Positions 1 to 64,000 of a stretch of 64,000 nucleotides of DNA are shown piece after piece. The position numbers and the translations under genes are program-made. How positions within the stretch are numbered: position 1 is the first letter of the stretch; each line of letters starts with the position of its first letter. Source of the stretch: Cupriavidus neocaledonicus (GTDB taxonomy: Bacteria; Pseudomonadota; Gammaproteobacteria; Burkholderiales; Burkholderiaceae); assembly GCF_000372525.1 (NCBI RefSeq), contig NZ_AQUR01000100.1, forward strand, positions 62,001 through 126,000, given 5' to 3'. The notes beneath the pieces were generated by a model. That model made no database searches, had not been told where the DNA came from, and saw only the letters and a program-made list of their open reading frames with translations.

Positions 1-1310
1 GCGATGAAGCGCAGCAGGAATTCCGGCACCAGCGAATAGATGTAGACCGCCACCACCGCATTGAGCAGCCCCACCACCAGGAACAGCTGCGGGATGGTGT
101 AGCCGGCCTGGGTCAGCGCCACGCCCAGCAGCGAGGCCGCGATCATGAAGAAGCTGTTCAGGATGTTGTTGGCGGCGATGATGCGGGCGCGGTGCGTGGG
201 CGCGCTGCGGCTCTGGATCAGCGCGTACAGCGGCACGCTGTAGAAGCCGCCGAACATCGCCAGCAGGAACAGGTCGGCCAGCACGCGCCAGTGGTGCGGC
301 GCGGCCAGGAAGGCGCCGATGCCGCTCAACGCGGCCGGCGCCTGCCCCTGGCTGGCAAAGTACAGGTCGACCGCGAACACGGTCATGCCGATCGAGCCGA
401 ACGGCACCAGGCCGATCTCGACATGGCGCCCGGACAGGCGCTCGCACAGCAGCGAACCGGTGCCGATGCCCAGCGAGAACACCGCCAGCAGCAGCGTCAC
501 CACGTTCTGGTCGCCGCCCAGCACGTCCTTGGCGTAGCTGAAGAACGAGGTCAGGAAGGTGGCGCCGAGGAACCACAGCCACGAAATGCCGAGCAGGCTC
601 AGGAACACGGTGCGGTTGCCGCGCGCCAGCACCAGATTGCGCCAGGTCTCGGAAAACGGGTTCCAGTTGATGCGCAGGTCCGGCTGCGGCGCCGGCGACG
701 CCGGGATCCGGCCCGCCACCAGGCGCCCGGCCACGGCGATGATCACGCAGGCCGCGCCCACGTACAGCGGCCCGACCATGGCGCCGCCCTGCTGCAGCCC
801 GGCCAGCTCGCCGCCGATCAGCGTGCCGATCAGGATCGCGACGAAGGTGCCCATCTCGACCAGCCCGTTGCCGCCGACCAGTTCGCTCTCGTCCAGGTGC
901 TGCGGCAGATAGGCAAACTTGACCGGCCCGAACAGCGTGGAATGCAGTCCCATCAGGAAAGTGCCGGCATACAGCAGCGGCGCGCTGTGCCAGGCAAAGC
1001 CGGCCAGGCCCAGCACCATGATGGCGATCTCCAGCGACTTGACCAGCCGGATCAGGCGCGACTTCTCCAGCTTGTCGGAGATCTGCCCGCTGGTGGCCGA
1101 AAACAGCACGAACGGCGCGATAAAGATGGCCGAGATCAGGAACGCCGCGCTGCGCGCGTCGACGCCCTCGAACAGCGCCGTGTGGTAGGTCACCAGCGAG
1201 GTGAAGGCGACCTTGAACACGTTGTCGTTCATCGCCCCCAGGAACTGGGTCCAGAAGAACGGCGCGAAACGGCGCAGGCCGAGCAGTCGGAACTGGCTGT
1301 GTTGGCTCAT
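1..1310 (-). CDS. MFS transporter, LplT-like (3' end outside window)
   Basis: Inner-membrane major facilitator protein resembling the lysophospholipid flippase LplT. The visible 436 codons begin MSQHSQFRLLGLRRFAPFFW and contain many hydrophobic segments. The early FLGAMNDNVFK stretch is typical of this subfamily, in which the transporter is often fused to a 2-acylglycerophosphoethanolamine acyltransferase (Aas-like) domain. The reading frame is still open at the left edge, so a C-terminal acyltransferase domain could lie outside but cannot be seen. The ATG at 1310 is the only sensible start; no clear Shine-Dalgarno precedes it. The 189-bp gap to the next gene holds nothing recognisable. Family assignment is good; the exact lipid substrate is inferred. 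Confidence 0.8.
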   Translation of the reverse strand, partial: MSQHSQFRLLGLRRFAPFFWTQFLGAMNDNVFKVAFTSLVTYHTALFEGVDARSAAFLISAIFIAPFVLFSATSGQISDKLEKSRLIRLVKSLEIAIMVLGLAGFAWHSAPLLYAGTFLMGLHSTLFGPVKFAYLPQHLDESELVGGNGLVEMGTFVAILIGTLIGGELAGLQQGGAMVGPLYVGAACVIIAVAGRLVAGRIPASPAPQPDLRINWNPFSETWRNLVLARGNRTVFLSLLGISWLWFLGATFLTSFFSYAKDVLGGDQNVVTLLLAVFSLGIGTGSLLCERLSGRHVEIGLVPFGSIGMTVFAVDLYFASQGQAPAALSGIGAFLAAPHHWRVLADLFLLAMFGGFYSVPLYALIQSRSAPTHRARIIAANNILNSFFMIAASLLGVALTQAGYTIPQLFLVVGLLNAVVAVYIYSLVPEFLLRFI

Positions 1311-1499
1311 GGAGGGGCCGGTCGGGAGCGACCGCCAACGGAGTGGGAACGCCGGCTAGTGTGCCGCAGCCGCGGCCTTGCCGCCACCTTGCCGCCACCT
1401 TGCCCCGGCCGGGTGGTGCCAGCCGGGGGTATTTCCGCAGGCGGCGCCCGGCGGCTAGGGTGGACCGGGGGTGCCTTCAGCCGGCGCGGCCCGGCGCCA

Positions 1500-1946
1500 T
1501 CACTCGGCGCGCTCTTCCGGCCAGTCGCGGATATAGGCCTTGAGCATCTTGTTCTCGAAGCTCTGGTCCTCGACCACGGCCTTGGCGACGTCATAGAACG
1601 AGATCACGCCCATCAGCGTGCGGTTGTCGAGCACCGGCAGGTAGCGGGTGTGACGCTCCAGCATCATCCGGCGAACCTCGTTGACGTCGGTTTCCATGGT
1701 GCAGGTCAGCGGCGCATCGTCCATCACCTTGCGGATGCTGCTGGTGCCGATGTTGCCGTTGTTGCGGGCCAGGGTCTCGATGATCTCGCGGAAGGTCAGC
1801 ATGCCGACCAGGTCGCCGTATTCCATCACCACCAGCGAGCCGATGTCGTGCTCGGCCATGGTGTGCACGGCAACCAGCAAGGAGGTGTCAGGCGTCACGG
1901 TGTAGAGCGTATTGCCCTTGATCTGGAGGATGTCGCTGACTTTCAT
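1500..1946 (-). CDS. Two-CBS-domain protein
   Basis: Small cytoplasmic protein of 148 residues made of one pair of CBS domains (about residues 5-60 and 72-130). Such Bateman modules bind adenosyl ligands (AMP, ATP, SAM) and sense energy state; a stand-alone pair has no catalytic activity of its own. Signatures seen are GSLVVMEYGDLVGMLTFREI in the first domain and RYLPVLDNRTLMGVISFYDV in the second. The start MKVSDILQ at 1946 is preferred over a longer frame that would run to 2156, because homologues of this type begin at this motif and the upstream translation is Arg/Pro-rich noise. It is divergent from the sulfhydrylase gene at 2200; the intervening 253 bp contain no obvious riboswitch. Partner and ligand are unknown. 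Confidence 0.85.
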   Translation of the reverse strand: MKVSDILQIKGNTLYTVTPDTSLLVAVHTMAEHDIGSLVVMEYGDLVGMLTFREIIETLARNNGNIGTSSIRKVMDDAPLTCTMETDVNEVRRMMLERHTRYLPVLDNRTLMGVISFYDVAKAVVEDQSFENKMLKAYIRDWPEERAE

Positions 1947-2199
1947 GGTGGTCTCCGCTGCCTGCGCTCGGTCCGAGCTGGAACTGAAGGCATCGCCGCC
2001 GCCGAGGGCGCGACGATGCCGGTCACATTGTTGTCTGTATAAGGGTGTGCGGGCGCCTGGCCCGTTGGCCGATGCTAGCCCAAACCCGCCGCCAAAGTAA
2101 AGCGGGAGGCCGGTTTGCGGGCGGGCGGGAGGGTGAGCGCGCGTGGGCCGGCGCACGATGCTACGATGCTGGCCGGAGACAACTCAAGGCCCACCGACC

Positions 2200-3516
2200 A
2201 TGTCCGGAACCCGCTTCGACACGCTGGCGCTGCACGCAGGCGCCGCGCCCGACCCCGCCACCGGGGCCCGCGCCACCCCCATCCACCTGACCACGTCCTT
2301 CGTGTTCCGCGACAGCGAGCACGCCGCGTCGCTGTTCAACATGGAGCGCGCGGGGCACGTCTACTCCCGCATTTCCAATCCCACCGTGGCCGTGCTCGAG
2401 GAGCGCATCGCCGCGCTCGAGAACGGCGCCGGCGCCATCGCCACGGCCTCGGGCCAGGCCGCGCTGCACCTGGCGGTGGCCACGCTGATGGGCGCGGGCT
2501 CGCATATCGTGGCGTCGTCGGCGCTGTACGGCGGCTCGCACAACCTGCTGCACTACACGCTGCGCCGCTTCGGCATCGAGACCACCTTCGTCAAGGCGCG
2601 CGACCTCGACGCCTGGCGCGCCGCGATCCGGCCCAATACCCGGCTGCTGTTCGGCGAGACGCTAGGCAACCCCGGGCTGGACGTGCTCGACATCCCGACC
2701 CTGGCGCAACTGGGCCAGGACCACGGCATCCCGCTGCTGGTGGATTCCACCTTCACCACGCCCTACCTGCTGCGCCCGTTCGACCATGGCGCCGGCCTGC
2801 TCTACCACTCGGCGACGAAGTTCCTGGGCGGCCACGGCACCACCATCGGCGGCGTGCTGGTCGAGGGCGGCACCTTCGATTTCGAGGCCTCGGGGCGCTT
2901 CCCGGAGCTGTCCGAGCCCTACGAGGGCTTCCACAACATGGTGTTCACCGAGGAAAGCACGGTGGCGCCGTTCCTGCTGCGCGCGCGCCGCGAAGGCCTG
3001 CGCGATTTCGGCGCCTGCATGAACCCGATGGCGGCGTGGCAGCTGCTGCAGGGCGTGGAGACGCTGCCGCTGCGCATGAGCCGCCATGTCGACAACACCC
3101 GCAAGGTGGTGCAGTTCCTGGTATCGCATCCGATGGTCGAGTCGGTGTCGTACCCGGAGCTGGAATCGCACCCCGACTACGAACTGGCCAAGCGCCTGCT
3201 GCCGCGCGGCTGCGGCGCGGTGTTCAGCTTCAATTTGAAGGGCAACCGGCTGGCCGGCCAGCGCTTTATCGAAAGCCTGTCGCTGTTCTCGCACCTGGCC
3301 AATGTCGGCGACGCGCGCTCGCTGGTGATCCACCCGGCGTCGACCACGCACTTCCGCATGGACGCGGCCGCGCTGCAGTCGGCGGGCATCACCGAAGGGA
3401 CGATCCGGCTGTCGGTCGGCCTGGAAGATGCCGACGACCTGATCGACGATCTCAAGCGGGGCCTGAAGGCGGCCGAGAAGGCCATGGGCGCCGGCAACAA
3501 GGGAGGGCAAGCCTGA
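2200..3516 (+). CDS. O-acetyl/O-succinylhomoserine sulfhydrylase (MetY/MetZ type)
   Basis: PLP enzyme of the Cys/Met metabolism family, 438 residues, that makes homocysteine (or methionine) directly from activated homoserine and sulfide. The PLP lysine is K207 in the motif SATKFLGGHGT. Other family marks are YSRISNPTVAVLEERIAALE near residue 55 and the C-terminal IRLSVGLEDADDLIDDL. Length and the extended FDTLALHAG N-terminus fit the roughly 430-residue O-acetylhomoserine aminocarboxypropyltransferase (MetY) branch better than the 390-400 residue cystathionine synthases, but substrate choice (acetyl versus succinyl) cannot be read. The start is the ATG before SGTRFDTLALHAG. The stop overlaps the ATG of the following hydrolase by one base (TGATG), so the two are translationally coupled. 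Confidence 0.88.
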   Translation: MSGTRFDTLALHAGAAPDPATGARATPIHLTTSFVFRDSEHAASLFNMERAGHVYSRISNPTVAVLEERIAALENGAGAIATASGQAALHLAVATLMGAGSHIVASSALYGGSHNLLHYTLRRFGIETTFVKARDLDAWRAAIRPNTRLLFGETLGNPGLDVLDIPTLAQLGQDHGIPLLVDSTFTTPYLLRPFDHGAGLLYHSATKFLGGHGTTIGGVLVEGGTFDFEASGRFPELSEPYEGFHNMVFTEESTVAPFLLRARREGLRDFGACMNPMAAWQLLQGVETLPLRMSRHVDNTRKVVQFLVSHPMVESVSYPELESHPDYELAKRLLPRGCGAVFSFNLKGNRLAGQRFIESLSLFSHLANVGDARSLVIHPASTTHFRMDAAALQSAGITEGTIRLSVGLEDADDLIDDLKRGLKAAEKAMGAGNKGGQA

Positions 3517-4340
3517 TGGAACTGAACCTTGCCGGCCAGCCGGCCTACGCCTATACCGGCGGCAAACCGTTCGATCCCGCCCTGCCCTGCGCCGTCTTCG
3601 TCCACGGCGCGCAGAACGACCATAGCGTCTGGGCGCTGCAGACGCGCTGGTTTGCCAACCATGGCTTCTCGGTGCTGGCGGTGGACCTGCCCGGGCACAA
3701 CCGCAGCAAGGGCGCGCCGCTGGCCACGATCGAGGCCATGGCGGACTGGGTCATGGCGCTGGTGGCCGCCGCCGGCGTCACCGCGCCGGCCTTCGTGTTC
3801 GGCCACAGCATGGGCTCGCTGATCGCGCTGGAATGCGCGGCGCGGCATCCGCAGGCGGTGCGCGGCATCGGCCTGCTGGCCACGGCCTATCCGATGAAGG
3901 TCTCGGACGCGCTGCTGGACGCCTCGCTCAACCGCGAGGGCGACGCCATCGCCATGGTCAACACCTGGTCGCATTCCAGCCTCGCCAACAAGCCGTCGTC
4001 GCCCGGCCCGGGCGCCTGGATGCATGGCGGCAGCCAGCGGCTGATGGAACGGGTGTCGCGCAACAACCCGCAGGCGCATGTGTTCCATAACGATTTCTCG
4101 GCGTGCAACGCCTACGCCCATGGCGAAGAAGCCGCCGCGGCGGCGGCGTGCCCGGCGCTGTTCATCACCGGCAGCAAGGACATGATGACCTCGCCCAAGG
4201 CGGCCCAGGCACTGGCCGGCAAGATGCGCAGCGCCAGCGTGGTGGCGGTTCCGTGCGGCCATGCGCTGATGGGCGAGCGTCCGGATGAAGTGCTGGATGC
4301 GCTGGCGGCATTCGCGCGCAAGGTGGTGGCGGCGGGCTGA
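3516..4340 (+). CDS. Alpha/beta hydrolase
   Basis: Cytoplasmic alpha/beta-hydrolase of 274 residues. The catalytic triad is readable: nucleophile S98 in GHSMG, acid D222 in GSKDMM, and H249 in PCGHALMG. The oxyanion loop is VFVHGAQNDHSVW near residue 30. Substrate is unknown; candidates are esters or thioesters. Its start codon overlaps the stop of the sulfhydrylase gene, so it is translated in the same operon, which hints at a role linked to activated homoserine or sulfur metabolism (inference from position only). No signal peptide. It is followed by 98 bp before the DUF962 gene. Confidence 0.85.
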   Translation: MELNLAGQPAYAYTGGKPFDPALPCAVFVHGAQNDHSVWALQTRWFANHGFSVLAVDLPGHNRSKGAPLATIEAMADWVMALVAAAGVTAPAFVFGHSMGSLIALECAARHPQAVRGIGLLATAYPMKVSDALLDASLNREGDAIAMVNTWSHSSLANKPSSPGPGAWMHGGSQRLMERVSRNNPQAHVFHNDFSACNAYAHGEEAAAAAACPALFITGSKDMMTSPKAAQALAGKMRSASVVAVPCGHALMGERPDEVLDALAAFARKVVAAG

Positions 4341-4438
4341 CGCCGCCCCGCCCGGACGGCCTGCCACGCCGGCGGCCGTCCCGCCACGTCCCGGCGGAAG
4401 GTCTACACTGCAGCAAACAAGACCTGCCGGAGACAGCC

Positions 4439-4756
4439 ATGGCCCACGCCCGCACGCGCGAGTTCGAGAATTTCGCGGCCTTCTATCCCTACTACCTGAG
4501 CGAACACCAGAACCGTACCTGCAGGCGGCTGCATTTTGCCGGGTCGACGGTGGCGCTGCTGTGCCTGGTGGCGCTGGTCGTGACCGGCACTGCCTGGTGG
4601 CTGCTCGCCGCGGTGGTGGCGGGCTATGCGTTCGCCTGGGTCGGGCACTTCGGCTTCGAGAAGAACCGGCCGGCTACGTTCCGGCATCCCGTCTATAGCC
4701 TGATGGGGGATTGGGTGATGTATTTCGATATCTGCAGGGGGAGGATTCCGTTTTGA
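4439..4756 (+). CDS. DUF962 (Mpo1-like) membrane protein
   Basis: Small membrane protein of 105 residues with the DUF962/YGL010w-Mpo1 signature: an N-terminal FENFAAFYPYYLSEHQN with conserved His, a following RRLHFAGS, then two hydrophobic segments (about residues 36-54 and 58-72), and HFGFEKNRPATF with HPVYSLMGDW near the end. Yeast Mpo1 is an Fe(II)-dependent dioxygenase in phytosphingosine alpha-oxidation, and the conserved His residues are kept here, but the bacterial role is not established. The ATG at 4439 follows CCGGAGACAGCC, a reasonable ribosome site. It appears monocistronic; the gene-free island follows directly. Confidence 0.85.
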   Translation: MAHARTREFENFAAFYPYYLSEHQNRTCRRLHFAGSTVALLCLVALVVTGTAWWLLAAVVAGYAFAWVGHFGFEKNRPATFRHPVYSLMGDWVMYFDICRGRIPF

Positions 4757-4849
4757 GGGGGGACGGGTCTTGGCGCCTATTGGGAGTAGTCGCTGTTTGT
4801 GACCTTTGGCCGAACGCCACAACCGCAAGCGCTATCTGAGTCTCAACGT

Positions 4850-4886
4850 GTTACCCATGTGAGTGAACTCGTTTGTTACCCATGTG
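4850..4886. repeat. Direct repeat pair, possible IS-end remnant
   Basis: Two exact copies of GTTACCCATGTG start 25 bp apart (4850 and 4875). Closely spaced repeats of this kind are typical of the multiple transposase-binding ends of IS21/IS481-like elements. No matching inverted copy or transposase gene was found in the window, so this would be a solo relic. The element type is inference. Confidence 0.4.
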
Positions 4887-5466
4887 GTTGCTCCGTACAG
4901 CCTATGCGGCTGGCAATCAATTCCACGGTGTTGGTGGTTCGGGCGGCGGTGCTTTCCGTTTGGGCGTGGTTGCCCGTTCGACCCTGCTACGCCATGTGAG
5001 TCCGGGATAGTGCCTGCGATCACCCACTGTTGAACAATCCCAATGAGAGTGTAGGCCGCCTGCTGCCGGCCATATCGCAGGCACGCCTGCGGCTGCTGCG
5101 CAGGCTCGATTGCGCTCTCGCGCGTGGAGCGTCTTGCGCTTAGCGAGCCAAAGGCATTGTGCGATTCCACCAGAGTAAAAAGCCGACAGCGCCAAGCGAG
5201 CGCAGCGATGCGTACCGCGCCAGAGCCCACACCCCGCGATAGGGCCGGCGCGCAGCGCAGCCGAAGGCGTTCCTACGACACGGCCAGCAGCAGGGGCCAC
5301 TCCGCGCTCTGGGCTCGTTCAACCATCATTCCAACGCCCCTACCACCGTCGTGCACCACCGCGGCAGGCAGTCCGGCTATGTGAGGAAGCAAAGCCCCGT
5401 ACGAAAACCCAGCGCCCCCTACGATAAGACATGCCGCCCGCAGGGCAGCCAACGCGCTTTTTGGTT

Positions 5467-5510
5467 ACTTTTTGGCGCTCGGCCAAAAAGTGACCCGCCC
5501 AGCAGGGCGG
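5467..5510. repeat. Paired extragenic hairpins
   Basis: Two adjacent perfect inverted repeats. The first has 9-bp arms (ACTTTTTGG 5467-5475 and CCAAAAAGT 5483-5491) around a 7-nt loop. The second has 6-bp arms (CCGCCC 5495-5500 and GGGCGG 5505-5510) around AGCA. Sequence of this kind recurs between genes in several proteobacterial genomes, from memory. The A and T runs lie inside the stem, so this is not a standard terminator. Confidence 0.5.
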
Positions 5511-5666
5511 AACCATGCGGCCCAAAAGCCGACAGCACGTCACCAACAGCGAACACCCTAAACAGCACCAACCTCGAACGAGAAGTAAGTCGCCGGCTAC
5601 GACAGCGAAACAGCCCACGCCGGTCAAGAACGAATCCCGCCCACTCAAGCTCCAGCCAACCAATAA

Positions 5667-8205
<2,539 letters not shown>

Positions 8206-8224
8206 ACCGCGTCCACCCATCGCC

Positions 8225-9643
8225 ATGACCTCGCCTCAAGACTCCTTCCTGGCATTGTGCCGCGCCGCGCTGGGCCCGCAGCACGTGCTGACCGATGCGG
8301 CCGACCAGGCGCCGTATCTGACCGACTGGCGCCAGCGCTATCGCGGCGAGGCGCTGGCGGTGCTGCGCCCCGGCACCACCGCGGAAGTCGCCGCGGTGGT
8401 CCATGCCTGCCACGCGCACCGGATCGCCGTGGTGCCGCAGGGCGGCAACACCGGCCTGTGCGGCGGCGCCACGCCGGTGGCGGGGGCGCAGCAGGTGGTG
8501 ATCTCGCTGCAACGGCTGAACCGCATCCGCCAGGTCGATCCGCTCAACAACACCATCACGGTCGAGGCCGGCGTGGTGCTCCAGCATCTGCAGGAGGTAG
8601 CGCGCGAGCACGGCCGGCTCTTTCCGCTGAGCCTGGCGGCCGAGGGCAGCTGCACCATCGGCGGCAACCTGTCGACCAATGCCGGCGGCACCGCGGTGCT
8701 GCGCTACGGCAACACGCGCGAACTGTGCCTGGGGCTGGAAGTGGTGACGCCCTCCGGCGAAACCTGGCACGGGCTGCGCGGCCTGCGCAAGGACAACACC
8801 GGCTACGACCTGCGCGACCTGTTCATCGGTGCCGAAGGCACGCTGGGCATCATCACCGCCGCGGTGATGAAGCTGTTCCCGCTGCCGCGCGCGTCGGTCA
8901 CGGCGCTGGCCGCGGTGCAGAGCCCGCGCGCCGCGCTGGCGCTGCTGGCCATCGCCCAGTCGCACGCCGGCGCCATGCTGACCGGCTTCGAGCTGATGTC
9001 GGCGCTGAGCATGACGCTGGTGACTCGGCACTTCCCGCAGCTGCGCTATCCGTTCGCCGACATCCATCCGCAGCTGGTGCTGCTGGAGCTGTCCGACAGC
9101 GAGAGCGAAGCCCATGCGCGCGGCATCTTCGAGACCATGATGTCGGCCGCCTTCGACGCCGGCGTGGTCGCCGACGCGGTGGTGGCCGAGTCGGTGCAGC
9201 AGTCGCGCGACTTCTGGAACCTGCGCGAGCATATTCCGCTGGCGCAGGTGGAAGACGGCAAGAACATCAAGCACGATATCGCCGTGCCGGTATCCCGCGT
9301 CGCGGACTTTATCGAGTGCACCGACGCGCTGCTGCAAAACGCCTTTCCGGGGGCGCGCATGGTCACCTTCGGCCATCTCGGCGACGGCAACCTGCACTAC
9401 AACGTGGCGCCGCCCGAAGGTGTCGACCACGATGATTTCCTGGCGCACCAGGACCAGGTCAACCGCATCGTGCACGACAGCGTGCGCTCGCACAACGGCT
9501 CGATCTCGGCCGAGCACGGCCTGGGCCAGCTCAAGCGCGAGGAAAACCGGCACTACAAGAGCGAGGTCGAGCTCGCCATGATGAAGGCGATCAAGGGCGC
9601 GCTCGATCCGCTCGGTCTGATGAATCCCGGCAAGGTGGTGTGA
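8225..9643 (+). CDS. FAD-linked 2-hydroxyacid dehydrogenase (GlcD/D2HGDH type)
   Basis: Flavoprotein of 472 residues with a PCMH-type FAD-binding domain (about 40-220; motifs GGNTGLCGGATP and GSCTIGGNLSTNAGGT) and a GlcD-type C-terminal oxidase domain (HLGDGNLHYNV; the final HGLGQLKREE with the catalytic-region His). Relatives oxidise D-2-hydroxyglutarate, D-lactate or glycolate and pass electrons to an acceptor flavoprotein or the respiratory chain. The exact substrate cannot be assigned; length and single-polypeptide layout favour the D-2-hydroxyglutarate/D-lactate group over the glycolate oxidase subunit. Starts 19 bp after the DUF2069 stop. Ends 12 bp from the convergent amidohydrolase gene. 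Confidence 0.88.
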   Translation: MTSPQDSFLALCRAALGPQHVLTDAADQAPYLTDWRQRYRGEALAVLRPGTTAEVAAVVHACHAHRIAVVPQGGNTGLCGGATPVAGAQQVVISLQRLNRIRQVDPLNNTITVEAGVVLQHLQEVAREHGRLFPLSLAAEGSCTIGGNLSTNAGGTAVLRYGNTRELCLGLEVVTPSGETWHGLRGLRKDNTGYDLRDLFIGAEGTLGIITAAVMKLFPLPRASVTALAAVQSPRAALALLAIAQSHAGAMLTGFELMSALSMTLVTRHFPQLRYPFADIHPQLVLLELSDSESEAHARGIFETMMSAAFDAGVVADAVVAESVQQSRDFWNLREHIPLAQVEDGKNIKHDIAVPVSRVADFIECTDALLQNAFPGARMVTFGHLGDGNLHYNVAPPEGVDHDDFLAHQDQVNRIVHDSVRSHNGSISAEHGLGQLKREENRHYKSEVELAMMKAIKGALDPLGLMNPGKVV

Positions 9644-9655
9644 GCGCGCCCGCGC

Positions 9656-10534
9656 TCAGCGGCGCAGTTCGGTGTGGCGCAGTTCGGTCTGGCGCAGTTC
9701 GGTCTGGATAAAGGCCGCGACGTGCTCGAGCAGCTCGTCGAGATGGCCGCGCAGCACGACGAAGCCCGCATGCTGCGCCAGCGTGGTCTCGTCCATGTAC
9801 AGCGCCCGGTTGATCTCGATCTGCAGGCTGTGGCGCCGCTGCGCCGGATCCGCATACGCGCGGATCAGCTGCGCACCCTTGTACGGCCAGTTGATGGCCA
9901 CCCGGTAACCGAGGCTGCGCAGGCACTCGGCCACCAGTTCGATGAACCCCGCCGAGCAGGTCGAGCCGTCGCCGTTGCTGACCACGAAATCCGGGCGCGC
10001 GGCGCCGTTGTCGACGTTCATCGCATTGCCGCGCGACTTCATCGAATGGCAGTCGAGATGCCACACCGCGCCGCAGCGCGCATGGTGCTGCGCCAGCAGC
10101 CCGCACAGCGCGGCGTGGTACGGGTCGTAGTAGGTCTTGAGCAGGTATTCCGCCATGTGCGGCGACAGGGTCGCGGCATAGACCGGCACGCCCGGCAGCG
10201 CCAGCCGGCGCAGCACGCCCATGCCGCGACCGGACTTGTCGCTGGGGCGCACGGTGTAGGGCATGGCGCCATCGATCAGGTCGGGATCGATATCGTCGCG
10301 GGCGCGGTTGACGTCGACCAGCCAGCGCGGGAAGTCGGCGCACAGCAAGGTGCCGCCCACCCGCGGCGCATGCGCGAACAGCTGGTCGACATAGGCGTCC
10401 CAGCCCGACAGCAAGGCCTCGGGGGGCGCCGCCAGCGGCAGGGTCTCGGCATGCAGCAGGCCGCTGTGCGGGGAATCCACCACCAGCGGCAGCGCCACCC
10501 CGGCCGGTTCGGTCAGCGAAAACGGAAGCGTCAT
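9656..10534 (-). CDS. N-formylglutamate amidohydrolase family protein
   Basis: 292-residue member of the FGase family (HutG-like), zinc-type hydrolases that cleave N-formyl or N-acyl amino acids. Readable marks are VVDSPHSGLLH near residue 18, the LVDVNRARDDIDPDL segment near 72, HLDCHSMKSRG near 158, and LQIEINRALYMDE near 236. No other histidine-utilisation genes are nearby, so the substrate is not necessarily formylglutamate. Its start lies 2 bp after the porin stop on the same strand, making it the last gene of the transporter-porin operon. The C-terminus carries three TELR repeats encoded by a 15-nt tandem repeat. Confidence 0.85.
   Translation of the reverse strand: MTLPFSLTEPAGVALPLVVDSPHSGLLHAETLPLAAPPEALLSGWDAYVDQLFAHAPRVGGTLLCADFPRWLVDVNRARDDIDPDLIDGAMPYTVRPSDKSGRGMGVLRRLALPGVPVYAATLSPHMAEYLLKTYYDPYHAALCGLLAQHHARCGAVWHLDCHSMKSRGNAMNVDNGAARPDFVVSNGDGSTCSAGFIELVAECLRSLGYRVAINWPYKGAQLIRAYADPAQRRHSLQIEINRALYMDETTLAQHAGFVVLRGHLDELLEHVAAFIQTELRQTELRHTELRR
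9661..9705. repeat. 3 x 15-nt tandem repeat inside amidohydrolase C-terminus
   Basis: Three in-frame copies of a 15-nt unit (GGCGCAGTTCGGTCT, first copy with one change) encode the repeated peptide Q/H-T-E-L-R at the very end of the amidohydrolase. The unit is a multiple of three, so copy-number change would lengthen or shorten the tail without a frameshift. Confidence 0.85.
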
Positions 10535-10536
10535 GG

Positions 10537-11574
10537 TCAGAATTTGTGCTGGATGCCGACGCCCACCGTGGTCACGGTGTCGCCGGACTTGTGCGAGTTG
10601 GGATCCTCGCGATCGAAGAAGACGTAGGGCATGGTGCGCTTGCTCAGGCTGTAGCCGTAGCCGGCCTGCACCTTGCTGAGCCGGCCCTGCGGGTCGCGTT
10701 GCACCGCGCGCTGCATGTAGTTGACGGTGAGCTTGTGCGCGCCGTACGGCACCGAGAAGCCGACCAGCCAGTACGGCACGTCGGTGCGCGTGGTCGCAGT
10801 GCCGGCGTAGCGGTCGCGCCCGACGATGCCGTAGAGGTTGACTACGGTGAAGTCATACGAAGCCAGCGCCTGCACCTTGTCGCGGAAATCGTTGGCCACC
10901 AGGCCGCCGCTCTTGGCATCGCGCGAATAGCCCAGGCCTGCGGCGAACTTGCCGGCGGCGTAGTTCAGGCCCAGGTCGAACTGGCGGAAATCATCCTCGG
11001 CCTGCACCGGCGATCTGGCGTTCGGCGTGGCCGGGTCCGGCCCCGCCAGGTTCATGCGCGCCCGCACCGAGAAGCCGCCGAAGCTCGGCGTCATGTAGCC
11101 GAGCGCATTCGACACGCGATTGCGCGCGTTCAGCACCCGGGTGCCGATCGCGGTGGCGCCCGCATCGTGGATGGCGAAGTCGATGTTCTGCGTCACCTGC
11201 GAATAGATCGGCGAGCCCACGATCGTGGCCGAATCCAGCCGGCCCAGCGCGATCGCGCCGAAGCCGCCCTGCAGGCCGACGAAGGCATTGCGGAACTGCG
11301 GGTTGGTGGCGACGCCGTTGTCGGCGCCGAAGCCCTGCTCCAGGCCGAATGCCGCGCGCAGGCCGCCGCCCAGCTCTTCGCTGCCGCGCAGGCCCCAGCG
11401 CGAGGCGTTGTCCGTCATCTGCGTGCCCCCGCCATCGGGCCCCTTCTGGTATTCGATGTCGGTGTCGATGCGGCCGTACAGCGTCACCGTGGCGTCGGCC
11501 GCGGCCGACAGCAGCGCCAGCGCGCCGCCGAGGCAGGCGCGTGCGAGCGGGCGCCGGGTGTGGATACCGTTCAT
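10537..11574 (-). CDS. Gram-negative porin (trimeric, OmpC/Omp32-like)
   Basis: Outer-membrane porin precursor of 345 residues. A signal peptide (about 1-28, ending AAADA) precedes the mature start TVTLYGRIDTDIEY, a classic betaproteobacterial porin beginning. It has alternating beta-strand sequence throughout and terminates in Phe (GVGIQHKF), the BamA-recognised C-terminal signature. The start at 11574 is supported by AGGAGA 8 nt upstream. It lies between the ATPase genes of a peptide ABC transporter (173 bp upstream) and the amidohydrolase (2 bp downstream), all on the same strand, so it likely supplies outer-membrane entry for the same solute. Confidence 0.92.
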   Translation of the reverse strand: MNGIHTRRPLARACLGGALALLSAAADATVTLYGRIDTDIEYQKGPDGGGTQMTDNASRWGLRGSEELGGGLRAAFGLEQGFGADNGVATNPQFRNAFVGLQGGFGAIALGRLDSATIVGSPIYSQVTQNIDFAIHDAGATAIGTRVLNARNRVSNALGYMTPSFGGFSVRARMNLAGPDPATPNARSPVQAEDDFRQFDLGLNYAAGKFAAGLGYSRDAKSGGLVANDFRDKVQALASYDFTVVNLYGIVGRDRYAGTATTRTDVPYWLVGFSVPYGAHKLTVNYMQRAVQRDPQGRLSKVQAGYGYSLSKRTMPYVFFDREDPNSHKSGDTVTTVGVGIQHKF

Positions 11575-11669
11575 GCTGTTGCTCTCCTGTCGTGGTCTGT
11601 CATGCAAGAAATCCCCCCTCTGTGGTCCGACTGCCGCGTGGTCTGCCCGCGCAGCGCGCACGCACCCGC

Positions 11670-11715
11670 CCATCCCGCGCGGGCGGGATGGAACCTTCGA
11701 TCGGGTTCGATCGGG
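11670..11715. promoter_or_regulatory. Hairpin and tandem repeat upstream of porin
   Basis: In the 173-bp gap between the ABC ATPase and the porin lies a perfect 9-bp inverted repeat (CCATCCCGC 11670-11678, GCGGGATGG 11683-11691). On its upstream side is a 10-nt tandem repeat (TTCGATCGGG at 11696-11705 and 11706-11715). There is no T run on the transcribed strand, so it is not a canonical terminator. It could be an RNA-stability element or operator that adjusts porin level relative to the transporter. Confidence 0.4.
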
Positions 11716-11747
11716 AGCGTGAGCGGGCCGCGCCGGGCGGCGGCTAG

Positions 11748-12707
11748 CTAGTCATTCAGGTGGCAGGCGGACAGGCGTCCACCGATATCGCGCAGCAGCG
11801 GCACCTGCGTCATGCAGCGCGCGCTCGCGTGCGGGCAGCGCGGATGGAAGGCGCAGCCACCGGGCGGCGCCAGCGGGCTGGGCAGTTCGCCGCGGATGGG
11901 TTGGTGCGCGGGCGGACTGGCGCCCAGGCGCGGCGCGTCGGCCAGCAACGCGCGGGTATAGGGATGGTTGGGCGCGGCGAACACCTCGCGCGCGGGGCCG
12001 CTTTCGACAATGCGGCCCAGGTACATGATCACCACGCGGTCCGACATATGCTCCACCACCGCCAGGTTGTGGCTGATGAAGACATAGGTCAGCGCGTGCT
12101 CGCGCCGCAGCTGCATGAACAGGTTGATGATCTGCGCCTGCACCGAGACATCGAGCGCCGACACGGCCTCGTCGCAGATCAGCAGGCGCGGGCGCAGCGC
12201 CAGCGCGCGCGCGATCGCCACGCGCTGGCGCTGGCCGCCGGAGAACTCGTGCGGATAGCGCTCGGCATAGCCGCGATCGAGCCCCACTTGCTGGAGCAGC
12301 TCGCCGGCGGCCGCGGCGGCACGCGAGCGCTTGACCAGCCCGTGGTAGACCGCGCCCTCGGTAATGGCCTGGCCGATGCGCAGGCGCGGGTTCAGCGACG
12401 CATAGGGATTCTGGAACACCATCTGCACCGCCCGGTGATAGGCGGCCGAAGCGAGGTCGGTGCGCTGGCCTTGCCACGCGATCTCGCCGCCCGTCTGCGG
12501 CAGCAGGCCGGCCAGTATGCGCCCCAGCGTGGACTTGCCGCAGCCCGACTCGCCCACCACGCCCAGCACCTCGCCCTGGCGCACCTGCAGCGAGACATCG
12601 TTGACGGCATGCACCGCCTGCGCCGGCTTGCCGGCCATGCGCGCGAGCAGGCCGGGCTTGAGCAGAAAGCGTTTCTGCAGGTTGTGCGCTTCGAGCATGA
12701 CCGTCAT
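11748..12707 (-). CDS. Peptide-type ABC transporter ATPase (DppF/OppF-like)
   Basis: Cytoplasmic ATPase subunit of 319 residues. Walker A is GESGCGKST, the ABC signature is SGGQRQR, Walker B is LLICDEAVSALD, and the H-loop is FISHNLAV. The C-terminal oligopeptide/dipeptide-specific extension has the Cys-containing CAFHPRCPHASARC cluster typical of OppF/DppF. The start [14 protein letters not shown] at 12707 overlaps the stop of the partner ATPase by 4 bp (ATGA). It pairs with the gene at 12704-13666 to energise the two permeases. Confidence 0.93.
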   Translation of the reverse strand: MTVMLEAHNLQKRFLLKPGLLARMAGKPAQAVHAVNDVSLQVRQGEVLGVVGESGCGKSTLGRILAGLLPQTGGEIAWQGQRTDLASAAYHRAVQMVFQNPYASLNPRLRIGQAITEGAVYHGLVKRSRAAAAAGELLQQVGLDRGYAERYPHEFSGGQRQRVAIARALALRPRLLICDEAVSALDVSVQAQIINLFMQLRREHALTYVFISHNLAVVEHMSDRVVIMYLGRIVESGPAREVFAAPNHPYTRALLADAPRLGASPPAHQPIRGELPSPLAPPGGCAFHPRCPHASARCMTQVPLLRDIGGRLSACHLND

Positions 12708-13666
12708 GCCGCCTCCAGGGGATAAAAGCAGCGCAGCGTGCGGCCGCGCACAGTGGTTTCGACAGGGACCTGGGCGCACGCGGGACGCGCGCGCGGACAG
12801 CGCGGCGCGAAGGCGCAGCCCGGCGGCAGCGCGGCCAGCGCGGGAGTCGCGCCCGGAATCGCGCGCAGCGTGGCGCCGCGCATTGCGGGCGTTGGCAGCG
12901 AATCGAGCAGGCCGCGCGTGTACGGATGCAGCGGCCGGCTGATCAGTTCTGCAACGGGACCCTGCTCCACCACCCGGCCCGCGTACATCACGCAGACCCG
13001 GTCGACCAGGTCCTTGACCACGGCAAGGTCGTGGCTGATCCAGATCGCGGCGGCGCCGGTCTCGCGCACCAGTTGCTTCATCTCGTAGAGGATCTGCGCC
13101 TGGATGGTGACGTCGAGCGCGGTGGTGGGCTCGTCGGCGATGATCAGGTCGGGCCGGTTGATCAGCGCATTGGCGATCGCCACGCGCTGGCGCATGCCGC
13201 CGGACAGCTCGTGCGGATAGGCGCGCATGCGCTCCCGCGGCGCCGGGATGCCGACCCGCGCCAGCGCATCGACCGCCTGCGCATGCGCCTGTGCGCGGGT
13301 GCGGCGGTGGTGCACCAGCACGGTCTCGGCAAGCTGGTCGCCCACGCGCATCACGGGGTTCAGCGACATCATCGGGTCCTGGAACACCATCGCGACGCGG
13401 TCGCCGCGCAGCGCCTGCCACTGGCGCGGCGAGCACGCCAGCAGCTCCTGCCCCTTGAAGCGCACCGAGCCGCCGGTGACGCGCCCGGGCGGGTCCAGCA
13501 GGTTCATCAGCGAGAACGCCGTCACCGACTTGCCCGAGCCGGACTCGCCCACGATCCCCAGGATCTCGCCCGGCTCCAGTGAGAACGACACGCCGTCGAC
13601 CGCCTTCACCGCGCCGTGCGCGAACGCGAAGCTGGTGCTCAGGCCGGAAACTTCCAGTAGTGCCAT
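12704..13666 (-). CDS. Peptide-type ABC transporter ATPase (DppD/OppD-like)
   Basis: ATPase subunit of 320 residues. Walker A is GESGSGKS, the signature is SGGMRQR, Walker B is [13 protein letters not shown], and the switch His lies in WISHDLAV. The C-terminal [14 protein letters not shown] is the Fe-S-binding-like cluster found in OppD/DppD ATPases. Starts 10 bp after the DppC-like permease stop and overlaps the second ATPase by 4 bp. Confidence 0.93.
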
Positions 13667-13676
13667 GCCGGGCTCC

Positions 13677-14624
13677 TTATGCTTCCAGCCGCGGGTTGAG
13701 CACGCGGCGCAGGCGGTCGCCCACCAGGTTGATCGAGCCGATCAGCAGCACCAGCGCCACGCCCGGGAACACGCTGATCCAGTACTTGTTCGACAGCATG
13801 TATTCGAAGCCGTTGGCGATCAGCATGCCCAGCGACGGCTGCGTGCGCGGCAGGCCGATGCCGAGGAAGCTCATGGTGGCCTCGAGCGTGATCGCATGCG
13901 CGATCTGCAGCGTGCCGGTCACCACCAGCGGCGCCATGCAGTTTGGCAGGATATGGCGGAACATCACGCGCAGCGCCGGCAGCCCCTGTCCCAGCGCGGC
14001 CTCGACATACTCCTTGCGCCGCTCCACCTGCGCCGCGCCGCGCACGGTGCGGGCAAAGTAAGCCCATTGCACGATCACCAGCGCCAGCAGGGTCTTGTCG
14101 ACACCCTGCCCCAGCACCGCCAACAGGATCAGCGCCACCAGCACCGCCGGCAGGCTCAGCTGCAGGTCGACCACGCGCATGATGGCCGCATCGACCACCC
14201 CGCCGAAGTAGGCCGCGGCCAGCCCCACCGCGCTGCCCGCCACCAGCGCCACCACCGCGCTGATCACGCCCACGCCCACGCTGATGCGGATGCCGTAGAA
14301 GATGGCGCTGAGCAGGTCGCGCCCGGCGCCGTCGGTGCCGAGCCAGTAGTGCGCCTGGCCTTCATAGCCGGTGCTGCCGGGCGGCAGCTCGGAATCGATC
14401 ACCGACACCGTGGCAAGGTCATAGGGGTTCTGCGGGCTGAGCGCATGGGCCAGCACGGCCACCAGCAGCAGCACCAGCAACAATGCCAGCGCGGCGGCGG
14501 CGACGCGATTGGCGCAGAAGCGCCGCAGCAGCGCAGGCCGCGCCGGCGGCGCGGCGGCTGGCGCCGGCGCGAGCGAGGGGAGCGCGGGCACGGCTTCATC
14601 GTTTTCGGATAGAGGCAGGGACAT
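13677..14624 (-). CDS. Peptide-type ABC transporter permease (DppC/OppC-like)
   Basis: Inner-membrane permease of 315 residues. A Pro/Ala-rich cytoplasmic N-terminus (1-35) leads into the first span (about 42-62), followed by the OppC-type periplasmic stretch ending WLGTDGAGRDLLSAIFYG and five further spans. The EAA loop that docks the ATPase is YVEAALGQGLPALRVMFRHILPN near residue 200. The start MSLPLSENDEAVP at 14624 is preferred to the long frame reaching 14855, which overlaps the DppB-like gene and has no membrane character. Confidence 0.92.
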   Translation of the reverse strand: MSLPLSENDEAVPALPSLAPAPAAAPPARPALLRRFCANRVAAAALALLLVLLLVAVLAHALSPQNPYDLATVSVIDSELPPGSTGYEGQAHYWLGTDGAGRDLLSAIFYGIRISVGVGVISAVVALVAGSAVGLAAAYFGGVVDAAIMRVVDLQLSLPAVLVALILLAVLGQGVDKTLLALVIVQWAYFARTVRGAAQVERRKEYVEAALGQGLPALRVMFRHILPNCMAPLVVTGTLQIAHAITLEATMSFLGIGLPRTQPSLGMLIANGFEYMLSNKYWISVFPGVALVLLIGSINLVGDRLRRVLNPRLEA

Positions 14625-14689
14625 CGGTTGGGTCTCGGTCTTCGTTATTCGGTCTTCGATGGCGCGGAATGGACGCGGCGGGCGGCGGA

Positions 14690-15661
14690 CTAGGCCGCCT
14701 TGTGCCGCAGGCGCGGGTCGAGCACCACGTACAGCAGGTCGACCACCAGGTTCAGCACCACGAACAGCAGCAGCGTGACCAGCAGGTACGCCACCACCAC
14801 CGGGCGGTCCAGCGCCAGCACGGAATCGATGATCAGCTTGCCCATGCCGGGCCACGAGAACACCGACTCGGTCACCACCGAGAAGGCGATCAGGTGGCCG
14901 AACTCCAGCCCGACCACGGTCACGATCGGGATCAGCACATTGGGCACCACGTGGCGCAGCACCAGCCGCGCGCCGCCCACGCCCTTGGCGCGCGCAAACT
15001 TGATGTACTCCTGCCCCGCCACCTCGCGCGTGCCGGCCTCGGTCAGCCGCGCCACCAGCGAGATCTTGAACAGCGACAAGGTCAGTGCCGGCAGCAGCAG
15101 GAAGCGGATGCCGTCCCAGCTGGTCACCGACAGCGGCACGCCCAGCACCGTGCTGACCGGCCCGCGACCGCCCGACGGCAGCCAGCCCAGGTTCACCGAG
15201 AACACCAGGATGCCGATCATGCCGATCCAGAAAGTGGGCATGATCACGCCGCCGAGCGAGGCCGCCATCAGCAGCCGCGCCAGCCGGCTGTGCGGCTTCA
15301 GGCCGGCATAGACGCCCATCGGGATGCCGATGCCGAGCGACAGCAGCAGCGCCGTCACCGCCAGTTCCAGCGTGGCCGGCACGCGGCTGACGATCAGCTC
15401 GATCGCGGGCCGGTTGTAGACGAAGGAGTCGCCGAGGTCGCCGCGCAGCGCGCCCGCGAGAAAGCGCAGGTACTGCTGCGGCACGGGCAGGTCCAGGCCG
15501 AGCGCGTGGCGCGCCTCGCTGATCTCCTGCTCGGTGGCGGTCGGGCTGACCAGCAGGTGCACCGGATCGCCGATCAGGTTGACCGCGCAGAACGTCAGCA
15601 CCGACATGATCCAGAGCACCGCGATGCTCTGCAGCAGCCGTTTCAGTAGGGTTTCAAGCAT
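14690..15661 (-). CDS. Peptide-type ABC transporter permease (DppB/OppB-like)
   Basis: Permease of 323 residues starting MLETLLKRLLQSIAVLWIMS, the usual DppB opening with its first membrane span at 9-30. Six spans in total. The EAA motif is EYIKFARAKGVGGARLVLRHVVPN near residue 220. It has the DppB-type ending (VDLLYVVLDPRLR). It lies 39 bp after the substrate-binding protein gene and 65 bp before the DppC-like gene. Together with DppC-like it forms the channel. Confidence 0.92.
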   Translation of the reverse strand: MLETLLKRLLQSIAVLWIMSVLTFCAVNLIGDPVHLLVSPTATEQEISEARHALGLDLPVPQQYLRFLAGALRGDLGDSFVYNRPAIELIVSRVPATLELAVTALLLSLGIGIPMGVYAGLKPHSRLARLLMAASLGGVIMPTFWIGMIGILVFSVNLGWLPSGGRGPVSTVLGVPLSVTSWDGIRFLLLPALTLSLFKISLVARLTEAGTREVAGQEYIKFARAKGVGGARLVLRHVVPNVLIPIVTVVGLEFGHLIAFSVVTESVFSWPGMGKLIIDSVLALDRPVVVAYLLVTLLLFVVLNLVVDLLYVVLDPRLRHKAA

Positions 15662-15700
15662 GGTAGGAAGCCGGTGGGAAGCGGATACGGGTTGGCGCGG

Positions 15701-17329
15701 TCAGCGTCGCGGCGCGGCCGGCGGCGCCGGGCGGATGTTGCCGGCATAGGTGAAACCGTCGCTGCGCGGCTGCACCACGAGGCCGTCGCGATAGGCCCAG
15801 GCGGCACGCAGGTGATGCAGCGGGACGATGCCGGCGTCGGCCGCCAGCCGTTCCGCCGCGCCCTGCTGCGCCAGTTCGCGCGGGGCCGGCGCCATGGTGC
15901 GCATGGCCTGCCCGATCAGCGCGTCGACGGCCGCGTTGGCATAGCCGCTGCGGTTGTTGGCGCCCAGGCCGGCGGCCTTGTCCTGCGCATGCGCCACCGC
16001 CACCAGCGGCTCGAGCGAATCGCCGCTGACCGCGCCGATGCCGAGCAGGAAGGCGCTGAACTCGGGCTTGCCGCCGGCGCCGCCCGAGGTGGCGCGGGTG
16101 ATATAGACCGAATACGGCAGCGTGCGCACCTCGGTGCGGATGCCGGCGCGGGTCAGCATCTGGCCGACCGCCTCGCAGGTCTTGGCGTCGTTCAGGTAGC
16201 GGTCGTTGGGGCAATGCAGCGTCAGGCGGAAGCCCTGCGGATAGCCGGCCTGCGCCAGCAGCCAGCGCGCCCGCTCGACGTCGGCGCGCGGCGCCGGCAC
16301 CGCCGGGGCGAAGCCGAAAAAGCCCTGCGGCACCATCTGCCCGGCCGGCACGGAATCGCCCTTGGTCACGCGCGCCGCGATCAGGTCGCGGTCGATCGCC
16401 AGGCTGATCGCCTGCCGCACCCGCACGTCGCGCAACGGATTGGCCGCCAGCGGCTGGCCCGCATGGTCCTGCACATAGGGCGAGACCGCGCGGGCCTGGT
16501 CCAGCTGCAGGTAGTTCAGCATGTACGAGGTCGCGGAGACGACGCGGATGCGGCCGTTGGTACGCGCAAAGGCCTCGGCAATGCTCGCCGACGAGGCGTC
16601 GATCACGTCGACCAGTCCGGACAGCAGCGCCGAGGCCCGCGCCGGCTCCTTCGGGATGAACTGGAACACCACCCGCTGCCACGGCTGCGGCCCGCCCCAG
16701 TAGCCCGGATTGCGCGACAGCGTCAGCTGCTGGCCATGCTCCCACGCCACCAGCCGGTACGGGCCGGTGCCGATGGCGGCGCTGCCATGGGCGAAATCGG
16801 CCTCGCGCACGCCCGCGCCCAGCGAGCGCGGCAGCATCGCCACCATGCCCAGGTTCTGCGGCAGCACCGGGTTGGGCGAGCGCGTGCGCACACGCAGCGT
16901 CAGCGGCCCGGTGACCTCGACCGCCGCCACCGACTTCAGGTAGGTGCGGAAGGTGCGCGCGCCCGGCAGCTTCAGCGCGCGCTCGATCGAGTAGCGCGCA
17001 TCCTCGGCGGTAAACGGCTCGCCATTGCTGAAGCGCACGCCGGGACGCAGCTGGAACTCCCAGGTGCGGTCGTCCAGCTGGCGCCAGCCGGTGGCCAGCA
17101 GCGGCACGGGGCGCAGCGCGTTGTCCAGGCCGACCAGGGTTTCGTAGACATGGCCCCACAGGTTGCGTCCGGCGGCGTCGAGCACATGGGGATCGGCGGC
17201 GCTGATCTCGGCCTTGTAGCCGATGCGCAGGTCGGCTGCGTGAGCGGTGCTCGCGCCGGCAAGCAGCGCCGCGCTGGCCAAGGCAGCGGCGGCAAGGCGC
17301 GACGCCAGGTTGACGACGGGTCTGGGCAT
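15701..17329 (-). CDS. ABC transporter substrate-binding protein, family 5
   Basis: Periplasmic binding protein of the peptide/nickel family (SBP_bac_5), 542 residues from the chosen ATG. The signal peptide (about 1-32) ends ASTAHA, before ADLRIGYKAEI. Typical family segments are GRNLWGHVYETLVGLD near residue 55 and FTAEDARYSIERAL near 106. The ligand may be a peptide, opine or other oligomer; it cannot be read from sequence. An in-frame ATG at 17356 would add nine residues; neither start has a strong ribosome site, so the start is uncertain. First gene of the operon that runs through the permeases, ATPases, porin and amidohydrolase. Confidence 0.9.
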   Translation of the reverse strand: MPRPVVNLASRLAAAALASAALLAGASTAHAADLRIGYKAEISAADPHVLDAAGRNLWGHVYETLVGLDNALRPVPLLATGWRQLDDRTWEFQLRPGVRFSNGEPFTAEDARYSIERALKLPGARTFRTYLKSVAAVEVTGPLTLRVRTRSPNPVLPQNLGMVAMLPRSLGAGVREADFAHGSAAIGTGPYRLVAWEHGQQLTLSRNPGYWGGPQPWQRVVFQFIPKEPARASALLSGLVDVIDASSASIAEAFARTNGRIRVVSATSYMLNYLQLDQARAVSPYVQDHAGQPLAANPLRDVRVRQAISLAIDRDLIAARVTKGDSVPAGQMVPQGFFGFAPAVPAPRADVERARWLLAQAGYPQGFRLTLHCPNDRYLNDAKTCEAVGQMLTRAGIRTEVRTLPYSVYITRATSGGAGGKPEFSAFLLGIGAVSGDSLEPLVAVAHAQDKAAGLGANNRSGYANAAVDALIGQAMRTMAPAPRELAQQGAAERLAADAGIVPLHHLRAAWAYRDGLVVQPRSDGFTYAGNIRPAPPAAPRR

Positions 17330-17369
17330 GGTGGGGTGGTTCGCTTCCCGATACATTGTTTCATTCAGT

Positions 17370-17382
17370 GATACCGTGTATC
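17370..17382. promoter_or_regulatory. Candidate operator before the transporter operon
   Basis: A perfect 13-bp inverted repeat, GATAC-CGT-GTATC, lies 40 bp before the chosen start of the binding-protein gene. A further CGATAC half-site lies at 17349-17354. The IclR-family regulator gene sits just upstream, so this is a reasonable binding site for it, but no binding motif is known to me for this protein. Confidence 0.4.
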
Positions 17383-17443
17383 GAAGGATAAGACATCGAG
17401 GCCGTTCCCGATAAGCAGGGTTTACCCCCGAGACGCCCTTCAG

Positions 17444-17470
17444 GCAAAAAAACGGCGCCGAAGCGCCGTT
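17444..17470 (-). terminator. Rho-independent terminator of the iclR-type gene
   Basis: An 8-bp perfect stem (AACGGCGC 17451-17458, GCGCCGTT 17463-17470) with a CGAA loop is followed on the minus strand by seven T. It lies 42 bp past the stop of the IclR-family gene and separates it from the transporter operon. Confidence 0.85.
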
Positions 17471-17511
17471 TGGGACGGGAAGTGCGCGGGACGTGGCCGC
17501 GCGGTACCGGC

Positions 17512-18270
17512 TCAGCTGCCCGCGTAGCCGAGTGCCCGCGACAGGCTGGCGGCCTCCGCCACCACCATCGCCACATGGCTGTCCAGCGCCTGCTGCGAGG
17601 TGCGGCTGGCCGGGCTGGCAATGCTCAGCGATGCCACCGCCGCGCCGCTGTGGTCGCGCAGCGGCGCGGCGGCCGAGACCGCGTCGGCATCGCGCTCGCC
17701 CACCGAGACCGCATAGCCGGCGGCTCGGATCGCCGCCAGTTCGTCGCGCAGCGCCTGTGGCTCGATGATGGTCTTGGCGGTGAAGCGTTCCAGCTGCTGC
17801 GCCAGCACGGCCTCCAGCACCTCGGGTGCGGCGAAGGCCAGCAGCAGCTTGCCGGAGGCCCCCACATGCAGCGGCCGCCGGTTGCCGATCTCGGTATGCA
17901 CGCGCACCGACTGCGTCGACTCATGCCGCGCCACGCAGACCGACTCGAGCCCGTCGCGCACGCGCACGATCACGTTTTCGCCGCAGGCCGCGCCGATCGC
18001 CGCCAGCCGCGGACCCACCAGCTTGACCAGGTCGAACTGTTCACGCGCGGCGTTGCCCACCAGCAGCGCGTTGTAGCTGAGCTTGTAAACCGCCGCCGGC
18101 GACTCGCGCGCGATCAGGCCGCGGTGTTCGAGCGTGGTCAGCAGCCGGAACGCGCGCGCCTTGGTCAGTCCGGCGCGCCGTGCCAGCTCGGTCACGCCCA
18201 GCGATGGGTGTTCGGCCACCAGCATCAGCAGGCCCAGGGCCTCGTCCACCGCTTCAACGATGTAGGTCAT
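17512..18270 (-). CDS. IclR-family transcriptional regulator
   Basis: Regulator of 252 residues. An N-terminal winged helix-turn-helix (about 8-70, with LGVTELARRAGLTKARAFRL as the recognition region) is followed by the IclR effector domain (about 80-245; GASGKLLLAFAAPEV and the AAPLRDHSGAAVASLSIA signature). The start MTYIVEAVDEAL at 18270 has AAGGAT just upstream. The same-strand transporter operon lies downstream, past a terminator; a thiolase-like/DUF35 pair is divergent. IclR proteins usually control adjacent catabolic genes and respond to a small carboxylate, so either neighbour is a likely target. Confidence 0.9.
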   Translation of the reverse strand: MTYIVEAVDEALGLLMLVAEHPSLGVTELARRAGLTKARAFRLLTTLEHRGLIARESPAAVYKLSYNALLVGNAAREQFDLVKLVGPRLAAIGAACGENVIVRVRDGLESVCVARHESTQSVRVHTEIGNRRPLHVGASGKLLLAFAAPEVLEAVLAQQLERFTAKTIIEPQALRDELAAIRAAGYAVSVGERDADAVSAAAPLRDHSGAAVASLSIASPASRTSQQALDSHVAMVVAEAASLSRALGYAGS

Positions 18271-18384
18271 CGATCCTTTTCGTCCAGATTCAGGAATATC
18301 CAGCGCAGATTGTAGCGGTGGCCGCAATCGTTCGCGCTGCAAGTGCCTAGCGCCTGGCCTGGACGGCAGCATCCCCGCCCCGCA

Positions 18385-18415
18385 CCGAATACACCCTTCG
18401 GCACTTCCGAATACA
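18385..18415. promoter_or_regulatory. Candidate operator between iclR-type gene and thiolase-like gene
   Basis: Two copies of CCGAATACA (18385-18393 and 18407-18415) are spaced exactly 22 bp start to start, about two helical turns. They lie in the 240-bp divergent gap between the regulator and the thiolase-like gene. The helical phasing and location suggest a regulator-binding site acting on one or both promoters. Confidence 0.45.
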
Positions 18416-18510
18416 ACGCAGCGGGCAAGCTACGCAATACTCTCGGGATCGCCGTGCCAGCATCGCCCCGCCCTCGCGCTGGCACCACCTGACGCACCGA
18501 AGGAGAACAG

Positions 18511-19677
18511 ATGAGCATCAACGGCAAGGCCTACATCGTCGGGGCCTACGAGCACCCGACCCGCAAGGCACCCGACAAGACCGTGGCGCAACTGCATGCC
18601 GAGAGCGCCAAGGGCGCGCTGCAGGACGCCGGCCTGACGCTGGCCGACGTCGACGGCTATTTCTGCGCCGGCGACGCCCCCGGGCTGGGCGCGGTCAACA
18701 TGGTCGACTACCTCGGCCTGAAGGTGCGCCATGTCGATTCCACCGATACCGGCGGTTCGGCCTACCTGGTACATGTCTCGCACGCCGCGCAGGCGATTGC
18801 CGCCGGCAAGTGCAACGTCGCGCTGATCACACTGGCGGGCCGCCCGCGCTCGGAAGGCTCCACCGGCACGCAGGCGCGCAACTGGGGTGCCAACCTGCCC
18901 GACCTGCCGTTCGAAAGCCCGTTCAGCCCGGTCACGGTCAACCTGTACGCGATGGCGGCAATGCGCCATATGCACGAGTACGGCACCACCGCCGAGCAGC
19001 TCGCCTGGGTCAAGGTGGCGGCGTCGCACCACGCCCAGCACAACCCCCACGCGATGCTGCGCGACGTGGTCACGGTCGAAGACGTGCTGAACTCGCCGAT
19101 GATCTCGGATCCGCTGCACAAGCTGGACTGCTGCGTAGTCTCTGACGGCGGCGGCGCGCTGGTGGTGGCGCGACCGGAGATCGCCGCCACGCTGCGGCGG
19201 CCGAAGGTGAAGATCCGTGGCGCCGGCGAATACATCAAGGGCCAGCTTGGCGGCGAAGTCGACCTGAGCTGGTCGGGCGCGCGCTTCTCGGGCGCGACGG
19301 CGTTTGCCGAAGCGGGCGTGACCCCGGCCGACATCAAGTACGCGTCGATCTACGACAGCTTCACCATCACCGTGCTGATGCAGCTGGAGGACCTGGGCTT
19401 CTGCAACAAGGGCGAAGGCGGCAGGTTCGTCGCCGACGGCAACCTGATTTCGGGCGTCGGCAAGCTCCCGTTCAATACCGATGGCGGCGGCCTGTGCAAC
19501 AACCACCCGGCCAACCGCGGCGGCATCACCAAGGTCATCGAAGCCGTGCGCCAGCTGCGCGGCGAGGCCCACCCCGCGGTGCAGGTCGCCAATTGCGACC
19601 TCGCGCTGGCGCAGGGCACCGGCGGCTACCTGGGCTCGCGCCACGGCAGCGCCACCCTGATCCTCGAACGTGAATAA
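18511..19677 (+). CDS. Thiolase-fold (SCP2-type) protein lacking the nucleophilic Cys
   Basis: 388-residue thiolase-fold protein that acts on CoA esters. Its N-terminal half aligns with thiolases, but at the usual VNNNC nucleophile position it reads VDSTDTGGSA, placing D79 where Cys should be. The C-terminal motif GGGLCNNHPANRGG keeps the His-containing loop. Such Cys-less members paired with DUF35 proteins include steroid side-chain retro-aldolases (Ltp2 type), so a C-C lyase or a non-thiolytic acyl-CoA role is more likely than thiolysis (inference). The start at 18511 has AGGAG 7 nt upstream. The DUF35 gene follows after 17 bp and almost certainly encodes its partner. Confidence 0.85.
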   Translation: MSINGKAYIVGAYEHPTRKAPDKTVAQLHAESAKGALQDAGLTLADVDGYFCAGDAPGLGAVNMVDYLGLKVRHVDSTDTGGSAYLVHVSHAAQAIAAGKCNVALITLAGRPRSEGSTGTQARNWGANLPDLPFESPFSPVTVNLYAMAAMRHMHEYGTTAEQLAWVKVAASHHAQHNPHAMLRDVVTVEDVLNSPMISDPLHKLDCCVVSDGGGALVVARPEIAATLRRPKVKIRGAGEYIKGQLGGEVDLSWSGARFSGATAFAEAGVTPADIKYASIYDSFTITVLMQLEDLGFCNKGEGGRFVADGNLISGVGKLPFNTDGGGLCNNHPANRGGITKVIEAVRQLRGEAHPAVQVANCDLALAQGTGGYLGSRHGSATLILERE

Positions 19678-19694
19678 AGCGCGGGAGCACTGAC

Positions 19695-20093
19695 ATGACG
19701 ACCCCCCACATCCCCACCGTCTACAAGGCGCCCGACGAACAGCCCGACAACCTGCCGTTCTGGCAGGCCGCGCGCGAGGGCCAGCTGCTGGTCAAGGTCT
19801 GCGACGACTGCGGCAAGCCGCACTGGTATCCGCGCGTGCTGTGTCCGTTCTGCATGGGCACCACCTCGTGGCAGCCGGCCAGCGGCCGCGGCACCATCTA
19901 CAGCTACAGCGTGACGCGCCGCGCCGGCCCCAACCCGTTCTGCATCGCCTACGTGAAGCTGGACGAAGGCGTGACCATGATGACCCATATCGTCGACTGC
20001 GATCTCGACACGGTGCGGATCGGCCAGAAGGTGCAGGTCAAGTTCTCGCCCAGCGAGGGCGGCGCACCGGTGCCGACCTTCACGCTCGCCTGA
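19695..20093 (+). CDS. DUF35 zinc-ribbon/OB-fold protein
   Basis: 132-residue acyl-CoA-associated OB-fold protein. A rubredoxin-like zinc ribbon is formed by C36, C39, C50 and C53 (CDDC and CPFC), followed by the OB-fold with GRGTIYSYSVTRRA near residue 65. These proteins act as obligate partners of thiolase-fold enzymes in archaea and actinobacteria, bringing acyl-CoA to the active site. It follows the Cys-less thiolase-like gene by 17 bp with GGGAG before its ATG. It ends 18 bp from the convergent pirin gene. Confidence 0.9.
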   Translation: MTTPHIPTVYKAPDEQPDNLPFWQAAREGQLLVKVCDDCGKPHWYPRVLCPFCMGTTSWQPASGRGTIYSYSVTRRAGPNPFCIAYVKLDEGVTMMTHIVDCDLDTVRIGQKVQVKFSPSEGGAPVPTFTLA

Positions 20094-20111
20094 GCCGTCG
20101 CGGCAGGTTGG

Positions 20112-20987
20112 CTACTGCCGGCCCGCCGCCATGCTGCCGAAGCGGCCGCTGCTGAAGTCGCGGAACGCCTCGGCAATCTCGGCCTCGGTGTTCATCACGA
20201 ACGGGCCATGGCCGACGATGGGCTCGTCGATCGGCTCGCCGCTGAGCAGCAGCACCACCGCATCGGTGCCGGCCTCGATGCTGACCGCATCGCCGGCGCC
20301 ATCCAGCACTACCATCTCGGCATCGCGCACGGTGGCCTCGGCGTTGACCGTGACCTTGCCGCGCAGCACCACCAGCGCGGTATGCCAGCCCTCGGGCAGC
20401 GCCAGGCGCGGGCTGGCGCCCTGGTTCAGGCGCATGTCCCACACATGCATCGGCGTAAAGGTGCGCGCCGGGCCGCGCTTGCCTGCGTACTCGCCGGCGA
20501 TCACGCGTACCGAGCCAGCGCCGTCGGGCATCGGCACCGCCGGGATATCGCGGTCGACGATGGCCTGGTAGCCCGGCGCGGCCATCTTGTCGCGCGCCGG
20601 CAGGTTGACCCACAGCTGCACCATCTCCAGCGCGCCGCCGCTTTGCGTAAAGGCGGGCGAATGGAACTCTTCATGCAGGATGCCGGCGCCCGCCGTCATC
20701 CATTGCACGTCGCCCGGACCGATGACCCCGCCCTGCCCGGTCGAGTCGCGATGCGCGACCTCGCCCTTGTAGACGATGGTCACGGTCTCGAAGCCACGGT
20801 GCGGATGCTGGCCCACCCCGCGCGGTCGCTGCGTCGGCGTGAAGTCGGCGGGGCCGGCGTAGTCCAGCAGCAGGAAGGGGCTGAGTTGCTTGCCGTGGCT
20901 GGCGTACGAAAACATCGAGCGCACCGGGAAACCATCCCCGACCCAGTGCGGACGCGGTGCGCTGTAGACGCCCAGAATGCGCTTCAT
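20112..20987 (-). CDS. Pirin family protein
   Basis: Bicupin protein of 291 residues. The N-terminal cupin carries the complete pirin iron site: H61 and H63 in HPHRGFET, then H105 and E107 in GILHEEF. The C-terminal cupin is degenerate, as usual. Bacterial pirins include quercetin dioxygenases and redox-sensing regulators of pyruvate dehydrogenase; the sequence does not decide between them. Apparently a single gene, convergent with the DUF35 gene. Confidence 0.9.
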   Translation of the reverse strand: MKRILGVYSAPRPHWVGDGFPVRSMFSYASHGKQLSPFLLLDYAGPADFTPTQRPRGVGQHPHRGFETVTIVYKGEVAHRDSTGQGGVIGPGDVQWMTAGAGILHEEFHSPAFTQSGGALEMVQLWVNLPARDKMAAPGYQAIVDRDIPAVPMPDGAGSVRVIAGEYAGKRGPARTFTPMHVWDMRLNQGASPRLALPEGWHTALVVLRGKVTVNAEATVRDAEMVVLDGAGDAVSIEAGTDAVVLLLSGEPIDEPIVGHGPFVMNTEAEIAEAFRDFSSGRFGSMAAGRQ

Positions 20988-21120
20988 GTCGATCTCCGAG
21001 AATGCCGGCCACGCTGAGCAGGCAATGATCCATGAAGCGATGATAGGTGCCGCGGCCGGCGCGCGGTAGGCCGCGCGATTGCGATGCAGCGTCCTGCGGC
21101 TGGAACGATGCCGCCAGCGG

Positions 21121-21696
21121 TCAGAAGCGGTAGCGCACGTAGCCCATGCTGAAGTTGGTACCGGGATTGGGCTCCTGGATGCCGCCGTTGGACAGGTGCT
21201 GGAAGCGATAGCCGATCGTCAGCCGCTGCGCCTTGCCGAAGGCGACGCCCACGCCGATCATGTCGGAGAACTGGAACGCCGAGCCCATGCGGTGGCCGCC
21301 GGCGATCTCGGTGTGGCTCAGCACGCGCAGGCCCACCGAGGCTTCGACGAACGGCGTGGCGTACTCACCCGCATAGCTGAGCCGGAAGATCGGCGACACG
21401 CCGAACTCCATCAACTGGCTCGACGGCCGCGACGACAGCGCGCGCCAGTTGGCCACGTTGACCTCGCCGTCCAGCGCCAGCGCCAGCCGGCTCGACAGCT
21501 GCCACTGCACGATCTCGTCCCAGCGCGCCGACACTTCGTATTTCTCCACGCCGTGCCGGTTGTCACGCCCATAGCCCGCCTGCATCGAGAATGCCGCCGC
21601 GCCGGCGGCGGACGGCAGCGCCAGCAGGCAAGCCGCCAACGACACCACGGCCACGCGCGGCAGCCCCCCTGACAATGTGCTTTTCTTCACTGACAT
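21121..21696 (-). CDS. PagL-like lipid A 3-O-deacylase (acyloxyacyl hydrolase family)
   Basis: Outer-membrane protein precursor of 191 residues. The signal peptide (about 1-34) ends AAGAA. The mature part is an eight-strand-barrel-like sequence ending in Phe (GYVRYRF), as expected for BAM substrates. The PagL catalytic signature FQHLSNGG is present (H167, S169); the acidic third residue is less certain, with E175 near but not at the spacing I recall. The enzyme removes the 3-position acyl chain from lipid A. The start MSVKKSTLSGG at 21696 gives a proper signal peptide; the longer frame to 21942 runs through the pyruvate carboxylase terminator. Confidence 0.8.
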   Translation of the reverse strand: MSVKKSTLSGGLPRVAVVSLAACLLALPSAAGAAAFSMQAGYGRDNRHGVEKYEVSARWDEIVQWQLSSRLALALDGEVNVANWRALSSRPSSQLMEFGVSPIFRLSYAGEYATPFVEASVGLRVLSHTEIAGGHRMGSAFQFSDMIGVGVAFGKAQRLTIGYRFQHLSNGGIQEPNPGTNFSMGYVRYRF

Positions 21697-21888
21697 CCGT
21701 CTATGTCGGGCAGCGCCTGCCAGATTGGCACGCCACCACTTTGTTTTGATCACGGCTCGACACGATAGCAGCGCTTCGAGATTGCAGAAGCCCGTTTCGG
21801 GCAAACACAGTGTTCCAAAGCCGGAACAATGTGGCGAGACGCGCCCCGAAGACGAGGCATGGCCGCCCGGCTGCAGCGTCATCCAGAC

Positions 21889-21923
21889 AAAAAACCCCGG
21901 CAAGACCGAGGTCTTCCGGGGTT
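21889..21923 (-). terminator. Terminator of pyruvate carboxylase gene
   Basis: The outer stem AACCCCGG (21893-21900) pairs with CCGGGGTT (21916-21923), with an inner stem AAGAC/GTCTT and a single bulged C. Six A on the plus strand at 21889-21894 give the T run for minus-strand transcription. It sits 42 bp past the stop of the pyruvate carboxylase gene. Confidence 0.85.
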
Positions 21924-21964
21924 CCATCGATGGCCCGCACACGCGCGGCGGGCCACGCCAGCTG

Positions 21965-24900
21965 TCAGTCCTTCAGTTCCACCAGCAGGTCCTTCGCCGC
22001 CACCCGATCGCCTGCATTCACATGCACCGCCGCGATCTCGCAGTCCCGGTCCGCGGCGATATGGGTCTCCATCTTCATCGCCTCCAGCGCCAGCAGTGTG
22101 GTGCCCGCGGCCACGCGCTGGCCGGGCTGCACCGCCACGGTCACGATCGAGCCCGGCATCGGCGCGGCGACATGCAGCGCATTGTCCGGCTCGGCCACCG
22201 GCCGGCCCGGGCGCGCGGCCGCGGCCTGCGCGGTGCTGCGCTGTTCGACCAGCGTGGTGCGCGACTGCCCGTTCAGCTCGAACTGGACCTTGATCTTGCC
22301 GTCGTCGGCATCGGGATGGGTGCCCTGCAGCGACACCAGCAAGGTCTTGCCGGGCTCGATGTCGATGGCCACCTCTTCCTGCGGCTGCAGGCCGTACAGG
22401 TAGGCCGGCGTCGGCACCACCGAAGTATCGCTGTACTGGCGCACATGCGCGTGGTACTCCGCGGCCTGCTTGGGATACATCAGGTACGAGGCCAGCTGGC
22501 GGTCGTCGAGCGGCTGTTCGCACGCCGCCGCGCCCGCGGCACGGGCCGCGTCGAGGTCGACCGGCGCGATCTGGTCGCCGGGCCGGTACGGCGCCGGCGG
22601 CTCGCCGCGCAGCACCTTGCGCGACAGCGCCGCCGGGAAGCCGTCGGGCGGGAACCCCAGCTCGCCCCGGAACAGCGACACCACCGACTCCGGGAAGGCG
22701 ATCTCCTTGCCCGGGTCGCAGACGTCGGCCGCGCTCAGGTCGTTGGCCACCATCATCAGCGCCAGGTCGCCGACCACCTTGGAGGTCGGCGTCACCTTGA
22801 CGATATCGCCGAACATCCGATTGACCTCGGCGTACGCGCGCGAGACCTCGGTCCAGCGATGCTCGATGCCGAGCGAGCGCGCCTGCTCGCGCAGGTTGGT
22901 GTACTGGCCGCCCGGCATCTCGTGGCGGTAGACGTCGGCGGTGCCCGCGCGGATCTCGGATTCGAACGGTGCGTAGTAGCGGCGCACCCCCTCCCAGTAC
23001 ATCGACGCCTCGTGCAGGCGCTCCAGGCTCAGGCCCGGATCGCGCTCGCTGCCGGCCAGCGCCGCGGCGATGCTCGACAGGTTGGGCTGCGAGGTCAGCC
23101 CGCTCATCGCATCGAGCGCGCCGTCGACCGCATCGCAGCCGGCCTCGATCGCGGCCAGCGCCGAGGCGGCCGAGATGCCGCTGGTATCGTGCGTGTGGAA
23201 ATGCACCGGCAGGCCGGTCTCCTCCTTGAGCGCCCTGACCAGCGCGGCGGCCGCCTGCGGCCGGCAGATGCCCGCCATGTCCTTGATGCCCAGCACGTGC
23301 ACACCGGCCTGCTGCAGCTCGCGTGCGATGCCGACGTAGTACTTCAGGTCGTACTTGGAACGCTTCGGGTCGAACAGGTCGCCGGTATAGCAGATCGCGC
23401 CCTCGCACAGCGCGCCGCTTTCTCCGACGGCATCGATCGCCACGCGCATATTGCGCACCCAGTTGAGCGAATCGAACACCCGGAACACGTCCACGCCGGC
23501 GCTGGCCGCCTGGCGCACGAAGAAGCGCACTACGTTGTCGGCATAGTTGGTGTAGCCGACCGCGTTGGAGCCGCGCAGCAGCATCTGGAACAGCACGTTG
23601 GGCACGCGCTCGCGCAACTGCTCCAGGCGCTGCCACGGATCTTCCTTGAGAAAGCGCAGCGCCACGTCGAAGGTGGCGCCGCCCCAGCACTCCAGCGAGA
23701 ACAGCTGCGACAGCTCGCGCGCATAGAACGGCGCGATCGGCAGCATGTCGGCGGTGCGCATGCGCGTGGCGAACAGCGACTGGTGCGCGTCGCGCATGGT
23801 GGTGTCGGTCAGCAGCACCTGTTTCTGCTCCAGCATCCAGCGCGAGAACTTTTCTGCGCCAAGCTCGCGCAGGCGGTCGCGCGTGCCGTACGGCAGCGCG
23901 GCGCTGGTGTCGATCGCCGGCAGCACCGGCGCGGGCAGCGGCAGCGACGGCAGCGCACGCCCCCTCAGCTCCGGGTGCCCGTTGACGCTGACTTCGCCCA
24001 GGTAGCGCAGCAGCTTGGTGGCGCGGTCCTGGCGTTTGGCAAAAGCCAGCAGTTCCGGGGTCTTGTCGATAAAGCGCGTGGTGACGTCGCCCGAACGGAA
24101 CGCGGGATGGTTGATGACGTTCTCGAGGAACTGCAGGTTGGACGCGACCCCGCGGATGCGGAACTCGCGCAGCGCCCGGTCCATGCGCCGCATCGATTCC
24201 GGTGCGGTCGGCGCCCAGGTGGTGACCTTGACCAGCAGCGAATCGTAGTACGGCGTGATCACCGCGCCGCCATAGGCGGTGCCCGCATCGAGCCGCACGC
24301 CGAAGCCGGCAGCGCTGCGATATGCAGTGAGGCGGCCGTAGTCCGGCAGGAAACCGTTTTCCGGGTCCTCGGTGGTGATCCGGCACTGCAGCGCATGGCC
24401 GTTCAGGGCGATGTCCTGCTGCACCGGCACGCCCGCCGCGCGCACCACGATCCTGCCGTCGGCGTCGCGCGTATTCTCGGTCATGCCGATATGGCCGCCC
24501 TCGGTGATGCGGATCTGCGCCTTGACGATATCGATGCCGGTGACCATCTCGGTGACGGTGTGCTCGACCTGGATGCGCGGGTTGACTTCGATGAAGTAAA
24601 ACTGGCCCGAGTCGGCATCCATCAGGAACTCGACCGTGCCGGCATGGGTGTAGCCGACCGCGCGCATCAGCCGCAGCGCCGACTCGCACAGCGCGCTGCG
24701 GCCGGCAGCGTCGAGGTACGGCGCCGGCGCGCGCTCGACCACCTTCTGGTTGCGCCGCTGCACCGTGCAGTCGCGCTCGTACAGGTGCACCAGGTTGCCG
24801 TGGGTGTCGCCCAGCACCTGCACTTCGACGTGGCGCGCATTGCGCACCAGCTTCTCGACATAGACCTCGTCGTTGCCGAACGCCGCCAGCGCCTCGCGCC

Positions 24901-25468
24901 GCGCCGCGGCCAGCGCGCCTTCCAGGTCCTGCTCGCTCTCCAGCACGCGCATGCCGCGCCCGCCGCCGCCCCAGCTCGCCTTCAGCATCAGCGGATAGCC
25001 GATGCCGGCGGCGAGGCGCTTGCACGCCTCCAGGTCATGCGGCAACGGCTCGGTGGCCGGCATCACCGGCACGCCCGCGGCGATCGCCGCGTTGCGCGCG
25101 GCGATCTTGTTGCCAAGCTTGCGCATCACCTCGGGCAGCGGGCCGATCCAGCGGATACCGGCATCGATCACGGCCTGTGCGAACTCCGGGTTCTCCGACA
25201 GGAAGCCATAGCCCGGATGGATTGCGTCGACCCCGGCCTGCCGCGCAATGCGCAGGATGTCGTCGATATCGAGATAAGCCGCCAGCGGCTTCCTGCCTTC
25301 GCCGACCAGGTAACTTTCGTCGGCCTTGAAGCGATGCAGCGCGAGGCGGTCTTCCTTCGAATAGATCGCCACGGTGCGCACATTCATTTCGGCAGCCGCG
25401 CGCATCACGCGGATCGCGATCTCGGAGCGGTTGGCAATCAGCAGGGATTGGATCGGGCGGTAGTCCAT
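21965..25468 (-). CDS. pyc: Pyruvate carboxylase
   Basis: Biotin enzyme of 1167 residues that carboxylates pyruvate to oxaloacetate with ATP and bicarbonate, refilling the TCA cycle. Domain order is biotin carboxylase (about 5-455; LKASWGGGGRGMRV ATP-grasp loop and FIEVNPRIQVEHTVTE), carboxyltransferase (about 540-830; TDTTMRDAHQSLFATRMR, with metal-site HFHTHDTSG), allosteric/PC-conserved region, and the biotinyl carrier at the C-terminus with K1132 in EAMKMET. Length matches single-chain bacterial PYC. The start MDYRPIQSLLIANRSEIA at 25468 is chosen because the biotin carboxylase core begins here; the 39 residues upstream are unlike the family. Confidence 0.95.
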   Translation of the reverse strand: MDYRPIQSLLIANRSEIAIRVMRAAAEMNVRTVAIYSKEDRLALHRFKADESYLVGEGRKPLAAYLDIDDILRIARQAGVDAIHPGYGFLSENPEFAQAVIDAGIRWIGPLPEVMRKLGNKIAARNAAIAAGVPVMPATEPLPHDLEACKRLAAGIGYPLMLKASWGGGGRGMRVLESEQDLEGALAAARREALAAFGNDEVYVEKLVRNARHVEVQVLGDTHGNLVHLYERDCTVQRRNQKVVERAPAPYLDAAGRSALCESALRLMRAVGYTHAGTVEFLMDADSGQFYFIEVNPRIQVEHTVTEMVTGIDIVKAQIRITEGGHIGMTENTRDADGRIVVRAAGVPVQQDIALNGHALQCRITTEDPENGFLPDYGRLTAYRSAAGFGVRLDAGTAYGGAVITPYYDSLLVKVTTWAPTAPESMRRMDRALREFRIRGVASNLQFLENVINHPAFRSGDVTTRFIDKTPELLAFAKRQDRATKLLRYLGEVSVNGHPELRGRALPSLPLPAPVLPAIDTSAALPYGTRDRLRELGAEKFSRWMLEQKQVLLTDTTMRDAHQSLFATRMRTADMLPIAPFYARELSQLFSLECWGGATFDVALRFLKEDPWQRLEQLRERVPNVLFQMLLRGSNAVGYTNYADNVVRFFVRQAASAGVDVFRVFDSLNWVRNMRVAIDAVGESGALCEGAICYTGDLFDPKRSKYDLKYYVGIARELQQAGVHVLGIKDMAGICRPQAAAALVRALKEETGLPVHFHTHDTSGISAASALAAIEAGCDAVDGALDAMSGLTSQPNLSSIAAALAGSERDPGLSLERLHEASMYWEGVRRYYAPFESEIRAGTADVYRHEMPGGQYTNLREQARSLGIEHRWTEVSRAYAEVNRMFGDIVKVTPTSKVVGDLALMMVANDLSAADVCDPGKEIAFPESVVSLFRGELGFPPDGFPAALSRKVLRGEPPAPYRPGDQIAPVDLDAARAAGAAACEQPLDDRQLASYLMYPKQAAEYHAHVRQYSDTSVVPTPAYLYGLQPQEEVAIDIEPGKTLLVSLQGTHPDADDGKIKVQFELNGQSRTTLVEQRSTAQAAAARPGRPVAEPDNALHVAAPMPGSIVTVAVQPGQRVAAGTTLLALEAMKMETHIAADRDCEIAAVHVNAGDRVAAKDLLVELKD

Positions 25469-25685
25469 GGCGGCAAGAAAATAGCCCTCCGTGCGCGGTG
25501 CCACGGAAAGTCGGGTGATGGGGAATGGCGGATCACAGGCGTGAACCAGCATGCGCCTGTACCCCCATGGGCGCAAGAAACGAGCCACCGACCTTCTTGT
25601 TGATTTACAAGCGGATTTTCAACGCCGCCAGGCCCACATGGAATTCAAAACTGAAATTCCCCTGCCGTTTTCATGCGCATTCCCG

Positions 25686-26609
25686 CTATCGCCCCGTACC
25701 GGTCTTGTCCACCTGCAGGGCGAATTCGATGCACTCGGCGCTCGGCCCCGTCCACTGGCCAAACCCGATCCAGCCGTGCCCCCTCAGCGTGACCTCGTCG
25801 CGGCGCAAAATGAATGGCTCGGCGCCGTCCATGCTGACATGGGTGCCGTTCGCGCTGCGGTCGATCAGTACATACCTGCCGGCGCGCGGCTCGGCCATCG
25901 CCTGGAAGCGCGACGCGAGGCGGTCCGACACCACGATGGTCATGCCGGCGTCACGCCCGATGGTGACCGGCGCCGAGACTGCGTTCATCTCGACCACGGT
26001 GTCCCGGTAGCGCAACGTGAGGAAGGCGGCATGCGACAGCGGCTCCTTGAAGCCCGCGATCAGGGTCAGGTCGGTGGCCTGCTGCCAGATCGCCTCGTAC
26101 AACTCCACCGGCTGCGCCCTGCCGCGCACGTGGATCGGGTACAGGTAGCGCGTCATCTGGCGCAGCGGCGCGGGCAGGTCGGCCACCGCATCCTTGCTGG
26201 TGATGATCTGTCCGCGCGCGGCGAGTCCTGACAGCCGGGCGGCAAGGTTCACGGCATCGCCGAAGACATCGCCCGACGCGTCGTACAGGATCGGGCCATG
26301 GTGGAAGCCGATGTGCGACGACATGGTGAAGCCGGCCACCGGCGGCAGCTCGGCAACCGCTCGCTGGATGTCCAAGGCCGCCTGCAAGGCCTGCTCGGCG
26401 CTGGGAAACAGCACCATGACCTCGTCGCCGATGGTCTTGACCAGTCGGCCCTGCGAGGCCTCGGAACAGGACTTCATCGCAGCGATGCAACGGCCGACCG
26501 CGGCCAGGGCGGCGGCATTGCCCGCCCTTTCATAGAGCCGCGTACTGCCGCTGACATCCGCGAACAGTACCGAGCCCTCCGACGCCTGGTGCAGCAGTTC
26601 CCGGTCCAT
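25686..26609 (-). CDS. Class III adenylate/guanylate cyclase with C-terminal FHA domain
   Basis: Cytoplasmic fusion of 307 residues. The cyclase domain (about 8-180) retains metal-binding Asp in VLFADVSGSTRLYER, the KTIGDEVMVLF lysine-aspartate segment, and the transition-state Asn/Arg in FGDAVNLAARL, so it looks active. The FHA domain (about 215-300) shows VTIGRDAGMTIVVSD and the RSANGTHVSM recognition strand. This suggests cyclic nucleotide production tuned by binding phosphothreonine partners. Possible starts are 26609, 26615 and 26633; 26609 is chosen for GGGA spaced 5 nt. It stands alone; the 217 bp to pyruvate carboxylase show no terminator. Confidence 0.85.
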   Translation of the reverse strand: MDRELLHQASEGSVLFADVSGSTRLYERAGNAAALAAVGRCIAAMKSCSEASQGRLVKTIGDEVMVLFPSAEQALQAALDIQRAVAELPPVAGFTMSSHIGFHHGPILYDASGDVFGDAVNLAARLSGLAARGQIITSKDAVADLPAPLRQMTRYLYPIHVRGRAQPVELYEAIWQQATDLTLIAGFKEPLSHAAFLTLRYRDTVVEMNAVSAPVTIGRDAGMTIVVSDRLASRFQAMAEPRAGRYVLIDRSANGTHVSMDGAEPFILRRDEVTLRGHGWIGFGQWTGPSAECIEFALQVDKTGTGR

Positions 26610-26833
26610 GTGCATCCCGATCCGTCCCGCCATCGCCGCGCGGCGACCCGGACAGCAGCCGGCGCCACGCCCCGCATGCAGGGAATTCTGGCACCGGCAA
26701 CGCCGATCCTCAATATGAATCTGGAGCGCGCCGGACGAGGAAGTAAAGGAGAGTCGGCGCACGCATCAGGAGAGCGGCGCAAGGCAACGCGAACGGATTG
26801 CCGATGGGGTTGGATGCGCCCTGGCGGGCGCCC

Positions 26834-26872
26834 AAAAAACAAAACCCCGGAAGACCGCGATCTTCCGGGGTT
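26834..26872 (-). terminator. Terminator downstream of tRNA-Ser
   Basis: A perfect 12-bp stem (AACCCCGGAAGA 26843-26854, TCTTCCGGGGTT 26861-26872) with a 6-nt loop is followed on the minus strand by a T-rich run. It lies 24 bp past the tRNA 3' end. The stem is nearly the same as that of the pyruvate carboxylase terminator 5 kb away. Confidence 0.88.
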
Positions 26873-26895
26873 CCGCCGCCAAGGACGGTTGTCAT

Positions 26896-26989
26896 TGGCG
26901 GAGACGGAGGGATTCGAACCCTCGATCCAGGTTTTGGCCCGGATGCTCCCTTAGCAGGGGAGTGCCTTCGACCTCTCGGCCACGTCTCC
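26896..26989 (-). tRNA. tRNA-Ser (anticodon GCU)
   Basis: Minus-strand tRNA with acceptor stem GGAGACG/CGTCTCC, discriminator G and encoded CCA (26896-26898). The anticodon loop CTGCTAA gives GCU at 26953-26955, reading AGC/AGU. A long variable arm, typical of class II tRNA-Ser, and the T-loop GGTTCGAATCC are present. It lies 129 bp downstream of lysC on the same strand but has its own promoter. Confidence 0.96.
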
Positions 26990-26999
26990 CAAACTTGCG

Positions 27000-27020
27000 T
27001 TGTGTGAGGGAGCCACACAA
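27000..27020 (-). other. Hairpin in tRNA-Ser leader
   Basis: A 7-bp perfect inverted repeat (TTGTGTG 27000-27006, CACACAA 27014-27020) lies between the tRNA promoter and the mature 5' end. It is likely a leader stem removed with the 5' flank by RNase P or another nuclease. Confidence 0.5.
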
Positions 27021-27030
27021 CGAAGCGCGT

Positions 27031-27059
27031 ATTCTAGCGATGCCGCCGGGGTTGGTCAA
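27031..27059 (-). promoter_or_regulatory. Sigma-70 promoter of tRNA-Ser
   Basis: On the minus strand, -35 TTGACC (27054-27059) and -10 TAGAAT (27031-27036) are separated by exactly 17 bp. Transcription would begin near 27024, giving a leader of about 35 nt. This is one of the best promoter matches in the window. Confidence 0.8.
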
Positions 27060-27118
27060 TGAAAAATCGATGACTCAACACAATTTTTGCGGTCTCGCCA
27101 GAAAAGCTTGCGAACGGA

Positions 27119-28372
27119 TCACGCCTGTTCCAGTTCGAAGGCCTTGTGCAGCGCGCGCACGGCCAGTTCCATGTACTTCTCGTCGATCAGCACCGAAATC
27201 TTGATTTCCGAGGTGGAGATCATCTGGATGTTGATGCCCTCTTCCGACAGCGTGCGGAACATCTTGCTGGCGATGCCGACGTGCGAGCGCATGCCCACGC
27301 CCACCACCGACACCTTCGACACCTTGGGGTCGCCCGACACGCTGCCGGCGCCGATGTGCGCCTTGACGCCATCGTTGAGGATGGCCAGCGCGCGCTGGTA
27401 CTCGCCGCGCGGCACGGTGAAGGTGAAGTCGGTCTTGCCGTCGACGGACTGGTTCTGGATGATCATGTCGACGTCGATATTGGCGTCGGCGACCGGGCCC
27501 AGGATCTGGTAGGCGATGCCGGGCTTGTCGGGCACGCCCAGGACGGTGATCTTGGCTTCGTCGCGGGCAAAGGCGATGCCGGAGATGACAGCGGCTTCCA
27601 TGGTGGACTCTTCTTCCTCAAAAGTGATCAGCGTGCCCGAGTGCATTTCCTGCTCGAGCGGCATAAGCGGGTCGGTCAGCGACGACAGCACGCGGGTCTT
27701 GACGCGGTACTTGCCGGCAAACTCCACCGAGCGGATCTGCAGCACCTTGGAGCCCAGGCTGGCCATTTCCAGCATTTCCTCGAAGGTGATCTGGTCCAGG
27801 CGGCGGGCGTCCTCGACCACGCGCGGGTCGGTGGTGTAGACGCCGTCGACGTCGGTGTAGATCAGGCACTCGTCGGCCTCGATCGCGGCGGCGATGGCCA
27901 CGGCCGAGGTGTCCGAGCCGCCGCGGCCCAGCGTGGTGATGTTGCCGTCGTCGTCGATGCCCTGGAAGCCGGTGATCACCACCACGCGGCCGGCGTCGAG
28001 GTCGGCCAGGATGCGCTCGTCGTCGATCGATTCGATGCGGGCCTTGGTATAGGACGAATCGGTCTTCACCGGGACCTGCCAGCCGGTGTAGCTGACGGCG
28101 TCGATGTCCTCGCCGTGCAGCGCGATCGCCAGCAGCGCCACGCTGGCCTGTTCGCCGGTGGAGGCGAGCATGTCCAGTTCACGCGGATTGGGCTGGGGCG
28201 AAATTTCCTTGGCGAGTCCCAGCAGGCGATTGGTCTCGCCCGACATGGCCGAAGGCACCACGACTACGCGGTGACCGGCGCGGTGCCACTTGGCCACGCG
28301 CTTGGCGACATTCTTGATGCGTTCCGTGGAACCCATCGAAGTGCCGCCGTATTTGTGAACGATGAGAGCCAT
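27119..28372 (-). CDS. lysC: Aspartate kinase
   Basis: Aspartokinase of 417 residues, first step of the Lys/Met/Thr and diaminopimelate pathway. The amino-acid kinase domain (about 1-250) shows [12 protein letters not shown] at the start, [11 protein letters not shown] near 170 and a [11 protein letters not shown] segment near 205. Two C-terminal ACT domains (about 265-415) would bind lysine and/or threonine for feedback control. The start [10 protein letters not shown] at 28372 is clear. A plausible promoter lies 37-65 bp upstream. Flanked by tilS and tRNA-Ser, as in other Burkholderiales. Confidence 0.95.
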
Positions 28373-28408
28373 CTTCTTGTCGACGCCAGCGATTGTGCAA
28401 AGCCCTTG

Positions 28409-28437
28409 AAAATACACGAAGCGGCCCGGTCAGGCAA
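28409..28437 (-). promoter_or_regulatory. Candidate lysC promoter
   Basis: On the minus strand, TTGCCT (28432-28437) and TATTTT (28409-28414) are spaced 17 bp, each matching four of six consensus bases. The -10 ends 36 bp before the lysC ATG. No lysine riboswitch-like structure is apparent. Confidence 0.45.
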
Positions 28438-28525
28438 GGCGCACGGGGACGATGGGCGTCAGACCGGATGTGATGCCGGCGGCTATCGAACGGCAGGGAC
28501 GGCGGCTGACCGCCCTTCGGCGAGG

Positions 28526-29974
28526 TCAGCGCGGCGGCATCGCCGGTGCCTCCGGCTGCCAGGCCACGCGCCAGCGCGGCGCGGGCGCGGCGTCGGGCCA
28601 GCGGCGATGCATGCCCAGCCCGGCGGCCAGCACCAGGGTGTCGCCGGCCCACAGCAGCGGCAGCCAGGCGCGGCGCCAGGCCGGGATGCCGGCTTCCTGG
28701 CAGGCCTGCTTCAGCGCGCGCGCGGGGCCGCCGGGGCGCAGCACGATACGCTCGCCGCCGGCGCGCGCGGCCAGGCGCAAGGGCTGGCGCAGCACCGCTT
28801 CGGGCGCGCCGAAGGTGTCGTCGCGGATGAAATGGAGCTCGCCGCGCCAGGCCGGCACGACGATGCGGGCTTCTCCACGCCAGTCCAGCAGCACCGGTGC
28901 CGGCGCCACGGCCGGCGGCGGCACGCAGGCCAGCACGCGCTCGCGGAAGCGGCGCAGCACCAGGCCTTCATGCGCGATGGCCGGCTCGCCGCCCGCGTGC
29001 GCGATCAGCTGTTCCCGCATCGCCGCCAGCCGCGCGGTGGACGGGGCGCGCACGCCGAGGTCGCGCAGCCACAGGCGCAGCACGGCATCGGCCTGCGCCG
29101 CGGGCAGCGCGCGCAGGCCGGGCAGGTCGAGCTCGGACAATGTGTCGGGGTCGCGGCCGGCACGCGCCAGCGTCGCCAGTGTGGTGGCGGCCAGCTGGTC
29201 GATCAGCGCGCCGACCTGGGCAAAATGCGCGGCCGCCTGCACCACGTTGAGCGCCAGCGCCGGAAACGCCGCCTGCAGCGCCGGCAGTTGCTGGCGCAAG
29301 GCGTTGCGCGCGTAGCGGCCGTCGGCATTGGAGGGATCGTCGACCCACTGCAGCGTGTTGGCGGCGCAGTAGGCCTCGATGCCGGCGCGCGGCACGTCCA
29401 GCCAGGGACGCAGCAGCATCACGCCACTGCCCTCAGCCAGCGGGCGCATCGCCGGCATGCCCGCCATGCCGGCCACGCCGGCGCCGCGGAACAGCCGCAG
29501 CAGCACGGTCTCGACCTGGTCGTCCTGGTGGTGGGCAAACAGCAGCAGGCGCGCGCCGCTGTCGGCGCACATCGCCGCCAGCGCGGCATAGCGCGCGCGG
29601 CGCGCGGCGGCCTCGACGCCCTCGCACGCCGCCGGCCGCACCGGCACGCGCCGCACGAAATAGCCCACCTGCCACTGCGCGCACAGCGCGGCGCAGAAGC
29701 GGTCCCATTCGTCGGCCTCGGCCTGCAGGCCGTGGTGGACATGCAGCGCCACCACGCGCGCGCCATCGCCCGCCTGCGCCACCGCCGCGCGCGCGGCGTG
29801 CAGCAGCGCGACCGAGTCGCGCCCGCCCGACAGCGCCACCGCGACCGTCGGCGCCGCCGCCGTGGCAGCGCCAGAAACAACAAAGGCCGCACCGGCCTGC
29901 AGGGCCTGTGCGACCTTGTCGGTCAGCCGGGCGGACGGGTCAGTCCTGGGCGCCAGTTTCCTTGAACTTGCCAT
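28526..29974 (-). CDS. tilS: tRNA(Ile)-lysidine synthase
   Basis: ATP-dependent enzyme of 482 residues that converts C34 of tRNA-Ile(CAU) to lysidine so that it reads AUA and is charged with isoleucine. The N-terminal PP-loop [13 protein letters not shown] is at about 48-60. Further marks are [19 protein letters not shown] near 145, the [17 protein letters not shown] substrate loop near 212, and TilS C-terminal domains. The start at 29974 overlaps the end of accA by 35 bp; no later start leaves the PP-loop context intact with a better ribosome site, so it is kept with some doubt. Confidence 0.93.
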
Positions 29975-30911
29975 AGGCCAGCAGGCGCTCGTAGCGGCGT
30001 GCCTGCAACTCCTTCACGCTCATGCCCTGGAACTGGCGCAGCGACTCGGCCAGCGAGCGCTTGAGCAGCGCCGCCATGGCCTTGTAGTCGCGGTGCGCGC
30101 CGCCCAGCGGCTCGCTCACGATCTTGTCGATCAGGCCCAGCGCCTTGAGCCGGTGCGCGGTAAGGCCCAGCGCCTCCGCGGCCTCGGGGGCCTTCGCGGC
30201 GGTCTTCCACAGGATCGAGGCGCAACCTTCCGGCGAGATCACCGCGTAGGTGGCGAACTGCAGCATCTGCACCACGTCGCCCACGGCAATCGCCAGCGCG
30301 CCGCCCGAACCGCCCTCGCCGATGATGGTGGCGATCAGCGGCACCTTCAGGCCAGCCATCACATACAGGTTGTGGCCGATGGCCTCGGACTGGCCACGCT
30401 CTTCGGCGTCGATGCCGGGGAACGCGCCCGGGGTGTCGACGAAGGTGAAGATCGGCAGCCCGAACTTGTCGGCCAGCTCCATCAGGCGCTTGGCCTTGCG
30501 GTAGCCCTCGGGCTTGGGCATGCCGAAATTGCGCATGGCGCGCTCTTTCGTGTCGCGGCCCTTCTGGTGCCCGATCACCATGCACGACTGGCCATTGAAG
30601 CGCGCCAGCCCGCCGATGATCGACAGGTCGTCGGCGAAGGTGCGGTCGCCGTGCAGTTCGTGGAAATCGGTAAAGATCTCGCGCACGTAGTCCAGCGTGT
30701 AGGGGCGCTGGGGATGGCGGGCGATTTGCGCAACCTGCCACGGGGTCAGGTTGGCATAGATGTCTTTGGTCAGCTGCTGGCTCTTGCCGGCCAGCCGCGA
30801 AATCTCTTCGGAAATATCGACAGCCGAATCGTCCTGCACGAAGCGCAGTTCTTCGATCTTTGCCTCGAGTTCGGCAATGGGCTGCTCAAAATCCAGGAAG
30901 GTGGTTTTCAT
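29940..30911 (-). CDS. accA: Acetyl-CoA carboxylase carboxyltransferase, alpha subunit
   Basis: 323-residue alpha subunit of the carboxyltransferase that, with AccD, transfers CO2 from biotin-AccB to acetyl-CoA to form malonyl-CoA. Length and ends match the family. Marks are [16 protein letters not shown] at the N-terminus, [39 protein letters not shown] and [11 protein letters not shown] (the oxyanion-hole region). A TAGAAT -10 element (minus strand, 30944-30949) lies about 35 bp upstream. Its 3' end overlaps the tilS start by 35 bp, so the two are probably cotranscribed. Confidence 0.96.
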
Positions 30912-31026
30912 AAAATCACACGTACCTGTCTGTGAAGGGGCGCATTCTACCGGAAATTGGCCGCTATCTTAGCGCCTGCCGGATAGCCTGCAATGCACCT
31001 GAAGTTAATTTTTATTGCCGTGATGC

Positions 31027-31871
31027 CTAATACGTCACTGGCAGCGGGTCGAGGCTGCGCCACATATACCACGTCGCCACGGTGCGCCACGGTTCCCAGT
31101 TGGCCGCCACCTCGCGGGCCTCGCTGCGGGTTACCGGTTCACCGCTGAAATAGTTGGTGGAAATGGCATTGATCAGGCCGACGTCGTCGAGCGGCAGCAC
31201 ATTGGGCCGCATCAGGTTGAACATCAGGAACATCTCGGCGGTCCAGCGGCCGATGCCGCGGATCTGCGTCAGCTCGGCGATCACGGCCTCGTCGTCCATC
31301 TGCGCCCACTGCGCGACGTGCACGGTGCCGGCCTTGAAGTGCCCGGCCAGGTCGATCAGGTATTCGGCCTTGCGCTTGGATACGCCGCAGCCCGCCAGTT
31401 TCTCGGGACCGGCCCGCAGGAACTGCGCCGGCGCCAGCCGCGGGCACACCGCGTGCAGCCGTTCCCACACCGACTGCGCCGCCTTGACCGAGATCTGCTG
31501 GCCCACTACCGCGCGCGCCAGCGTAACGAACGGGTCGCCGCGCGAGACCAGGTGCGCCGGGCCGTAGGTCGGGATCATCTTGCGCAGGATGCGGTCGCGC
31601 TTCATCAGGTCCGCGCAGGCCTCGTCCCAGTAGGCGGGGCGCACCGTGTCGGCCACGGTCTCGACCGGCAGCGGCACCGCCTGCGCCTCGGGCAGCACGG
31701 CTTTGGCGTTGCGCGTGGCCTTGGCCGCGGGCCGGGCGTCCTTGCTGGTGTCCTTGCCGTCGGGCAGCGGCGCCTCCCTGGCACCGGCCTTGGCCGGGCG
31801 CGGGCCGGCCGCCTTCGCCCGGCCCGTGGCTGCGGGGGGCGTGGCGGTGGCGGGCTTGCGCGCGGCAGCGT

Positions 31872-31875
<4 letters not shown>
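31027..31875 (-). CDS. AlkA-type DNA-3-methyladenine glycosylase (HhH-GPD)
   Basis: Base-excision repair glycosylase of 282 residues in the HhH-GPD superfamily, removing alkylated purines. An N-terminal Ala/Lys/Pro-rich, probably disordered tail (about 1-75) precedes the catalytic domain. The helix-hairpin-helix reads [16 protein letters not shown] and is followed by the [12 protein letters not shown] segment, whose Asp is the expected catalytic residue. The start is taken as TTG at 31875 because GGAGG lies 5 nt upstream and the TTGA overlaps the cysS stop. A GTG at 31887 is the alternative; both lie in frame. Confidence 0.85.
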
Positions 31876-33263
<1,388 letters not shown>

Positions 33264-33486
33264 GAAACGAAGTGAGTGGTGAGAGGAGTCTGCCGGGTTC
33301 GCACGGCAGGCAACGCGGGCCGTAGCCGCCGGCGCGCACGCCGCCACTGGCGCAATGCCGTCGCGCCCCATATCTTACCGGAAGGCGGTGCGCGAGTCGG
33401 CGACGCAGCGCGGCCGGACGCCGCGCATGGACACCGCCCACCGGGCCGCCGCGTGCATCGCCTTCGTGCCGCACTTGCCGCTTTGC

Positions 33487-33492
33487 TAGAAT
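33487..33492 (+). promoter_or_regulatory. Candidate -10 element of TPR gene
   Basis: TAGAAT lies 29 bp before the ATG at 33521. A TTCGTG hexamer 18 bp upstream is a weak -35. A transcript start near 33500 would exclude the earlier in-frame ATG at 33491, supporting the 33521 start. Confidence 0.45.
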
Positions 33493-33520
33493 GCCGCGGA
33501 GTATAACGGACCCGTCCTCA

Positions 33521-34246
33521 ATGAGCCTGCCGCTGCCCTCCCCGTTTTCCGCTGTCCACGCCGTCTGCGCCGCGCGCAAGCGCCGGCGCGGATCCCGCAC
33601 CGTCCTGCCGTTGCTGGCCCTGGCGGCGGCGCTGGCAGGCCCGGCGTCCGCGCAGAACGGCCCGCTGTCGCTGGCGGTGCCGACCTCGCCGGTCGGCGGC
33701 ATCCAGTCGACCGACCCGGGCATGGGCGAGGCCCAGCAAGCCGCCAACGCGCGCCGCTACGAGGACGCGATCAAGGGCTTCGACCGCGTGCTGGCCGCCA
33801 ACCCGCGCAATGCGCAGGCCCGCTTCCAGCGCGCCTGGGCGCTGGCCCAGGCGGGCCGCGAGGACGAAGCGATCCAGGCCTTCAGCGAAATGGCGCAGGA
33901 CTTTCCCGAACTGCCCGAGCCGCACAACAACCTGGCGCTGCTTTACGCCAAGCGCGGCGACCTGAAGCGCGCCGAAGCCGAATTGCTGCTGGCCACCGAG
34001 GTCAAGCCCGCCTTCGCGGTTGGCTACACCAACCTGGGCGACGTCTACCGCCGCCTGGCCGAGCAGGCCTACACCGAAGCGCTGCGCCGCAACCCGGGCG
34101 ATGCCCGCGCCAGTGCCGGCCTGCGCCAGCTGGCGCCGGCGTCCGCCGTGGCAGCGCCACCGAAGCCGGCCGCACCGGCGGCCACCGGCCGCAAGGCGGC
34201 GCCGGGCGGGCGCCAGTCGCCGGCCAGCGCCCCCGCGCCCAACTGA
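33521..34246 (+). CDS. Exported TPR-repeat protein
   Basis: 241 residues with a basic N-region and hydrophobic segment (about 28-45) ending GPASAQ, consistent with a cleavable signal peptide. It is followed by three to four tetratricopeptide repeats (about 68-200; for example NARYEDAIKGFDRVL-like, AQARFQRAWALAQAGREDEA and PHNNLALLYAKRGDLKRAEA). It ends in an Ala/Pro/Lys-rich tail. TPR units mediate protein contacts; the partner is unknown. Located between cysS (divergent) and the cyclophilin genes (71 bp downstream), a common Burkholderiales arrangement, perhaps as a periplasmic scaffold. Confidence 0.8.
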   Translation: MSLPLPSPFSAVHAVCAARKRRRGSRTVLPLLALAAALAGPASAQNGPLSLAVPTSPVGGIQSTDPGMGEAQQAANARRYEDAIKGFDRVLAANPRNAQARFQRAWALAQAGREDEAIQAFSEMAQDFPELPEPHNNLALLYAKRGDLKRAEAELLLATEVKPAFAVGYTNLGDVYRRLAEQAYTEALRRNPGDARASAGLRQLAPASAVAAPPKPAAPAATGRKAAPGGRQSPASAPAPN

Positions 34247-34316
34247 CCGCATTCATCCGCAGGCCCGGCGCGGCACGCCCGGGCCGTGTCCATCCCGACT
34301 TACCGGAGTTCCCTTC

Positions 34317-34901
34317 ATGATCCGTTCCCGTCGCATCGTCATTGCCGGCCTGGCCGCAGGCGCGCTGGCGCTGTCTTCGTTCAGCGCGCTGGCCCAGCAG
34401 AAGGCCGCCGAGCGCGTCCAGTTCGTCACCAGCGCCGGCAAGTTCACGGTCGAGCTCTATCCCGAGGCCGCTCCCAAGACCGTCGCGAACTTCCTGGAAT
34501 ATGTGAAAAGCGGCCACTACAGTGGCACCATCTTCCACCGCGTGATCAACGGCTTCATGGTGCAGGGCGGCGGCTTCGACCGCGACATGAAGGAAAAGCC
34601 CACGCGCGCGCCGATCCCGCTGGAAGCCCGCAACGGCCTGAAGAACAAGGCCGGCACGGTTGCCATGGCGCGCACCAGCAACCCGGATTCGGCCACCGCG
34701 CAGTTCTTCGTCAATGTGGTGGATAATCCGAATCTCGACTACCCGCAGCCGGACGGCAATGGCTATGCCGTCTTCGGCAAGGTGGTGGAAGGCATGGAAA
34801 CGATCGACAAGATCAAGTCCGTGCCGACCACCGCCTACGGCCCGATGCGCAACGTGCCGGCCGCGCCGATCGTGATCGAGTCGGCCACCGTCGTCAAATA
34901 A
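34317..34901 (+). CDS. ppiA: Periplasmic cyclophilin-type peptidyl-prolyl isomerase
   Basis: 194 residues. A signal peptide (about 1-26, ending SALAQ) is followed by a cyclophilin domain: [33 protein letters not shown] with the catalytic Arg, and [12 protein letters not shown]. It catalyses cis-trans isomerisation of Xaa-Pro bonds during folding of exported proteins. The start at 34317 has GGAG upstream. A cytoplasmic paralogue follows after 22 bp. Confidence 0.94.
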
Positions 34902-34923
34902 TTACCGAACAGAGGAAACCGCC

Positions 34924-35424
34924 ATGTCCAAGGTACAGCTGCAGACCAACAAGGGTGTGATCACCCTGGAACTCGATGCCGAGAAGGCGCCGAAAACGGT
35001 CGAGAACTTCCTGTCGTATGTCCGCAAGGGCCACTACGACAACACCATCTTCCACCGCGTGATCAAGAACTTCATGATCCAGGGCGGCGGCTTCGAGCCC
35101 GGCATGAAGCAGAAGGACACCGACGCCCCGATCGAGAACGAAGCCGGCAACGGCCTGAAGAATGACCGCTACACCGTGGCGATGGCGCGCACCAATGCGC
35201 CGCACTCGGCCACCGCGCAGTTCTTCATCAACGTGGTCGACAACGACTTCCTCAACTTCTCGTCGCCCACCCCGCAGGGCTTCGGCTATGCCGTGTTCGG
35301 CAAGGTCGTCGACGGCACCGACGTGGTCGAGCAGATCAAGGGCGTGCGCACCGGCAGCTCGGGCTTCCACCAGGACGTGCCGCTGGAAGACGTCGTGATC
35401 GAGAAGGCCGTCGTCGTCGAATAA
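34924..35424 (+). CDS. ppiB: Cytoplasmic cyclophilin-type peptidyl-prolyl isomerase
   Basis: 166 residues without a signal peptide. It is very similar to the preceding gene product in the shared core: [37 protein letters not shown] and [14 protein letters not shown]. The ribosome site GAGGAA precedes the ATG. The tandem pair arose by duplication with gain or loss of a signal peptide, giving one isomerase on each side of the inner membrane. A terminator follows at 35464. Confidence 0.95.
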
Positions 35425-35463
35425 GCCGATGCCCGCCGATTGCGGTACCGTGCGCGCGCGCGT

Positions 35464-35486
35464 GCCGGCCTGCGAGCCGGCCTTTT
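35464..35486 (+). terminator. Terminator after ppiA-ppiB
   Basis: A 6-bp GC stem (GCCGGC 35464-35469, GCCGGC 35476-35481) with a 6-nt loop is followed by C and five T. It lies 39 bp past the ppiB stop and 16 bp before the lpxH ATG. Confidence 0.7.
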
Positions 35487-35502
35487 TCTCCCGACACCAC
35501 GC

Positions 35503-36300
35503 ATGACCGCAATCCCCCACACGCCGGTGGCCGGTCCCCTCGAGGTACAGGCGCCGGCGTGGTTCATTTCAGACCTGCATCTGACGCCCGGCATGCCGCG
35601 CACGCTGGCGGCCTTCGAGCGCACGCTCGAGCGCGCCGCCACGCACGCGCGCACACTGTTCATCCTGGGCGACTTCTTCGAATTCTGGGTCGGCGACGAA
35701 GAAACCGAGGCGCCGTTCGCGCAACGCGTGGCGCTGGCGCTGCGCGCGCTGGCGGCGCGCGGCGTGGCGGTGTACCTGATGCACGGCAACCGCGACTTCC
35801 TGCTGGGACGGCGCTTCGCCGGCGCCGCCGGCGCCACGCTGCTGCCCGACCCCTCCGTGATCGATTGCGCCGGCCAGCGCGTGGTGCTGAGCCACGGCGA
35901 CATGCTGTGCATCGACGACGAACGCTACAACCGGTTTCGCCGCTGGACCCGCAAGCGCTGGGTGCAGCGCGTGTTCCTGGCGCTGCCGCTGCGCGCGCGC
36001 CTGGCGGTGGCGCGCAAACTGCGCGCGGACAGCGAAGGCAACCGCGCCAGGCAAGGTAAGGCTGGTGCCGCGGCACCGGTGGTCTATGGCGATGTGGCGC
36101 CCGAGGCGGCGGCCGAGTTGCTCGGCGCCGCCGGCGCGTCGCTGCTGGTCCATGGCCACACCCATCGCCCGGCCCGCCATGAAGAGCGTGCAGGCGTGCG
36201 CTGGGTGCTGACCGACTGGGACCTGGATGGCGCGCATCCGCGCGCCGCGGTGCTGCAGCTGGACCGCGACGGTTTCCGGCTGCTGCCGCAGACCGACTGA
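35503..36300 (+). CDS. lpxH: UDP-2,3-diacylglucosamine diphosphatase
   Basis: Calcineurin-like metallophosphatase of 265 residues that hydrolyses UDP-2,3-diacylglucosamine to lipid X in lipid A synthesis, at the inner face of the membrane. Metal-site motifs are complete: FISDLHL (D24, H26), LGDFFEFWVGDE, HGNRDF, LSHGD and VHGHTHRP. The start MTAIPHTPV at 35503 is preferred because the longer frame crosses the ppiB terminator. It ends 26 bp from the convergent cysE gene. Confidence 0.92.
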   Translation: MTAIPHTPVAGPLEVQAPAWFISDLHLTPGMPRTLAAFERTLERAATHARTLFILGDFFEFWVGDEETEAPFAQRVALALRALAARGVAVYLMHGNRDFLLGRRFAGAAGATLLPDPSVIDCAGQRVVLSHGDMLCIDDERYNRFRRWTRKRWVQRVFLALPLRARLAVARKLRADSEGNRARQGKAGAAAPVVYGDVAPEAAAELLGAAGASLLVHGHTHRPARHEERAGVRWVLTDWDLDGAHPRAAVLQLDRDGFRLLPQTD

Positions 36301-36326
36301 GCGGCGCCAGCCCTCGCCGCGCGCCG

Positions 36327-37070
36327 TTACTTCATCAGCTTGCGCAGCTCGCTGGCATCGAACGGATCGTTCGGCGTGTTTTCCAGGTGTTCGCCGAGCC
36401 GGTCGAGCGCGGCCAGCACGGCCTCGATGCGGTCATGCTGGATCGCGGCATTGTCGATCAGGCTCTTGAGCGCCAGCGACACCGGGTCGTCCGCGTTGGG
36501 CGTGATGCCGTAGGCCGAGAACTCCTGCTTCGCACCCTGCTGCACCGACGGCGCATCGGGCAGGATGATGCGGGCCGGAATGCCGACCGCGGTCGCGCCC
36601 GGCGGCACCGGCTTGAGCACCACCGCGTTGGAGCCGACGCGCGCGCCGTCGCCCACCTCGAATCCGCCCAGCACCTTCGCGCCCGCGCTGACCACCACGC
36701 CGACGCCGAGGGTCGGATGCCGCTTCTGGCCCTTGTACAGCGACGTGCCGCCCAGCGTCACGCCCTGGTAGATGGTGCAGTCGTCGCCGACTTGCGCGGT
36801 CTCGCCGATGACCACGCCCATGCCGTGGTCGATGAACACGCGCCGGCCCAGCGTCGCCGCCGGATGGATTTCGATGCCGGTGAAAAAGCGCGACCAGTGC
36901 GAAATCCAGCGGCCCAGCCAGTGCCAGCCCGCGCGCCAGCACGCATGCGCCAGCCGGTGCAGCAGCACCGCGTGCAGGCCCGGATAGCAGGTCAGGACTT
37001 CCAGGCGGCTGCGCGCGGCGGGATCGCGCAGCATGATGGTGTCGATATCTTCCTTCAGGCGAGAGAACAT
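36327..37070 (-). CDS. cysE: Serine O-acetyltransferase
   Basis: 247-residue hexapeptide-repeat acyltransferase making O-acetylserine for cysteine synthesis. The short N-terminal helical part ([20 protein letters not shown]) leads to the left-handed beta-helix with [20 protein letters not shown] (catalytic-region His and Asp), [12 protein letters not shown] and [21 protein letters not shown]. It lacks the long N-terminus of E. coli CysE, as is usual for the shorter SAT class. The start [11 protein letters not shown] at 37070 is family-typical. Confidence 0.93.
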
Positions 37071-37373
37071 CTTGGTCGTGTCGTGGTGCCGCGCCGTGCG
37101 CCACGACACGCGGGCCAGGGCCCGGGGCGGGGTCGCCGGCGCGGTCGGGGGCCGGTGAAGAGGATCAGGAGTGTAAGGGATTTGCCGGCCCGCCTTGCGG
37201 CGCCGGCGTTTGGCCCCTGATCCGCCAGGGACATTGTTGCGATGCTGCGATCAACATCGACCGGGCCTGTGCCCACCCGCGGCGGCGGGACACCCGGCCA
37301 CGCCGCCTCGGCATGCACCGTTCCGGTCCCACATCACATCGCTACGGGTTGTTGCCACAGTCCTTTGCTCCTG
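37071..37373. other. Intergenic gap, trmJ to cysE
   Basis: About 300 bp separate the trmJ stop from the cysE start on the same strand. It is GC-rich with no supported gene on either strand and no clear terminator. A TACACT hexamer on the minus strand about 110 bp before cysE could be a weak -10, but lacks a good -35. Confidence 0.4.
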
Positions 37374-38192
37374 TCACCGGCCGGCCTGCGGGCCAGACTG
37401 GTTCTGCGCGGCGATCAGCATGTGCTTGGCGATGCCGCGCAGGATGTTCACTTCCTCGCGCTCGAGGCCGCTGCGCGCCAGCAAGCGGCGCAGCCGGGTC
37501 ATCAGCTTGCGCGGATTGGACGGATCGAGAAAGCCGATCGCTTCCAGTCCGGTCTGCAGGTGGCCGAACATGGCCTCGACCTGTTCGGCCGTGGCCGGCT
37601 CGCCAGCATAGCCGATATTGGCGCCCGCGTCCGGCGCGGCCTCCAGCAGCGTCAACCGCATCTCGTAGGCGACCAGTTGCACCGCCTGCGCCAGGTTCAG
37701 CGAGGCATAGGCGGGATTGGCGGGGATATGGGTCACGGCGTTGCAGCGTTCCACCACCTCGTTGGGCAGCCCATAGCGCTCGTTGCCGAACACGAACGCC
37801 ACGTCGCCGCTGCCGGACAGCGTCTGGCGCGCACGCGCTGCCGCGGCGCGCGGCAGCAGCCGCGGTGGCCCGAACTCGCGCTGGCGCGCGGTCATGGCCA
37901 CGGTCAGCGCGGCCCCGGCCAGGGCGGCGTCGACGTGGTCGACGATCACGGCGGCGGCCAGCACGTCGTCGGCGCCGCTGGCCATGGCGACGGCATCGGG
38001 ATGCCGCAGCACCTCCGGTTCGCGCGGCGAGACCAGCACCAGGCTGCCGAAGCCCATGGTCTTGATCGCCCGCGCCACCGAGCCGACGTTGCCGGGATGG
38101 CTGGTTTCCACCAGTACGAAGCGGACGCGGCCGAAGGCATCGCCTGCGGACGTGGAGGTGGCGGGCTGGCTCGTATCAATTGCCGGGTTCAT
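37374..38192 (-). CDS. trmJ: tRNA (cytidine/uridine-32-2'-O)-methyltransferase, TrmJ type
   Basis: SPOUT-class RNA 2'-O-methyltransferase of 272 residues. Readable SPOUT marks are [20 protein letters not shown] near residue 25, [15 protein letters not shown] near 130 (SAM-knot region), and [20 protein letters not shown] near 155. The C-terminal helical extension is typical of TrmJ rather than TrmL. It likely methylates position 32 of several tRNAs. The start MNPAIDTSQ at 38192 is preferred over upstream in-frame ATGs because the fold begins about 20 residues in. Divergent from suhB. Confidence 0.9.
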
Positions 38193-38404
38193 ATACAATT
38201 CGGGGTTCTTCTTTGGCGCGGCGCCAGGTTTATGCATGTCCGCGAGACGTTCGCTACACATTTGCGAAGTATCTTGCAGCAAGACCACTCAGCCAGGCGA
38301 CGTCCCACGTTCTTCTACAATCCGTTGTGTTGTCAGCTGCCCATGAGCGGGCGTGCGGCGCTTTGGCGCCCCGCCGCGCGGTCGTGGCCGGCCTGGAGAG
38401 ATTC

Positions 38405-39226
38405 ATGCATCCGATGCTCAATATCGCCATCAAGGCGGCCCGCAAGGCGGGATCCATCATCAACCGCGCGTCGCTCGACGTCGATCTGGTGCGCGTCTCG
38501 CGCAAGCAACACAACGATTTCGTTACCGAGGTGGACCGCGCCGCCGAAGCCGCGATCATCGAGGTCCTGCGCACGGCCTACCCGGAACACGGCATTCTAG
38601 CGGAAGAGTCCGGCCAGTCCTGGACCGAAGAAGAAGCCACCCACGAGTACACCTGGGTGATCGACCCGCTCGACGGCACCACCAACTTCATCCACGGCTT
38701 CCCCCAATACGCGGTTTCGATCGCCCAGCTGCACCGCGGCACGCCGGTGCAGGCGGTGGTCTACGACCCGACCCGCGACGAGCTGTTCACCGCCACCAAG
38801 GGCGCCGGTGCCTTCCTCAACAACCGCCGCATCCGCGTCACGCGCCGCGACAAGCTGGCCGACTGCCTGATCGGCACCGGCTTCCCCTTCCGCGACCTGG
38901 AAGGCGTGGAAGAGTACCTCGAGATCTTCGCGCTGATGACGCGCAGCTGCGCCGGCCTGCGCCGTCCGGGGGCCGCCGCGCTGGACCTGGCCTACGTCGC
39001 CTGCGGCCGCCTCGACGGCTTCTTCGAGCGCGGCCTGCAGCCCTGGGACATGGCCGCCGGCATGCTGCTGATCACCGAGTCGGGCGGCCTGGTCGGCAAC
39101 TACGCCGGCGAGCCGCGCCAGCTGGAACAAGGCGAAGTGCTGGCCGGCAACCCCAAGGCCTTCGCCCAGATGGTGCGCCTGCTGTCGCCGTATTCGCTGG
39201 ACAACACCAAGCCCGGCGCCGCCTGA
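38405..39226 (+). CDS. suhB: Inositol-1-monophosphatase family protein
   Basis: 273-residue lithium-sensitive phosphatase fold. Metal-site motifs: GILAEESG (Glu), [15 protein letters not shown] (Asp-Pro-Leu-Asp) and [13 protein letters not shown]. In E. coli SuhB also acts in rRNA transcription antitermination and rRNA maturation; the same may hold here. The start [16 protein letters not shown] at 38405 has GGAGAG just upstream. A TATACAAT element about 205 bp before is a possible promoter. Strong terminator at 39263. Confidence 0.94.
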
Positions 39227-39262
39227 CGCTGGCAGATGGCCCGCGCGGCCATGCAGGCAAGC

Positions 39263-39295
39263 ACGCCCGCCGCATCCGGCGGGCGTTTGTTTTTA
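39263..39295 (+). terminator. Terminator after suhB
   Basis: A perfect 10-bp stem (ACGCCCGCCG 39263-39272, CGGCGGGCGT 39277-39286) with a CATC loop is followed by TTGTTTTTA. It lies 37 bp past the suhB stop. Confidence 0.92.
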
Positions 39296-39446
39296 CGGGG
39301 CCGCACACCCGTGCATTCCGCCTTGCGGCCTGGTCTCATTCCCCGGCGAGCCATGATCCTGGTCAAGGCCGCGCCGCCCTGCGCTCACCAGAATGAATCC
39401 ATGCGCCACGCCATGTGCGCGCGGATCCAGCCACAGGAGAGCCAGC

Positions 39447-39662
39447 ATGTTTCCCGAGTACCGCGACCAGATCACCGCCCTGAAGACGCAGGACGCCCGC
39501 TTTGCGCGGCTGTTCCACCGCCACAATACGCTCGACCAGGAAATCCACAACATGGAGGCGGGCCTGGTGCCTGCATCCACCTTCGAGATCGAGCGGCTGA
39601 AAAAAGAGAAGCTGCTGCTCAAGGACCAGCTCTACCAGATCCTGCGCCGCGCCACCGCCTGA
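39447..39662 (+). CDS. DUF465 (YdcH family) small coiled-coil protein
   Basis: 71-residue charged helical protein: FPEYRDQITALKTQDARFARLF then LDQEIHNMEAG and a second helix ending LKKEKLLLKDQLYQILRR. This is the complete YdcH/DUF465 helical hairpin. Function is unknown; members are often linked to stress or cell-cycle genes. AGGAGA precedes the ATG. The PPK2 gene starts 14 bp after its stop, so the two are cotranscribed. Confidence 0.9.
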   Translation: MFPEYRDQITALKTQDARFARLFHRHNTLDQEIHNMEAGLVPASTFEIERLKKEKLLLKDQLYQILRRATA

Positions 39663-39676
39663 CCGGAGGCGTGCAG

Positions 39677-40786
39677 ATGACCGATCGCGACACCCTCCCC
39701 ACCCGCATCCCCACCGCCACACGGCCTCGCGCCACCGCCAGGGGCGATGTGCTGCCCACCGCTTCGGCGCTGTCGGCGCAGCGCAATGAAGTCGACAGCG
39801 CCGTCGAAGCCGCGATGCAACTGGCGGCAAGCGGAATCCATGACATCCTCGCCGGTCAGGCCGGCGATGGCACCGGCATGCTGGGCGCCATCCGCACCCT
39901 GCTCGACGGCCTGGCGCCGGACGAGGCCGCACAGCTGCGCAGCCTGATCCTCGAAGGCGACCCCGCCGCCTGGCACGCCGGCCGCCAGCGCCACCCGGAC
40001 GATGAGCTGTCCGCCGGCTGGCGCGAAGGCGCGTACCCGTACCAGAATCTGATGTCGCGCCGCAATTACGAGAAGCAGAAGTACCGCCTGCAGGTGGAGC
40101 TGCTCAAGTTCCAGGCCTGGGTGCGCGAGACCGGTCAGCGCGTGGTGATCCTGTTCGAAGGCCGCGACGCCGCCGGCAAGGGCGGCACCATCAAACGCTT
40201 CATGGAACACATGAACCCGCGCGGCGCGCGCGTGGTCGCGCTGGAAAAGCCCACCGAAGCCGAGCGCGGGCAATGGTATTTCCAGCGCTACGTGCAGCAC
40301 CTGCCCTCCGCGGGCGAGATCGTGCTGTTCGACCGCTCCTGGTACAACCGCGCCGGCGTCGAGCACGTGATGGGCTTTTGCTCGACGCGCGAATACCAGG
40401 ACTTCCTGCAGCAGGCGCCGGACTTCGAGCGGCACCTGGTGCGCAGCGGCATCCACCTGTTCAAGTTCTGGTTCTCGGTCAGCCAGAAGGAGCAGCGCCG
40501 GCGCTTCCGCGAGCGCGAGATCCATCCGCTCAAGCAATGGAAGCTCAGCCCGGTCGACGTCGCCTCGCTCGACAAATGGGACGAGTACACCCGCGCCAAG
40601 GAGGCGATGTTCGCGCATACCGATACCGCCGATGCACCCTGGACCGTGATCCGCTCCGATTGCAAGAAACGCGCGCGGCTCAATGCGCTGCGCTACATCC
40701 TGTCGCGCTTTCCCTATGCCAACCGCGACACCACCGCCATCGGCCAGCCGGATCCGCTGATCGTCGGGCGCGCGCTGGCCAACTAA
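39677..40786 (+). CDS. ppk2: Polyphosphate kinase 2
   Basis: 369-residue PPK2-family kinase that transfers phosphate between polyphosphate and nucleotides. The N-terminal ~110 residues are variable. The P-loop kinase core has Walker A EGRDAAGKGGTIKRF (K168), Walker B LFDRSWYNRAGVEHVMGF, and the lid HLFKFWFSVSQKEQRRRF. A single catalytic domain fits class I PPK2. Substrate preference (GDP/ADP versus AMP) cannot be settled by reading. GGAGG lies 8 nt before the ATG. A universal stress gene follows after 69 bp. Confidence 0.93.
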   Translation: MTDRDTLPTRIPTATRPRATARGDVLPTASALSAQRNEVDSAVEAAMQLAASGIHDILAGQAGDGTGMLGAIRTLLDGLAPDEAAQLRSLILEGDPAAWHAGRQRHPDDELSAGWREGAYPYQNLMSRRNYEKQKYRLQVELLKFQAWVRETGQRVVILFEGRDAAGKGGTIKRFMEHMNPRGARVVALEKPTEAERGQWYFQRYVQHLPSAGEIVLFDRSWYNRAGVEHVMGFCSTREYQDFLQQAPDFERHLVRSGIHLFKFWFSVSQKEQRRRFREREIHPLKQWKLSPVDVASLDKWDEYTRAKEAMFAHTDTADAPWTVIRSDCKKRARLNALRYILSRFPYANRDTTAIGQPDPLIVGRALAN

Positions 40787-40855
40787 GCGCGGTACCCAGG
40801 CGCAGGTCGCTCGTTCCGCTTCGCGCCATTGCCTCCCACCACAGAAAAGGAACCC

Positions 40856-41290
40856 ATGTTCAAGCACATCCTGCTCCCCGTCGACGGTTCGGAGCTGTCG
40901 CACCAGGCCGTCTCCGCCGGCATCCAGTTCGCCCGCACCGCAGGGGCGCGGCTCACGCCGTACATGTGCGTGGAAAGCTATCCCTATGTCCTGACCAGCG
41001 ACAGCTCGCACGAAAAGCGCGACGCCTACCAGCAGCGCGTCGAAGCCGGGGCGCGCCAGGAACTGGCCAGGGTCGAATCCGCGGCAGCGCTGGCCGGGGT
41101 ACCTTGCACCGGCCACGTCTCCAGCGCTTCGGCACCGTACCAGGGCATCATCCATGCCGCCCGGGACCTGGGCTGCGATGTCATCTTCATGGCCTCGCAT
41201 GGCCGGCGGGGGCTCAGCGGGCTGCTGCTGGGCAGCGAAACGCAGAAAGTGCTGACCCACAGCGACATCCCGGTGCTGGTGTTCCGCTGA
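40856..41290 (+). CDS. Universal stress protein, UspA family
   Basis: 144-residue Usp domain. It opens MFKHILLPVDGSELS and ends with the ATP-binding-type motif MASHGRRGLSGLLLGSETQKVLTHSDIPVLV, so it belongs to the nucleotide-binding branch (G-2x-G-9x-G-S/T pattern). It probably supports survival in stationary phase or energy stress. AAAAGGAA precedes the ATG. It lies behind the polyphosphate kinase gene, which makes an energy-stress unit plausible. Confidence 0.92.
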   Translation: MFKHILLPVDGSELSHQAVSAGIQFARTAGARLTPYMCVESYPYVLTSDSSHEKRDAYQQRVEAGARQELARVESAAALAGVPCTGHVSSASAPYQGIIHAARDLGCDVIFMASHGRRGLSGLLLGSETQKVLTHSDIPVLVFR

Positions 41291-41400
41291 TCCGGGGCCG
41301 GCGCAGCGGTCTGGGGCCCCGTCTGCGGCAGCACCGTGCTGTACCATATCGCCCATATTCGAAAACGCCCCTTCGTGCCGCGGCCACAGGCCGCCGGAGC

Positions 41401-41432
41401 AGCGCCCGGCCCGCCCCGCGGGGGGCGCTTTT
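41401..41432 (+). terminator. Probable terminator after universal stress gene
   Basis: GC-rich inverted repeat: CGCCCC (41412-41417) pairs with GGGGCG (41422-41427), or alternatively AGCGCCC (41401-41407) with GGGCGCT (41423-41429). It is followed by a short T run (TTTTCC). It lies about 110 bp past the stop and about 70 bp before mutS. Confidence 0.55.
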
Positions 41433-41501
41433 CCTCGGCACGCAAGGTGCGCTCGGCGCGGATCGGGCGGCACGACGCAGGCCCACCGCCAGACAGGCTA
41501 A

Positions 41502-44201
41502 ATGGCAATGGGATTGCAGAAGAAAACCGACCCTGAACAGACACAGGCAGACGCCGCAGGCAGCCGCCACACGCCCATGATGCAGCAGTACCTGCGCATC
41601 AAGGCGGACCACCCCGACACCCTGCTGTTCTACCGCATGGGTGACTTCTATGAACTCTTTCATGACGATGCCGAGAAGGCCGCGCGCCTGCTCGACATCA
41701 CGCTGACCGCGCGCGGCGCGTCGAATGGCGTGCCGATCCGCATGGCCGGGATCCCCTTTCATTCGGCGGACCAGTACCTGGCGCGGCTGGTGAAGCTGGG
41801 CGAATCGGTCGCGATCTGCGAGCAGATCGGCGACCCCGCCACCAGCAAGGGACCGGTGGAGCGCAAGGTGGTGCGCATCGTCACCCCCGGCACGCTGACC
41901 GACGCCGCGCTGCTGCCAGACAAGGCCGATACCTTCCTGATGGCCGTGCACCAGCAGACCACGCGCCGCGGCGTCAGCAAGACCGGCCTGGCGTGGCTGA
42001 ACCTGGCCAGCGGCGAGCTGCGCCTGATGGAATGCGAAGCGGCGCTGCTGGGCCGAGAACTGGAGCGCATCCGCCCGGCCGAGCTGCTGTATGCCGACGG
42101 CATCGAACTGCCGGCGCTGGCGTGCGCACGCACGCGCCTGCCGGAATGGCATTTCGACCAGGATGCCGGCACGCGCCGGCTGCGCGAGCAGCTTGGCGTG
42201 GCCAGCCTCGACCCGTTCGGCTGTGCCGGGCTGGGCGCCGCGCTCGGCGCGGCCGGCGCGCTGCTGAACTACGCCGCTACCACGCAGGGCCAGTCGCTGC
42301 GCCATGTGCAGGGCGTGAAGGTCGAGCGCGAATCGGAATACGTCGGGCTGGATTCCGCCACGCGGCGCAACCTGGAACTGACCGAAACCCTGCGCGGCGG
42401 CGAGTCGCCGACGCTGTTCTCGCTGCTGGACACCTGCTGCACCGCCATGGGCAGCCGCGCGCTGCGCCACTGGCTGCACCACCCGCTGCGCGACCCGGCG
42501 GTGCCGCAGGCACGCCAGCAGGCCATCGGCGTGCTGATCGACCAGGGTACCGACGCGCTGCGCGGAGCGCTGCGCCGGCTCGCCGACGTCGAGCGCATCA
42601 CCTCGCGCCTGGCGCTGCTCAATGCCCGTCCGCGCGACCTGTCGTCGCTGCGCGACACGCTGCGCGCGCTGCCGGAGGTGCAGGCCTGCCTGCGCGACGA
42701 CCAGGGCAGCCTGCTGCTGGCGCAGACCGTGCAGGACCTGGCCGTGCCGCACGACTGCCTGGACCTGCTGGTGCGCGCGGTGGCCGAAGAGCCGGCTACG
42801 GTGGTGCGCGACGGCGGCGTGATCGCGCGCGGCTTCGATGCCGAGCTCGACGAGCTGCGCGATATCTCCGAAAACTGCGGCCAGTTCCTGATCGACCTGG
42901 AAGCGCGCGAGCGCGCGCGCACCGGCATTGCCAACCTGCGCGTCGAGTTCAACCGCGTGCACGGCTTCTATATCGAGGTCACCAACGGCCAGGCCGACAA
43001 GGTGCCCGACGACTACCGCCGCCGCCAGACCCTGAAGAACGCCGAGCGCTACATCACGCCCGAACTGAAGGCCTTCGAGGACAAGGCGCTGTCGGCGCAG
43101 GACCGCGCGCTGGCGCGCGAGAAGCAACTCTACGATGGCCTGCTGCAGGCACTGCTGCCGCATATCGGCGAGCTGCAGCGCGTGGCCGCGGCGCTGGCGC
43201 GACTGGACGTGCTGGCGGCACTGGCCGAGCGCGCGCAGACGCTGGACTGGTCGGCGCCGGAGCGCGTCGCCGAGAACGTGGTCGATATCGTGCAGGGCCG
43301 CCATCCGGTGGTCGAGGGCCAGCTCGCGGCGGAGTCGGTGGCGTTCATCGCCAACGACTGCCAGCTCAACGAGGCGCGCAAGCTGTTGTTGATCACCGGC
43401 CCGAACATGGGCGGTAAATCGACCTTCATGCGCCAGACCGCGCTGATCGTGCTGCTGGCCTGCGTCGGCGCCTATGTGCCGGCGCGGCGCGCGGTGATCG
43501 GGCCGATCGATCGCATCTTTACCCGCATCGGCGCGGCCGATGACCTGGCCGGCGGGCGCTCGACCTTTATGGTCGAAATGACCGAGGCCGCCGGCATCCT
43601 GCATCACGCCACGCCGGCATCGCTGGTGCTGATGGACGAGATCGGCCGCGGCACGTCGACCTTCGACGGCCTGGCGCTGGCGTGGGCGATCGCGCGCCAC
43701 CTGCTGTCGCACAACCGCAGCCATACCTTGTTCGCCACGCATTACTTCGAACTGACGCAGCTGCCGCAGGAGTTCCCGCAAGCTGCCAACGTGCACCTGT
43801 CGGCGGTCGAGCATGGTGACGGCATCGTGTTCCTGCACGCGGTGCAGGACGGCCCGGCCAGCCAGAGCTACGGCCTGCAGGTGGCGCAACTGGCGGGCGT
43901 GCCGCAGCCGGTGATCCGCGCCGCGCGCAAGCACCTGGCCTGGCTGGAACAGCAATCCGCCGACGCCACGCCCACGCCGCAGCTCGACCTGTTCGCCGCC
44001 CCGCCGACACCCGCCGGCGACGAGGCCTGGGACGACGACGATGCCGCCATGGCTGCCTGCGCGCCCGCGCTGGCGCCCGAGCAGGCAGCCGTGATCGACG
44101 CGCTGGCCGACCTGGATCCGGACACGCTGACGCCGCGCGCGGCGCTGGAGGCGCTGTACCGGCTCAAGGCACTGGCGGGCGAGGCGGTCGATACGGCATG
44201 A
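41502..44201 (+). CDS. mutS: DNA mismatch repair protein MutS
   Basis: 899-residue mismatch sensor. The mismatch-wedge Phe-x-Glu is F49-Y-E51 in MGDFYELF. Connector, lever and clamp regions follow. The ATPase has Walker [10 protein letters not shown] starting at residue 633, Walker [17 protein letters not shown], and the dimer-interface [13 protein letters not shown]. The C-terminal tail after residue 800 keeps the MutS tetramerisation-like region. The start may be 41502 or the second Met at 41508. Its stop overlaps the next gene's start by 4 bp (ATGA). mutL is not in the window. Confidence 0.96.
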
Positions 44202-45238
44202 AGGCGCTGCGCCGGGCCCTGCCGACCCTGCTGCTGCCATGGCTGTGCCAGGCCGCCATGGCGGCTGCCGCGCCGCATGCGCTGGCGGCGCGGGCACCGG
44301 CCAAGCCGCAGGTGGTGCGCGTCGCGCTGATCGCCGACGTGCCGCAATGGCCCGCCGCGGAAGCCAATCTGTCGGCCCTGCTCGACCACTTCGCCGAGCG
44401 CAAGCTGAACCTCGTGATCCATGCCGGCGGTATCAAGGGCGATACCGAGTCGTGCAGCGACGCGGTGCTCGGCAGCCGCCAGCAGCTGCTGAACCAGTCG
44501 CCGCTGCCGCTGATCTATGTGCCGGGCGAAACCGACTGGTCCGAATGCAGGCTGCCGGTCAACGGCGGCTTCGACCCGGTCGAGCGCCTGAGCCGGCTGC
44601 GCGAACTGTTCTTCCCGGAAGATGCCACGCTCGGACGGCAGACGCGGCCGCTCGTGCGGCAATCGGACCAGGCGCTGTTCCGCAGTTTCCGCGAGAACAT
44701 GCGCATCAGTGTCGGCGACGTGCTGATCGTCGGCCTCAATGTGCCGGGCGACAACAACCACTACCGCGACGAAGGCGGCCGCAACAGCGAGTTCGAGGAC
44801 CGGCGCGAAGCCAACCGGCAGTGGCTGGCCCGGGCGTTCTCGCTGGCGCGCCAGCGCGACCTCAATGGCATTGTCGTGGTGGCCCACGCCGATCCGCATT
44901 TCGCCAACGGCTGGGAGAAGAAGGGACGGCCCACGCTGCTCGACGGCTTCATGCGCCATCGCACGCGCGACGGCTACCTGGAATTCAAGCGGCAGCTGCG
45001 CGACCTGAGCGCGCGCTTCAACGGCAAGGTGTTGCTGGTGCACGCCGCCGGCAGCGGCGCCGACAGCGGTTTCGGCATCGACAAGCCGCTGCGCGATACG
45101 GCCGGCAAGGTGCTGCAGAATTTCACGCGCGTGTCGCTGCCGGCCAGCTCGATCTCGCAATGGGCCGAGCTGGTGATCACGCCCGCCGCGGCGTCGCCGT
45201 TCGCGGTGGTACTGAAGGATGCCCCGGCGCCGAACTGA
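44198..45238 (+). CDS. Secreted metallophosphatase-like protein with altered metal site
   Basis: 346 residues with a signal peptide (about 1-25, [10 protein letters not shown]). The layout resembles calcineurin-like phosphoesterases: ALIADVPQW where D-x-H is expected, [14 protein letters not shown] where GD-x2-D is expected, [10 protein letters not shown] in place of GNHD/GDNEW, then [10 protein letters not shown] and LLVHAAGSG. Several ligands are therefore replaced, so phosphatase activity is doubtful, although the fold is likely kept. It overlaps mutS by 4 bp and is translated with it, but no repair role is evident. Function unknown. Confidence 0.7.
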
Positions 45239-45256
45239 CGCGCGCGCCAAAGCAAA

Positions 45257-45278
45257 GAAGCCGGCAACAGCCGGCTTC
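45257..45278. terminator. Bidirectional hairpin between convergent genes
   Basis: A 9-bp perfect stem (GAAGCCGGC 45257-45265, GCCGGCTTC 45270-45278) with an AACA loop lies in the 66-bp gap between the phosphatase-like gene and slyD. The T runs are weak on both strands, so it may act as a processing or stability element as much as a terminator. Confidence 0.55.
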
Positions 45279-45304
45279 CCGATGACAGCACTGCAAGCGA
45301 ACGC

Positions 45305-45832
45305 TCAGTGCAGCGTGCGCGGGGTGTCGTCGTCCTCGTCTTCATCCACCACTTCAACGCCCGAGGCGCCGTGGGCGTGGCCATGCTCGACTTCCTCGGC
45401 GGTGGCTTCGCGCACTTCCGAAACCTTCAGCCAGAAGCGCAGCGCCATGCCGGCCAGCGGATGGTTGCCGTCCAGCACGACCTTGTCCTCGGCCACGTCG
45501 GTCACGGTGTAGATGACGGAGTCTTCTTCGTCGCCGTCTTCGGGCATGCCCTCGAACTGCATGCCGACTTCGAGCGGCTCGGGGAAGCGGTTGCGCGGCT
45601 CGACCTTGACCAGGTCGGCATCGTAGTCGCCGAACGCGTCTTCCGGCTCCAGCTGCAGCTGGGTCTCGAAGCCGGTGTCATGGCCGTCGAGCGCTTCCTC
45701 GATCTTGGGGAACGTGCCATCATAGCCGCCGTGCAAATAGACCATGGCTTCATCTGACTCCTCGATCAGATTGCCTTGCGCGTCCGATAGCTTGTACATC
45801 ACGGACACCACCGTGTTCTTAGCGATTTTCAA
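45305..45832 (-). CDS. slyD: FKBP-type peptidyl-prolyl isomerase, SlyD-like
   Basis: 175-residue cytoplasmic FKBP isomerase/chaperone. The FKBP halves are KIAKNTVVSVMYKLSD...MVYLHGGYD and VVLDGNHPLAGMALRF, with the insert-in-flap chaperone domain between. The C-terminal tail is acidic with a few His (HGHAHG), a reduced form of the metal-binding tail. The start is TTG at 45832: GGAG lies 7 nt upstream, and a TATAAT 26 nt upstream would start the RNA past the next ATG. Divergent from roxA, only 11 bp away. Confidence 0.92.
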   Translation of the reverse strand: MKIAKNTVVSVMYKLSDAQGNLIEESDEAMVYLHGGYDGTFPKIEEALDGHDTGFETQLQLEPEDAFGDYDADLVKVEPRNRFPEPLEVGMQFEGMPEDGDEEDSVIYTVTDVAEDKVVLDGNHPLAGMALRFWLKVSEVREATAEEVEHGHAHGASGVEVVDEDEDDDTPRTLH

Positions 45833-45843
45833 TTCTTGACTCC

Positions 45844-47049
45844 ATGAACGATTCCGCATTATACGCGCAGGCCCTGCCCCCTGGCCCCGTCGACCCAGAC
45901 ACTCCGCTCGACCTGCTTGGTGGCATGACGCCTGCTGCATTCATGCGGGATGTCTGGCATCGCAAGCCCTTGCTCATTCGACAGGCGGTGCCGGGAATTG
46001 TGCCGCCGGTGTCGCGCGATGCGCTTTTCGATCTCGCCGATCGCGACGATGTCGAATCGCGCCTGGTGACGCACTTCCGCAACCGCTGGAAGCTCGCGCA
46101 TGGTCCATTTGCGCGCGAAAACCTGCCCGGCGTCAAGACCCGCCAGTGGACCCTGCTGGTGCAAGGCGTCAACCTGCACGATGCCGCCGCGGCGGAACTG
46201 ATGGGCCGCTTCCGCTTCGTGCCCGACGCCCGCCTCGACGACGTGATGATCAGCTACGCCACCGACGGCGGCGGCGTGGGCCCGCATTTCGATTCCTATG
46301 ACGTATTCCTGCTGCAAGTCTCGGGCCGGCGCCGCTGGCGCATTTCGTCACAGACCAGTCTCGAGCTGATCCCCGACATGCCGCTGAAGATCCTTGCCGA
46401 CTTCAGCGCGGAACAGGAATGGGTGCTGGAACCGGGCGACATGCTGTACCTGCCGCCGCAATATGCGCACGATGGTATTGCCGAGGGCGAATGCATGACC
46501 TGCTCGATCGGTTTCCGCGCGCCCGCCTATCGCGAATTGGCCGGGCACTTCCTGGCCTGGCTGTCGGAAACGGTGGAAGACAACGAGGACCTGGGCGGCC
46601 GTTATGCCGATGCCGGGGAGCGCGCCGCGACGCGTCCCGCGCAATTGCCGGCGGGCATGGCCAGGGCGGTGGCGGAACGGCTTAAGTCACTGCAATGGAA
46701 CAGCCAGATGGTGTCGGAATTCCTCGGCAGCCATCTGTCCGAGCCCAAGCCTGGCGTTGAATTTGCAGAGGTCGGTGACATGCCGTTGCGCCGTTATGCG
46801 ACACTGGCGTCCCGGCATGGGGTGGTGCTGGCGCCGGCATCGATTGCGCTTTACGACCGGGCCAATTTCTTCCTGAATGGAGAAGCCTACGAGCCGCCGG
46901 CCGAATTGATGCCGTGGCTGAAGAAGCTGGCCGATAATCGGCAACTCAGCGCGCAGGAGGTTGGGACCTGTGCCGAACTGCCCGATCTGATGGAAACATT
47001 CCATCACTGGACCCTGGAAGGGTGGCTGCAATTGGGGCCGCGGCTGTAA
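45844..47049 (+). CDS. Ribosomal oxygenase (cupin, RoxA/YcfD-like)
   Basis: 401-residue JmjC-type 2-oxoglutarate/Fe(II) oxygenase; E. coli YcfD hydroxylates an arginine of ribosomal protein L16. The iron triad is H148 and D150 in VGPHFDSYDVF, then H209 in PPQYAHDGIA. The N-terminal DVWHRKPLLIRQA is a family mark, and the C-terminal half is the dimerisation and winged-helix-like part. The start at 45844 lies 11 bp from the slyD start, so each promoter must lie inside the other gene. Confidence 0.9.
   Translation: MNDSALYAQALPPGPVDPDTPLDLLGGMTPAAFMRDVWHRKPLLIRQAVPGIVPPVSRDALFDLADRDDVESRLVTHFRNRWKLAHGPFARENLPGVKTRQWTLLVQGVNLHDAAAAELMGRFRFVPDARLDDVMISYATDGGGVGPHFDSYDVFLLQVSGRRRWRISSQTSLELIPDMPLKILADFSAEQEWVLEPGDMLYLPPQYAHDGIAEGECMTCSIGFRAPAYRELAGHFLAWLSETVEDNEDLGGRYADAGERAATRPAQLPAGMARAVAERLKSLQWNSQMVSEFLGSHLSEPKPGVEFAEVGDMPLRRYATLASRHGVVLAPASIALYDRANFFLNGEAYEPPAELMPWLKKLADNRQLSAQEVGTCAELPDLMETFHHWTLEGWLQLGPRL
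45858..45863 (-). promoter_or_regulatory. Candidate -10 element of slyD
   Basis: A perfect TATAAT on the minus strand lies inside the 5' end of roxA. The predicted RNA start near 45851 gives a leader of about 19 nt that contains the GGAG ribosome site for the TTG start. No strong -35 at the usual distance. Confidence 0.5.
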
Positions 47050-47085
47050 TAATGCGTAACATTGCGAATCAGCAAATTTCGGCGC

Positions 47086-47114
47086 TACACAAGCCGGGAA
47101 AACGCGGATATAAT
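47086..47114 (+). promoter_or_regulatory. Candidate promoter of small lipoprotein gene
   Basis: TACACA (47086-47091, four of six matches to the -35 consensus) and perfect TATAAT (47109-47114) are spaced 17 bp. The RNA would begin near 47121 and carry a leader of about 125 nt containing an 18-bp palindrome. Confidence 0.6.
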
Positions 47115-47188
47115 CGTTGGCTGGCTAGTACTGTGGACCACTGCATATGTCGGCACCCGGGAGGGCCTAATTTTGCAGTTCAAGAGCG

Positions 47189-47206
47189 ATAATTACCGGT
47201 AATTAT
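47189..47206. promoter_or_regulatory. 18-bp perfect palindrome in lipoprotein leader
   Basis: ATAATTACC-GGTAATTAT is a perfect AT-rich palindrome in otherwise GC-rich DNA. It lies 41 bp before the lipoprotein ATG and about 75 bp after the -10 element. It could bind a dimeric regulator as DNA or fold in the RNA leader. Flanking GCG and CGC bases add a partial extension. Confidence 0.6.
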
Positions 47207-47247
47207 TCATCGCCTGTTTTTCGTTATTACAAGTTAAAGGACGAACA

Positions 47248-47490
47248 ATGAAGAAGTCTCTCCTGATCGCATCGCTGCTGGCCGCTGTTGCTCTCGCTGC
47301 TTGCGGCAAGAAGGAAGAAGCTGCCGCCCCGGCTGCTGACACGGCTGCTCCGGCTGCTACCGCTCCCGCCGCTGAAGCTTCGGCTCCGGCTGCTGAAGCT
47401 CCGGCCGCTCCGGCTGCTGACGCTTCGGCCCCGGCTGCTGACGCCTCGGCTCCGGCTGCTGACGCTTCGGCTCCGGCCGCCAAGCAGTAA
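47248..47490 (+). CDS. Small Ala/Pro-rich lipoprotein
   Basis: 80 residues. The signal peptide has a lipobox LAAC with the acylated Cys at 19, then GKKEEAAAPAAD and a low-complexity tail of Ala, Pro, Ser and Asp/Glu. The tail ends in three copies of ADASAPA. The mature part would be a flexible acidic chain anchored to a membrane. About three quarters of its Ala codons are GCT, unlike neighbouring genes, which favour GCC and GCG. Own promoter, AAGGACG before the ATG, and a strong terminator make it an independent unit, probably well expressed. Function unknown. Confidence 0.82.
   Translation: MKKSLLIASLLAAVALAACGKKEEAAAPAADTAAPAATAPAAEASAPAAEAPAAPAADASAPAADASAPAADASAPAAKQ
47416..47478. repeat. 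3 x 21-nt tandem repeat in lipoprotein gene
   Basis: Three tandem in-frame 21-nt units (47416-47436, 47437-47457, 47458-47478) encode A-D-A-S-A-P-A. They differ only at synonymous third positions, suggesting recent expansion with purifying pressure on the peptide. Confidence 0.85.
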
Positions 47491-47510
47491 TCGGTTTTTC
47501 ACCGATAAAA

Positions 47511-47541
47511 AAACCGGCCTTCGGGCCGGTTTTTGTTTTTG
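47511..47541 (+). terminator. Terminator of lipoprotein gene, bidirectional
   Basis: A 9-bp perfect stem (AAACCGGCC 47511-47519, GGCCGGTTT 47524-47532) with a TTCG tetraloop is followed by TTGTTTTT. A run of seven A before the stem gives it activity on the minus strand also, where it would end the MBL hydrolase transcript. Confidence 0.93.
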
Positions 47542-47577
47542 GGCCGCACCTTCGCGCGGTGCCGGTTGCCACGGGCC

Positions 47578-48366
47578 TCAGGCCCGCACCGCCTGCCACG
47601 CAAGGCCTTCTTCCTGATCCGCCACCAGCACTTCGCTCGGCCTGGCGCCCAGCGCCGCCGCCAGTGCGCCGGTGGCGAGCTCACGCGTGTTGTTCTGCTT
47701 GCTCAGATGGGCAGCCACCACGCGGTTCAGCCCGTCATGGGCAACCTGCGCCAGGATGCTGGCCGCCACTTCATTGGCCAGGTGGCCGAAGTCGCCGCCG
47801 ATGCGCCGCTTGAGCGAGGCCGGATAGACCGAATTGCGCAGCATCTCGCGATCATGGTTGCATTCGAGCACCAGCGCATCCACGCCCGCCAGGCGCGCAG
47901 TCACATAGGGCGTCTCCATGCCCGCATCGGTCAGCACGCCCAGCCGGGCCTGCCCGTCCGACAGCACGAACTGCACCGGCTCGCGCGCGTCGTGCGGTAC
48001 CGTATAGGGCAACACCTGCAGGCCGCCGATGGCGAAGCCATGGTCGGCGCAGCAAACCCGCACGTCGGCGACGTCCGCGCCGCGCAGGTGCGAGGTGGCC
48101 AGCCAGGTGCCGTGGCTGGTATAGACCGTCAGGCGATGACGCGCGGCAAAGGCATAGGCCGAACCGACATGGTCGCCATGCTCGTGCGTGACCAGCACGG
48201 CATCGAGCTGGTCCGGCGTGACGCCCAGGCGCTCCAGGCGCCGGGCGGTCTCGCGGATGCCGAAGCCGCAGTCCAGCAGCACGCGGGTGGTGGTGGTGTC
48301 TTCGCGGGATTCGATCAGCAGCGAGTTGCCCTCGCTGCCGCTGCCGAGGAAGGCGAAGCGCATCAT
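47578..48366 (-). CDS. MBL-fold metallohydrolase (YycJ/WalJ-like)
   Basis: 262-residue metallo-beta-lactamase-fold hydrolase. It opens MMRFAFLGSGSEGNSLLIES, the YycJ-like signature, and has the metal motif VLVTHEHGDHVGSA near residue 60. Other ligands are the Asp of VLTDAGMET and the C-terminal His of VVAAHLSKQNN. YycJ relatives are probable nucleases. Start 48366 or the adjacent Met at 48363. It lies 67 bp after bamC in the dapA-bamC-MBL series. Confidence 0.88.
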   Translation of the reverse strand: MMRFAFLGSGSEGNSLLIESREDTTTTRVLLDCGFGIRETARRLERLGVTPDQLDAVLVTHEHGDHVGSAYAFAARHRLTVYTSHGTWLATSHLRGADVADVRVCCADHGFAIGGLQVLPYTVPHDAREPVQFVLSDGQARLGVLTDAGMETPYVTARLAGVDALVLECNHDREMLRNSVYPASLKRRIGGDFGHLANEVAASILAQVAHDGLNRVVAAHLSKQNNTRELATGALAAALGARPSEVLVADQEEGLAWQAVRA

Positions 48367-48433
48367 GGCCGCGCCCTCCCCGCCAGGCACCGGGCAGGAC
48401 GGCCGGCTGGCAAGCCAGCACTCATGCGCCGGC

Positions 48434-49672
48434 TCAGTGCAGTTGCTCGTCGAGCAGCGACAGGATGCGCTTGCCGACTTCGCCGTTCTCGGGCTGGCCG
48501 GCATCGTTGAGCACCGTCACCAGCGTGCCGCTGCCCGTGCCCTTGAGCGAGACGCGGTACTTCTTGGCGGTCTTGGGATCGTCCGGCTTGGTGAACAGCT
48601 TGGAGAAGAAGCCGCGGTTGTCGACCGTGTTGCGCGGGTCGACATAGCGCACGAAGTACAGCCCTTGCGCGCGATCGCGGTCTTCGACGGTGAAATTGAC
48701 GCGGTCCAGCGACAGGCCCACCGAGCGCCAGGCGCGGTCGAACGGCTCGGGGAGCTGCAGCGCCGGGGCGCCGTTGACCTGGGCGAGGTAGGACTTGTTC
48801 GGCGTGGCACCGTCGGCGCCGGTCGTGGCACCCGCGGCGGCAGCGGTGCCGGCGGCAGCGCCCGCTGCCGCGGTGGTATTGCCGGCCGGCGTCGGGTTCT
48901 TGGCCATGCGGTCGGCCTGCTCCTTCTGCACGCCCAGGCGCTGGGCCAGGCGCGACAGGAACTCGGCCTCCAGCTCGGGATCGGCCGGGCGCGGGGTCCA
49001 CACCGTGCTCGACTTGTCGATGCCGGTCAGCTGTTCCTGCGCGCCACGGTGGCTGATGAAGACTTCCAGCGTGCCGTTCTGCGCGCGCTCAACGCGAGTG
49101 CGGAACTTGTCGCGCTCGGAGGTGGAGTAGAGGCCGTCGAACACCTTGCCGATGGTATTGCGGATGATGTCCTGCGGGATCTTGGCGCGATTCTCGGCCC
49201 AGTCGGTTTCCATGATGCCGGTCTCGGGCGAGTCCTGCACCAGCAGGAAACCGCTTTCCTGCCAGAAGCCGCGCAGTTGCTGCCACAGCTGGTCGCCGCG
49301 CATGCCGTTGCTGATCACCAGCCAGCGCTGGTTGCCGTCGCGCTCCATGCGGATACCCTGCGCCGACGGCAGCACGTTCTCGGTCGGCGATTGCTCGCGC
49401 ACCTTGGTGGCCTGGCTGTAAGTCGACAGGGTCGAGGTGCCGTTGGCATCGGGCACCGAATAGCGGCGGTCGCCTTCCAGCTTGGTCAGGTCGGGCGGCA
49501 CGTCGAGCGTGGGCGTGCGCTTCGAGGCCGACGACTTGTAGTCGATCTTGTCGGGCTGCATGGCCTCGTTGAGGCTGCTGCAGCCGGTCAACACACCGGC
49601 AGCAAGCACGGGCACAACCAGGGCGGCGCGGCGGACTTGCGTCGCGCCACGGCGGTTAAGCTTCAGTTTCAT
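48434..49672 (-). CDS. bamC: Outer-membrane assembly lipoprotein BamC
   Basis: 412-residue lipoprotein of the BAM complex (NlpB/DapX family). The lipobox VLTGC has the acylated Cys at 31. The unstructured N-terminal part (KIDYKSSASKRTPTLDVPPDL) is the segment that contacts BamD. Two helix-grip domains are separated by an Ala/Gly/Thr-rich linker (about residues 265-295) that is longer than in E. coli. ATG 49672 is chosen; a GTG two codons upstream is possible. Follows dapA by 49 bp, the conserved dapA-bamC pairing. Confidence 0.9.
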   Translation of the reverse strand: MKLKLNRRGATQVRRAALVVPVLAAGVLTGCSSLNEAMQPDKIDYKSSASKRTPTLDVPPDLTKLEGDRRYSVPDANGTSTLSTYSQATKVREQSPTENVLPSAQGIRMERDGNQRWLVISNGMRGDQLWQQLRGFWQESGFLLVQDSPETGIMETDWAENRAKIPQDIIRNTIGKVFDGLYSTSERDKFRTRVERAQNGTLEVFISHRGAQEQLTGIDKSSTVWTPRPADPELEAEFLSRLAQRLGVQKEQADRMAKNPTPAGNTTAAAGAAAGTAAAAGATTGADGATPNKSYLAQVNGAPALQLPEPFDRAWRSVGLSLDRVNFTVEDRDRAQGLYFVRYVDPRNTVDNRGFFSKLFTKPDDPKTAKKYRVSLKGTGSGTLVTVLNDAGQPENGEVGKRILSLLDEQLH

Positions 49673-49721
49673 TGACACGCAATCCTAGTAGATAAGGCGG
49701 ACAGCAGGACGCCGCGGAAAA

Positions 49722-50606
49722 TCAGGCCAGCAGGCCGGCGGCGGCCAGTGCCTTGCGTACGTAGTCGTGGTTGCCCTCGGACAGCGGGGTCAGCGGCAGG
49801 CGGATACCGCCTGCCATCTTGCCCATCTGCTGGAGCGCCCACTTGACCGGGATCGGATTGGCTTCGATGAACATGGCCTGGTTCAGCCCGATCAGTTCCA
49901 TATGCAGGCGGCGCGCGGTCACGACGTCGCCCTTCAGTGCCGCCGCGCACATCTCATGCATCTTGCGCGGCGCCACGTTCGCGGTCACCGAGATATTGCC
50001 GTGGCCGCCCAGCAGGATCAGCGCCACCGCGGTGGGATCGTCGCCGCTGTAGATGGCGAAGCCTTCCGGCGCGCCCTTGATCAGCTGCGCGGCACGGTCG
50101 ATATTGCCGGTCGCTTCCTTGACCCCGACGATGCCCGGCACCTGCGCCAGGCGCAGGATGGTCTCGTTGTTCATGTCCGCGACCGTGCGGCCGGGGACGT
50201 TGTACAGCAGCACCGGCAGGTCCACCGCCTCGGCGATGGTGCGGAAATGCCGGTACATGCCTTCCTGGGTCGGCTTGTTGTAGTACGGCACCACCTGCAG
50301 CGAGGCATCGGCGCCCACCTTCTTGGCGAAGGCGGTCAGCTCGATCGCTTCCTTGGTGGAATTGCCGCCGGTCCCCGCGATGATCGGGATGCGCTTGCCG
50401 GCCTGTTCGACGGCAACGCGGATCAGTTCGCAGTGCTCCTCGACGGTCACCGTCGGGGACTCGCCGGTGGTGCCCACGATCACGATGGCGTCGGTGCCTT
50501 CGGCAACGTGCCAGTCGACCAGTGCGCGCAGGGCCGGGAAGTCGAGGCTGCCGTCCTCATGCATCGGGGTGACGATGGCAACGATGCTGCCGGTAATCTG
50601 TGTCAT
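49722..50606 (-). CDS. dapA: 4-hydroxy-tetrahydrodipicolinate synthase
   Basis: 294-residue class I aldolase condensing pyruvate with aspartate semialdehyde for lysine and diaminopimelate. The Schiff-base lysine is K163 in [10 protein letters not shown]135 lies in LLYNVPGRT; the Thr pair is in VGTTGESPT. Length is standard. A TACAAT -10-like element (minus strand, 50639-50644) lies about 35 bp before the ATG. With lysC at 27.1 kb it supplies cell-wall diaminopimelate. Confidence 0.96.
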
Positions 50607-50743
50607 AACGTTAGGGAATTCGGGATGCGAATAACGGGATTGTACCGGAACCGCAGGCCGCTTCGACCGCCGCCCGGACAGGGGTTGATACCAACTGTTT
50701 CAACGCGTGCGGCGCCGTTTGCGCCGACACCGCGGCGCGCCGC

Positions 50744-51331
50744 TCAGGGATCGAGCCGGTAGCGTGGCGGCGCGTCCGCACCGGCCGCCGGCGCCGCCTC
50801 GCGCACCGCACACAGGCGCTGTACGAAGGCTGTTTTCGGCACTTCCAGCACGCCGTCCTCGTAGGCCACCACGCGCAGTCCATGGTCGCGCGCGACCTCG
50901 AGCAGTTCGCCCGGGCGCAGCAGGAAATCCGGCCGCGACGGCTTGCCGACGGTCTCGTTGCCGGCGGCGAAGGTTTCGTAGAGCCAGTATCCGCCCGGCG
51001 CCAGCGCGGCCGCCAGGTGCGGCCACAGCGGCCGGTGCAGGTAATTGGTGACGACGATGGCGTCGAACGGCGCCTCGCCGGCCAGCGGCCAGCCACCCTG
51101 CTCCAGGTCGGCCACGCGCCCGATCACGCCGGGCAGGCCGGCGGGCAGCCCGGCGATGGCGTCGGCATCGCGGTCGACCGCCAGCACCTGGTGGCCGCGC
51201 GCGGCCAGCCAGGCGGCATGGCGGCCGCCGCCGCAGGCCAGGTCCAGCACCCGCGCGCCCGGGCGCAGCAGGTGGGCCCAGCGCGTGACCCAGGCAGAGG
51301 GGGCGGCAATGCCGGCGTGCGACAGCGTCAT
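50744..51331 (-). CDS. Class I SAM-dependent methyltransferase
   Basis: 195-residue Rossmann methyltransferase. The SAM motif is VLDLACGGGRHAAWLA near residue 30, with the acidic ribose residue in VLAVDRDADAI and motif IV-like FDAIVVTNYLHRPLW. It resembles the TehB/UbiE-like small methyltransferases; substrate unknown. The start MTLSHAGIAAPSAW is 11 bp after the M50 peptidase stop, so they are cotranscribed. Confidence 0.87.
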   Translation of the reverse strand: MTLSHAGIAAPSAWVTRWAHLLRPGARVLDLACGGGRHAAWLAARGHQVLAVDRDADAIAGLPAGLPGVIGRVADLEQGGWPLAGEAPFDAIVVTNYLHRPLWPHLAAALAPGGYWLYETFAAGNETVGKPSRPDFLLRPGELLEVARDHGLRVVAYEDGVLEVPKTAFVQRLCAVREAAPAAGADAPPRYRLDP

Positions 51332-51342
51332 GGCGGCCCCGG

Positions 51343-52008
51343 TCAATTGAGCAACAGCACGATCGGGCGCAGCAGCAACTCGATCAGGGACATCAGCACA
51401 TTGACCACCGGCGTCATCCAGATGGTGGTGATCACCCCCGCGGCCACCAGCGCCAGCACCACGAAGATGCCGTACGGCTCGATGCGCGCCACCGCGCGCG
51501 CAATGCCCTGCGGCAGCAGCGCGGTCAGCACGCGCCCGCCATCCAGCGGCGGCACCGGAAACAGGTTGAAGGCCGCCACCACCAGGTTGACGCGCACGCC
51601 GGCCAGCGCCATCTCGCCGAAAAACGGCTCGCGCACGCCGCCCCAGGTCAGGCCGATCGCCAGCAGCACCCAGACGAAGGCCTGCACCACGTTGCTGGCC
51701 GGGCCCGCCAGCGCCACCCACATGCCATGCCAGCGCGGGTTGCGCAGGCGCTCGAACACCACCGGCACGGGCTTGGCGTAGCCGAACACGAACTGGCCGC
51801 TGGTCATGATGTACAGCAGCAGCGGCACGGCGATGGTGCCGATCGGGTCGATATGGCGGATCGGGTTCAGGCTGACGCGCCCGAGGGCATAGGCCGTGCT
51901 GTCGCCGAACAGCTTGGCCACGTAGCCGTGCGAGGCCTCGTGCAGCGTGATGGCGAACAACACCGGCAGGGCATAGACCGCGAAGGTCTGGATAAGGGAG
52001 GAATCCAT
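51343..52008 (-). CDS. Site-2 protease-type M50 family membrane peptidase
   Basis: 221-residue polytopic zinc peptidase-like protein. The HExxH-type motif is HEASHG in the first membrane helix region (about residue 20), and the third ligand motif is FPVPPLDGGRVL near 150. Short CBS-less M50B type. It may cleave membrane-embedded substrates; the substrate is unknown. The start MDSSLIQTFAVY at 52008 has GGGAGGAATCC just upstream. Confidence 0.9.
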   Translation of the reverse strand: MDSSLIQTFAVYALPVLFAITLHEASHGYVAKLFGDSTAYALGRVSLNPIRHIDPIGTIAVPLLLYIMTSGQFVFGYAKPVPVVFERLRNPRWHGMWVALAGPASNVVQAFVWVLLAIGLTWGGVREPFFGEMALAGVRVNLVVAAFNLFPVPPLDGGRVLTALLPQGIARAVARIEPYGIFVVLALVAAGVITTIWMTPVVNVLMSLIELLLRPIVLLLN

Positions 52009-52084
52009 GAGCGCTATTGTAGCGGCCCGCCGGCACCCGGGCGCACGCTGATGCACCCGAGCGAAAGCGCGGCGGCGCCGCGTG

Positions 52085-52708
52085 TCAGAGGCCGAAGCGG
52101 GCGATGTCGCCGCGGCCGGCGCGGACCAGTTCGGGCTCGCCGCCGGTCAGGTCGATCACCGTGGTCGGCTGCGCGGGGGCCGGCCCGCCGTCCACCACGA
52201 GGTCGAGCTGTTTTTCCAGCCGCGCCCGGATCTGCGCCGGATCGTTGAGCGGTGCCTCGTCCCCCGGCAGCTGCAGCGTCGCCGAGAGCAGCGGCTCGCC
52301 GGTCTCGCCCAGCAGCGCCAGCGGGATGGCATGGTCGGGCACGCGCACGCCGATGGTCTTGCGTGCCGGGTGCGACAGCCGCCGCGGCACTTCCTTGGTC
52401 GCCTCCAGGATGAATACGTACGGGCCCGGCGTGGCGCCCTTGAGCCAGCGGTACTGGCGGTTGTCGACGCGGGCAAAGTTGCCGAGCTCGGACAGGTCGC
52501 GGCACATCAGGGTCAGGTGGTGGCGGTCGTCGATGCCGCGCAGCCGGCGCAGGCGCTCGACCGCGGCCTTGTCGTCGAGCCGGCACGCCAGCGCATAGCT
52601 CGAGTCGGTCGGCAGCGCGACCAGCCCGCCCTTCTGCAGGATCTGGGCCGCCTGCTTGAGCAGGCGCGACTGCGGGTTGAGCGGATGGATCTCGAAGTAC
52701 TGGGACAT
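52085..52708 (-). CDS. YciO/Sua5 family threonylcarbamoyl-AMP synthase-like protein
   Basis: 207-residue YrdC-fold protein. Marks are GGLVALPTDSSYALACRLD near residue 28, the RHHLTLMCRDLSELG segment, TPGPYVFILEATKEVPRR, and RVPDHAIP. It groups with YciO, whose threonylcarbamoyl-AMP synthesis activity is weak compared with TsaC/Sua5, so a direct role in t6A modification is uncertain. It lies between the PHP phosphatase (70 bp) and M50 peptidase (76 bp) genes. Confidence 0.9.
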   Translation of the reverse strand: MSQYFEIHPLNPQSRLLKQAAQILQKGGLVALPTDSSYALACRLDDKAAVERLRRLRGIDDRHHLTLMCRDLSELGNFARVDNRQYRWLKGATPGPYVFILEATKEVPRRLSHPARKTIGVRVPDHAIPLALLGETGEPLLSATLQLPGDEAPLNDPAQIRARLEKQLDLVVDGGPAPAQPTTVIDLTGGEPELVRAGRGDIARFGL

Positions 52709-52778
52709 GGGCCAGGGAGCGGAGTCGGATGGAACGGAGCGGCATCCGGGGCTGGCCCCGGCAAAAGAAAGGGAGCGC

Positions 52779-53624
52779 CTACCAGTCGTGCCAGACCGGC
52801 GTGACCGTGGACGGCAGCGGCGGCAGCGTGCCGAGCTCCACCCGGCCCTCGCCGGGGCCGTGGAAGTCCGTGCCGCGCGAAGCCAGCAGGCCGTAGTGCC
52901 GCGCCACCTCGGCGTAGCGCCGGTACTGGTCGGGGGTATGGCTGCCGGTCACCACCTCGACAGCGCCGCCGCCCAGCGCCGTGAATTCATCGAACAGCGC
53001 GTCGTGCTGGGTGTCGGTGTAGTGATAGCGGCCCGGGTGCGCCATCACCGCGATGCCGCCGGCGGTGCGGATCCAGCCCACCGCTTCGGCCAGGCTGGCC
53101 CAGCGGTGGCCGACATAGCCGGGGCGGCCTTCCGACAGGTATTCGCTGAAGACATCGCCAATGCTGGCGCAACGTCCCTGGTCGACCAGCCAGCGTGCGA
53201 AATGCGTGCGCGAGATCAGGTCCGGGTTGCCCACGTACTGCAGGGCCCCTTCATAGGCACCGTCGATGCCCACCCTGGCCAGCGCATCGGCGATATCGCG
53301 CGCACGCCGCGCGCGGCCCGAGCGGGTCTCGGTCAGGCCATCGATCAGTTCCGGGCAGAACGGGTCGATCTGCAGCCCGACGATATGCACGGTCTGCCCG
53401 GCCCAGGTCACCGAGATCTCGACGCCCGGCACATAGCGCATGCCGAATTCCTCGGCGGCGGCGCGTGCCTCGGCCTGCCCGCCCAGCTCGTCGTGGTCGG
53501 TCAGCGCCCAGAATGCAACCCCCGCGTCGCGGGCGATCTGCGCCACGGCGCGCGGCGCGAGCGTGCCGTCGGAAACGGTGGAATGGCAATGCAGGTCGGC
53601 ATTGATGGCGTGGGCGTTTTGCAT
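52779..53624 (-). CDS. PHP-domain phosphatase/5'-3' exonuclease (RNase AM/YciV type)
   Basis: 281-residue PHP-family metal hydrolase. Metal-site motifs: ADLHCHSTVSDG at the N-terminus, FWALTDHDELGG, VPGVEISVTW, and the C-terminal GTDFHGPG. E. coli RNase AM trims 5' ends of RNA and hydrolyses 3',5'-nucleotide bisphosphates; this protein has the same length and layout. The start MQNAHAINADLHCHS at 53624 places the first motif at residue 10, as in homologues. First gene of the minus-strand cluster that includes yciO and the M50 gene. Confidence 0.9.
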   Translation of the reverse strand: MQNAHAINADLHCHSTVSDGTLAPRAVAQIARDAGVAFWALTDHDELGGQAEARAAAEEFGMRYVPGVEISVTWAGQTVHIVGLQIDPFCPELIDGLTETRSGRARRARDIADALARVGIDGAYEGALQYVGNPDLISRTHFARWLVDQGRCASIGDVFSEYLSEGRPGYVGHRWASLAEAVGWIRTAGGIAVMAHPGRYHYTDTQHDALFDEFTALGGGAVEVVTGSHTPDQYRRYAEVARHYGLLASRGTDFHGPGEGRVELGTLPPLPSTVTPVWHDW

Positions 53625-53793
53625 GGTGGCAATTCTACTCCCGTCGCCCCTGGCCTGCGCGGCGCCGCCGCCCCCGGCCGGCCGGGCAAAGCCATGCCGG
53701 CAACGCTGGCGTCGGCGGAATGCCGCCGGCTGCGGGGTATAGTCGGGCTTTGCATCGTCGATTCGCGGGCACCGGGCGTGCCTGCCATGCCCC

Positions 53794-54882
53794 ATGTCCA
53801 CCGCTACCCCAGCCACCGCTCCCGCCCCGGTCACCACCACCGATGTCCTGATCGTCGGTGCCGGCCCGGTCGGCCTGTTCGCCGCGTTCCAGGCCGGCGT
53901 GCTCGGCCTGAAATGTGAACTGATCGATGTGCTCGACCGCGCCGGCGGCCAGTGCACCGAGCTCTATCCCGAAAAGCCGATCTACGACATTCCCGCGGTG
54001 CCGGGATGCCTGGCGCAGGACCTGGTAGACCGGCTGCTGGAGCAATGCGCTCCTTTTGACTTCCCGATGCACTTCGGCCAGCGCGCCGAAAGCGTCGCCG
54101 AAACCCCGGCGCCGACGGCACCGGCAGGCCACGCCGGGCACGAACGCCTGCTGGTGACGACCGACGGCGGCAAGCGCTTCGATGTCGCAGCGGTGCTGAT
54201 CTGCGCCGGCGCGGGCGCGTTCGCGCCGCAGCGCGTGTCGCTGCCCGAGGCACCGGCGCTGGAAGGCCGCCACGTGCACTACGCCGTGCGCGACGTGTCG
54301 CACTTCGCCGGCAAGCGCGTGGTCGTCGCCGGCGGCGGCGACTCGGCGCTGGACTGGGCGCTGGCGCTGCGCAAGGTTGCCGCGCGCGTGACGCTGTTGC
54401 ACCGGCGCGAGGGCTTCCGCGCCGCGGACGGCACCGTCGCCGAGATGCGCCGCGCGGTGGCCGACGGCGAGATGGATTTCGTGGTCGGCATGCTGGGCGC
54501 CCTGCGCACCGGCGGTGCGGACGGCGGCCTCAGCGAAGTCGAAGTGCGGACCCGGGACGGCAGCACCATGCTGCCAGCCGAGGAACTGGTGGCGCTCTAC
54601 GGCCTGGTGTCCGAGCCCGGCCCGATCGCGCAGTGGGACCTGGACATGCGCGCCGGCCGCATCCTGGTCGACACCACCACCTATGAAAGCTCGCGCCGCG
54701 GCATCTTCGCCGCCGGCGATATCGCGTTCTACCCCAACAAGCAGAAGCTGATCCTGTCAGGGTTCCACGAGGCCGCGCTCGCGCTGCGCAAGGCCTACCA
54801 CTACGCCTTCCCGGAAAAGGCGCTGGTGCATGTGCACACCAGCAACAACGCCGCGCTGAAGGAAAAGCTCACGCACGCCTGA
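53794..54882 (+). CDS. Ferredoxin-NADP reductase-like flavoprotein (TrxR-type)
   Basis: 362-residue FAD/NAD(P)H oxidoreductase. The FAD motif is VLIVGAGPVGLFAAF near residue 18 and the NADPH motif is VVVAGGGDSALDWAL near 175. The FAD end motif is GIFAAGDIAFYPNKQKLI. The thioredoxin-reductase CxxC is absent, which fits ferredoxin/flavodoxin-NADP+ reductase of the TrxR-like class. It would feed electrons to ferredoxin or flavodoxin. The start at 53794 lies 170 bp from the divergent PHP gene. Confidence 0.9.
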   Translation: MSTATPATAPAPVTTTDVLIVGAGPVGLFAAFQAGVLGLKCELIDVLDRAGGQCTELYPEKPIYDIPAVPGCLAQDLVDRLLEQCAPFDFPMHFGQRAESVAETPAPTAPAGHAGHERLLVTTDGGKRFDVAAVLICAGAGAFAPQRVSLPEAPALEGRHVHYAVRDVSHFAGKRVVVAGGGDSALDWALALRKVAARVTLLHRREGFRAADGTVAEMRRAVADGEMDFVVGMLGALRTGGADGGLSEVEVRTRDGSTMLPAEELVALYGLVSEPGPIAQWDLDMRAGRILVDTTTYESSRRGIFAAGDIAFYPNKQKLILSGFHEAALALRKAYHYAFPEKALVHVHTSNNAALKEKLTHA

Positions 54883-54903
54883 AGCCCGCCGCATGCGCCG
54901 GTA

Positions 54904-55803
54904 TCACCTGCCGGCGCAGAACGATTCCACCAGCTCCGCCACGGCGGCGGGCTGGTCGTGGTGCAGCATGTGGCCGGCGTCCTCCACCACCGCCTCGCGG
55001 AAGTCGCGGAAGGCGCGGAAGCGCTGCCGGAATTCATCGATGGCCTGCTTGTGGGCGATATGGCGCAGCGTCTCCGAATCGCGCGCTTCCACGTGCAATA
55101 CCGGCGCGGTGACCTGCTCCCACACCGCCATCACTTCATCGAGCCGGTACAGCATCGGGTTGACCAGCTTGTGCGCGGGATCGCCCAGGATCTCCCAGCG
55201 GCCCTCGGCGTTGCGGCGCGACCAGTGCGCGGCCAGGAACGCGGCGCGTTCGTCCGGCAGGCGCGGATTGGTCTTCTGCAGGCGTGCGGCGACGCCGTCG
55301 AGGCTGTCATAGGTCTTCAGCTCGGTGCCGGCGCGCACCTCGTCGAGCCAGCGCGCGTAGCGCCGGGGCGCCTGCTCCGGCCGCGTCGCGGTCATGCCGA
55401 AGCCCTCCAGGTCCACCACGCGGCGCACGCGCTGCGGGCGGATGCCGGCATACAGGCAGATCACGTTGGCGCCCATGCTGTGGCCGACCAGGTCGACCTG
55501 CCCTTCAGGCGCATAGTGGTCGAGCAGGGCCTCGAGGTCGGCAATGTAGTCGGCAAACCAGTACGACTGCGTGCCGGGGTAGCGCGTGGGCCAGTCGGTC
55601 GCGCCGAAGCCGCGCCAGTCGGGTGCGATCACATGCCAGTCGCCGCGCAGGTGGTCTACCAGGAACTGGAACGACGCGGCCACGTCCATCCAGCCATGCA
55701 GCATGAACAGCTTGCGCGCGCCGGGCGTGCCCCAGTGGCGCACGTGGTAGCGCAGCCCGCGCACCGTGATAAATTCAGACCGCGAGGTTTCCTTGATTGT
55801 CAT
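54904..55803 (-). CDS. Alpha/beta hydrolase
   Basis: 299-residue hydrolase. The nucleophile is S109 in LVGHSMGANV. The oxyanion region is FMLHGWMDVAASF near residue 33. The acid is probably the Asp in HVEARDSETL, and the His is in VEDAGHMLHHDQP. The start MTIKETSRSEFITVRG at 55803 has GGAG 3 nt from the ATG. It is convergent with the flavoprotein gene and divergent from the acyl-CoA synthetase, with a palindromic site between. It may be an esterase or thioesterase in fatty-acid metabolism (inference). Confidence 0.87.
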   Translation of the reverse strand: MTIKETSRSEFITVRGLRYHVRHWGTPGARKLFMLHGWMDVAASFQFLVDHLRGDWHVIAPDWRGFGATDWPTRYPGTQSYWFADYIADLEALLDHYAPEGQVDLVGHSMGANVICLYAGIRPQRVRRVVDLEGFGMTATRPEQAPRRYARWLDEVRAGTELKTYDSLDGVAARLQKTNPRLPDERAAFLAAHWSRRNAEGRWEILGDPAHKLVNPMLYRLDEVMAVWEQVTAPVLHVEARDSETLRHIAHKQAIDEFRQRFRAFRDFREAVVEDAGHMLHHDQPAAVAELVESFCAGR

Positions 55804-55868
55804 TGTCTCCACCCTTGCGTCGGGATCTTTCCCGCCGCGGGGGTTGGCGAGGAAGCCACGACAAAATA

Positions 55869-55880
55869 GAACGATCGTTC
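55869..55880. promoter_or_regulatory. Candidate TetR-type operator
   Basis: GAACGATCGTTC is a perfect 12-bp palindrome in the 158-bp gap between the divergent hydrolase and acyl-CoA synthetase genes. Sites with such ACGATCGT cores are common for TetR-family repressors of fatty-acid and xenobiotic genes. No regulator gene is adjacent, so the binder would be encoded elsewhere. Confidence 0.5.
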
Positions 55881-55961
55881 GCTTGTGCGCATTATAGCGG
55901 CAGCGGCCGCCAGCGCCGCGGGCCGCTTGCGGGTGCACGGGCGGAACCAATGGAGACCCGA

Positions 55962-57701
55962 ATGGCCGCAGCTGCGTTGCCGGCAAGCCGGCGCGACGAC
56001 TACCGCGCCCTGTACGAATCGTTCCGCTGGGAGATTCCGGCCCAGTTCAACATCGCCGAAGCCTGCTGCGGCCGCTGGGCCCGCGACCCCGCCAGCATGG
56101 ACCGCATCGCGGTCTATACCGAGCACGAGGACGGCCGCCGCAACGCGCACAGCTTTGCCTACATCCAGGCCGAGGCCAACCGCTTGTCGGCGGCGCTGCG
56201 CGCGCTGGGCGTGGCGCGCGGCGACCGCGTGGCGATCGTGATGCCGCAGCGCATCGAGACCGTGATCGCGCATATGGCGATCTACCAGCTGGGCGCCATC
56301 GCCATGCCGCTGTCGATGCTGTTCGGGCCGGAGGCGCTGGCCTACCGCATCGCGCACAGCGAAGCCGGCGTGGCAATCGCCGACGAGACCTCGATCGACA
56401 ACCTGCTGGCGGCGCGCCCGGAATGCCCGACGCTGGCCACCGTGATCGCCGCCGGCGACGCGCGCAGCCGCGGTGACCACGACTGGGACCTGCTGCTCGC
56501 GGCGCAGCTGCCGACCTTCGTCGCCGAGCAGACCAAGTCCGACGAAGCCGCGGTGCTGATCTACACCAGCGGCACCACCGGCCCGCCCAAGGGCGCGCTG
56601 ATCCCGCACCGCGCGCTGATCGGCAACCTGACCGGCTTCGTCTGCTCGCAGAACTGGTATCCGCAGCACGACGACGTATTCTGGAGCCCGGCCGACTGGG
56701 CCTGGACCGGCGGCCTGTGGGACGCACTGATGCCGGCGCTGTACTTCGGCAAGCCGATCGTCGGCTACCAGGGGCGCTTCTCCGCCGAGCGTGCCTTCGA
56801 GCTGATGGAGCGCTACGCCGTCACCAACACCTTCCTGTTCCCGACCGCGCTCAAGCAGATGATGAAGGCCTGCCCCGAGCCGCGCCGGCACTACGACATC
56901 CGCCTGCGCGCGCTGATGAGCGCCGGCGAGGCGGTGGGCGAGACCGTGTTCGGCTGGTGCCGCGATGCGCTGGGCGTGCTCGTCAACGAGATGTTCGGCC
57001 AGACCGAGATCAACTACATCGTCGGCAACTGCACCGCGCAGAACGACGACGCACGGCTGGGCTGGCCGGCCCGCCCGGGTTCGATGGGACGCCCCTACCC
57101 CGGCCACCGCGTGCAGGTGATCGACGACGAAGGCCGCCCCTGCGCGCCAGGCGAGGACGGCGAGGTGGCGGTGTGCGCCACCGACAGCGCCGGGCATCCG
57201 GACCCGGTGTTCTTCCTCGGCTACTGGAAGAACGACGCCGCCACCGCGGGCAAGTACACCGAGCGCGACGGCCTGCGCTGGTGCCGCACCGGCGACCTGG
57301 CGCGCATCGATGCCGACGGCTACCTGTGGTACCAGGGGCGCGCCGACGATGTGTTCAAGTCGTCGGGCTACCGCATCGGGCCGAGCGAGATCGAGAACTG
57401 CCTGCTCAAGCATCCGGCGGTGTCCAACTGCGCCGTGGTGCCGTCGCCCGATCCCGAGCGCGGCGCGGTGGTCAAGGCCTTCGTGGTGCTGACGCCGTCG
57501 GTGGCGCGTTCGTTCGACGGCGACGCGGCGCTGGTCGCGGAACTGCAGGCCCACGTGCGCGGCCAGCTGGCGCCGTACGAATATCCGAAGGCGATCGAAT
57601 TCATCGACCAGTTGCCGATGACCACCACCGGCAAGATCCAGCGGCGGGTGTTGCGGCTGCTGGAAGAGGAGCGCGCCGCCGGGCGCCTCCGCTCGGCCTA
57701 G
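55962..57701 (+). CDS. AMP-dependent acyl-CoA synthetase
   Basis: 579-residue member of the ANL adenylating family. The P-loop-like motif VLIYTSGTTGPPKGALI lies near residue 205; further marks are MFGQTEINY, GYWKNDAATAG, WCRTGDLARIDADGYLWYQGRADDV in pieces, and the catalytic C-terminal Lys in TTTGKIQRRVL. It resembles acetyl/propionyl- or medium-chain acyl-CoA synthetases; the substrate cannot be fixed. The ATG at 55962 is chosen for GGAG 6 nt upstream; an ATG at 55950 is also in frame. Its stop shares the palindrome CTAG with the convergent DUF455 gene. Confidence 0.88.
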   Translation: MAAAALPASRRDDYRALYESFRWEIPAQFNIAEACCGRWARDPASMDRIAVYTEHEDGRRNAHSFAYIQAEANRLSAALRALGVARGDRVAIVMPQRIETVIAHMAIYQLGAIAMPLSMLFGPEALAYRIAHSEAGVAIADETSIDNLLAARPECPTLATVIAAGDARSRGDHDWDLLLAAQLPTFVAEQTKSDEAAVLIYTSGTTGPPKGALIPHRALIGNLTGFVCSQNWYPQHDDVFWSPADWAWTGGLWDALMPALYFGKPIVGYQGRFSAERAFELMERYAVTNTFLFPTALKQMMKACPEPRRHYDIRLRALMSAGEAVGETVFGWCRDALGVLVNEMFGQTEINYIVGNCTAQNDDARLGWPARPGSMGRPYPGHRVQVIDDEGRPCAPGEDGEVAVCATDSAGHPDPVFFLGYWKNDAATAGKYTERDGLRWCRTGDLARIDADGYLWYQGRADDVFKSSGYRIGPSEIENCLLKHPAVSNCAVVPSPDPERGAVVKAFVVLTPSVARSFDGDAALVAELQAHVRGQLAPYEYPKAIEFIDQLPMTTTGKIQRRVLRLLEEERAAGRLRSA

Positions 57702-58552
57702 CCGGCCGAGGCCTCCAGCCAGGCCAGCTCGTCCTCGTCGAAGCCCGCGGCGCGGCGCGCCTCGAGGTTGAACGGGCCGCGCAGCTTCGGCGCGCGGTAC
57801 CGTTCGGCCAGCTGCGCGTAGGTGGCGACGGGATCCAGCCCGCGCTGCGCGCACAGCCAGCGGTACCAATGGTTGCCGATGGCGACGTGGCCGACCTCGT
57901 CGCGCAGGATGATGTCGATGATGGCCGCGGCGGCATGGTCGCCGGCGCCGGCCAGCCGGGCGCGCACCGGCGGCGAGGCATCGAGCCCGCGCGCCTCGAG
58001 CGTGCGCGGCACCAGCGCCATGCGCGCGAGCACGTCGCCGGCGGTCTTGTCGGTCATCTCCCACAGGCTGTTGTGGGCCGGGAAATCGCCGTAGGCTGCG
58101 CCGAGCGTGCCGAGGTGGTCGGCCAGCAGCGTGAAGTGGTAAGCCTCTTCATCGGCCACGCGCAGCCAGTCGCGGTAATACGCGGGCGGCATGCCGGCAA
58201 AGCGCCAGGCCGCGTCCAGCGCCAGGTTGATGGCATTGAATTCGATATGGCACAGCGCATGGATCATCGCCGCGCGCCCGGCCGGGGTCTGCAGCGAGCG
58301 GCGCCGCTCGACGTGCTGGGGCGTCACCAGCAGCGGCCGTGCCGGCCGACCGGGGATGTCGTGGGCGGCCTCGGCATGGATCGCCTCGCCGGCGCCTAGG
58401 GCGGCATCGGGCAGCGTCATCACGTGCCGATAAAGTGCGCGTGCCGCCACGGCCTTGTCGCGCGGATCCGCCTGGCACAGCACCGCCAGCGCCCGGCGGC
58501 GTGGCGAAGGTGAAGGATCAGGCGGCGCGGCGGCGGGTGTTTTTTCTGGCAT
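57698..58552 (-). CDS. DUF455 ferritin-like protein
   Basis: 284-residue ferritin-like helical protein of the DUF455 family. Metal-type residues appear in HALCHIEFNAINLALDAAW, VADEEAYHFTLLADHL and ILRDEVGHVAIGNHWY, the four-helix Glu/His pattern. The enzymatic role is not established; some relatives are tRNA- or lipid-modifying di-iron enzymes. An earlier ATG at 58579 is possible, but a TACAAT lies just before it, so 58552 is preferred. Convergent with the acyl-CoA synthetase with a 4-bp overlap. Confidence 0.85.
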   Translation of the reverse strand: MPEKTPAAAPPDPSPSPRRRALAVLCQADPRDKAVAARALYRHVMTLPDAALGAGEAIHAEAAHDIPGRPARPLLVTPQHVERRRSLQTPAGRAAMIHALCHIEFNAINLALDAAWRFAGMPPAYYRDWLRVADEEAYHFTLLADHLGTLGAAYGDFPAHNSLWEMTDKTAGDVLARMALVPRTLEARGLDASPPVRARLAGAGDHAAAAIIDIILRDEVGHVAIGNHWYRWLCAQRGLDPVATYAQLAERYRAPKLRGPFNLEARRAAGFDEDELAWLEASAG

Positions 58553-58711
58553 GGGCGTAAAATCCGGGTCTGCCGCCATTGTAGGGCCTGGCCGGCGCCC
58601 GCCTGCAGCGCCAGCCGCGCCGCCTGGGCGCCGGGCTGTTCCCCCGCGCTGGCCCTTTAAAGTCCGGCGGCAACCCCCACTTCAACAAAAGCCATTCGTG
58701 CAGGAGACCTC

Positions 58712-59236
58712 ATGGCGCTTTACCAGCTCGGCGACGTCAAGCCCAGTATCGACAGCGAAGCCTACGTGGCCCCCGAAGCCACCATCATCGGCAACGTGAC
58801 CCTCAAGTCCCGCGCCAGCGCCTGGCCCGGTGTCGTGATCCGCGGGGACAACGAGCCGATCGTGGTCGGCGCGGACACCAACATCCAGGAAGGTTCGGTG
58901 CTGCATACCGACCCGGGTTGCCCGCTGACGCTGGGCGACAAGGTCTCGATCGGCCACCAGGCCATGCTGCACGGGTGCACCGTGGGCGAAGGCTCGCTGA
59001 TCGGGATCCAGGCCGTGGTGCTCAACCGTGCCGTGATCGGCAAGGAATGCCTGGTGGGCGCCGGCGCCGTGGTGACCGAGGGCAAGGTCTTCCCGGACCG
59101 CTCGCTGATCCTGGGCGCGCCCGCCAAGGTGGTGCGCCAGCTGACCGATGCCGACGTCGCCAACCTGTACCGCAACGCCGAGACCTACGCCACGCGGCAG
59201 GCCCTGTACAAGCAACAGCTCAAGCGGATCGGCTGA
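58712..59236 (+). CDS. Gamma-class carbonic anhydrase family protein
   Basis: 174-residue left-handed beta-helix protein. Zinc ligands of the gamma class are at H65 (SVLHTD), H82 and H87 (IGHQAMLHGC). These proteins (YrdA/PaaY-like) include weak carbonic anhydrases and thioesterases; the short length and missing loop residues make full anhydrase activity uncertain. CAGGAGACCTC precedes the ATG. hslO follows 37 bp downstream. Confidence 0.92.
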   Translation: MALYQLGDVKPSIDSEAYVAPEATIIGNVTLKSRASAWPGVVIRGDNEPIVVGADTNIQEGSVLHTDPGCPLTLGDKVSIGHQAMLHGCTVGEGSLIGIQAVVLNRAVIGKECLVGAGAVVTEGKVFPDRSLILGAPAKVVRQLTDADVANLYRNAETYATRQALYKQQLKRIG

Positions 59237-59273
59237 CGACCGCCGAGCGACTACTGAAACCCGACCGATTATT

Positions 59274-60275
59274 GTGACCGATACCACCACCCCCGACACC
59301 CTGCAGAAGTTCCTGTTCGACGCGGCCCCCGTGCGCGGCGAGCTGGTGCGCATGGAAGCTACCTGGCAAGAAGTGCTCGGCCGCCACAGCTACCCTGCCC
59401 CGGTGCGCCGGCTGCTGGGCGAGATGATGGCCGCCGCGGCGCTGCTGTCGGCCAACCTGAAGTTCAACGGGGCGCTGGTGATGCAGCTGCACGGCGACGG
59501 CCCGGTGCGCATGCTGGTGGTGGAATGCCTGTCCGACCTGTCGATGCGCGCCACCGCCAAGCTGGCCGAGGGCGCGCAACTGGCCGACGACGCCACGCTG
59601 GCGCAGATGGTCAACGCCCACGGCCACGGCCGCTTTGCCATCACGCTGGATCCGAAGGACAAGCTGCCGGGCCAGCAGCCGTACCAGGGCATCGTGCCGC
59701 TGGCCGACGCGCACGGGCCGCTGGGCTCGATCAGCGCCGTGCTGGAGCACTACATGCAGGCCTCCGAGCAGCTCGACACGCGCCTGTGGCTGGCCGCCGA
59801 CGACCATGTCGCCGCCGGCATGCTGCTGCAGAAGCTGCCGGCCTACGGCGGCACCGCCGAAGTCGGCGAGACCGGCGCGCCGCTGGCCAGCCACGCCAGG
59901 GCGCAGGACCTCGATACCTGGGACCGCGCGGTGCAGCTGGGCACCACGCTGAAGGCCGAGGAACTGCTGGCCGAGACGCCGGACACGCTGCTGCGCCGCC
60001 TGTTCTGGGAAGACCTGCAGGACGCCGGCCTGCGCGTGTTTGAGCCGCTGACGCCGCATTTTTACTGCAGCTGCTCGCGCCCGAAGGTGGCCGGCATGCT
60101 GCAGTCGCTGGGCCAGGCGGAGATCGAGAGCATCATCGCCGAGCGCGGCCATGTCGAAATCCACTGCGACTTCTGCGGCCAGCGCTATGAGTTCGACCCG
60201 GTCGACTGCGCGCAGCTGTTCTCGGCCACGCCGGTCGCCACCGGCGCCGGCGCCGGGGCAACCCAGCACCACTGA
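59274..60275 (+). CDS. hslO: Redox-regulated chaperone Hsp33
   Basis: 333-residue holdase chaperone. The C-terminal zinc switch is complete: FYCSCSR (C-x-C) and HCDFCGQ (C-x2-C), which release zinc and activate the chaperone under oxidative stress. The N-terminal core shows GELVRMEATWQEVLGRHSYP. The start is GTG at 59274 (TDTTTPDTLQKFLFD); no in-frame ATG precedes the core with a better site. Longer than E. coli Hsp33 (about 292) mainly through internal and C-terminal extension. Likely cotranscribed with the gamma-CA gene. Confidence 0.93.
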   Translation: MTDTTTPDTLQKFLFDAAPVRGELVRMEATWQEVLGRHSYPAPVRRLLGEMMAAAALLSANLKFNGALVMQLHGDGPVRMLVVECLSDLSMRATAKLAEGAQLADDATLAQMVNAHGHGRFAITLDPKDKLPGQQPYQGIVPLADAHGPLGSISAVLEHYMQASEQLDTRLWLAADDHVAAGMLLQKLPAYGGTAEVGETGAPLASHARAQDLDTWDRAVQLGTTLKAEELLAETPDTLLRRLFWEDLQDAGLRVFEPLTPHFYCSCSRPKVAGMLQSLGQAEIESIIAERGHVEIHCDFCGQRYEFDPVDCAQLFSATPVATGAGAGATQHH

Positions 60276-60430
60276 TCCGCCCCCGGGCAGCGCCTGCGTG
60301 CGCTGCCGCACCAGAGCGGGCGATGCGGCCGCCCGACGGGCGGCGGCGCGGAAACATCGGCCTTGCGGCCGGGTCCAACGGCTGTACGATGGCAGCATGC
60401 AGCTGCCCAACAGCGAGCCCGAGAACCGCC

Positions 60431-60853
60431 ATGTCCGCCCGAGCCAACCCTCCCCTGCCTGACCCCGCATCCCGCAGCCGGCATCCGCGGCGGGGCGCAA
60501 TCGCCTGCGCCGCGCTCGGCGCGCTGGTGCTGGCTGCCGGTTGCGTGCAGATCCCGCGCGATGCCAATGGCTCGCCGCCTACCGCGCGGCTGGCCCCCAA
60601 CGCCATACCGCCGGCACCACTGAACGCCGAAGACAGGCAGAAACTCGATGAGCTGAACCAGCAGGTGCTGCGCGACCAGGCCGCCGCGATTGCGCTGGAC
60701 CAGCAGGCCGCGGCCGCGCGCGCGGCGTATGCCTATCCCAACACCAGCTGGAACCTGTTTTACGGCGGATGGGGCGGCGGCCACTGGGGCGGCGGCGTCA
60801 GCGTCGGCATGCCGGGCTGGGGCTGGGGCGGCTATCCGTACGGCTGGTGGTGA
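60431..60853 (+). CDS. Putative Gly/Trp-rich lipoprotein
   Basis: 140 residues. A long basic N-region is followed by a hydrophobic segment and lipobox VLAAGC (Cys 38). The central part is helical and charged (EDRQKLDELNQQVLRDQAAA), and the C-terminus is a Gly/Trp/Tyr-rich stretch (GGWGGGHWGGG). No family recognised; probably an outer-membrane lipoprotein with a short coiled coil. Convergent with ftsB. Confidence 0.65.
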   Translation: MSARANPPLPDPASRSRHPRRGAIACAALGALVLAAGCVQIPRDANGSPPTARLAPNAIPPAPLNAEDRQKLDELNQQVLRDQAAAIALDQQAAAARAAYAYPNTSWNLFYGGWGGGHWGGGVSVGMPGWGWGGYPYGWW

Positions 60854-60862
60854 GATCGCTGC

Positions 60863-60883
60863 GGCGGCTTGAAGCAAGCCGCC
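60863..60883. terminator. Hairpin between convergent lipoprotein and ftsB genes
   Basis: An 8-bp stem (GGCGGCTT 60863-60870, AAGCCGCC 60876-60883) with a 5-nt loop lies in the 49-bp gap. There is no T run on either side, so it is a weak terminator at best. Confidence 0.45.
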
Positions 60884-60902
60884 GGCAGTCACGGTGAATG
60901 GC

Positions 60903-61244
60903 CTAGTGGCCGCCCCGGCCGGCGACCGAATTCGGCGGCGGCGGCAACGGCGGCGTGGCGCTGACCTTGGGCGCGGGCGCGACGAACTGCACGAAGACCT
61001 CGCCCTCGCGCACCATGCCCAGCTCATAGCGGGCGCGTTCCTCGATCGCGCCGGTGCCGTCCTGCAGGTCGGCCACTTCCCCTTCCAGCTTGGCGTTGCG
61101 CAGCTTGAGCGTCTGGTTGCGGGTGCCCTGCTCGGTCAGCTGGCGGTTCAGGTCCCACACGCGCAGCCAGCCGCCCTTGCCGAGCCAGAGTGGGTACTGG
61201 ATGGCAAGCAGCAGTACGAACAACAGCAGCGAAATCAGGCGCAT
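60903..61244 (-). CDS. ftsB: Cell division protein FtsB
   Basis: 113-residue bitopic divisome protein. A short cytoplasmic start and membrane helix ([20 protein letters not shown]) precede a periplasmic leucine-zipper-like coiled coil ([20 protein letters not shown]) and the conserved [14 protein letters not shown]. The Pro-rich tail is longer than in E. coli. FtsB links FtsL and FtsQ in the division complex. The start at 61244 follows the enolase terminator by about 80 bp. The kdsA-DUF1330-eno-ftsB order is standard for the group. Confidence 0.93.
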
Positions 61245-61324
61245 GAAAGGTGGCGGACAGGAATTTCCGCACAATGATCTGCGAACTCCGCCTGGAAGGC
61301 AATTGCCAGGCAGATTTCGATACA

Positions 61325-61359
61325 AAAACGGCGGCGGCCGGGTAGTCCCGGCCGCCGCC
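61325..61359 (-). terminator. Strong hairpin between eno and ftsB
   Basis: A perfect 13-bp stem (GGCGGCGGCCGGG 61330-61342, CCCGGCCGCCGCC 61347-61359) with a TAGT loop has five A on its plus-strand left, giving the minus-strand T run. It lies 54 bp past the enolase stop and 81 bp before the ftsB ATG. It would end or strongly attenuate enolase transcripts before ftsB. Confidence 0.9.
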
Positions 61360-61412
61360 ATGCCATTCGCCCGCGGCCGCTCCCGCTGGCGCGGGAACGA
61401 CCCGGCAAGCTA

Positions 61413-62744
<1,332 letters not shown>

Positions 62745-62820
62745 TCAACCTGCGCGTGTGTCAGGCGCATGTCATGTGCGCCGGCGCGGCGCGCATCGCG
62801 GCTGCCTGGCGCCTGCCGGC

Positions 62821-63114
62821 TCAGGCAACGCCTTCGACCACGATCATGTTCATCTTCGCCGCATGCTCGCGCGACTTGCGCGCGGCGCGGTAGGCCTCGC
62901 CGTCGTGGAAGGCCCTGGCGGCGTCGTAGCTGGGGAATTTCAGCACCACCACGCGCGTCGGCGCCCACTCGCCCTCGAGCGGCTCGATCTTGCCGCCGCG
63001 CACCAGCACCTCGGCGCCATGCACCTGCATGGCCTTGCTCGAAAGCACCTTGTATTCCTCGTACTGCTGGGGGTCGGTCACGTCGACGTAGGCGATGATA
63101 AAGCCCGCGGCCAT
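62821..63114 (-). CDS. DUF1330 protein
   Basis: 97-residue protein of the DUF1330/dimeric alpha-beta-barrel group. It opens MAAGFIIAYVDVTDPQQYEEYK and contains VVVLKFPSYDAARAFHDGEAYRAAR, the full DUF1330 pattern. Probably a small dimer that binds a ligand or acts as an enzyme of unknown type. It lies between kdsA (91 bp) and eno (118 bp) on the same strand, a conserved Burkholderiales position. Confidence 0.92.
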   Translation of the reverse strand: MAAGFIIAYVDVTDPQQYEEYKVLSSKAMQVHGAEVLVRGGKIEPLEGEWAPTRVVVLKFPSYDAARAFHDGEAYRAARKSREHAAKMNMIVVEGVA

Positions 63115-63205
63115 GGAGAATCTCCCGATTTTTTGTATTGTCTTTCGATATGGTTTGTCACCGCCGGCGTCCGCGAGCGGCGCGGCGGCGACAAACGGAG
63201 CGGGC

Positions 63206-64000
63206 TCAGGCGCAGGCCGGCCAGCCGAAGTTGTCTTCCAGGAAGCCGGCGCGCTTGACCAGCGTGTCGAGTTCCTTGAGCACGGACAGCAGTTCCTTCA
63301 TGCGCGACAGCGGCACCGCGTTGGGGCCGTCGGACATGGCCTTGCTCGGGTCCGGATGCGTCTCCATGAACAGGCCGGCGACGCCGGTGGCGACCGCCGC
63401 GCGCGACAGCACCGGCACGAACTCGCGCTGGCCGCCCGAGCTGGTGCCCTGCCCGCCGGGCAGCTGCACCGAGTGGGTGGCGTCGAACACCACCGGGGCG
63501 CCGGTCTCGCGCATGATCGCCAGCGAGCGCATGTCCGACACGAGGTTGTTGTAGCCGAACGAGACACCGCGCTCGCAGGCCATGAAGACGTCGTCGGGCA
63601 GACCGGCTTCGCGCGCGGCATCGCGCGCCTTGTCGATCACGTTCTTCATGTCGTGCGGCGCCAGGAACTGGCCCTTCTTGATATTCACCGGCTTGCCGCT
63701 CTGCGCGCAGGCACGGATGAAATCGGTCTGGCGGCACAGGAACGCCGGCGTCTGCAGCACGTCGACCACGGCGGCGACGGGCTGGATCTCGTCGATCTCG
63801 TGGATGTCGGTCAGCACCGGCACGCCGATCTCGCGCTTGACGTGGGCCAGGATCTCCAGGCCCTTCTCCATGCCGAGGCCGCGGAACGACTTGCCCGACG
63901 AGCGGTTGGCCTTGTCGAACGACGACTTGTAGATGAACGGGATGCCGAGCTCGGTGGTGATGGCCTTGAGCTCGCCCGCGGTGTCCAGCGCCATCTGCTC
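63206..64000 (-). CDS. kdsA: 3-deoxy-8-phosphooctulonate synthase (5' end outside window)
   Basis: 264 residues plus stop are visible; about 20 N-terminal residues lie beyond the right edge. The enzyme condenses arabinose-5-phosphate with PEP to KDO-8-phosphate for the LPS core. Marks: [44 protein letters not shown], and [19 protein letters not shown]. The conserved KdsA residues are all present in the visible part. The start is not in the window. Confidence 0.96.

Follow-up and report, generated by a model that had tools for sequence, protein, structure and literature searches.

The characterised thiolase-fold enzymes most similar to the protein described here, in fold and in their Gly and Tyr residues, are steroid side-chain retro-aldolases that work with a DUF35 partner. 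In the bile acid aldolase CtSal/CtShy of Comamonas testosteroni (9MYR), a Gly stands at the thiolase Cys position and its backbone (Gly89) contacts the substrate hydroxyl, Tyr302 is the catalytic base (Y302F abolishes activity) and Cys304 is the acid, C304S being without detectable activity (PMC12329534). The DUF35 domain of CtShy is fused to MaoC, and its zinc finger is of the Cys3His1 type (PMC12329534). The steroid aldolase TcLtp2/ChsH2-DUF35 (6OK1) likewise combines a DUF35 partner and Gly in place of Cys with a catalytic Tyr, the base Tyr294 (PMC12329534), and has Tyr344 as its acid. Outside steroid metabolism, the ipf step of ibuprofen degradation in Rhizorhabdus wittichii (plasmid pIBU218) is presented as a retro-aldolase reaction releasing propionyl-CoA from a non-steroid CoA ester (PMC9195938). 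In the plasmid record, ipfD and an OB-fold gene sit between dioxygenase and AMP-binding (CoA ligase) genes. The cluster presumably runs ipfABDEF, an order that agrees with the published locus numbers. The assignment of ipfD combines this order with the locus numbers that PMC9195938 gives. IpfD reads DSEG, YDAF and GFY at the three active-site positions, that is, with Gly at the Cys site, and judged from its translation the partner IpfE has no zinc CxxC pairs.

The same fold is found in archaeal and SCP2-type Cys thiolases, BbsAB and PhlC, with DUF35 partners for 6ESQ and BbsB. BbsB and PhlC carry the nucleophilic Cys and the HD motif. The closest solved sequence to the protein studied here (306 bits) is 4U4E, a putative thiolase of Sphaerobacter thermophilus that shares Gly at the Cys site and YDSF and has THP; a paper on 4U4E was not found in the open-licence literature searched.

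The window, that is, the whole stretch of 64,000 nucleotides analysed here, contains a thiolase-like gene directly followed by a DUF35 gene, 17 bp apart and both on the + strand (Table 1), with coordinates as the initial annotation had given them. The 388-aa protein matched the NCBIfam profile PRK08142 (NF006010) with 778.4 bits against a cut-off of 462, over positions 1–388 of 388. This is its own family, listed as 'thiolase domain-containing protein', a name without a function. No papers on the PRK08142 subfamily and no measured activity for any of its members were found in the open-licence literature searched, in which the term PRK08142 did not occur; it is a widespread, catalogued subfamily without an assigned function. 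Pfam analysis identified PF22691 (172 bits) in the 388-aa protein and PF01796 (76 bits) and PF12172 (45 bits) in the DUF35 protein.

Table 1. Positions of the gene pair, its predicted active-site codons and the surrounding features in the window
Feature	Position	Strand	Remark
Thiolase-fold protein, 388 aa, NCBIfam PRK08142	18511..19677	+	Predicted retro-aldolase catalytic subunit
DUF35 protein (rubredoxin-like zinc ribbon and OB fold), 132 aa	19695..20093	+	
Asp79 codon	18745..18747	+	Read by the initial annotation as the nucleophile site, which lies three residues further downstream
Gly82 codon	18754..18756	+	Position of the thiolase nucleophilic Cys, by alignments
Tyr281 codon (YDSF)	19351..19353	+	Predicted catalytic base; corresponds to CtSal Tyr302 and TcLtp2 Tyr294
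Ser283 codon	19357..19359	+	Position of CtSal Cys304 and TcLtp2 His296
Cys329 codon	19495..19497	+	Another candidate for the acid or a nucleophile; does not vary across 64 aligned rows of close relatives
His332 codon (NNHP)	19504..19506	+	Predicted acid; aligned with TcLtp2 Tyr344, CtSal Gln352 and the His of the thiolase GHP motif
Candidate regulator site	18385..18415		Direct repeat CCGAATACA (18385, 18407) and palindrome TTCGGcacttCCGAA (18397-18411); putative operator
IclR-family regulator	17512..18270	-	Divergent to the pair; reading frame open to 18372, start at 18270 presumed
Family 5 solute-binding protein	15701..17356	-	Context only
OppB-type permease	14690..15661	-	Context only
OppC-type permease	13677..14624	-	Context only; start presumed
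OppD-type ATPase	12704..13666	-	Context only
OppF-type ATPase	11748..12737	-	Context only; start approximate
Porin	10537..11673	-	Context only
N-formylglutamate amidohydrolase family protein	9656..10534	-	Context only; below the HutG cut-off

A model of the thiolase-fold protein was built as a single chain from 64 sequences (mean pLDDT 80, pTM 0.86). Its highest VIA Z values were with CtSal 9MYR (47.6, rmsd 2.4 over 364 residues), 4U4E (46.3) and TcLtp2 6OK1 (46.1), Cys thiolases reaching at most 44.2, a small margin, and Foldseek placed 4U4E first with CtSal and Ltp2 next. The thiolase fold proposed from the letters of the sequence is thus backed by the Pfam match, the PRK08142 score and the similarity to CtSal, and the suggested likeness to steroid retro-aldolases extends from fold to residues.

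The initial annotation had read VDSTDTGGSA, which is present at residues 75–84, as a loop lacking the nucleophilic Cys and having Asp in its place. The first part was confirmed by phmmer, profile and 75-row alignments, whereas the residue concerned is Gly82 and not Asp79, three residues upstream. Both the phmmer and the profile search matched Gly82, which is the second Gly in TDTGG, with the Cys of 7YVY, a Pyrococcus thiolase, and no gap was counted by eye from there to the following helix, which begins at residue 81 in the predicted model. The 75-row alignment comprised 60 regions chosen across the score range, three own-genome paralogues, seven close relatives, four PDB chains and the window protein; in it seven further Cys rows placed their nucleophile in the Gly82 column, and CtSal Gly89, the second G of VDLGG, fell in the same column. 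Among 81 close sequences, each at least 77% identical to the window protein, Gly82, YDSF and NNHP were invariant; at Asp79, 42 of them had D, 38 had E and one had a gap. Over the 75 diverse rows that column contained 14 residue types and one gap. Asp79 was rejected as a replacement nucleophile, being off the Cys position and in a variable column. A Cys within the nucleophile loop was rejected as well: the own-genome copy L082 has Cys80 (TECGG), but none of the 81 close sequences does (one gap).

An active-site Cys elsewhere in the fold, which would have restored a thiolase assignment, was sought in the same alignment. The second Cys of SCP2-type thiolases (HDCF; rows L140, L141 and L164) aligned to Ser283, and L083, a thiolase from the same genome as the window, placed its CxGG Cys at Gly369, so that the three catalytic Cys positions are occupied by Gly82, Ser283 and Gly369. 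Where thiolases carry the His of the HD motif, present in the nine His rows described below, the window protein has Tyr281 within YDSF. It thus differs from 7YVY and from L083 and L084, which carry both nucleophilic Cys and HD motif. The His of the thiolase GHP motif is present, as His332 in NNHP. Six further Cys residues (Cys101, Cys207, Cys208, Cys298, Cys329 and Cys362) were invariant in all 64 rows of an alignment of close relatives.

The proton donors of the known aldolases, Cys304 of CtSal and Tyr344 of TcLtp2, are absent, their places being taken by Ser283 and His332. Since C304S inactivates CtSal, Ser283 is a poor candidate for the acid and another residue must take this role. The Ser at this site is also a point against a retro-aldolase. 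From its alignment position, His332 is most likely the acid protonating the enolate; its conservation by itself is no argument for this role, as it is also the GHP His of thiolases, and it falls within residues 326–335, for which the model has a pLDDT below 50. Cys329, beside His332 in the sequence, would be the alternative proton donor. Among the 69 rows with Tyr281 that were available once three plasmid proteins had been added to the 75 rows, position 332 was His or Tyr in 58; ten of the 11 others carried Cys or Asp at position 283, compared with seven of the 58 (all Cys). By this pattern a proton donor seems to be kept at either 283 or 332, nine of the 11 exceptions belonging to one clade.

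Positions 82 and 281 varied together. In the 75 rows, all eight with Cys82 had His281 and 66 of the 67 without it had Tyr281, the exception (L138) combining Ser82 with His. Gly82 was present in 67 of the 69 Tyr rows of the enlarged set, L142 and pUPO_thl being the exceptions. A second tree, which included the plasmid proteins, split the nine His rows from the 69 Tyr rows, to which Sal, Ltp2 and IpfD belong, on a branch with support of 100/100. The window clade itself was supported with 100/100 and grouped with 25 rows including 4U4E (100/96; 99/97 after addition of the plasmid proteins); 4U4E belongs to the group next to the window clade and not to the clade itself. Sal, Ltp2 and IpfD fell in other subclades of the Tyr side, apart from the window clade, IpfD on a long branch that makes its placement unsure; their position outside the window clade is also to be counted against a retro-aldolase. 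The window protein, with YDSF and His332, has neither the YDCY and Gln352 of Sal nor the YDHF and Tyr344 of Ltp2, and IpfD differs from it in having a Tyr in the 332 region. Because IpfD belongs to the ibuprofen pathway, at least one pair on the Tyr side serves a non-steroid pathway.

Using tblastn, DUF35 was located directly downstream of the thiolase-fold gene in 68 of 77 testable loci and, from the printed coordinates, in the other nine; a relaxed rule gave 80 of 80 loci. The zinc-type residues Cys36, Cys39, Cys50 and Cys53 were kept in 79–81 of the 81 sequences. With its four Cys and as a separate gene, the window DUF35 differs from the MaoC-fused, Cys3His1-type CtShy and from IpfE. By analogy with the Sal and Ltp2 systems, the DUF35 protein would form a complex with the thiolase-fold subunit.

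In the window, an IclR gene transcribed away from the pair leads a run in which a family 5 binding protein gene and OppBCDF are followed by genes for a porin and for a member of the N-formylglutamate amidohydrolase family. Gene maps of related loci were made with a codon-trained caller and tblastn; the caller missed genes in some loci and the maps are incomplete. According to these maps, which miss some genes, IclR and importer were shared by one of 80 related loci, L001 from a near-identical Cupriavidus, and they were shared by 10 of 19 chosen Cupriavidus regions around high-scoring copies. Of 60 Cupriavidus genomes, 22, with that of the window among them, had the IclR gene at a threshold of E <= 1e-90; the pair lay beside it in 11 of these and was absent there in the other 11. 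In the latter the pair was missing from the 14–17 kb around IclR, one region (L218) having a 33% relative, and all 11 retained IclR, binding protein and OppBCDF (porin in 10). In one (L215), IclR adjoins pirin with no pair between them, representing an empty site. Given the 11 of 22 IclR genomes without an adjacent pair, and this empty site, the association is lineage-specific, and importer and IclR were rejected as pathway partners of the pair because it is not conserved. The initial annotation had taken the importer and IclR, in place of steroid genes, as a sign that the substrate may be new; it was right that no steroid cluster is recognised here, a difference from the setting of the steroid aldolase TcLtp2, but as a clue to the substrate this neighbourhood is weak, given the counts above.

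The stretch between IclR and the pair contains the palindrome TTCGGnnnnnCCGAA and the direct repeat CCGAATACA. The palindrome was exact in 10 of 11 aligned rows, with one change in L090. Two exact matches occurred in the window against 0.06 expected by chance, the second far off at 28799, and a longer form was found four times in the genome against none for a control. It was near the IclR gene in three of the 11 regions without the pair and not in the other eight. From these sequence patterns, the palindrome may be the IclR operator, a role of which we are unsure. In L216, L218, L222, L223 and L224 the genes facing IclR variably included an AMP-dependent ligase, CaiB, TctC, MaoC and acyl-CoA dehydrogenase (checked in part with Pfam), and L218 also has an SCP2-type thiolase there, represented by its C-terminal part (HDCF, GHP). 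This hints, though weakly, at acyl-CoA genes as those served by the regulator.

Acyl-CoA-related neighbours were counted in the 56 loci of at least 16 kb (24 of the 80 were shorter and left out) and in 40 control windows at fixed coordinates in 20 chosen genomes, unmatched to the genomes of the loci. Seven families were considered: TctC, ECH, CaiB, acyl-CoA dehydrogenase, MaoC, ADP-forming ligase and AMP-forming ligase. At least two of them were present in 30/56 loci compared with 7/40 of these rough control windows, a contrast that is indicative only, since the profiles were built from the loci's own neighbours, which favours the loci, and the loci are related. Against the same rough control, MaoC was found in 11/56 versus 0/40, ECH in 21/56 versus 4/40, TctC in 31/56 versus 9/40 and SDR in 25/56 versus 5/40, while CaiB (17/56 versus 7/40) and DUF2889 showed no clear enrichment in the 56 loci over the 40 control windows. 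The SDR enrichment would also suit an oxidation–thiolysis route. Hydratase neighbours would supply beta-hydroxyacyl-CoA, the type of substrate used by Sal and Ltp2. None of the seven families occurred in 15 of the 56 loci, L001 among them, and profile scans of the window found no hydratase or CoA ligase close to the pair, an absence that speaks against a retro-aldolase at this locus. A second copy in the genome lies in an acyl-CoA cluster with genes for an ADP-forming-type CoA ligase, an acyl-CoA dehydrogenase, TctC, the thiolase-fold and DUF35 proteins, CaiB, three RraA-family proteins and an ECH-family protein (identified by Pfam; most NCBIfam matches were below cut-off).

A sample of 299 genomes from across the phylum gave matches above the PRK08142 cut-off in 16, and among 60 Cupriavidus genomes 53 had one. 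Comparison of nine syntenic Cupriavidus loci, each with the window, gave the thiolase-fold gene an approximate dN/dS of 0.036, the lowest of six local genes; the approximate value was 0.22 for DUF35, and IclR, binding protein, OppB and pirin ranged from 0.09 to 0.18. Together with the invariance of Gly82, YDSF and NNHP in all 81 close sequences, this constraint excludes chance.

From the gene pair, fold, nucleophile loss, aligned Tyr, clade, neighbours and constraint described above, we infer that the pair is probably a two-subunit C-C lyase, a retro-aldolase acting on beta-hydroxyacyl-CoA in which Tyr281 would be the base and, most likely, His332 the acid; it would thus work as a thiolase-fold retro-aldolase while being neither Sal nor Ltp2. 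The thiolase-fold subunit would bind a beta-hydroxyacyl-CoA, and Tyr281, which aligns with the Tyr acting as base in Sal and Ltp2, would take the proton of the beta-hydroxyl. Retro-aldol cleavage of the Calpha-Cbeta bond would then release an aldehyde or ketone and leave a CoA enolate, which the proton donor, most likely His332, would protonate to acetyl- or propionyl-CoA. As in the Sal and Ltp2 complexes, the DUF35 protein would bind the catalytic subunit and shape the pocket. The substrate would be an acyl-CoA from outside the steroid pathways, probably with a hydroxyl group that cannot undergo the oxidation needed for thiolysis.

The same residues would also serve the reverse reaction, so a bond-forming or other non-hydrolytic acyl-CoA enzyme, such as one for a synthetic aldol or Claisen-type condensation or a malonyl-type CoA decarboxylase, has to be weighed. 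We consider it unlikely. The relative TbSLP decarboxylates malonyl-CoA very slowly, but CtSal showed none of this decarboxylation in the same report (PMC12329534), and the two or more acyl-CoA families at 30 of 56 loci and the TctC uptake receptors at 31 of 56 suit breakdown rather than synthesis. A thiolase or acyltransferase using another Cys is very doubtful: with the three catalytic Cys positions replaced and Tyr281 standing for the HD-motif His as in the aldolases, such an enzyme would have to draw on one of the six Cys invariant in 64 of 64 rows, for example Cys329, three residues from the thiolase-type His332. It is very improbable that the protein is a non-catalytic scaffold or pseudo-enzyme holding DUF35 or CoA; loss of the canonical nucleophile and the 15 of 56 loci without any of the seven families would fit this, but YDSF, NNHP and Gly82 are invariant in 81 of 81 sequences, the dN/dS is 0.036 and the Gly/Tyr arrangement is functional in Sal and Ltp2. 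A steroid side-chain aldolase outside the usual cluster has hardly any probability, even with steroid aldolases as the nearest characterised structures, as the protein belongs to its own clade apart from Sal and Ltp2, its DUF35 stands alone, unlike the MaoC-fused Shy, no Sal- or Ltp2-like member is among the four full family-profile matches in the genome (two PRK08142, two with catalytic Cys) and a scan of 30 neighbour proteins gave general families only (FAD_binding_2 in L024 is broad), a result compatible with steroid use too. A fifth match to the family profile in the genome was weak (23 bits). A steroid substrate is accordingly unlikely.

Returning to the retro-aldolase reading, a wider proposal can be made tentatively. 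PRK08142 would represent a third active-site solution, Tyr281/His332 beside the Tyr/Cys of Sal and the Tyr/Tyr of Ltp2, and its substrates in soil and freshwater Proteobacteria would be beta-hydroxyacyl-CoA esters of a non-steroid, probably branched type. It would lie within a large Gly/Tyr side of the family that shares retro-aldol cleavage instead of thiolysis as its chemistry, and many genes named 'thiolase' or 'acetyl-CoA acetyltransferase' would thus be misnamed. Should the retro-aldolase reading be wrong, the pair would be one more member of a catalogued subfamily without a function. Cofactor-free aldolases acting on CoA esters are useful as catalysts. If the reading is correct, a widespread uncharacterised pair, found in 53 of 60 Cupriavidus genomes, would have a predicted reaction, and a two-residue rule, Gly at the Cys site and Tyr in the HD motif, would separate aldolases from thiolases in genomes.

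The thiolase-fold and DUF35 genes were probably acquired or lost together, as a single unit, since an empty site was identified in L215 (G326:C1), another Cupriavidus region with the same IclR gene, in which IclR adjoins pirin with no pair between them. The conserved palindrome and direct repeat in the window represent a possible IclR operator, and the same palindrome was present close to the IclR gene in three of the 11 pair-less regions (L218, L222 and L223).

Tyr-type rows, with Tyr at position 281, that have neither His nor Tyr at position 332 carried Cys or Asp at position 283 in 10 of 11 cases (75–78 row alignments), as if the proton donor, judged from the alignments, had shifted between these two sites. 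The combination of Ser at the Cys position with His in the HD motif was found in L138 alone among 75 alignment rows. On the ibuprofen plasmid (L170), IpfD is partnered by an OB-fold protein, IpfE, that has no zinc-ribbon CxxC pairs, and a second protein, Ltp2-like, contains YDHF and EAY.

Features and their coordinates
Region	Position	Feature	Context
Window	9656-10534	N-formylglutamate amidohydrolase family gene	Last in importer gene run
Window	18385-18415	Palindrome and direct repeat, conserved	Between IclR and pair
L170	1539-5157	Ltp2-like protein	OB-fold, enoyl-CoA hydratase-related and CaiB genes
L170	13829-14227	IpfE	
L105	about 2-15 kb	Second copy of pair	ADP-forming-type CoA ligase, acyl-CoA dehydrogenase, TctC, CaiB, ECH gene; three RraA-family (aldolase/RraA) genes

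The amidohydrolase family product scored 94 bits, far below the HutG cut-off of 279, and on this sequence comparison perhaps acts on a different amide substrate. Another copy of the pair was located within a gene cluster elsewhere in the same genome (L105, on C68), the content of which points tentatively to dicarboxylic acids of a branched hydroxy or keto type.
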